From: Candidatus Dojkabacteria bacterium
Lineage (GTDB): Bacteria > Patescibacteriota > Dojkabacteria > B142 > JAFGMG01
Assembly (NCBI GenBank): GCA_016927655.1
Contig: JAFGMG010000011.1
Location: 1-33,189 of the forward strand
DNA length: 33,189 bases
Reading direction: 5' to 3'
Position numbers and translations under genes: made by a program. Shown here one piece after another: positions 1 through 33,189 of the stretch. The notes below the pieces were generated by a model. That model was not told the DNA's origin. It saw nothing but the letters and a program-made list of their open reading frames with translations, and did not search any database. Numbering within the stretch: the first letter of the stretch is position 1; each line of letters starts with the position of its first letter.

Positions 1-578
1 CTATCAAAGTATCCGAAACAATAAATTTCATTGCACCTCCTCCATATGAGTCTGCACCTCCGCTGCCTAAATCATCCGGCTCATATACACTCCCATACGC
101 CTTTGATGTATCCGTCGTCCCATATCCCAAACCCCCATACCCGCTCCCTAATGTGCCTGCATATCCTATGCCCTTATCATCCGGATACCCTAAACTGTTG
201 GCACTTATACTCGCCCCCGAATCTACCGTAATATCATCAGCAATAATCGTAACCCCATAATCATCGGTGTAATCACTGTCCCCATCTTGATATGAGGCAA
301 GGCTCAATACCGCATTGTTAGTAACATGTACTTCAGTGCCCGAGCAATCAAAACTCCCAAGATTCGTGCCATCTGCAGACCATGTGGCATTAGCACTAAT
401 TGTGATAACTCCATTTACTGTAGAGTCTCCATCACCTACACCCCCATCAAGCACTGGACATGCAGCTGCAAAAGATGGCTCGGTGCTATAAAGCAATACA
501 GTTAGCAATAAGGAATAAAACATTCCGACAACAAAGAAGAATATTAGCGGTTTTTTGTAGATAATTTTATTTGCCATA
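1..578 (-). CDS. N-terminus of a secreted Gly/Ser/Asp-rich surface protein, truncated by the window edge
   Basis: Reverse strand opens at ATG 576-578 and stays open to position 1: MANKIIYKKPLIFFFVVGMFYSLLLTVLLYSTEPSFAAACPVLDGGVGDGDSTVNGVITISANATWSADGTNLG... Signal peptide, then polar beta-type sequence. Missing from the ORF track because it has no stop inside the window. Confidence 0.75.
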
Positions 579-656
579 ACACTCTGGTACAGGTTACCAG
601 AAATTGCAGCACCCGGGAAGGAAGAAATTTAAAAGAAATCCATTTTTCTAAAAAAA

Positions 657-755
657 ATACCGCTCTTTAAGCAGCCCAGTTATAGCTATCCTTTTACAGA
701 GCTTTTGTGCCGAAGCACAACTTTTCGCTAAGACCGGACTGCTCAAAGCCGGTAT
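657..755 (-). ncRNA. Structured RNA element (extended terminator or attenuator-like 5' UTR)
   Basis: On the minus strand AUACCG..CUUU-GAGCAG-UCCGGU pairs with ACUGGG-CUGCUU-AAAG..CGGUAU. An internal UUGUGC-UUCG-GCACAA hairpin is present, and a U7 tract follows (plus-strand A651-657). Confidence 0.5.
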
Positions 756-759
756 TTAT

Positions 760-782
760 CATCAAAAGAAATTCTTTTGATG
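760..782. repeat. Inverted repeat CATCAAAAGAA-A-TTCTTTTGATG
   Basis: 11-bp perfect arms around one central base, directly read. Lies between the stop of the 850-2766 gene and the structured element. Confidence 0.6.
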
Positions 783-849
783 TAATATACAACGCAATTT
801 GAAAAAATATCTTACAAAAAATTCTTGGGAATTTATACAATTCTACAAA

Positions 850-2760
850 TTAGTTGATCCTGTGCCTATCATACAATTCATAAATACCTGTAGACCAGTT
901 TCTTCTATAAGTTTCATAGAAAACGATATCGTCATGAGTTCTAATTTTGACATAAGTGCTTCTTGCCCCCATATCTCCCAGGCCTTGAGAATGCGCTGTA
1001 TTCATTTGCCAAATAGTATTGTAATGATACGCGCTGTATTTGTGCGTATGACCGCAAAAATATGCCACTACATTATAATCGGCCAGTAATTGCCAGAATG
1101 CATCCCTATTTGACACATATTTATTTAAGCTGTCTGTTGTGTGGCCAGAAGTACCGTTTTCCTGGTCGGGCTGAGGATAGGCTGGTTCATGTCCGACTAC
1201 GAAAATTAAATCTTTGTCTGTGGCAGCAAGATCCGAAGCAAGCCAATTGTAAACCGGAGTAGTGATATCACCATCGGTGTGAGTATCACTGACAGAGTCA
1301 CAATATACATTAAGCGCTATAATGTGCATATTCCCATGATCAAAAGAATAGGTGGTTTCAGGACATGTAGCAGGCCCCGGATTTACCGTTCCGTAATCAA
1401 ATGCCCGCAATATATCCATATTTTCGCCATAATATGCCTCACTTCCGTGGCCCGGGAGCTCATGATTCCCCATAACCGGATACCAGGGGAATTCAGCACC
1501 CATGTAAGTTTCAACGCTCCATATTGTATTTGTCATTGAAGGCATATCACCAGCCGTCATAAAGAAATCCGAATCATCCGCAGCTATTGCTTCAGCCACA
1601 CCTCTGAAATAATCTGTAGTATCGTATATCCCGGGACCTGTACGCTCCTGCATATCAGACGCTATATGGAAATTGTATTCGGTGCTTTCTGGATCATCAG
1701 GATTTGAAGCAAGCCAGACATCTCCTCCTACATCACTTACAAATGTCACAATATCATCTTTGAACATGTCATTGTCAAAGTCCCCAACACGCGGGATTTC
1801 ATCATAAGGAGCAAAATAATCATGCCATTTAGAAGATCCTTCAAAAGAGCTGCTGCCATTACTCAAAGCGACCCAGACATCCCCGCCGCCATCACTTACG
1901 AAAGTAACTATATCATCAAGACCGTCATTATCGAAATCACCTATTGCCGGGACCTCGTCGTATGGAGCAAACCAATCATTCCATTTCGAAGCAGTTCCAA
2001 AACCCGTACCGCCATCATTTAGAGCGACCCAGACATCTCCCCAACCATCACTTGTAAATGTCACTATATCATCATAGCCGTCATCATTAAAATCACCAAT
2101 TGCAGGGATTTCGTCGTTTGGTGCAAAATAACTGTGCCATTTGGAGGATGTCCCAAACCCAGTTCCGCCGTTATTTAGGGCGACCCAGACATCCCCGCCG
2201 CCGTCACTTACAAAAGTCACAATATCATCGTATCCATCATTATTGAAATCCCCGATAAGTGGAATTTCGTTGTTTGGTGCAAACCAGCTGTGCCATAGAG
2301 AGGCGCTTGATTGAAAACTCGCCTCTCCGTCACCAAGCGCAACCCAGACTTTAGAACTTCCATCTCCTGTAAATGTCACTATGTCATCTTTAAAGTGGTC
2401 TCCATCAAAATCTCCGACTAGTGGTGTTTCGTCATTTGGCGCAAACCAATTGTGCCATTTAGAAGAAGTCCCGAAACTTGATCCTGTGTTTGCAGCAACC
2501 CAGACATCTCCATATTTATCACTTGTAAATGTGACTATATCGTCTAAGCCATCATGATCAAAGTCTCCGACAAGAGGTATCTCGTCATTTGGTGCAAAGT
2601 AGCCATGCCACTTACTTGATGAGTTAAAAGATGTGATAGATTGAGGGGATGCGTTATTCGAATAGACAATCCCGCCATTATTATAAATTTCTGGCAGAAT
2701 GAAACACAAAAATACCCCAAATACCGCTAAAGATGTAAAAAAGAATATTCTCTTCTTGAT
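850..2760 (-). CDS. Secreted protein with FG-GAP/VCBS-like repeats and a C-terminal calcineurin-like metallophosphoesterase domain
   Basis: Repeats of the form SSKWHxYFAPNDEIPxxGDFDxDGxDDIVTFxSDxxGDVWVA; phosphoesterase motifs TAGDMPS, GNHELPGH, VVGHEPAY, CGHTHKYS. The track start (TTG, 2709) cuts a signal peptide; the frame reads IKKRIFFFTSLAVFGVFLCFILPE from 2760. Confidence 0.85.
   Translation of the reverse strand: MKKRIFFFTSLAVFGVFLCFILPEIYNNGGIVYSNNASPQSITSFNSSSKWHGYFAPNDEIPLVGDFDHDGLDDIVTFTSDKYGDVWVAANTGSSFGTSSKWHNWFAPNDETPLVGDFDGDHFKDDIVTFTGDGSSKVWVALGDGEASFQSSASLWHSWFAPNNEIPLIGDFNNDGYDDIVTFVSDGGGDVWVALNNGGTGFGTSSKWHSYFAPNDEIPAIGDFNDDGYDDIVTFTSDGWGDVWVALNDGGTGFGTASKWNDWFAPYDEVPAIGDFDNDGLDDIVTFVSDGGGDVWVALSNGSSSFEGSSKWHDYFAPYDEIPRVGDFDNDMFKDDIVTFVSDVGGDVWLASNPDDPESTEYNFHIASDMQERTGPGIYDTTDYFRGVAEAIAADDSDFFMTAGDMPSMTNTIWSVETYMGAEFPWYPVMGNHELPGHGSEAYYGENMDILRAFDYGTVNPGPATCPETTYSFDHGNMHIIALNVYCDSVSDTHTDGDITTPVYNWLASDLAATDKDLIFVVGHEPAYPQPDQENGTSGHTTDSLNKYVSNRDAFWQLLADYNVVAYFCGHTHKYSAYHYNTIWQMNTAHSQGLGDMGARSTYVKIRTHDDIVFYETYRRNWSTGIYELYDRHRIN
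1698..2619 (-). repeat. Six tandem ~50-aa FG-GAP/VCBS-like repeats within the CDS (approximate bounds)
   Basis: Six repeats visible in the translation, each with a DxDxDGxxD-like calcium-loop signature. Confidence 0.8.
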
Positions 2761-2841
2761 TAGAATTTATTTAACTTGATACAAGTATACAATAAAATCG
2801 ATCCTTACCGAAACTTGCTTGATTTATTATTACAAAAAAAA

Positions 2842-3438
2842 CTAAAGGCGTTTTAGTGTTTTAAAATCTTGCTGTAGGACCTTATACATTGCTGGATTGT
2901 AAGCCGCCACGGCCGGATGATAAAGAGGAACAACCAAGACCCCTCCATATCCTGCAATTGCTTGAAATATTTGTCCATGAGATTGAGAAATTTTTTTCAT
3001 CTGTCCTGGGAATTTGTATGCTTTAGTAATAAATTCCATCGGGAATTTCCCGAGAGTGACTATTATTTTTGGTTTTATGATATTTATCTGGCGCAGCAGG
3101 TAAGGGCCGTAAATTTCAATTTCTTCCGGCTTTGGGTTACGATTGTCTGGAGGGCGATCTTTTACAATATTTGTCAGATAGACGTCTTCCCTTTTCAGAT
3201 CTATCGATTCAAACAGCCTGTCAAGAATTTTTCCTGCCTGACCGACGAACGGATACCCGCTTTCTGCCTCTTGTGTTCCTGGAGCCTCTCCTATCATGAC
3301 TATTTTTGCATAATGGCTCCCCTGACCTAGGACAGGATGATACTTATTTGCAATTCTGTATTCGTACAAAGGAGATTTTGAAAGATTCCATATCTCATCC
3401 CTGATTTGCCTGAGTTTGTCAGTTCGATCGTCTTTCAT
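2842..3438 (-). CDS. Family-4-like uracil-DNA glycosylase lacking cysteines
   Basis: GEAPGTQEAESGYPFVGQAGKILD, YLTNIVKDRPPDNRNPKPEEIEIYGPYLLRQI, IKPKIIVTLGKFP and PLYHPAVAAYNP motifs of UDG superfamily family 4. Confidence 0.85.
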   Translation of the reverse strand: MKDDRTDKLRQIRDEIWNLSKSPLYEYRIANKYHPVLGQGSHYAKIVMIGEAPGTQEAESGYPFVGQAGKILDRLFESIDLKREDVYLTNIVKDRPPDNRNPKPEEIEIYGPYLLRQINIIKPKIIVTLGKFPMEFITKAYKFPGQMKKISQSHGQIFQAIAGYGGVLVVPLYHPAVAAYNPAMYKVLQQDFKTLKRL

Positions 3439-3501
3439 ATAGGCTCACTAGCAAGCTTATATCTATTTCAATCCTAACCAATCTGCTGCTGCTAGTCAAT
3501 T

Positions 3502-3576
3502 TGGCTCCGGGTGCAGGATTCGAACCTGCAACCTCTCGATTAACAGTCGATGGCTCTACCATTGAGCTAACCCGGA
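3502..3576 (-). tRNA. tRNA-Asn (anticodon GTT), CCA encoded
   Basis: Reverse strand TCCGGGTTAGCTCAATGGTAGAGCCATCGACTGTTAATCGAGAGGTTGCAGGTTCGAATCCTGCACCCGGAGCCA folds as a cloverleaf, with anticodon loop CTGTTAA and GGTTCGAATCC T-arm. Confidence 0.95.
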
Positions 3577-3612
3577 AGTTTTTGCACTTGGAATTATATC
3601 ATTTCTTTCCGT

Positions 3613-3996
3613 TTATTTCTTCACAAAGTCATACACCAACCCCACAGAAAGCGAGGTTGATATCAGAACCAGGACAATTCCAGCACCAATTAGAAGATAT
3701 CGTGATTGGAAAATTGTTCCGACCTGGTCTGTAATATTTTCTCCGTTTCTGCTCGTAGAAACTCCAGCTACCCGGCCCTCTTGCACACCTTCTACTGACA
3801 CGTCATTCCCTCTTAGGCTGGCTGCAGTATAAACTTCTTTTTCTTTGACAAATTTGTCTTTCGCAATTTCATAGCCGCTGATGGGAAGCACAAAAAGTAC
3901 CAATACCAATATAATTGCACTGAAAAACTGACCGAAAGTGGCCTCAAACTGGATTCCTTTTTGAGAGTTGTCTATTTCTTTCTTCATGGGAAGCAA
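3613..3996 (-). CDS. Small membrane protein with two predicted TM segments, unknown function
   Basis: 127 aa; hydrophobic segments FFSAIILVLVLFVLPISGY and YLLIGAGIVLVLISTSLSVGLVY. A second ATG lies four codons in. Confidence 0.55.
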   Translation of the reverse strand: MLPMKKEIDNSQKGIQFEATFGQFFSAIILVLVLFVLPISGYEIAKDKFVKEKEVYTAASLRGNDVSVEGVQEGRVAGVSTSRNGENITDQVGTIFQSRYLLIGAGIVLVLISTSLSVGLVYDFVKK

Positions 3997-4029
3997 TTTT
4001 CTTACCCATAGTATAGATCAGATTGATCC

Positions 4030-5070
4030 TTAATCCAAGTACTTAGCTATATTTGCATTGTGCTCACTGAGAGTTTTGGCAAAATGCACCTGCCCTGAGC
4101 CATCCTGCTCGTGAATGAAATAGTAATATTGCGTGTTAGCAGGATAAAGGGCTGCCTCAACCGCTTCTATTCGAGGGCTGCAAATTGGAGTTGGCGGAAG
4201 CCCTGGATATTTGTAAGTGTTGTATGGTGAGTCGATCTTCAGATCTTGGTTTGTTGGTCTTGGATCACTTTTTCCTGTTGCGTAATTTACCGTCGCATCT
4301 GATTCGATTGCCATGCCAATATTAAGCCTGTTTGTAAATACGCTTGATATTTCGTCTTTTTCGTCATTTGTAAAACTTTCTCTTTCAATAATTGAAGCAA
4401 GAACCAGTTTGTTATAGAAATCCGCCTCTTTTTCCAGGCCGTCTACTTTGTTTATAAACTGCTGCAAAAGTGCTTCTATGACTTGCTGCGTGGTTGCACT
4501 ATTTTCAAATTCATATGTATCCGGATATAAAAACCCTTCTAACGATTTACCTGCTGGTTTGTACGTGTCTAAAAAGCCCTGAATATTTTCTTTGAATGTG
4601 TAACTGTCCGGGGATTTGGTTATACCGTCGAAATCATTTCCATTAAATACTGCTCCTGATTTATCGGCGAATGCTTTAGCAAGAGATTCTTTAATCTGCG
4701 AAAGTTTATAGCCTTCGACAATTGTCACTCTTGTGACACTGAGATTTTGCGCTTTGCCAAGCAGTTCGACAATTTGCTCCATTGTGTAATTTTCCGGTAT
4801 CTCAAATGTCCCTGCCTGAATTGAGCCTCTTAATCCCTCTTGCCTTAGATACCAGTTGAATGCATTGCTGTCTTTGATAAGATTTGCTTCTTTTAGTCTT
4901 TTTCCAACCGAGCTTGGACTTTCGCCTTTTTCGACTATGAACTCTACTGTCTGGTTTGAATCACTGAGGGTATAATTTAGAGCAGAGCTATACCAGTTTT
5001 GGTAGTAAAAATACCCGCCGGCTCCAGCTAGTATAAGAACAATAACAAGATAAAACAATGTTTTTTTCAT
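4030..5070 (-). CDS. mltG: Endolytic transglycosylase MltG-like (YceG family)
   Basis: N-terminal TM, LysM-like segment, ASIIERES motif, SPYNTYKYPGLPPTPICSPRIEAVEAALYP and YYYFIHEQDGSGQVHFAKTLSEHN typical of the family. Confidence 0.9.
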   Translation of the reverse strand: MKKTLFYLVIVLILAGAGGYFYYQNWYSSALNYTLSDSNQTVEFIVEKGESPSSVGKRLKEANLIKDSNAFNWYLRQEGLRGSIQAGTFEIPENYTMEQIVELLGKAQNLSVTRVTIVEGYKLSQIKESLAKAFADKSGAVFNGNDFDGITKSPDSYTFKENIQGFLDTYKPAGKSLEGFLYPDTYEFENSATTQQVIEALLQQFINKVDGLEKEADFYNKLVLASIIERESFTNDEKDEISSVFTNRLNIGMAIESDATVNYATGKSDPRPTNQDLKIDSPYNTYKYPGLPPTPICSPRIEAVEAALYPANTQYYYFIHEQDGSGQVHFAKTLSEHNANIAKYLD

Positions 5071-5230
5071 GAAATTTGGTCTAATAAAGCAAGTTATTAT
5101 AGCAGGATATTTGTTCGTGGGAAGCAGAATATCTTAAAGGGGGATAGAAGATATTAACCCGAAGAAACTTGTTTGGCAAATTTAGCACCTGGGAACTTCT
5201 TATTAATTTATTCCCGAAATAAATTGAGCT

Positions 5231-5656
5231 ATGGCTGAACAATCTCCTGTTAAATTTCTTGGACACACTACTGATGGTATGAGAATGTATCAGCTAAAGG
5301 TGTCTAATCAACAATGCAGAAATACAGGCTGCCCATTTAAGGGGAAAACGAAGCCAATTCCGCATAGGACGCATGGTCTTCATGGGGCTTCTGATGCAAC
5401 GAAACGAATCTTTTGTGCGAATACACAGCCACCGTTTACTGGTTGTACTACTCCAGGAAGATATGGCACAGCGGAACTTACAACAAATGAGATACCAGAG
5501 GGGGCAATTGCCGATGCAGTACCTTGTCTTGGCGGAGATTCGGGTTCAAATGGGGATAGTAATGGTAATGGCCACCAATTAGTCGGATCGGGGAGTTTCG
5601 AAGACCGAATGCAAGCGGTTTATAGAAAGAATGGGGATGGTGATGGGGAACCTTAA
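5231..5656 (+). CDS. Small hypothetical protein with Cys-pair motifs
   Basis: 141 aa with CRNTGC and FCANTQPPFTGC, polar Gly/Asn-rich C-terminus. On the plus strand against its neighbours; ends 1 nt from a convergent stop codon. Confidence 0.5.
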   Translation: MAEQSPVKFLGHTTDGMRMYQLKVSNQQCRNTGCPFKGKTKPIPHRTHGLHGASDATKRIFCANTQPPFTGCTTPGRYGTAELTTNEIPEGAIADAVPCLGGDSGSNGDSNGNGHQLVGSGSFEDRMQAVYRKNGDGDGEP

Positions 5657-5657
5657 A

Positions 5658-5930
5658 CTAATTATAAACTTGATTGTGCGTTCCGATATCTAGAAGAAAG
5701 ATACAATCTTCTGTTTCATAGTAAATCATTCTGTAGTCACCCGTTATTCTGATTGCCCTCTCTCCAACCATACTACCTTCCAAAGCATGATCGTCCAGTA
5801 GTGGATTTGTTTTATCTTTAAGAAACATTCCATATCTTTCTATGAATTTCTTGTGCAGCTTTTCATTTGGTTTAATTCTTTTATTGAAATGTTTCTGGAA
5901 AGTTTTATGATGCTCTATTCTTTTATTCAA
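5658..5930 (-). CDS. RelE/YafQ-like type II toxin
   Basis: HKTFQKHFNKRIKPNEKLHKKFIERYGMFLKDKTNPLLDDHALEGSMVGERAIRITGDYRMIYYETEDCIFLLDIGTHNQVY resembles RelE-fold mRNA interferases; 4-nt overlap with the upstream antitoxin. Confidence 0.75.
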   Translation of the reverse strand: MNKRIEHHKTFQKHFNKRIKPNEKLHKKFIERYGMFLKDKTNPLLDDHALEGSMVGERAIRITGDYRMIYYETEDCIFLLDIGTHNQVYN

Positions 5931-6223
5931 CTCAGAGCTTTAATGGATTCTTCGGCTGTGTATGACCTTACTTTCCCTCTTTTTCTATCTCCCTCGTGTT
6001 CTTCAATCATATGTTTGTACCTTGCTGCTGCCTCAGGGCTCAACCTCTCTCGTGAATCAATGAATACATTATAGACTCCATTTACATAGCCACTCAAAAA
6101 CACCCTTGTGAGCTCTTGTAGAGAGGAAAAGCCTTCTTTTTCGGCCTTCTCTTCTGCTTTTTCTCTGAGAGTCTTGACCATCGGAACCTGAAATATTGAT
6201 TTATCGTTATTACTAGTAGACAT
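5927..6223 (-). CDS. Antitoxin partner of the RelE/YafQ-like toxin
   Basis: 98 aa, charged, short RHH-like N-terminus (FQVPMVKTLREKAEEKAEKEGFSSLQELTRVFLSGYV); immediately upstream of and overlapping the toxin. Confidence 0.65.
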   Translation of the reverse strand: MSTSNNDKSIFQVPMVKTLREKAEEKAEKEGFSSLQELTRVFLSGYVNGVYNVFIDSRERLSPEAAARYKHMIEEHEGDRKRGKVRSYTAEESIKALS

Positions 6224-6238
6224 ATTATAATTATAATA
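6223..6238. promoter_or_regulatory. Palindrome TATTATAATTATAATA abutting the antitoxin start (candidate operator and -10)
   Basis: Perfect 16-bp palindrome; on the minus strand it contains TATAATTATAAT directly before ATG. Confidence 0.45.
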
Positions 6239-6398
6239 GTTTGGTAATATTATAACACAACTAACGAAATTTCTCGTAGAAAGTAAAGTGAAAGGGCTTA
6301 TTCAGGGTAAGTGATACTTTATAGAACGTGTTATATATTTTGAATACTCTATTTCAAGACTGTTATTTAGCTCTTCGTCCATCAACAGTAAGGTCACT

Positions 6399-6839
6399 CT
6401 ATTCAATATTTACAACATTCACACCATAATAGAATATCTCATCTTTCTCTTTAATTCTTTCTTTTAGTAATTTCAAATTTTTCTCAAGCAATTCTTTTAA
6501 CCCTTTCTGTATTCCCCCTGGAAACGGAACCCTTCTATAATCTGAGAAAGAACTAAAAACCTTGGCAAGTTGAGATAATGAATCCGTTAAATTAGGCCCA
6601 AGAACATCTCTATTCTTTAAAGCAATGTTTATTTCTGTAATCTTTGGAATACCAATAGGAAGAAATTGTTTATCTCTCACTAAAAATTCCCTCTTATTGG
6701 CGAAATATTCCACCTGATTTATAATTGTACACACTTCATAAACAACTCCTGTTAATATATTTATCCTTTTATTCCTTGAGTTCTCAGAATTAATTCTCCT
6801 TATCGTTATTTCAGTTATCCAGAATTGAAAAAACACCAA
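6399..6839 (-). CDS. Hypothetical protein with hydrophobic N-terminus
   Basis: 146-aa open frame on the locally dominant strand, no family recognised. Confidence 0.4.
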   Translation of the reverse strand: MVFFQFWITEITIRRINSENSRNKRINILTGVVYEVCTIINQVEYFANKREFLVRDKQFLPIGIPKITEINIALKNRDVLGPNLTDSLSQLAKVFSSFSDYRRVPFPGGIQKGLKELLEKNLKLLKERIKEKDEIFYYGVNVVNIE

Positions 6840-6910
6840 AAATATTGAACAAATAGATATTATTATAGCGTACTCTTCTGTTTGTATCTAAGTTTTTTGA
6901 TAATTAAGAA

Positions 6911-6932
6911 AAAGGCGCCTCTCGGCGCCTTT
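6911..6932 (-). terminator. Intrinsic terminator of the groESL operon
   Basis: AAAGGCGCC-TCTC-GGCGCCTTT, perfect 9-bp stem with a U-rich tail on the minus strand, directly after the groEL stop. Confidence 0.85.
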
Positions 6933-6949
6933 TCTCAAATCATCTCTGA

Positions 6950-8892
<1,943 letters not shown>

Positions 8893-8953
8893 AAGGTTAA
8901 GTAATAATAAATAATATTAAAGTTTTTGAAGGCAGTAGGCGCTTGAAGTAACT

Positions 8954-8980
8954 TTAGCAAAGTTGCAATTACTCTGCTAG
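8954..8980 (-). promoter_or_regulatory. CIRCE-like inverted repeat (HrcA operator candidate)
   Basis: Plus strand TTAGCAAAG-N9-CTCTGCTAG: exact 9-9-9 geometry of CIRCE (TTAGCACTC-N9-GAGTGCTAA), with conserved outer TTAGCA and TGCTAg. Sits just downstream of the groES promoter. Confidence 0.6.
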
Positions 8981-8988
8981 ACATGGAG

Positions 8989-9018
8989 ATCATAGCAACT
9001 TATGAGATTTTTTGTCAA
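8989..9018 (-). promoter_or_regulatory. Sigma70-type promoter of groES-groEL
   Basis: Minus strand TTGACA (9018-9013), 18-bp spacer, TATGAT (8994-8989). Confidence 0.75.
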
Positions 9019-9036
9019 GACGAAGGCGGGGAAGCA

Positions 9037-9360
9037 CTACTCCTTAAGGGCTTCCTCGATTGCATCTTGGTAAGCTTCTTTTGGCTGCACACCGACAAAC
9101 TGTTCAATAATCTGTCCATCTTTGAATAATGCAACTGTTGGAATACTCATAACTTGGTACTTTCCTGCGGTTTCCCTGTTTTCATCGACATTTAATTTTC
9201 CTATCTCGACTTTGTCTCCCATTTCTTCCGCCAATTCTTCAATAATCGGAGTCAGCATCTGGCAGGGCATACACCATTCTGCCCAGAAATCGACTAAAAC
9301 TGGTTTTTTGGAATCTAAAACTTCTTCTTGAAATTTTGCATCTGTAAAAGCCTTTGCCAT
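9037..9360 (-). CDS. trxA: Thioredoxin
   Basis: VLVDFWAEWCMPCQMLTPIIEELA and YQVMSIPTVALFKDGQ; active site is WCMPC rather than WCGPC. Confidence 0.95.
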   Translation of the reverse strand: MAKAFTDAKFQEEVLDSKKPVLVDFWAEWCMPCQMLTPIIEELAEEMGDKVEIGKLNVDENRETAGKYQVMSIPTVALFKDGQIIEQFVGVQPKEAYQDAIEEALKE

Positions 9361-9386
9361 GGATTTAAAATTAATAAATATATTTA

Positions 9387-9629
9387 TCAGCTGAGTTTGA
9401 AAAGCTCTTTTATTATTCTTTCGAAATCTTCAGGGTTTTGTTTAACATCACAGACCGAAGCTTCGTTTTTGAGAAGCTCTACGCCAACCTTGGCAAGCGC
9501 AGAACGGATTGCTGCTATCTGCTGGACACTGTCCAGGCAGGCCCGGTCTTCTTCTACCATTTTCGCAACGCCTTCAAGCTGGCCGCTGGCACGGTTTATT
9601 CTGTTGATTAGATCCTTTTTTGCTTCCAT
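9387..9629 (-). CDS. CsoR/FrmR-family (DUF156) transcriptional repressor
   Basis: LINRINRASGQLEGVAKMVEEDRACLDSVQQIAAIRSALAKVGVELLKNEASVC. The likely ATG is at 9629, downstream of the track start. Confidence 0.88.
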   Translation of the reverse strand: MEAKKDLINRINRASGQLEGVAKMVEEDRACLDSVQQIAAIRSALAKVGVELLKNEASVCDVKQNPEDFERIIKELFKLS

Positions 9630-9649
9630 TGGAAAATAAGTTCTTAAAT

Positions 9650-9662
9650 ACTCCCCCCCAGT
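9650..9662. promoter_or_regulatory. Candidate CsoR-family operator (ACT-CCCCCCC-AGT)
   Basis: C7 tract with ACT/AGT inverted flanks, between a TATGCT -10-like box (minus strand, 9670-9665) and the repressor start at 9629. Confidence 0.4.
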
Positions 9663-9707
9663 GTAGCATAAATTTCTTGGAAACTTCAAATATTACGAAA
9701 AGGTTTG

Positions 9708-10280
9708 CTATGCTCTACCTCTTTCGATCAATTCAATAATTCTACCTGCAGCGTAATCAATATCTCCTTCCTTGTTTTCAACGAAATACGCTGTTCCGCC
9801 TGTTAACACCGCAAAAGTGGAGGCTAAAATTCTGGTCACTCGTATATGTTCTTCCAGATCCTCAATACTTAAATCGTCTTTCCTATCTCTGGTGGTATCC
9901 TTTTCCCTCCTGCTGAAAATATTTTCGGCACTAGTTTCAATAGCCACGAATGTGTCTGGATCCAGCTGCCGCAATGAATCAAAATTTAGACCAGGCCAAT
10001 ACCCTTGAGGGGTCTTCATTGCGGCGTGAGTTTCTATCAACAAATCGCCGCTCTCTTTTCCAATGTCAAGAATTTTTTTAACTACCTGCTCTTGAACCGG
10101 TCTTTGGCTTCTTAGATTTAGCTTGCGCATTTCGTCTCTGTTTTTGATCAAACCCTGTTCTCTCATTATCTCTTCAGTCAGATCACCCCAATTTATTCTG
10201 ATGATACCCGTGCTGGCAATCACTTTTTCAATAACCGCGGTTTTTCCAACTCCGGGAACTCCAAAAATCACATATTTCAT
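9708..10280 (-). CDS. Archaeal-type adenylate kinase
   Basis: MKYVIFGVPGVGKTAVIEKVI, INWGDLTEEIMREQGLIKNRDEMRKL, IETHAAMKTPQGYWPGL and RREKDTTRDR match the archaeal AdkA layout, not the bacterial GxPGAGKGTQ/LID form. Confidence 0.8.
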   Translation of the reverse strand: MKYVIFGVPGVGKTAVIEKVIASTGIIRINWGDLTEEIMREQGLIKNRDEMRKLNLRSQRPVQEQVVKKILDIGKESGDLLIETHAAMKTPQGYWPGLNFDSLRQLDPDTFVAIETSAENIFSRREKDTTRDRKDDLSIEDLEEHIRVTRILASTFAVLTGGTAYFVENKEGDIDYAAGRIIELIERGRA

Positions 10281-10292
10281 CTTTTCGGCTTC

Positions 10293-10985
10293 TTAAAAAA
10301 TATTGTAAGCAAGCATGGCAAGATAACTTATCAAAACTGCCATTATGGCTGTATAATAAGAGATATCGCCTCTTTTCCAGGATCCGAGATTATTCCTTGG
10401 ATTTCTATCGCTGAGACCAAACAACGCACCACCCAAAAATCCTCCGACATGGGCCCAATTGTCAATGTATCCTGCAAATACAATTCCAATAATTAAATTC
10501 AAAACCAAAAGATAATAAAGTCTGTTTTTATCAATATTTAAATAAGGCATCGTGATCAAATACCCGACGATCCCGAAAAGGGCGCCGGAAGCACCTACTC
10601 CCAACTGAATAATGTTCGGCTCAACCAAATCGAGCTGCACTCTTAGGAAATATATAAAGAAACTCAAAAGCGATCCTGTCACTCCACTTAGAACGTATAG
10701 AACAAACAACTTTCTTCCCCCGAAATTCCTCTCAAACACATATCCCAGACTGTATAGTGCGTACATATTAACAAACAAGTGAAGAATATTTGCATGAAGA
10801 AAACTTGAGGTCACAATCCTCCAGAACTCACCATTAGAAATATAATAATATGCGTCAGCTCCAAGAATACTCAAAGCTTCCATATCACTTCCAAGACTAA
10901 TTGCAAGTACAGTGGTTACAAAAAAAATGCAGACGTTTGCAAGTATAAGGGTGTTTGTTGTGTTGAATTCAAAGCGTATTTCCAT
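10293..10985 (-). CDS. Rhomboid family intramembrane serine protease
   Basis: FLHANILHLFVNMYALYSLG, GASGALFGIVGYL (GxSG) and NWAHVGGFLGGALFG (catalytic His region). Confidence 0.93.
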   Translation of the reverse strand: MEIRFEFNTTNTLILANVCIFFVTTVLAISLGSDMEALSILGADAYYYISNGEFWRIVTSSFLHANILHLFVNMYALYSLGYVFERNFGGRKLFVLYVLSGVTGSLLSFFIYFLRVQLDLVEPNIIQLGVGASGALFGIVGYLITMPYLNIDKNRLYYLLVLNLIIGIVFAGYIDNWAHVGGFLGGALFGLSDRNPRNNLGSWKRGDISYYTAIMAVLISYLAMLAYNIF

Positions 10986-10996
10986 AAACGGAAAAA

Positions 10997-12589
10997 TTAG
11001 TATTTTTCAATTTTGAAGCATACTATATCATCTCCTTCAGCAAAATCAACCTCCGGCTCAAGTAGAATTCCGCAGTCCTGACCTTTTTTCACTTCTTTAA
11101 CTTCTTGTTTATTTTGTTTCAGAGAGGTGATTTTCCCTCTGCCGATTTCTTTTCCATCCCTCTCAACAAAACTAGCATATCCTTTCAAAACGATTCCTTT
11201 AATTACCTCGCATCCGGCAATTTTGCTTTTATTTGATAGAACGAAGACCTGTTTTATTTTTGCCCTCGCAATTTCGACTTCTTCAATCTCCGGATCAAGC
11301 AACGATGCTAAAGCCGAATCTACTTCATCAACAAGCTCGTAAATAATTTTGTACAATCTAAATGGCACTCTTTCCCTTTTTGCTATTGTCTCCGTCTTTT
11401 CATTTATACCAACCTGGAAACCCAGCAGGATTGCTCTTGCGCTTTTTGCAAGTTCTATATCCTTTCCGGTAATATCACCGGTTTCTGCCTTTAGGATGTT
11501 TACTTCCGCTTCTTCGTCGTTTAGACTCTCCAGCTGATCTTTGACTGCTTCAAGAGTACCTTTTGTGTCTGCTTTAAGAACGATGTTTAACTTTTTGATC
11601 TCGTCTTTTTGTTCTTCGTCTTCTATCAACATCGCCAGGAAGTCCTCATCCTCTACCAAGTTCTCTTCCGGATCTTCATTTGAGGCCTGTCTGACCTCTT
11701 CTTTTTGCTCATGCTCAACTTTTCCGATTTCTTTTTGTGCTTTTTTTGCTTCCTCTTGAGATGCAAAGACTCTGACAATTTGGCCTGTCTCAAGGACATT
11801 GTTTAGACCGATTATCCAAACAGGCTCTCCTTCTCCTGCCTGCTGCATTTCTTTTTGAGCCTCGTCAAGGACTTTCCTGGCCTTGTGCGTGCCCTCTGCG
11901 GTTGCCAGATAATCTCCTTCTTTTATAGTTCCGGCTTTTATGACAATCATGGCAACAGGTCCAAGATTTTCATCCAAATTTGACTCCAAGACAAATGCTT
12001 CAGCTTTAACTCCCTCATCAAGTTTTTTAGTTTTTAGTTCTAGAAGCTCTGCTTGAAGAAGAATGTTTTCCAGTACATCGTCTAGTCCCTCTTTTTTCAG
12101 AGCTGATAAATTGCTGATAAGTGTATCTCCTCCGAATTCCTCGACTAATACGTTATGTTGAGATAATTCCTGTTTGATTTTATCCGGATTGGCTCCCGGT
12201 GCGTCCATTTTGTTTATAGCTACTACGATTGGGACACCCGCTTCCTGGGCAAATTTTATTGATTCAACAGTCTGAGGTTGTACCCCGTCATCCGCAGCTA
12301 CAACAAGAAGAACAATGTCTGTAACTTTCGCTCCTCTTGATCTCATTGCACTAAAGGCCTTGTGTCCGGGAGTATCGATAAAAGTGATTTTATTCCCCTT
12401 GTATTCCACTAAATGCGCTCTTGTGTTTTGAGTTATCCCACCTTCTTCACTTTCTTGAATTTTTGTATTTCGAACTGCGTCTAGAAAAGACGTTTTTCCA
12501 TGATCTACATGCCCCATGACAGCTACTATTGGAATTCTTGATGATTTTTCGTTTTTTATTTTTTTAGTTTTCCTAGATTTTTCCGCCAT
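10997..12589 (-). CDS. infB: Translation initiation factor IF-2 (short N-terminus)
   Basis: [44 protein letters not shown]; domain order of IF-2. Confidence 0.95.
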
Positions 12590-12724
12590 AAAATTCCATC
12601 CATTATTATGTTAGGATTGTATCACAATTCAAGTCTCCTAGTTAAATTAAGTCTTTTTCGGCAAATTTTCTTGTATCCAATTACGACACTTAAAATAGAC
12701 CCTGGCAAAATTCGCCATAGTGAG

Positions 12725-12733
12725 TTATCCACA
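12725..12733 (+). promoter_or_regulatory. DnaA box TTATCCACA
   Basis: Perfect 9-mer in the infB-dnaA intergenic region. Confidence 0.75.
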
Positions 12734-12771
12734 TAAAAATTTCGTGTGTAGAATTTTGATCATTTGCACAG

Positions 12772-12780
12772 TTATCCACA
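12772..12780 (+). promoter_or_regulatory. DnaA box TTATCCACA
   Basis: Second perfect 9-mer, same orientation, 47 bp from the first. Confidence 0.75.
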
Positions 12781-12836
12781 TTTGTATATTGTCTAAATAC
12801 TTTCATAAAGAAGTGTACGCGAACCAAGTAAAAACA

Positions 12837-12868
12837 GAGGGACGCACAATCCAAATTGTGCGTCCCTC
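12837..12868. repeat. Perfect hairpin GAGGGACGCACAAT-CCAA-ATTGTGCGTCCCTC
   Basis: 14-bp perfect stem with a 4-nt loop, 42 nt upstream of the dnaA ATG; followed by TGTTTTT on the minus strand. Confidence 0.85.
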
Positions 12869-12910
12869 GGGCTTCATTTGCGTATTCCAAAATTTTTTAG
12901 AAACACTTTG

Positions 12911-14296
12911 ATGAATGAAGACAATAAAGAACTCTGGAAAATTGCCCTTGCTCAAATTGAAGTAAAACTGGACTCCCCTGCTCAATTCAAAACCTGGTTT
13001 AAAAACACAAAACTAAAAACCATCAAAGCGGGCAAAGCAGTAATTGGGGTGAAAAACGCATACGCGTGCGACTGGCTGAAGAAAAAACACCACAAAATGA
13101 TCACGTCGACAATCAGCTACGTATATGGCAAAAACCTAGATGCAGTCTACGAAATCGATGCCAGCCTCGCTCAAATCGAAGATGAGAAAGTGAGCGTAGA
13201 AGAATTTGCCAAAGAGGTTCCGCTTTTCGGTTTAAAAGATGGAGTCAGCGGCGATCTTCGCTCGCAGCTCAAAAAATCCAACCTGAATGAAAAATATTCC
13301 TTTGCAAATTTGATTAACGGCAATTCAAACAAAATTGCTGTAGCTGCTGCTAAGGCTGTCAGTGAAAGACCCGGGGAAGTATATATTCCCCTTTTTATAC
13401 AAGGCCGGACAGGTCTTGGTAAAACGCATCTCGCTCAGGCAATTGGCCGGGCAGTTCTTGAAAGATTTGCAAGTAAAAAAGTCCTTTATACAACTAGCGA
13501 AGGGTTTCTAAATGATATGGTCAAATCTATCCGCGAAGGAAAAAATCTAGACTTCAGGCAGAAATACAGATCCCTAGATGTTTTGATCATTGATGATATT
13601 CAACTTATCAGTAAATGGGTGGAAACACAAAACGAGTTTTTCAATACATACAATGAACTTCATAATTCAGGCAAGCAGATAATTTTAATATCTGACCGGA
13701 CCCCAGACAGAATAGACGGCCTTGAGCCCCGCCTAAAGTCTCGCTTCCAAGGCGGAGTTGTCGTTGAAATTGTCCCGCCCGATTATGAAATGCGCATGGC
13801 AATTCTTGAAAAAAAATCTAGCGAATTTGGAATTGATCTCCCGAGCAAAATTACTGAATACATTGCCCAGGAAATTAAAGATAATATCAGAGAACTTGAA
13901 GGGGCGCTCCAGAAAATTTCTCTTTATAATTCTATGAAGGATGACGATCTGACCGTAGAAGAGGCTGCCAAAATTATCGGGCGTGACGCAAAATCAAAAA
14001 GAGAGAAAATCAAGCCGAATTCTATCTTGAAATCAGTTGCAAAGGAATTCGAGGTAACAATAAAAGATATAAAAGGACCAAGAAGAACTGCTGATGTCGC
14101 TCTTGCAAGACAGATATGTATGTACATTTTAAGAACTGAGCTTGACTATAAATTAGAAAAGATCGCTTACCTTCTAAATCGCAAGGATCATACAACAGTA
14201 ATCCACGGACTTGATAAAATAGACAGCCAAAGAAGGGTCGACGAAAGTTTTAGAGAGCAGCTTGATGGGATACTTGCCAGATTAAACACGATATAA
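12911..14296 (+). CDS. dnaA: Chromosomal replication initiator DnaA
   Basis: FIQGRTGLGKTHLAQAIG (Walker A), VLIIDDIQ (Walker B), C-terminal RKDHTTVIHGLDKI. Start taken at the ATG of MNEDNKELWKIAL. Confidence 0.97.
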   Translation: MNEDNKELWKIALAQIEVKLDSPAQFKTWFKNTKLKTIKAGKAVIGVKNAYACDWLKKKHHKMITSTISYVYGKNLDAVYEIDASLAQIEDEKVSVEEFAKEVPLFGLKDGVSGDLRSQLKKSNLNEKYSFANLINGNSNKIAVAAAKAVSERPGEVYIPLFIQGRTGLGKTHLAQAIGRAVLERFASKKVLYTTSEGFLNDMVKSIREGKNLDFRQKYRSLDVLIIDDIQLISKWVETQNEFFNTYNELHNSGKQIILISDRTPDRIDGLEPRLKSRFQGGVVVEIVPPDYEMRMAILEKKSSEFGIDLPSKITEYIAQEIKDNIRELEGALQKISLYNSMKDDDLTVEEAAKIIGRDAKSKREKIKPNSILKSVAKEFEVTIKDIKGPRRTADVALARQICMYILRTELDYKLEKIAYLLNRKDHTTVIHGLDKIDSQRRVDESFREQLDGILARLNTI

Positions 14297-14302
14297 ACAG
14301 AG

Positions 14303-14311
14303 TTATTCACA
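14303..14311 (+). promoter_or_regulatory. DnaA box TTATTCACA in the dnaA-dnaN spacer
   Basis: Fits the TTATNCACA consensus. Followed by inverted repeat AGCAAGTTT-N7-AAACTTGCT (14311-14335) and an AT-rich stretch. Confidence 0.55.
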
Positions 14312-14424
14312 GCAAGTTTGATTCCAAAACTTGCTTAAGACAACGCATTTTGAGAAAATACTCACATATACACATGCTCTAATACAACTACTGTAATTTA
14401 TCTAAATATATTAATAGGGAACAC

Positions 14425-15552
14425 ATGAAAATTTCAATTCTTCAGGAGAATCTTACAAGAGCCCTAAATCATGCATCCAAAGCAGTTTCCACAAGGCCAA
14501 ACATTCCAATACTGGCTAATATTTTGATCGAAGCGAAAGCCGGGAAAGTCAGGCTGGCTGCGACGAATCTTGATATCAGTGTGAACGCCTGGATTGGGGC
14601 AGATATTATAGAGGAAGGTGAGGTAACAGTGAGTGCAAAACTGCTCACTGAGTTTGTCAGTACTGTGAATCCAGGGAAGATTGAACTTAGTCAAATTGGA
14701 AATACTCTTGAGGTTAAGTCTGTGGATAACCGGGCTGAATTCAATATTATTCCATCTGGAGATTTTCCTACAATCCCTCAAGTTGAAAACGAACCATTGA
14801 TGAAGTGTAATGCAAAAGATTTTGCCGGGGCTGTTTCTCAAACGGCCTTTGCTGCAGCTCTTGACGATTCAAGGCCTGTACTTACTGGTCTGCTGCTTGA
14901 AGCTACTGAGAGGAAGCTGTCTCTTGTCGGCGTGGACGGGTTCAGGCTTTCCAAAAAGACAATTACTCTAGAAACTGGAACAAAAGAGGATTTCAAAGAA
15001 GTTATTCCTGCAAAAGCTCTTAGCGAGCTTGAAAAAATCGTTATCGATATTGCTGAAGAGGAGGATGCACTGGAAATTTTTGCAATGAAGAATAAAAACC
15101 AGATGATTTTTAAAGTTGCAAATATTGAATTTTCAACAAGAGTAATCGAGGGAGAATTCCCGGATTATACACAGATAATGCCGAAAGCAAAAAATACAGG
15201 TTTTAGTGTTTTAAAGTCCGAATTTTCTACAGCGGTTAAGGTTGCCGGGATTTTTGCAAGAAATGTGATTGGGAATAAAGCTAGATTTAGTGTAGATCCT
15301 GAGGGCAAAATTCTCGAACTTCGTGCAAATGTGATTGATCTTGGCAACAACGAAAGCAAGGTTAGTATTTCGAAAGGCTTCGGAGATAAGGTAGAAACTG
15401 CGTACAATATTAAATTTCTGCAGGATATGCTGAATGTAATAAAAGGCGAAGAAATAAATTATGAAACAGAAGGAGTTACTTCTCCTGGAGTTTTCAGAGA
15501 TAAAGATGATGCGAATTTTGTCCATATAATCATGCCTATGAGGCTTGAATAG
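14425..15552 (+). CDS. dnaN: DNA polymerase III beta subunit (sliding clamp)
   Basis: Directly follows dnaA; SRPVLTGLLLEA, VGVDGFRLSKK, C-terminal VHIIMPMRL. Confidence 0.96.
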   Translation: MKISILQENLTRALNHASKAVSTRPNIPILANILIEAKAGKVRLAATNLDISVNAWIGADIIEEGEVTVSAKLLTEFVSTVNPGKIELSQIGNTLEVKSVDNRAEFNIIPSGDFPTIPQVENEPLMKCNAKDFAGAVSQTAFAAALDDSRPVLTGLLLEATERKLSLVGVDGFRLSKKTITLETGTKEDFKEVIPAKALSELEKIVIDIAEEEDALEIFAMKNKNQMIFKVANIEFSTRVIEGEFPDYTQIMPKAKNTGFSVLKSEFSTAVKVAGIFARNVIGNKARFSVDPEGKILELRANVIDLGNNESKVSISKGFGDKVETAYNIKFLQDMLNVIKGEEINYETEGVTSPGVFRDKDDANFVHIIMPMRLE

Positions 15553-15564
15553 AAAACAATATAA

Positions 15565-16029
15565 ATGATCAAAGTTGTAAAACTTCAAGAATCCGAAATA
15601 TCTAAAATTATACCTCTATGGGAAGCTCAGGAAGACTTTCATTGTAAAATTGATTCTGTTTATTACCGGGCAGATCCGGGGTCTGTTGAATATCTTAAAA
15701 ATGCGATCAAAACAGGGTCTCCTGCAATATTTGCTGCGAAAGACGAGAGTGATTATGTTGGTTTTATAACAATCTCCATAGAAAAAGTTGATTATCATGA
15801 TACAAATATTGATGAATATGGGGAGATAATTGAGCTCTTTGTGAAGCCGGATTTTCGTGGTCAGGGTATAGGAAAGATACTTCTGGACAATGCTCATGCA
15901 TATCTGGCAAAAAAGAATATAAAATGGATTAAGCTTTATTGTTCCTCTTTCAATTCGGATGCACTTGCGTTCTACGAGAAACTTGGTTTTACCGATCGTC
16001 AAAGAGTGCTATTTAAGCCAATTAAATAA
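15565..16029 (+). CDS. GNAT family N-acetyltransferase
   Basis: GEIIELFVKPDFRGQGIGKILLDNAHAYLAKKNIKWIKLYCSSFNSDALAFYEKLGF. Confidence 0.93.
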   Translation: MIKVVKLQESEISKIIPLWEAQEDFHCKIDSVYYRADPGSVEYLKNAIKTGSPAIFAAKDESDYVGFITISIEKVDYHDTNIDEYGEIIELFVKPDFRGQGIGKILLDNAHAYLAKKNIKWIKLYCSSFNSDALAFYEKLGFTDRQRVLFKPIK

Positions 16030-16035
16030 TATAAA

Positions 16036-17166
16036 ATGGATACTGCTTCAGATCAACAAGCTCAAAATGATTTTGTATCAAATTCTGCTTGGGGGGATAT
16101 TCTACAGTTCTGGCAGTGGGGAGAAGTAAAAAAAGAGGAAGGCTGGCAGAAGTTTTTAGTTGGGGAGAGCTTGAGGGTTCGCTCAATGGTTTTAATGAAA
16201 AAAGTCCCTGGACTTGGAAATTACGCATACGTTCCTCATGGGCCTGTTTTTGAAAGTGTTGAGGATTTGAAAGCTGGAATTGAAGAATGGAAAACTGCTC
16301 TGCTTCAATTTGCCAAGTCGCATAACTGTTTTGTAATCGAGATTGACCCAAAAATCGGGTATTTGCGAGATGAGGTTTTGCCAATTTCTGAAGGGGATGA
16401 GGATTTGCGAAAGAAAAATGAGATTGTAAACAGAAATATTAAAAATCTCTCGCATTTTTACAACCCAGAGATTCTTGAAATTCTACAAGCTGCAGGCTTC
16501 AAGAAAACTTCCAGAAATATGCAGCCTACCCACAAACTGCTCTACTCTCTGGATCTCTCAGATGATGAATTGATGAGTCTGATGGATAAAAATACCAGGT
16601 ACAATATCGGTTATGCAGAAAGAAAAGGCGTGCAAGTTGAGCATTATTTCCCGGATAATCCGCAAATTGGAGAGAGATTAAAAGTCTTTTATAGCCTGAC
16701 GAAGGAAATGCAATCAAGAGTTGGCGGATATCCAATAAGGCCTTATGAATCTTTTGTAAAGTTATTTGAAGTATTTAAAGGGACTCAAAACATTGTACTT
16801 TTTGAGGCGAGCTTCGAAGGAGATCCAATTATCATGAATATTTCCCAATTTACAAAAAACTGGTCATCGAGTTTTTATGCTGGGTCAAATAGATTGCACT
16901 CAAATGTGAAGGCGCCTTATTTGATCAGGTGGAAGTCGACACAGCTTGCAAGAGAATTCGGAAGCAAGGTTTATGATTTCTGGGGAATCATCCCAAAATC
17001 CAGACAGCACAAAGGTTATTCCGATCATAAGCTGAGTTTTGGCGGGACTAGAATCGATCATGTCGGATTGATGCAGCTGCCTTTGAATGGGACCAAAACG
17101 GCTATACTCAATAATGTCATTCCACTTAGAACAAAAATTGCTGAATTTAAAAGAAAAATTTTTTAG
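16036..17166 (+). CDS. FemAB/FemX-like aminoacyltransferase (peptidoglycan bridge)
   Basis: ILQFWQWGEVKK, PTHKLLYSLDLSDDELMSLMDKNTRYNIGYAERKGV, YDFWGIIP, GYSDHKLSFGG as in FemAB proteins. Confidence 0.85.
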   Translation: MDTASDQQAQNDFVSNSAWGDILQFWQWGEVKKEEGWQKFLVGESLRVRSMVLMKKVPGLGNYAYVPHGPVFESVEDLKAGIEEWKTALLQFAKSHNCFVIEIDPKIGYLRDEVLPISEGDEDLRKKNEIVNRNIKNLSHFYNPEILEILQAAGFKKTSRNMQPTHKLLYSLDLSDDELMSLMDKNTRYNIGYAERKGVQVEHYFPDNPQIGERLKVFYSLTKEMQSRVGGYPIRPYESFVKLFEVFKGTQNIVLFEASFEGDPIIMNISQFTKNWSSSFYAGSNRLHSNVKAPYLIRWKSTQLAREFGSKVYDFWGIIPKSRQHKGYSDHKLSFGGTRIDHVGLMQLPLNGTKTAILNNVIPLRTKIAEFKRKIF

Positions 17167-17177
17167 GTTTATTTAAA

Positions 17178-17984
17178 ATGAGGTTGATTCCAAAAAAGCC
17201 CGCTATCATTATTGCCATAGTCCTTGTTTTAATGCTTCTTGTCTGTGTTGCGCTTTTAAGGTTTGCACTCTATATCGACGTAGAAGAAAGCGAATGGGTT
17301 TCTATTGGTCTGGAGGCTAGCGAAGAGATGAAAATTGTTGTGTTCTCGGATTCACACTTGGGTTGTGCTTATGATGAGAAAAAAAGCGGTTTCTTGAAGA
17401 GAATTATCGAACCTGCTGATATGGTTATTATCAATGGCGATTTTTGGGATTATTATCAATGTGATTTCGAGGAGTTTCTAACCAGCGGATATGAGGATTT
17501 ATTCTCTGAATTGAAAAATAAAGAGACGGTTTACATTTATGGAAATCACGATTTGAAAAATTTTTCAGATGAACGGGTTGATATGTTCTCGGATTATGCC
17601 GGGGATGAATTGAAACTCACGGTTGATGGGAATATTTATCATTTCGAGCATGGGAATAGAATTTCTCCATCACTTGAAGAACGTTATCCTTATCTATTTA
17701 GAAACAGGCAATCAATTCGTCTTGGAAGTATTGCGGAGGCTTTTGGGGTTAGAGTGTTTGGCGATTCTTATTTTTCAGCTATTTACCGCTCGGGAAACAA
17801 CCTTATAAAAGAAGAAGCAAAAGAAACAATGGACGAAAATGAAATCTTATTTACCGGGCATACTCATTACGCAGAAATTGATACTGAAAATCACTTTGTA
17901 AATGATGGGTTGATAAGACATGGGTACGGGAATTATGTTTTGATTGAGGGTGGAGAGATTGAACTTGTGCAGGAGAGATATTAA
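17178..17984 (+). CDS. Membrane-anchored calcineurin-like metallophosphoesterase
   Basis: N-terminal TM; VFSDSHLG, INGDFWD, YGNHDL, FEHGNR, FTGHTHYAEID motifs. Confidence 0.88.
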   Translation: MRLIPKKPAIIIAIVLVLMLLVCVALLRFALYIDVEESEWVSIGLEASEEMKIVVFSDSHLGCAYDEKKSGFLKRIIEPADMVIINGDFWDYYQCDFEEFLTSGYEDLFSELKNKETVYIYGNHDLKNFSDERVDMFSDYAGDELKLTVDGNIYHFEHGNRISPSLEERYPYLFRNRQSIRLGSIAEAFGVRVFGDSYFSAIYRSGNNLIKEEAKETMDENEILFTGHTHYAEIDTENHFVNDGLIRHGYGNYVLIEGGEIELVQERY

Positions 17985-17985
17985 G

Positions 17986-18013
17986 TTGACAGGTATAATT
18001 TTATATGTATAAT
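17986..18013 (+). promoter_or_regulatory. Consensus sigma70 promoter for the vapBC-like pair
   Basis: TTGACA (17986-17991), 16-bp spacer, TATAAT (18008-18013). Confidence 0.8.
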
Positions 18014-18014
18014 A

Positions 18015-18034
18015 TTACGTAATATATTACGTAA
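18015..18034. promoter_or_regulatory. TA operator palindrome TTACGTAATATATTACGTAA
   Basis: Perfect 20-bp palindrome containing two TTACGTAA sites, just downstream of the -10 and 6 nt before the antitoxin ATG. Confidence 0.75.
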
Positions 18035-18040
18035 GAAGTT

Positions 18041-18313
18041 ATGAAACTTCCAAAAGTAACGAGCACAACTGAGCTTCAAAGAAACATTTCTGTTCTTACT
18101 AAGGCTCCAGACGATGAGGTACATATCATTACAAAGGGAACTACAGAAATTGGGGTTTATATGCCCATGCCATTTTATGAAAAAGCAATTAAACCGGAGT
18201 ATGAAGAGTATGTGAATAAAAAACGTGCATACAAACTTCCGCCAAAAACGCTTTCTCTTTTAAGAGAGATTGATCCAGTCAAATACCAAAGAGATATTAG
18301 AAAAGAATATTAA
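18041..18313 (+). CDS. Antitoxin (Phd/YefM-like)
   Basis: 90 aa: MKLPKVTSTTELQRNISVLTKAPDDEVHIITKGTTEIGVYMPMPFYEKA; overlaps the PIN gene start by 1 nt. Confidence 0.75.
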   Translation: MKLPKVTSTTELQRNISVLTKAPDDEVHIITKGTTEIGVYMPMPFYEKAIKPEYEEYVNKKRAYKLPPKTLSLLREIDPVKYQRDIRKEY

Positions 18314-18666
18314 TGAAATTACTTGACACTAATGCACTTATAAGGCATTTCCAAGATAGTAATGGAGTTGTATTGCCTGATGAATATGCAATATCGAGGA
18401 TTACTTATGTTGAATTTCTCTCGTTTCGGGATATGGTTGAAGAAGAAGTAAATGGATATATAGAAGTATTGGAAAATGCTTTTAGAATAATTGAATTAGA
18501 TTCTACTTTGGCGAGTTCAGCAGCGGCTCTCAGAAGAAGGCTTGCCATTCCACTTGGAGACTCAATTATTTTAGCCACCGCTCTTGATTACGATCTAAAA
18601 CTTGTAACTAGTGACAAGAGGCTTAAGAGAAAGTATGATAAGCTTATTACTCTAAAGTATATTTAG
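18313..18666 (+). CDS. PIN-domain toxin (VapC-like)
   Basis: LLDTNALIRHF, TYVEFLS, GDSIILATAL, LVTSDKRL carry the conserved acidic residues. Confidence 0.9.
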   Translation: MKLLDTNALIRHFQDSNGVVLPDEYAISRITYVEFLSFRDMVEEEVNGYIEVLENAFRIIELDSTLASSAAALRRRLAIPLGDSIILATALDYDLKLVTSDKRLKRKYDKLITLKYI

Positions 18667-18674
18667 TTGGTTTC

Positions 18675-19916
18675 ATGGAGAACTTATTCATCGGCACATC
18701 GCCAAATATTCAAAAAGATGATATCTGGCTGATCTTCAAGTTATTGCTCCAGCCATGGAAATGGGGAAGACAAGAATATGTCAAAGACTTCGAGAGTCAG
18801 ATGGCAGAGTATCTTGGAGGAGAAGTCCACTCGGTTGCCTTTGATTCTGCCAGAACTTCTTTGTTTCAACTGCTCAAAGCCTGGGAAATAGGCGGTGGTG
18901 ATGAAGTAATCGTACCTAGCTTTACCTGTGTTGTCGTAGTAAATCCAATTTTGGAACTTGGGGCAAAGCCTGTATACATTGATACAGACCCTGTAACTTT
19001 AAACATTGATCTTGAAGATTTGAGTTCGAAAGTAACAAAAAATACAAAAGCGATACTTGTGCAGCATACTTTTGGAATACCGGTTGATGTCAAAAGAGTG
19101 CGCGAAATTGTAGGGCCGGATGTAATAATTATCGAAGATCTTGCTCACTACTTGCATCCTAAAGCTATAAGCGTAGAGTCCGATGCGGCGATTTTGACTT
19201 TCGGGATAGAAAAAATGATGACAAGTATGAGGGGCGGAATGGCGGTCGTGAAGGATGGTAACGAAAAAATATTTGAGAAACTTGTTGCAGCTCAAAGTGA
19301 GGCGAAGAGATTTGGCAGATGGCGGATCTTTAAGTGGCTGCTCAATCCTTTAATATGGGCTGTAGCAACACCGACATATTTCTGGGGATTTGGGCGAATG
19401 AGTTTCGGCAGACTTCTTTCAAAACTTGGACACAAGCTGGGCATGATGGGCAATGCGATGGAAGTCTGCGAGTACCGGGGATGTTTTCCTAATTGGATGC
19501 CGGCTAAAATGCCAGGTGCATTGGCGATACTGGGCATGAACCAATTAGGCAAGCTTGATGTTCTAAATGAGCACCGAAGCAGGATTGCAGGGATTTATGA
19601 AGGCAAACTCGAGAAGAAAAATTCGAATATAAAAGATTATTTCCCCTTGCGCTATCCTCTTCTTGTTAAAAACCCAGCTGAAGTTAAGGCGGTATTTCGC
19701 AAAAAACATGTAATTATCGGTAACTGGTACGAAAGAATTCTTTATACCAGGCCGGAATACCTGAAAGACTTACAATTAGACTTATTAGATATTCCAAATA
19801 CTGTAAAAATTACAAAACACATCATCAACCTCCCGACATTTATAAAAGTAAGTAAAAACGATGCGCGGGAAATTGCGGATACGGTAAAACCTTACTTATT
19901 AGATCATCTGCCATGA
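18675..19916 (+). CDS. DegT/DnrJ/EryC1/StrS-like PLP aminotransferase
   Basis: FDSARTSLFQLLKAWEIGGGDEVIVPSFTCVVVVNPILELGAKPVYIDTDPVTLNID, IIEDLAHYL, TFGIEKMMTSMRGGMAVV. Confidence 0.88.
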   Translation: MENLFIGTSPNIQKDDIWLIFKLLLQPWKWGRQEYVKDFESQMAEYLGGEVHSVAFDSARTSLFQLLKAWEIGGGDEVIVPSFTCVVVVNPILELGAKPVYIDTDPVTLNIDLEDLSSKVTKNTKAILVQHTFGIPVDVKRVREIVGPDVIIIEDLAHYLHPKAISVESDAAILTFGIEKMMTSMRGGMAVVKDGNEKIFEKLVAAQSEAKRFGRWRIFKWLLNPLIWAVATPTYFWGFGRMSFGRLLSKLGHKLGMMGNAMEVCEYRGCFPNWMPAKMPGALAILGMNQLGKLDVLNEHRSRIAGIYEGKLEKKNSNIKDYFPLRYPLLVKNPAEVKAVFRKKHVIIGNWYERILYTRPEYLKDLQLDLLDIPNTVKITKHIINLPTFIKVSKNDAREIADTVKPYLLDHLP

Positions 19917-20590
19917 AAAATAAATGGCTTGTGATAGTTGTTTTGATGCTCTTTTTATGTATGTTGTCTTGTATTTTTGCAATGGGTGGATATTTTATTT
20001 ACCGCGAATACTATCAAAGCGCAGACGATGAGAAGGAAAGCATCGAAGATGAAACTATGGCGGAGCCTGAAACTGAAGAAAGCGAAGATGAAGAGCAGGT
20101 ATTAAGCAGTGAACCGTTTGAATTTAGTGTTGAAGAGATATTTGTCGCAGGGAGCAGTCTGACATTTAGCGGTATTATGCCAACAGACTCTGAAGTGGTG
20201 CTGCTTGATAGTGATAATCTCGACCGGGCGGTAATTTCCGGCAGAGGCTTCGATCTTTATTTCAATTTGTTTTATGAGGCATACAATCTAGAATATGAAG
20301 TGCTCGAAGAGAATGTTGTAAGCAATGCCCAATTTGGTGATCTGCATAGATATAATGATCTTTCTTCATCTTCAACAAGCTATGGCTATACAAATTCTCT
20401 GAGTTCTCATTACTGCGACGCACCGGGCTCTCCAATCGGAGTTAATCCTCCTTGCGGCAATGGTGCTGTGAGTTTTACTGACAATGTCGGCGAGTCTTTC
20501 TTTTTCTTAAGCTGCGTTTATTCAACTCCAGGTGGACTTGAAAGCTGCGATGATATTGTCTCAACTCTTGAAGTTGTGGGCGAAAGATAA
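19913..20590 (+). CDS. Membrane-anchored or secreted protein with acidic linker, unknown function
   Basis: N-terminal TM, E/D-rich linker ADDEKESIEDETMAEPETEESEDEEQ, cysteine-containing C-terminal domain; starts inside the previous gene's stop (ATGA). Confidence 0.6.
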   Translation: MKNKWLVIVVLMLFLCMLSCIFAMGGYFIYREYYQSADDEKESIEDETMAEPETEESEDEEQVLSSEPFEFSVEEIFVAGSSLTFSGIMPTDSEVVLLDSDNLDRAVISGRGFDLYFNLFYEAYNLEYEVLEENVVSNAQFGDLHRYNDLSSSSTSYGYTNSLSSHYCDAPGSPIGVNPPCGNGAVSFTDNVGESFFFLSCVYSTPGGLESCDDIVSTLEVVGER

Positions 20591-20630
20591 AAGCTTTATA
20601 CTATTTTAGTTAATTTATTAACTGCTCTAT

Positions 20631-21497
20631 ATGGAAGAAAAAAACACTACTCCTGCCGAAGAACCTAAAAAGAACGAAATGCCTGAAAAACCCATAAAGG
20701 CTGGAACAAAAACTCCAAAATTTAGCATGTTTATGATAATAGGAGCGCTTCTTGTCATCTTTCTCTGTATTGTTGGGTTGTTAATTATGTATTATTTCTA
20801 TCAAAAGGATCAAAATGATGCTGTAGGTGGAGATACACAGCAATCTGAAGATGGAGATGAAGAGGAAAATCCAGAAGAGGCTGATAATGATAATCAAATT
20901 GAAGAAGTTGAAACGGTTCCATATATGGGTACTTATGTAACAGCTGATCTGCCTGATGGCTGGATTATTACGGAGTATGAGGATGGAAACGGCGACTATG
21001 GGCTGCTTTCTGATGGAACTTATGACGGGTTGACTGCACTTACTGTTACAAATCCGGACGGAGACGTTGTATTTAAAATCGAAGCAGTAAATGGAATCGG
21101 CGGGACTGGGGAATGTTCTCAGGTTTATCAGTTTCCTGAAACCGAAGCTTCGTATATTCAGGAACAAGAAGATTTGGCTTTTGGCTTGAATGGTGTAGTC
21201 CCCCCTACAGTTGATCTTTCCGGGCAAAACTATATCGAATTTGAACTTTTTGGGATGGAAGGAAGATTTCTTGGAAATGGGGTTTACTGGAATGTTGCAG
21301 CTGTGGGATCAAATGCCTTTAATCCCGCATGCAATATTCTTCAAGTAGCACTTGATGAGTCCGGCCTGAGTTTTACGTATACAGCTTCAGGTCAAAGTTC
21401 TGTTGTGGAAACATATATGCCTGGTGTTACAAGTGATTTTGAATATTTTGACGCTGAAGAATTAGGAGCAATTTTGAGTTCATTGAATGTGATCTAA
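20631..21497 (+). CDS. Membrane-anchored protein with acidic linker, unknown function
   Basis: Cytoplasmic N-terminus, one TM, linker GGDTQQSEDGDEEENPEEADNDNQIEEVE, extracellular domain. Confidence 0.6.
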   Translation: MEEKNTTPAEEPKKNEMPEKPIKAGTKTPKFSMFMIIGALLVIFLCIVGLLIMYYFYQKDQNDAVGGDTQQSEDGDEEENPEEADNDNQIEEVETVPYMGTYVTADLPDGWIITEYEDGNGDYGLLSDGTYDGLTALTVTNPDGDVVFKIEAVNGIGGTGECSQVYQFPETEASYIQEQEDLAFGLNGVVPPTVDLSGQNYIEFELFGMEGRFLGNGVYWNVAAVGSNAFNPACNILQVALDESGLSFTYTASGQSSVVETYMPGVTSDFEYFDAEELGAILSSLNVI

Positions 21498-21531
21498 GGC
21501 TCAAGGTGAAAATATAGAATTTTTGATTTTG

Positions 21532-23712
21532 CTAAAGCTTCTCCAACCTGGCGTATTCGGTGGCGAGCTCTTTAATGCCTGCTTTCTGAAATTGGATCTT
21601 GATGGTGTCAGCGTCGATTGAGAGAATTGTGCCTATCCCGAAGTACTGGTTTTTGACTTTATCTCCTGGTTTTATATTGAAATATTCTTTAGGAGTGTCA
21701 TCTGTGCTTGCTTCAAAATCTCCCTCAACCTCCTCCCAGGTGTCTTCCAAGACAGACTCACTGCCAGCTAGAAATTCAAGTAATTCTGAAGGGAGCTCGC
21801 CAATAAACCTTGAAATAATAGTTGTATTGAGACTTCCCATAAATCTTCTGTTTTGCGCATATGTCAGGTATAGCTTTTCTTTTGCTCTTGTAAATGCAAC
21901 ATAGGCCAGTCTTCTCTCTTCCTCCAGTTCGGCAGGGTCCACGTAGCTTCTGGAATGCGGGAATAGATTTTCTTCAAGACCGGCAACGAAAACCAGATCA
22001 AATTCAAGGCCTTTCGCTGAGTGAATAGTCATCAGATTCACAGCTTCAGATGTTGTTGTAGAACGCTCTTTCGAATAATCCTGCAGCAAAGAGATATCTT
22101 CCAGAAACTCAGTCATAATCTCGATGGCAATGCTGTCTTTGTATTTGCTGGCGAAAGTTAAAAACTCTTTTATATTTTCGATTTTTGCCTGCCCCTCCTC
22201 TGTCTGATCGTCATATTCTTCAAGAATTTTTGTTTCTTCAAGCAGATATTTTATAAAATCAAGCAGATTTGTATTTTGCATCTTCAGTTTTAGATTCTCT
22301 ATAAGTGCAGCAAAGTCTCTAAGCTTTTTATTGTGGCCGCTATTGAAATTTTGAGATAAAATTTCTGCATTATTTAAAAGATTAAGAATAGAGATATCCT
22401 CCCTCGAAGATAGATATTTAAGTTCTGTTATTGTTGTTTTTCCTAGTCCTCTTTTTGGAAAATTAATAATCCTCTCAAGATTAACATCGTCATTTTCATT
22501 TGCCAGTATACGTAGATAAGCGATTATGTCTTTGATTTCTTTGCGATCATAAAATTTTACATTACCTATGAGTCTATATGGAATATTAAAATTAATCATG
22601 GCCTCTTCAATTTGTCTTGATTGCGCATTTGTCCGATACAAAACTGCAATTTTATTTAAACTCGCTTGCGAGCCTCGAATTGTTTCTGCGATAAAATTTG
22701 CCTCGTCTTTTTCATCATATGATTCATAGACCTTGATTAGATCTCCCTCTTTGTTTTCAGTCCAGAGTTTTTTTGGTTTTTGCTCGGAATTGTTTTTGAT
22801 TATGTGATTTGTAGCATCAAGAATAACTTTTGTTGAGCGGTAATTCTGTTCGAGTTTGATAACTTTTGTGGCCTTGTTGTCTTTTTCGAAATTTAAAATA
22901 TTTCTAATATCAGCACCGCGCCATTTGTATATACTTTGAGCGTCATCGCCCACTACAAAGATGTTTGCGTGCTTTTGCCCGAGAATTTTTATCAGCAGAT
23001 ACTGGGCATAATTTGTATCCTGATACTCATCAACTAGGATGTATTTGAAAATCCGCTGATACTTGTCCTTGAATTCCGGAATTTTCAAGAGTTCAATTGT
23101 TTTACCAATAAGGTCATCGAAGTCTAGCGCGCCGGCATTCTTCAAAGCTTTTTGATAAAGCGGGAAAATCTGAGCAACAGTCTGCTGAAAAGGACCGTAT
23201 GCATGTGGCGCAAAGTCTTTAGGAGACAGCAGTTCGTTCTTTGCCGATGAAATGACTGAGAGAACACCTTTTGGTGAGTAGTCTTTGGTGCTTAAGTTTA
23301 ATTCTTTGAGAATGTCTCTAATAAGCTTCTGCTGGTCTGTCGGGTCATAAATGACAAAATTCCTGCCAATACCGATATTTTCTCCATCAATACGCAAAAT
23401 GCGAGCGCAAATTGAATGAAATGTGCCAGCCCAGGGGAGCGAGTAACCATAGGCCCAATTACCTGAAGCTTTTTTTTGAGTCAGCAGTTTTTCGATTCTC
23501 TCCTTAATTTCTCCTGCGGCTTTGTTTGTGAAAGTTACGGCGAGGATTTCGTTTGGCTGGGCCAGTTTTTGATCCAGAATATATGCAATCCTGTGAGTTA
23601 GTACTTTTGTTTTTCCGCTGCCAGCTCCTGCCAGCACCAAAACTGGCCCCTCTGTTGCCAAAACAGCCTCTTTTTGTTTGTCGTTGAGTTGTTCAAGTAA
23701 TGGATTGGACAT
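21532..23712 (-). CDS. UvrD/PcrA-type superfamily 1 DNA helicase
   Basis: LNDKQKEAVLATEGPVLVLAGAGSGKTKVLTHRIAYIL, VDEYQDTN, VGDDAQSIYKWRGA, LEQNYRST, MTIHSAKGLEF, RLAYVAFTRAKEKLYLTYA. Confidence 0.96.
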   Translation of the reverse strand: MSNPLLEQLNDKQKEAVLATEGPVLVLAGAGSGKTKVLTHRIAYILDQKLAQPNEILAVTFTNKAAGEIKERIEKLLTQKKASGNWAYGYSLPWAGTFHSICARILRIDGENIGIGRNFVIYDPTDQQKLIRDILKELNLSTKDYSPKGVLSVISSAKNELLSPKDFAPHAYGPFQQTVAQIFPLYQKALKNAGALDFDDLIGKTIELLKIPEFKDKYQRIFKYILVDEYQDTNYAQYLLIKILGQKHANIFVVGDDAQSIYKWRGADIRNILNFEKDNKATKVIKLEQNYRSTKVILDATNHIIKNNSEQKPKKLWTENKEGDLIKVYESYDEKDEANFIAETIRGSQASLNKIAVLYRTNAQSRQIEEAMINFNIPYRLIGNVKFYDRKEIKDIIAYLRILANENDDVNLERIINFPKRGLGKTTITELKYLSSREDISILNLLNNAEILSQNFNSGHNKKLRDFAALIENLKLKMQNTNLLDFIKYLLEETKILEEYDDQTEEGQAKIENIKEFLTFASKYKDSIAIEIMTEFLEDISLLQDYSKERSTTTSEAVNLMTIHSAKGLEFDLVFVAGLEENLFPHSRSYVDPAELEEERRLAYVAFTRAKEKLYLTYAQNRRFMGSLNTTIISRFIGELPSELLEFLAGSESVLEDTWEEVEGDFEASTDDTPKEYFNIKPGDKVKNQYFGIGTILSIDADTIKIQFQKAGIKELATEYARLEKL

Positions 23713-23806
23713 GGTTGATTATATCAGCGGTGCAAGTTTAGCAGAAATGATAGATAAATCCCTAGTTTTTTAACCCCTGGGATTGATTCTATGCTAACAT
23801 TATTTC

Positions 23807-25600
23807 ATGCAAAAATATTTGCGAATTACAATTCTTTTTGCCCTTTTAGTTACTGGAACCTTTCCAATAATACCTGTTCAAGCTGCCGGCAAGTTTGAAA
23901 CTACAGTAAAACGCGAATACTATTTAAACGAGGATTTGAGCGTCCAGGTAAAGGAAGTTGAAACCATTCGCAATAATACTTCCAATCTTTATATACCGGC
24001 AGGAAGCGAGAAAGAATTTGATATTCTGGCAATTGAACAGGATGATCCCAGTAATAAGGATGTTCTTACCAGATCGGCAGGAACCGTTTCGCTGAAATAC
24101 AATTCTTCGAATTTAAGTTTTACAAAAAGTATCGGGGCAAATTCTACTGTGCTCGCTGCAAGATTTCCCTACAGTGTGGATCCGGGCGAATCCATCAGTT
24201 TTACTCTTGAATATACGCACTATGGTCTGATGGAGGAAAATGGTGCCTTGCGTGATTTCTTTTTGAATGGATTCGCTAGTTCAAGCGTATTTGAAGATGG
24301 ATCAAACAAGACGACGTATCAGACACTAGTTTATGTCCCCAGCACTTTCAAAGAGAAAAATTTTGTGCTGCCTGGATCTGCTGCGATTTCAACAAGTGGT
24401 GACTATAATCTCTACACTTTTGATCAAAACTCTCTTCTTGATCATTATATCTGGCTTCAGTTTGGCAAAACACAGTTTTATCATTTCAAGGTTTCGCAGC
24501 CGATTGATAATTCCGAAAGTGTAAATACCGGTAATTTAAATTTGTATGAAATTGTAATTCCAAGAGATGTGGACGAGGCTCAGGTGAGGCAGCGGGTTTT
24601 TTATTCGAATATCTCACCTGAGCCGAGTTGGATCAAAGAGGATGAAGATGGGAATCTGATTGCAGGATTTAAGTTGAAAAGTAATTTTAAAGGGATAATT
24701 GAAATCGAGGGTTATGCGCAAATTGACAAAAATAATGAACTAAGCTCCAAGCTTGGAACATTGGATGAAATTGATGTAAATAAGTTTTCGAGATACCTCG
24801 GGGATGCTCAATATTGGGAGGTCGATCAGCTCAAATCCAAAGCGGAAGAAATTCGCGGGGATGAGACTGATATCTCGAATATTATTGATAAAACCTACAA
24901 ATTTGTAGTCGATAAAATTGATTATTCTGAGGTTAAAAGGTTTGGCTTGAATGAGCGCCAGGGTGCCGCTCAGACTCTTAATGGTGGTGCTGCCGTGTGT
25001 ATGGAATACTCTGATTTGTTTTTAACTTTGATGCGCGGACAGGGAATACCGTCTAGAGCGGCCTTTGGTTATGGCTATGATCCGAAACTTGCAGCGGATG
25101 GTCAGGAAGCTCATCAATGGGTGGAGGTCTATTCTCCCGCATTAGAAAAATGGATTGGTGTGGATGTCACCTGGGGCGAAAATGGAGATTCACTTGTTGG
25201 CGGCGACATGAATCATCTTTATACACATGTAGCGAGTCTTTCTCCAAATGAGCCGCCGATTATTGCCGGTCAGGGTTTTGGTGACTTGTCTCTTGACTCA
25301 GCGGATTATGAAATTGAAGTCCTTCCATCGATCTCAAATCCGGAGAGCTTGCAAACGCAGCAAGATCTGCTTGGGAAATATGTTTATAGAGATGGAGGAA
25401 TAAGCGGAACGGTTTTCGATACCGTAAATTCAAAGATTGATGCAATTATTACAAATCTGCTCGAAGGGGAACCACTTTCTGTTGATCAAATTGCAATTCT
25501 AAGTCTTGGCGGGATATTACTTGTTTTTATCAGTTTTGGTGGCCTAAGTTTCTTAATGAGTTTAACTAAAAGAAGAAGCCAGGCAAAATTGCAGAACTGA
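23807..25600 (+). CDS. Secreted/membrane transglutaminase-like domain protein
   Basis: Signal peptide, core AAVCMEYSDLFLTLMRGQGIPSRAAFGYG ... EAHQWVEVYSPALEKWIGVDVTWGE, C-terminal TM. Confidence 0.88.
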   Translation: MQKYLRITILFALLVTGTFPIIPVQAAGKFETTVKREYYLNEDLSVQVKEVETIRNNTSNLYIPAGSEKEFDILAIEQDDPSNKDVLTRSAGTVSLKYNSSNLSFTKSIGANSTVLAARFPYSVDPGESISFTLEYTHYGLMEENGALRDFFLNGFASSSVFEDGSNKTTYQTLVYVPSTFKEKNFVLPGSAAISTSGDYNLYTFDQNSLLDHYIWLQFGKTQFYHFKVSQPIDNSESVNTGNLNLYEIVIPRDVDEAQVRQRVFYSNISPEPSWIKEDEDGNLIAGFKLKSNFKGIIEIEGYAQIDKNNELSSKLGTLDEIDVNKFSRYLGDAQYWEVDQLKSKAEEIRGDETDISNIIDKTYKFVVDKIDYSEVKRFGLNERQGAAQTLNGGAAVCMEYSDLFLTLMRGQGIPSRAAFGYGYDPKLAADGQEAHQWVEVYSPALEKWIGVDVTWGENGDSLVGGDMNHLYTHVASLSPNEPPIIAGQGFGDLSLDSADYEIEVLPSISNPESLQTQQDLLGKYVYRDGGISGTVFDTVNSKIDAIITNLLEGEPLSVDQIAILSLGGILLVFISFGGLSFLMSLTKRRSQAKLQN

Positions 25601-25640
25601 TTTTATCGAGCTAGACTAGGGTTGGTAATTTGAGCTTAGT

Positions 25641-25922
25641 CTAATCGAGCGAGTAGGTAATTCGTATTCCAAGACTTTTTAGTACTTTTAACACGGTGTC
25701 GAATCTGACTGGTTTGTAGTTTTCAATTTTTGAGATTGACTTGTAACTAACATTTGCCGATCGGGCAAGTTCTGTAGTTGTCATGAATCTTTTTTCTCGA
25801 AGTTTTCTGACATGGGATGCAAGGCGAACTCTTTCGTCTTTGATATGACGCTCTATTCTGGTATTTTCCTTGTTAGTTTCTAGTAAGTTTTTGAACTCCA
25901 CCAGTTTTGCTCGCTTTCTCAT
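25641..25922 (-). CDS. XRE-family HTH regulator (HigA/HipB-like), no adjacent toxin
   Basis: VRKLREKRFMTTTELARSANVSYKSISKIENYKPVRFDTVLKVLKSLGI. Confidence 0.82.
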   Translation of the reverse strand: MRKRAKLVEFKNLLETNKENTRIERHIKDERVRLASHVRKLREKRFMTTTELARSANVSYKSISKIENYKPVRFDTVLKVLKSLGIRITYSLD

Positions 25923-25924
25923 CG

Positions 25925-25938
25925 TAACCGATCGGTTA
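25925..25938. promoter_or_regulatory. Palindrome TAACCGATCGGTTA upstream of the XRE gene
   Basis: Perfect 14-bp palindrome 2 nt before the start codon, overlapping a TATAAC -10-like box on the minus strand. Confidence 0.6.
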
Positions 25939-25988
25939 TAAAGACTAAGTATGGTTGAGGCAGTAAGTAGTAATTGGAGTATATCATA

Positions 25989-27728
25989 TTACATCTTCTC
26001 CACAGTCTTGATTCCCATTAGGTCAAGTCCTCGTTTTAGTACGAGCGAAGTGGCTTTGACTAAGGCCAATCGGAAATTCCTAATTTCTTTTTCGTTCTCT
26101 TTCAAAACAATATTATTTTTATAGAAGCTGTTGAATTTTTGCGAAAGTTCGAAAAGATAAGTTGCTATATAATTTGGCATATATTCTTTACTTGCTGCTT
26201 CGACGACTTCTGGGAATCTTTCGAGCCATTTGAGTAGTTTCTCTTCTTCGGCTGACAGTTTCTGGGTGTACTTGGCGGCATCAAACTCAACCTTTCCGGC
26301 TTTTTCATTGTTTCCTCCCTCTCGCAAAATCGAAGCAGCCCTGGCATAAGTGTACTGAATGTAAGGTCCGGAATCGCCTTCGAAGTTCACACTTTCTTCC
26401 AGATCAAACGCCAGATATTTAAATGGGCTGATTTTTAAAAATGACCATTTGATCGCACCAACCCCAACTATTTCCGCAGTTTCTTCTTTTCCATCGATTT
26501 CTTCCCTATCTTTTATTATTTCGCCAATTCTTTCGTGAGCAATATTCAAAATATCATTGCCAAGAACCACATTTCCTTTTCTTGAGCTCATCTTGCCCTT
26601 TTTGAGCCCAACGAATTCGTAGGCGTTATGATATTGACGATTCTTGAATTCTTCTGGCCAGAGAAGTTCTTTTACTTTGAATGTGACTGCGAAGAAGCTT
26701 TTTTGTTCTACCGCGACATTGTGTATATGTAGATCGACTATACCGTATTCCCTATTTTTTAATACCGCCAATCCAAGCTCTTTTCCTTCATAGGTTGGTA
26801 AACCCTGAGAATTTACGAAAACGCGTATGTCCAAACCGTATTCCTCTCCATTAAAGATCAGTGCTCCATCACTTTCTTTCAAAATTCTCTTTTCCTTTGC
26901 TTTCTCGATCGGTTTATCAATCAGATCAAGTGTCTCTGATTCGAAATACTCTCTTTCAAAGGTTGTGTAAACTCGTTCGTATATTTCATGGAATTTTTCC
27001 AGGCTCCACGTCTTTCCCAGTTCCCAAAGTTGATTTATTCCCGGGTCTTCTTTTGTGTAAATTTTTCTATTGATCTCTTTAATTTCCGCTCGAGCTTTTT
27101 CGTCTTCCTCAAATGCGGTCGCCCCTTTTGCATATAGCTCGCCAAGTAGTTTTGTTTTTTCATCTGCGGTTTTTGGGTAGTCTTTTGGATCGATATCCAT
27201 AAAAGCCCATAAGTTTTTTGCGATGTGCATTCCGACGTCGCCTTGGTAGTTTACTCTGATAACGTCTGCGTTTTGTGACTCAAGCATTCGAACAATTGAT
27301 TCTCCCAAAATAATATTTCTCAAATGTCCGATGTGAAAAGATTTAAATGGATTTGGGTGAGCAAATTCGACCATGATTCTCTTTCCAGAGAGTCTTGTGT
27401 TGTTTCCGTAGAGCTCCTTTTCCTCTAAAATTTTACCCAGATTTTCTGTGTAAATTCTTCCTGGTAGTTTGAAATTTATGAATCCTGGTTCAGCGATGCT
27501 TACTTCTATCTCTCCTTCTAGATCAAGTTCTTCTATAATTTTCTCTGCAATCTCTTTTGGACTCTTCTTCAGCTCTTTTGTAAGCTGCATAGCAATATTG
27601 CTCGACCAGTCACCATGTTCTTCATTTTGCGGCCGTTCAAGCCGTATTTCGTCTACTCCGATTTCATAATCGAACTTTTCTTTTAGCGTCTCTTGAATCT
27701 GATTTTTTATCTGTGTTTTCACATCCAT
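25989..27728 (-). CDS. argS: Arginyl-tRNA synthetase
   Basis: HPNPFKSFHIGHLRNIILG and GLKKGKMSSRKGNVV signatures; DALR-type C-terminus. Confidence 0.96.
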   Translation of the reverse strand: MDVKTQIKNQIQETLKEKFDYEIGVDEIRLERPQNEEHGDWSSNIAMQLTKELKKSPKEIAEKIIEELDLEGEIEVSIAEPGFINFKLPGRIYTENLGKILEEKELYGNNTRLSGKRIMVEFAHPNPFKSFHIGHLRNIILGESIVRMLESQNADVIRVNYQGDVGMHIAKNLWAFMDIDPKDYPKTADEKTKLLGELYAKGATAFEEDEKARAEIKEINRKIYTKEDPGINQLWELGKTWSLEKFHEIYERVYTTFEREYFESETLDLIDKPIEKAKEKRILKESDGALIFNGEEYGLDIRVFVNSQGLPTYEGKELGLAVLKNREYGIVDLHIHNVAVEQKSFFAVTFKVKELLWPEEFKNRQYHNAYEFVGLKKGKMSSRKGNVVLGNDILNIAHERIGEIIKDREEIDGKEETAEIVGVGAIKWSFLKISPFKYLAFDLEESVNFEGDSGPYIQYTYARAASILREGGNNEKAGKVEFDAAKYTQKLSAEEEKLLKWLERFPEVVEAASKEYMPNYIATYLFELSQKFNSFYKNNIVLKENEKEIRNFRLALVKATSLVLKRGLDLMGIKTVEKM

Positions 27729-27771
27729 GTGTGAATTATAGCAGTATGCTGTTTTTGTGTATAATCAAGCT
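27729..27771. promoter_or_regulatory. Compact bidirectional promoter for argS and dnaG, apparently leaderless both ways
   Basis: TATAAT on minus (27740-27735) 6 nt before the argS ATG; TATAAT on plus (27760-27765) 6 nt before the dnaG ATG at 27772. Confidence 0.7.
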
Positions 27772-29523
27772 ATGGACTCTCGAGGTCAAATCGACGAAAT
27801 CAAACAAAAACTAGATATTGTCACGGTCGCGGAGAAATATCTCCGCTCTATGAAGCGCAGCGGTGCAAATTATTTTGCCCTCTGCCCTTTTCATAATGAA
27901 AAAACTCCTTCATTTTCGATCAATCAAGATCTGCAGATTTATAAGTGCTTTGGCTGCGGGGAATCCGGGGATGTGATTACTTTCATCCAGAAGCTTGAGG
28001 GGGTTGATTTCCCAAAAGCACTGGAAATGGCTGCAAATATGGCAGGAGTTGTTTTAAAAAGTGACTTTAAGCCAAGTCCCGGAGCTGAAAAAAGAAAAGC
28101 TGAAAAAGAAAAAATCCTCGAAGCGAATCAATTAGCAATGAAATATTTTAACTATGTTTTACTTGATCATAAGCTTGGCGAAAAAGCTAGAGTTTATTGT
28201 AAAAATAGAAAAATAACTAAAGCGCTGATCAAGAAATTCCAAATTGGAGTTGCTCTCGAAGGTTATAACAATCTAAGAAATTTTCTGAAGAAAAAAGGCT
28301 TTCTTGAAAGTGATCTGGTCAAATGGGGATTGCTTGTGAGCAAAAACGGCAAAGTCTACGATAAGTTCCGCGACAGGCTCATGTTCCCAATCTATAATCA
28401 TGTTGGAGATATCATTGGGTTTAGTGGAAGGCAGCTTGAAAAAAGCGACTACGGACCGAAGTATTTAAATTCGCCTGAAACTCCTGTTTATAAGAAAAAA
28501 GAAACAATGTATGGGTTGTTCCAGGCGAAAGAAATGATTAGAAAGAGCAATTTTGTAGTTCTTGTTGAAGGAAATGTCGATATTTTATCATCCCATAGAG
28601 TTGGGGTTGAAAATATTGTCTGTCCGCTTGGGACTGCACTTACCCTTGAGCAGTGTAAGCTCATAAAGCGATACGCGGATAATGTGTATTTCGCCCTCGA
28701 TACTGACGAGGCCGGCGAAAAAGCAATGATCCGCGGGCTGGCGCTCGCTCAAGAAGCCGGCCTTGAAGCTTTCGCAATTGATATTGGAAAGTATCAAGAT
28801 AGCGACGAGCTGATTATGGCTGAGCCAGATAAATGGCAGAAAGTCGTGAAGAAACCAGTTGAAATTGTTGAATTTTTTATGAAGAGATTCGCCGGGCAAT
28901 TTGATCTGGACACCGTGAAAGGTAAAAAAGGTTTTGTCGAGAAATTAAGTCCTTTTGTAGAAGGGATCAAAGATGATTTTGAAAGGCAGGAATATATTAA
29001 ACGAATAGCTGCAAATGCAGGTGTGGACGAAGACGAACTAGCTGGGAAATTTAGAATTGGCACCCGAGCTGAAATAAAAATAGAACCAAGCGAGGCTGAA
29101 ACAACCACCAAAATTGGTGCGGCAAGAAAATTATCAAGGAAAGAATTTCTAGCCGCAGTTTTGATCCAGTTTATTGACGTTATAAAAATGCCGGAATCAC
29201 TTGAAAATGTTTTTGAGTCCTGGTTTGTGGAATTTCTAAACAAGCTGAAGTCCGGGTCAAAATTCGAGGATTTAATCAACAGAATGGATTTAAAAAAACA
29301 GGAATTTCTAAAAGATCTCAAAATCATTCCGCTTGAAAAAACTGATGAAGAAAATGTGAATAAAACAATAAAAAGCACAATACAACTTCTTCTCAATCAA
29401 AAAAGTGAAATGCAACTTAAAAACCTACGTTTGAGAATCAGACAGATCGAAACAAAAGATGGGGACTCGACTGTGGAGATGGAAAAACTCCAAAAATTTC
29501 TGAAATCTGCCAAAAAGTCTTGA
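27772..29523 (+). CDS. dnaG: DNA primase DnaG
   Basis: CHC2 zinc motif CPFHNEKTPSFSINQDLQIYKCFGCGESGDVITF; TOPRIM VLVEGNVDIL and ALDTDEAG. Start moved to ATG 27772. Confidence 0.96.
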   Translation: MDSRGQIDEIKQKLDIVTVAEKYLRSMKRSGANYFALCPFHNEKTPSFSINQDLQIYKCFGCGESGDVITFIQKLEGVDFPKALEMAANMAGVVLKSDFKPSPGAEKRKAEKEKILEANQLAMKYFNYVLLDHKLGEKARVYCKNRKITKALIKKFQIGVALEGYNNLRNFLKKKGFLESDLVKWGLLVSKNGKVYDKFRDRLMFPIYNHVGDIIGFSGRQLEKSDYGPKYLNSPETPVYKKKETMYGLFQAKEMIRKSNFVVLVEGNVDILSSHRVGVENIVCPLGTALTLEQCKLIKRYADNVYFALDTDEAGEKAMIRGLALAQEAGLEAFAIDIGKYQDSDELIMAEPDKWQKVVKKPVEIVEFFMKRFAGQFDLDTVKGKKGFVEKLSPFVEGIKDDFERQEYIKRIAANAGVDEDELAGKFRIGTRAEIKIEPSEAETTTKIGAARKLSRKEFLAAVLIQFIDVIKMPESLENVFESWFVEFLNKLKSGSKFEDLINRMDLKKQEFLKDLKIIPLEKTDEENVNKTIKSTIQLLLNQKSEMQLKNLRLRIRQIETKDGDSTVEMEKLQKFLKSAKKS

Positions 29524-29578
29524 CTTCAGTATTCAAAAGAAATAAATTATATACAAGCAGCTCTTATATACTCAATTT

Positions 29579-29998
29579 ATGCCGTCTCAGGACAAAGATT
29601 ATTCCCAAATCGGAAAAGTTCAAACTGATAATAGCCAGTATTCTCTGCATGAGGATATGACATTCCAAAGTGCTAAGGGCCATAAACAGTTATTTGATTC
29701 AATGGATAATAAATATTCCGGGAGTAAAAGTTTGTTCGGATTTCTTGCAGTCGCTGTTGTTGTTGGAGCGTCTATTGGTCTTGGCTGGAGCCTGAATAAT
29801 GTCGGGGAAAGTAAAACCGATGTCTCGGTTTCAAGTGAAGAATGTGGAAATTACCAGGTTAAAGTTTATACTGCTGATGGGTTCTATTGTCAGGACTGCA
29901 AAAATGGCGGTTTCGGGAAACTTGATCTTTGTGAAAAAGAAAGTGATTCGGGTGAGTGTGAGGTACAAGATGACGGCTGCTTTGTACCAGCGAATTGA
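29579..29998 (+). CDS. Small single-TM protein with Cys-rich C-terminal domain
   Basis: TM FLAVAVVVGASIGLGWSL, then ECGNYQVKVYTADGFYCQDCKNGGFGKLDLCEKESDSGECEVQDDGCF. Confidence 0.6.
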   Translation: MPSQDKDYSQIGKVQTDNSQYSLHEDMTFQSAKGHKQLFDSMDNKYSGSKSLFGFLAVAVVVGASIGLGWSLNNVGESKTDVSVSSEECGNYQVKVYTADGFYCQDCKNGGFGKLDLCEKESDSGECEVQDDGCFVPAN

Positions 29999-30071
29999 TT
30001 TTTCAACGTCTTATCCCTTACCCCTAAATGCCAACTTCTGCTACAATGATTTCTAGAATTACTATTTCTAA

Positions 30072-32279
30072 ATGGCAAAGAGGGGTCGTCCGCGAAAAAC
30101 AAGTAAAGTAACTTATGAAAGTAAGGAGACTAAAGTCGTATTGGGGATAGCATTTTTTGTGCTGGCAATTCTTTCCTTCTTGAGCTACTTTGATGACAGC
30201 TCAATTGTGATCAGCACTGTAAGAAGTTTTTTCGGAGCTGCAACGATTTTTTCTGCAATTCTGTTTTTGAATATCTCCCTTTTACTTTTTGATGTGAAAT
30301 ATCCTTTTTCCCAAAGTAGAAGTCTGCTTGGTCAGACAGTTTTTGTTTTGGGATTGATAATTGTTATCAGTTTGCTTTCCGATCCCGCGGATTTCGAGGA
30401 AAGGGCAAAAGCTGGAGAGGTTGCAGGACTTGTTGGTTTTCATGTTTCAAGATTCCTGGAAAGACAGGTTCTGGCTCAATTTACGGTTGTATTTGGATTT
30501 TTGCTGGTTATAATTTCTATCCCGATGATTTTATTGATGACTTTTTCGGAGTTTATCAGCAAAACTTATGAAAAGATTGCAAATTATATTGCTGCTGTGA
30601 AAGCCAGGAGGGCTGAAAGGCTTGCGCAGCAAGAGCAGGAGGGCGAGGAAAAGGGAGCGGAGACTTTCGGAGACTTTAGCAAGAAACTGGATGGATTTAG
30701 AAATGCTGAAGAACAAGAGGAACCCTCCGGAGTGGATACGGGAGCTTATTCTCAGGGGATTGGCCAGGGTGAGGCCAGCGTTTCAGTCAAAGAAAAAGAA
30801 AGCAGCGAGGGAGCGATGGTCAGTGAAGAGCTTCAATATCCAAACTGGGTGCTGCCTTCAGCGGAACTTTTGAATAATCCGCCGGCAAAAAGAAAGCACA
30901 GAGAAGATATAAAGGGAAGGTCAGAAGTTATTGAAGAGACACTTCGAAGTTTCAATATTAATGCAAAAGTTGTGGGTGCTGAGGTAGGTCCGACCGTTAC
31001 TCAGTATGCTCTTGATATTCCGCTTGGCATCAAAGTATCGAAAATTTCAAATCTAAGAAATGATATTGCGCTTGCTCTTGCTGCGCCTGCTAATGCTGTT
31101 CGTATTGAAGCACCTATTCCCGGAACGAGTTTTGTCGGGATTGAAATTCCGAACTCAGAAAGAGAGGCGGTATATTTCAAGGAGCTTGTAGTTTCTGATG
31201 AAATTAAAAATGAAAAATTCAGGCTTCCTGTAACAGTTGGAAAGGATATCGCAGGGAAAAATATTATTACCGATATCCAGAAAATGCCTCATCTGCTGGT
31301 GGCCGGTGCTACTGGTTCTGGTAAATCTGTTTTGACAAATTCTTTTATTATGAGTTTTCTGATGCATAAGTCTCCAGATGAAGTGAGATTCATTATGGTT
31401 GATCCAAAGCAGGTTGAACTTTCTGACTACAACGGTATTCCGCATCTTCTAACGCCGGTTATTACTGAAATGAACAAGGTGAATAATGCTTTGAAATGGG
31501 CGATCTCGGAAATGGAAAGCCGTTATACTTTATTTAGGGAAAATACTGTTAGAAATATTCAAGACTACAATCAGAAGCGCGGGTTCTCTGCTCTTCCGTA
31601 TATTTTAATTGTGATTGACGAGATGGCTGATATGATGATGTCTGGCGGTGCTGAAGTTGAGGCTTCAATCGTGAGGCTGGCGCAGAAGGCTCGTGCGACT
31701 GGTATTCATCTTGTGCTTGCAACCCAAAGACCAAGCGTTGATGTTATTACCGGTCTGATCAAGGCAAATATTCCAGGAAGAATCGGGATGAGTGTAGCGA
31801 CGCAGATTGACTCGCGTGTGATTCTGGATCAGATTGGCGCCGAATCACTTCTTGGCATGGGTGATATGCTATTTAAAGAGCCCGATAAAAGCAAGCCTTT
31901 TAGGCTTCAAGGTGTTTTAATTACTCAAGACGAGGTTCAAAGGGTTGTGAAATTCTTGAAGGAACAGGTTGACGAGGTTGAGTACAATACTGAAGTCACC
32001 GAAACTCCTCCAGATCCAAATCGCCCTGCCGGGGCGGACCAGTCGGCGAAATTCTCTGAGGATGATTTGTTTGCAGATGCGGTAAGGGTTGTGGCTGCTG
32101 CAGGCAAGGGTTCTTCATCTTTGATTCAAAGAAAATTGAGTATTGGCTACAATAGGGCAGCGAGGCTGCTTGACGAGCTGCATAAATACGGCGTAGTAGG
32201 CCCTGAGAAAGGCAGCAAACCGCGTGACGTTCTTATTTCCGACGCAGAAGGGTTTTTAGGCGGTGGAGATCAGGAATAG
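30072..32279 (+). CDS. ftsK: FtsK/SpoIIIE DNA translocase
   Basis: N-terminal TM segments, VAGATGSGKSVLTNSFI, YILIVIDEMADMMM, LATQRPSVDVITGLIKANIPGRI, C-terminal gamma-like winged helix. Confidence 0.96.
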   Translation: MAKRGRPRKTSKVTYESKETKVVLGIAFFVLAILSFLSYFDDSSIVISTVRSFFGAATIFSAILFLNISLLLFDVKYPFSQSRSLLGQTVFVLGLIIVISLLSDPADFEERAKAGEVAGLVGFHVSRFLERQVLAQFTVVFGFLLVIISIPMILLMTFSEFISKTYEKIANYIAAVKARRAERLAQQEQEGEEKGAETFGDFSKKLDGFRNAEEQEEPSGVDTGAYSQGIGQGEASVSVKEKESSEGAMVSEELQYPNWVLPSAELLNNPPAKRKHREDIKGRSEVIEETLRSFNINAKVVGAEVGPTVTQYALDIPLGIKVSKISNLRNDIALALAAPANAVRIEAPIPGTSFVGIEIPNSEREAVYFKELVVSDEIKNEKFRLPVTVGKDIAGKNIITDIQKMPHLLVAGATGSGKSVLTNSFIMSFLMHKSPDEVRFIMVDPKQVELSDYNGIPHLLTPVITEMNKVNNALKWAISEMESRYTLFRENTVRNIQDYNQKRGFSALPYILIVIDEMADMMMSGGAEVEASIVRLAQKARATGIHLVLATQRPSVDVITGLIKANIPGRIGMSVATQIDSRVILDQIGAESLLGMGDMLFKEPDKSKPFRLQGVLITQDEVQRVVKFLKEQVDEVEYNTEVTETPPDPNRPAGADQSAKFSEDDLFADAVRVVAAAGKGSSSLIQRKLSIGYNRAARLLDELHKYGVVGPEKGSKPRDVLISDAEGFLGGGDQE

Positions 32280-32296
32280 GAAAACTATTTTCAAAT

Positions 32297-33085
32297 TTAT
32301 CTGTTGTCATCTACAAAAAACTCATATCCCATTATCAGGGTCGGGGTGGAAATGACGTACCATATCAACACATCGTCTATTGGGAATCGATTTCCCAAAA
32401 TAGTTGTTTCTAGCAAGTATTCGCCCGGCCACCACCAATGTCCCAATTCTAAAGATACAATTTCGTGGATAAAGAATACAAATCCAAAAAACAATGTTGG
32501 GAAGATTAATCTTTTAATTTCAATTCTTCCTTGTATTGAAAAGCAGATTAGCGGCGTCAGTAGAACAATTGCACCGACAACCCAATAGTCTAATGTAATG
32601 ATTGTTTTATCTATGGCGAACATCATAAAAGTTCCAACAAAAAGCGCTATATATAGAATTAGTAAGATAGAAAACCTGTTATTAATCTTTTTATTTCGCC
32701 CCTTATCGATAAAATATTCATAAAATGCTATCGGCCAAAGGAAATTTATGAAAGCGTAAAAAATATTTTCTAGTGGGGCAATATTTAATATTCTAGGAAA
32801 ACTGGATGCTACGTCCCAGGCATTGGCTAAACGGGAGATAATTTCTATTGGAATGGCAAATAAAAAGGTTGTTAATATTGCGAATAATATCAGTCTGATT
32901 CTTATATCTTTTTTGAGCCAGACAAGGTTTACCACTGTTGGAGGTAGATATACGATAAGAAGGTTAAGCCAGTATGGAGGGGCAATTGCAAGTACGAGTA
33001 GACATGAAAATACAATGTAGAGGAATAAAATTATTATCTTTGAAGATTTCTGCATACAACAAGTCTCATATAATGGATTTAACAA
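32297..33085 (-). CDS. Polytopic membrane protein resembling lycopene cyclase-type (CrtYc/d) proteins
   Basis: Internal duplication: IAPLENIFYAFINFLWPIAFYEYFIDKGR and FPIDDVLIWYVISTPTLIMGYEFFVDDNR; HWWWPGEYL segment. Confidence 0.6.
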   Translation of the reverse strand: MLNPLYETCCMQKSSKIIILFLYIVFSCLLVLAIAPPYWLNLLIVYLPPTVVNLVWLKKDIRIRLILFAILTTFLFAIPIEIISRLANAWDVASSFPRILNIAPLENIFYAFINFLWPIAFYEYFIDKGRNKKINNRFSILLILYIALFVGTFMMFAIDKTIITLDYWVVGAIVLLTPLICFSIQGRIEIKRLIFPTLFFGFVFFIHEIVSLELGHWWWPGEYLLETTILGNRFPIDDVLIWYVISTPTLIMGYEFFVDDNR

Positions 33086-33095
33086 GTCAAGTGAT

Positions 33096-33189
33096 TCATC
33101 CTCTCATCCTATACCCTACTCCGCGGATGGTTTCTATGATTTGCTGGTCTTCGTCCTCTATAGCTCTGCGAAGTTTGCAGAGGTGTGAG
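33096..33189 (-). CDS. C-terminal end of an OmpR/PhoB-family response regulator (truncated by window)
   Basis: Reverse strand reads HLCKLRRAIEDEDQQIIETIRGVGYRMRG-stop, the winged-helix C-terminus typical of the family; absent from the ORF track. Confidence 0.85.
   Translation of the reverse strand, partial: SHLCKLRRAIEDEDQQIIETIRGVGYRMRG

Follow-up and report, generated by a model that had tools for sequence, protein, structure and literature searches.

A cysteine-free family-4-type uracil-DNA glycosylase of a Dojkabacteria genome that has probably dispensed with its iron-sulfur cluster

Our analysis suggests that a gene in the window, by which we mean the whole 33,189-nucleotide stretch of Candidatus Dojkabacteria DNA that was analysed, very probably encodes a working uracil-DNA glycosylase (UDG) that evolved from family-4 enzymes with a [4Fe-4S] cluster and has itself given up that cluster; both activity and the absence of iron are predicted. 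The enzyme belongs to a widespread clade, within a wider decay of the ligand site in Patescibacteria, which refines the reading first made of this DNA.

Results

The open reading frame starts with ATG, runs uninterrupted from 3438 to 2842 on the minus strand and encodes 198 residues, none of them Cys. A tRNA-Asn gene (3502-3576, also on the minus strand) lies upstream of it, and the genome is 0.91 Mb in size and 97% complete. The gene and its ligand positions, the latter placed by alignment to the S. tokodaii family-4 structure 4zbx, are:

2842-3438, minus strand: gene for the candidate cluster-free family-4-type UDG, 198 aa (open reading frame and translation, profile matches, AlphaFold2 model)
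3382-3384, minus strand: L19, in place of cluster ligand Cys 1
3373-3375, minus strand: S22, in place of cluster ligand Cys 2 (Ser in 19 of the 23 clade sequences described below)
3157-3159, minus strand: D94, in place of cluster ligand Cys 3, VKCRPP having become VKDRPP (Asp in 23/23 clade sequences)
3109-3111, minus strand: Y110, in place of cluster ligand Cys 4 (Tyr in 23/23 clade sequences)

The lack of Cys is unremarkable by itself, because the Cys content of the window's proteins averages 0.55%, so that about 1.1 Cys would be expected in 198 residues and the probability of finding none is about 0.33; zero Cys per se was ruled out as a surprise on this ground. What goes beyond chance is the replacement of all four ligand positions, with D94 and Y110 fixed throughout the clade in independent assemblies. 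The N-terminus aligns along its whole length with those of relatives, so the CxxC segment has been substituted and not truncated, and at ligand positions 1 and 2 the clade carries L, F, A or N and S, A or T, respectively. The original prediction had described a 198-residue protein without Cys, in which the CxxC position reads NLSKSPLYEYR and VKCRPP reads VKDRPP, and had left the strand unstated; the translation agrees with it in length and composition and contains both strings exactly, and the alignment with 4zbx confirms the loss at both sites.

Elsewhere in the window, a YafQ-type toxin gene (PF15738; 5658-5930, minus strand) overlaps a small upstream open reading frame (5927-6223, minus strand) that has no Pfam match and is likely to encode the antitoxin, and positions 850-2709 (minus strand) encode a Calcineurin-like phosphoesterase with FG-GAP repeats and repeated sequence units.

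The protein scores 177.9 bits against the TIGR00758 (UDG_fam4) profile, for which the cut-off is 125.3, and 111.3 bits against the Pfam UDG profile; its 200.6 bits against NF040953 (Arch_udg, the NCBIfam type-4 UDG equivalog) fall below the cut-off of 250. The nearest solved sequence is that of 4zbx (E 4.5e-41). An AlphaFold2 model built on 29 sequences (mean pLDDT 93.4, pTM 0.90) shows that this sequence is compatible with the family fold, a model score being no proof of stability. The best PDB match found for the model by Foldseek is again 4zbx (TM 0.88/0.91, rmsd 1.6 Å), and the top six entries are all family-4 UDGs (TM 0.81-0.91), with UdgX next at a TM of about 0.7. In the tree described below, the clade to which the protein belongs is nested among four-Cys family-4 sequences. 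The defining feature of family 4, four Cys that bind a [4Fe-4S] cluster, is absent, the positions being held by L19, S22, D94 and Y110, and for this reason we class the protein with a family-4-derived lineage that lacks the cluster and not with the standard members. Judged by its sequence, it would stand outside family 4 by cofactor, but by descent it belongs inside it.

The three active-site motifs were located by alignment and by reference to mutational work on T. thermophilus (Tth) UDGa (PMC5387724):

3277-3291, minus strand: motif 1, GEAPG, residues 50-54, corresponding to Tth E41-G42
3139-3156, minus strand: motif 3, RPPDNR, residues 95-100, with N99 corresponding to Tth N89 (Asn in 23/23 clade sequences)
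2911-2919, minus strand: motif 2, HPA, residues 174-176, with catalytic H174 corresponding to Tth H155

That work names E41, G42, E47, F54, N80, N89 and H155, and the equivalents here are E51, A52, E57, F64, N90, N99 and H174, all seven of which are kept, position 52 being Gly or Ala in the family. Within the clade E51, E57, F64, N99 and H174 are each present in 23 of 23 sequences and N90 in 22, and the position of H174 is His in every sequence compared. In our alignment A1 the invariance of residues 80-87 is partly an artefact, because DLKREDVY was a search pattern; the set obtained by searching phylum and class genomes is free of that bias. The original view of the protein as family-4-like, with catalytic-type motifs remaining, is upheld by the TIGR00758 score, the match to 4zbx, the fold, the placement in the tree and the intact active-site positions and motifs, and the structural modelling proposed along with it returned the family-4 fold with 4zbx closest.

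To collect relatives we used 35 GTDB contigs and searched 86 genomes belonging to the class and 380 belonging to the phylum; sequences were taken from about 175 genomes. D94 and Y110 are common to 23 sequences, namely those of the window, Roizmanbacteria, an unclassified bin, members of 12 Patescibacteria families and five Chloroflexota. In trees built without the ligand columns, and without the sequence L033, which the automatic alignment had mis-scored as CCCC, these 23 form one clade (support 98/89). Its sister is a four-Cys group (support 99/86; joint branch 100/98), and the remaining members of the larger group around the two are also four-Cys, so that the direction of change is loss of cluster ligands and one inherited event explains the clade. 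The alignment and phylogeny that had been proposed as a check on the cluster-free reading thus recover a supported zero-ligand clade with a four-Cys sister. Two further features came from the comparison of sequences:

3337-3348, minus strand: clade-specific four-residue insertion, residues 31-34, separating the former CxxC segment from the core
3265-3267, minus strand: A58, adjoining catalytic E57; almost all members outside the clade have Asp here

The insertion is present in the clade and absent from 61 of 61 four-Cys and 123 of 123 other sequences compared, and position 58 is Ala in 22 of the 23 clade members and Asp in 60/61 and 117/123 of those two sets. Selection on the clade, as measured in its Chloroflexota members, is purifying, with dN/dS between 0.055 and 0.081 among these relatives of the window gene. 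Misbinning of the Chloroflexota copies is unlikely: their genomic context is Chloroflexota-like, and in one case the contig is 660 kb long, has a GC content of 58.8% and carries neighbouring genes for CorA, an RNase D-type protein and pantothenate kinase. In GTDB family f29 both the cluster-free clade and the four-Cys sister type are present (L076 of genome G134 as against L080 of G097 and L122 of G117), which suggests horizontal exchange; L122 also has an insertion of about 20 residues near VYICN.

The 207 rows of the tree comprise 61 sequences with four Cys, 30 with Cys-Cys-His-Cys (CCHC), 4 with another three-Cys set, 41 with two, 25 with one and 46 with none, in a sampling tilted toward sequences close to the window UDG, so these phylum fractions are not population estimates. 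Parsimony over these rows gives 28 state changes, with eight for the zero-Cys state alone, at least four of which are forced by well-supported branches. The hypothesis that all zero-Cys forms go back to one origin was rejected (AU p ~1e-81), and so was a shared origin for those zero-Cys rows that lie outside the D94/Y110 clade (p 6e-5). The ligand set has thus broken repeatedly across Patescibacteria, with convergent replacements by Y, H, F or D at position 3 and by Y or F at position 4.

Several observations accompany this survey. The 30 CCHC rows (including L010, L081, L082, L128, L163 and L190) could represent a His-ligated [4Fe-4S] cluster or a step toward loss; over the aligned columns the L081 protein, from the phylum set, is identical to the Berkelbacteria UDG L010, and on this basis the phylum of the window was taken as Patescibacteria. 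In the window's own order, genome G001 encodes a zero-Cys family-4-type UDG (L051, with IEVY at the ligand positions) that lies far from the window's clade in the tree and is a separate loss, and this genome keeps SufB/D and the endonuclease III cluster motif. Endonuclease III homologues without the C-terminal four-Cys cluster motif are found in relatives at L220 (G071), L238 (G073), L244 (G052), L240 (G077) and L219 (G027), and L218, L224, L226 and L228 lack it in part; in G052, G071 and G073 the family-4-type UDG is also down to two Cys. Family-4-like UDGs related to that of the window are encoded in 79 phage records, for example MW202455.1, LR756511.1 and MW462191.1, all at less than 60% identity.

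The window's genome encodes SufB/D, a radical-SAM protein of the MiaB type and an endonuclease III that carries CKAKKPDCENCVLNDIC, matches PF10576 and has its cluster motif intact, which together indicate that the cluster loss is specific to the family-4-type UDG. A loss forced by absent Fe-S assembly was rejected for this genome, given its SufB/D and its intact endonuclease III motif. The genome also has a second UDG, a family-1-type Ung with a GQDPYHG motif. Among 77 Patescibacteria families, SufB/D is found in 2 of 22 zero-ligand families as against 20 of 55 others (Fisher p=0.024), and intact versus broken ligand sets set against SufB/D give p=0.075 at the family level. The correlation between ligand loss and SufB/D loss is present at the row level and partly at the family level, but we do not claim it, a tree-aware pair test having only four usable pairs.

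Discussion

A cluster-free enzyme that has lost its iron dependence, as originally predicted, is the reading that has the best support: the protein retains the fold and every catalytic position although none of the four ligands is left, selection in its relatives is purifying, and the four-Cys sister group shows that the change was a loss. Cys-to-Ser mutants of the Pfu and Afu family-4 UDGs are reported to lose only about 40% of their activity and keep about 60%, and the cluster is held mainly to stabilise the enzyme, through a loop (PMC5295032). Since these mutants are mostly active, a natural enzyme with packing in place of the cluster staple is plausible. Among the points that weigh against this reading are the NF040953 score and the D58A replacement beside catalytic E57 that is peculiar to the clade. 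Uracil would be excised by the family-4 route, with H174 stabilising the leaving uracil, N99 positioning the water, N90 and F64 holding the base and E57 excluding thymine. L19, S22, D94, Y110 and the 31-34 insertion may now hold together, through packing and hydrogen bonding, the two loops once stapled by the cluster. The selective gain would be freedom from iron and from cluster assembly, the cluster being presumably structural and not catalytic.

An active enzyme is also compatible with a loss that was caused by genome reduction, the organism or the ancestor of the clade having become unable to make Fe-S clusters and the enzyme merely tolerating it. The scarcity of SufB/D in zero-ligand families speaks for such a cause, yet we consider it rather unlikely because the window's genome has SufB/D, the MiaB-type protein and the endonuclease III cluster motif. 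The second, family-1-type UDG of this genome would allow drift to a non-excising role, in which the protein would bind DNA containing uracil or another deaminated base as a reader, a cross-linker or an enzyme of altered specificity, the cluster having disappeared along with the original function and uracil repair being left to Ung. The clade's D58A replacement could be taken in the same sense, but the intact catalytic set (H174, N99, N90, E57 and F64) argues against such drift, as do the absence of the UdgX signatures, the purifying selection and the complete retention of motifs 1-3 across the clade, and we regard this alternative as quite improbable.

It could also be argued that a metal centre persists through other ligands (D94, Y110, H42, H34), with another metal such as Zn or as a centre shared between the subunits of a dimer. 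In the clade D94 and Y110 never vary and H42 is present in 19 of 23 members, and the CCHC state of other lineages implies that unusual ligation may occur in the family; however, the protein is without any Cys, the residues at positions 1 and 2 of the clade are non-ligating or poor ligands, and H42 is also found in the four-Cys sister group, all of which make a persisting centre highly improbable. A decaying gene or an assembly artefact is hardly credible, for apart from the missing Cys no point favours it, and the open reading frame is intact, the catalytic residues are retained, identical replacements occur in 23 sequences from independent assemblies and the dN/dS of relatives is well below 0.1. 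A working, cluster-free UDG is the reading that we prefer.

The role of [4Fe-4S] in repair glycosylases is disputed between structure only and long-range redox sensing of damage, and the A. fulgidus family-4 UDG is among the proteins for which redox activity on DNA has been reported, according to the account of it in the review PMC9266487. We regard as evenly poised the broader proposal that Patescibacteria glycosylases have shed the cluster repeatedly and stepwise, the family-4-type UDG many times and endonuclease III in part of those lineages, at times by way of a His-ligated CCHC state, while staying active; clusters would thus be dispensable structural staples and not required redox sensors. 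A natural cluster-free clade with a close four-Cys sister, and with independent repeats, would make the role of the cluster testable by comparison and not by mutants alone. The clade would also supply iron-independent UDGs and indicate how bacteria with reduced genomes may economise on metal cofactors.

The original prediction had allowed that a cluster-free family-4 clade might already be on record. No natural lineage of this kind, and no earlier description of such a clade, was found in the open-access full-text literature, in which family 4 appears as cluster-containing enzymes, beside laboratory mutants and clusterless MutYs.

Among known systems, the family-4 UDGs (UDGa; S. tokodaii 4zbx, T. 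thermophilus 1ui0, T. maritima 1vk2) share with the window UDG the fold, motif 1 GE(A/G)PG, motif 2 HPA, the motif 3 Asn corresponding to N99 and the uracil pocket, whereas the window UDG differs in its four replaced cluster Cys, its 31-34 insertion and D58A. UdgX, a family-4-derived uracil-DNA cross-linker, is of the same fold group (phmmer E ~1e-16) but is more distant from the window UDG than the family-4 enzymes are, both by sequence and by fold; its motif A GEQPG and R-loop KRRIH (PMC10359453) are not matched, the window UDG having GEAPG and no R-loop His, and the score against the UdgX profile TIGR03914 is 85.2 bits for a cut-off of 190. The clusterless MutYs, as they are presented where PMC11078426 cites Trasvina-Arenas et al. 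2016 (pmid 26613369), provide a precedent as a glycosylase lineage in which the [4Fe-4S] cluster was lost, but with an unrelated helix-hairpin-helix fold, and are an analogue and not a homologue of the window UDG. The Cys-to-Ser mutants of the P. furiosus and A. fulgidus family-4 UDGs (PMC5295032) reportedly retain most activity with a disrupted cluster site; in contrast to these laboratory proteins, the window UDG is a natural variant that has inherited the loss of all four ligands together with further remodelling.
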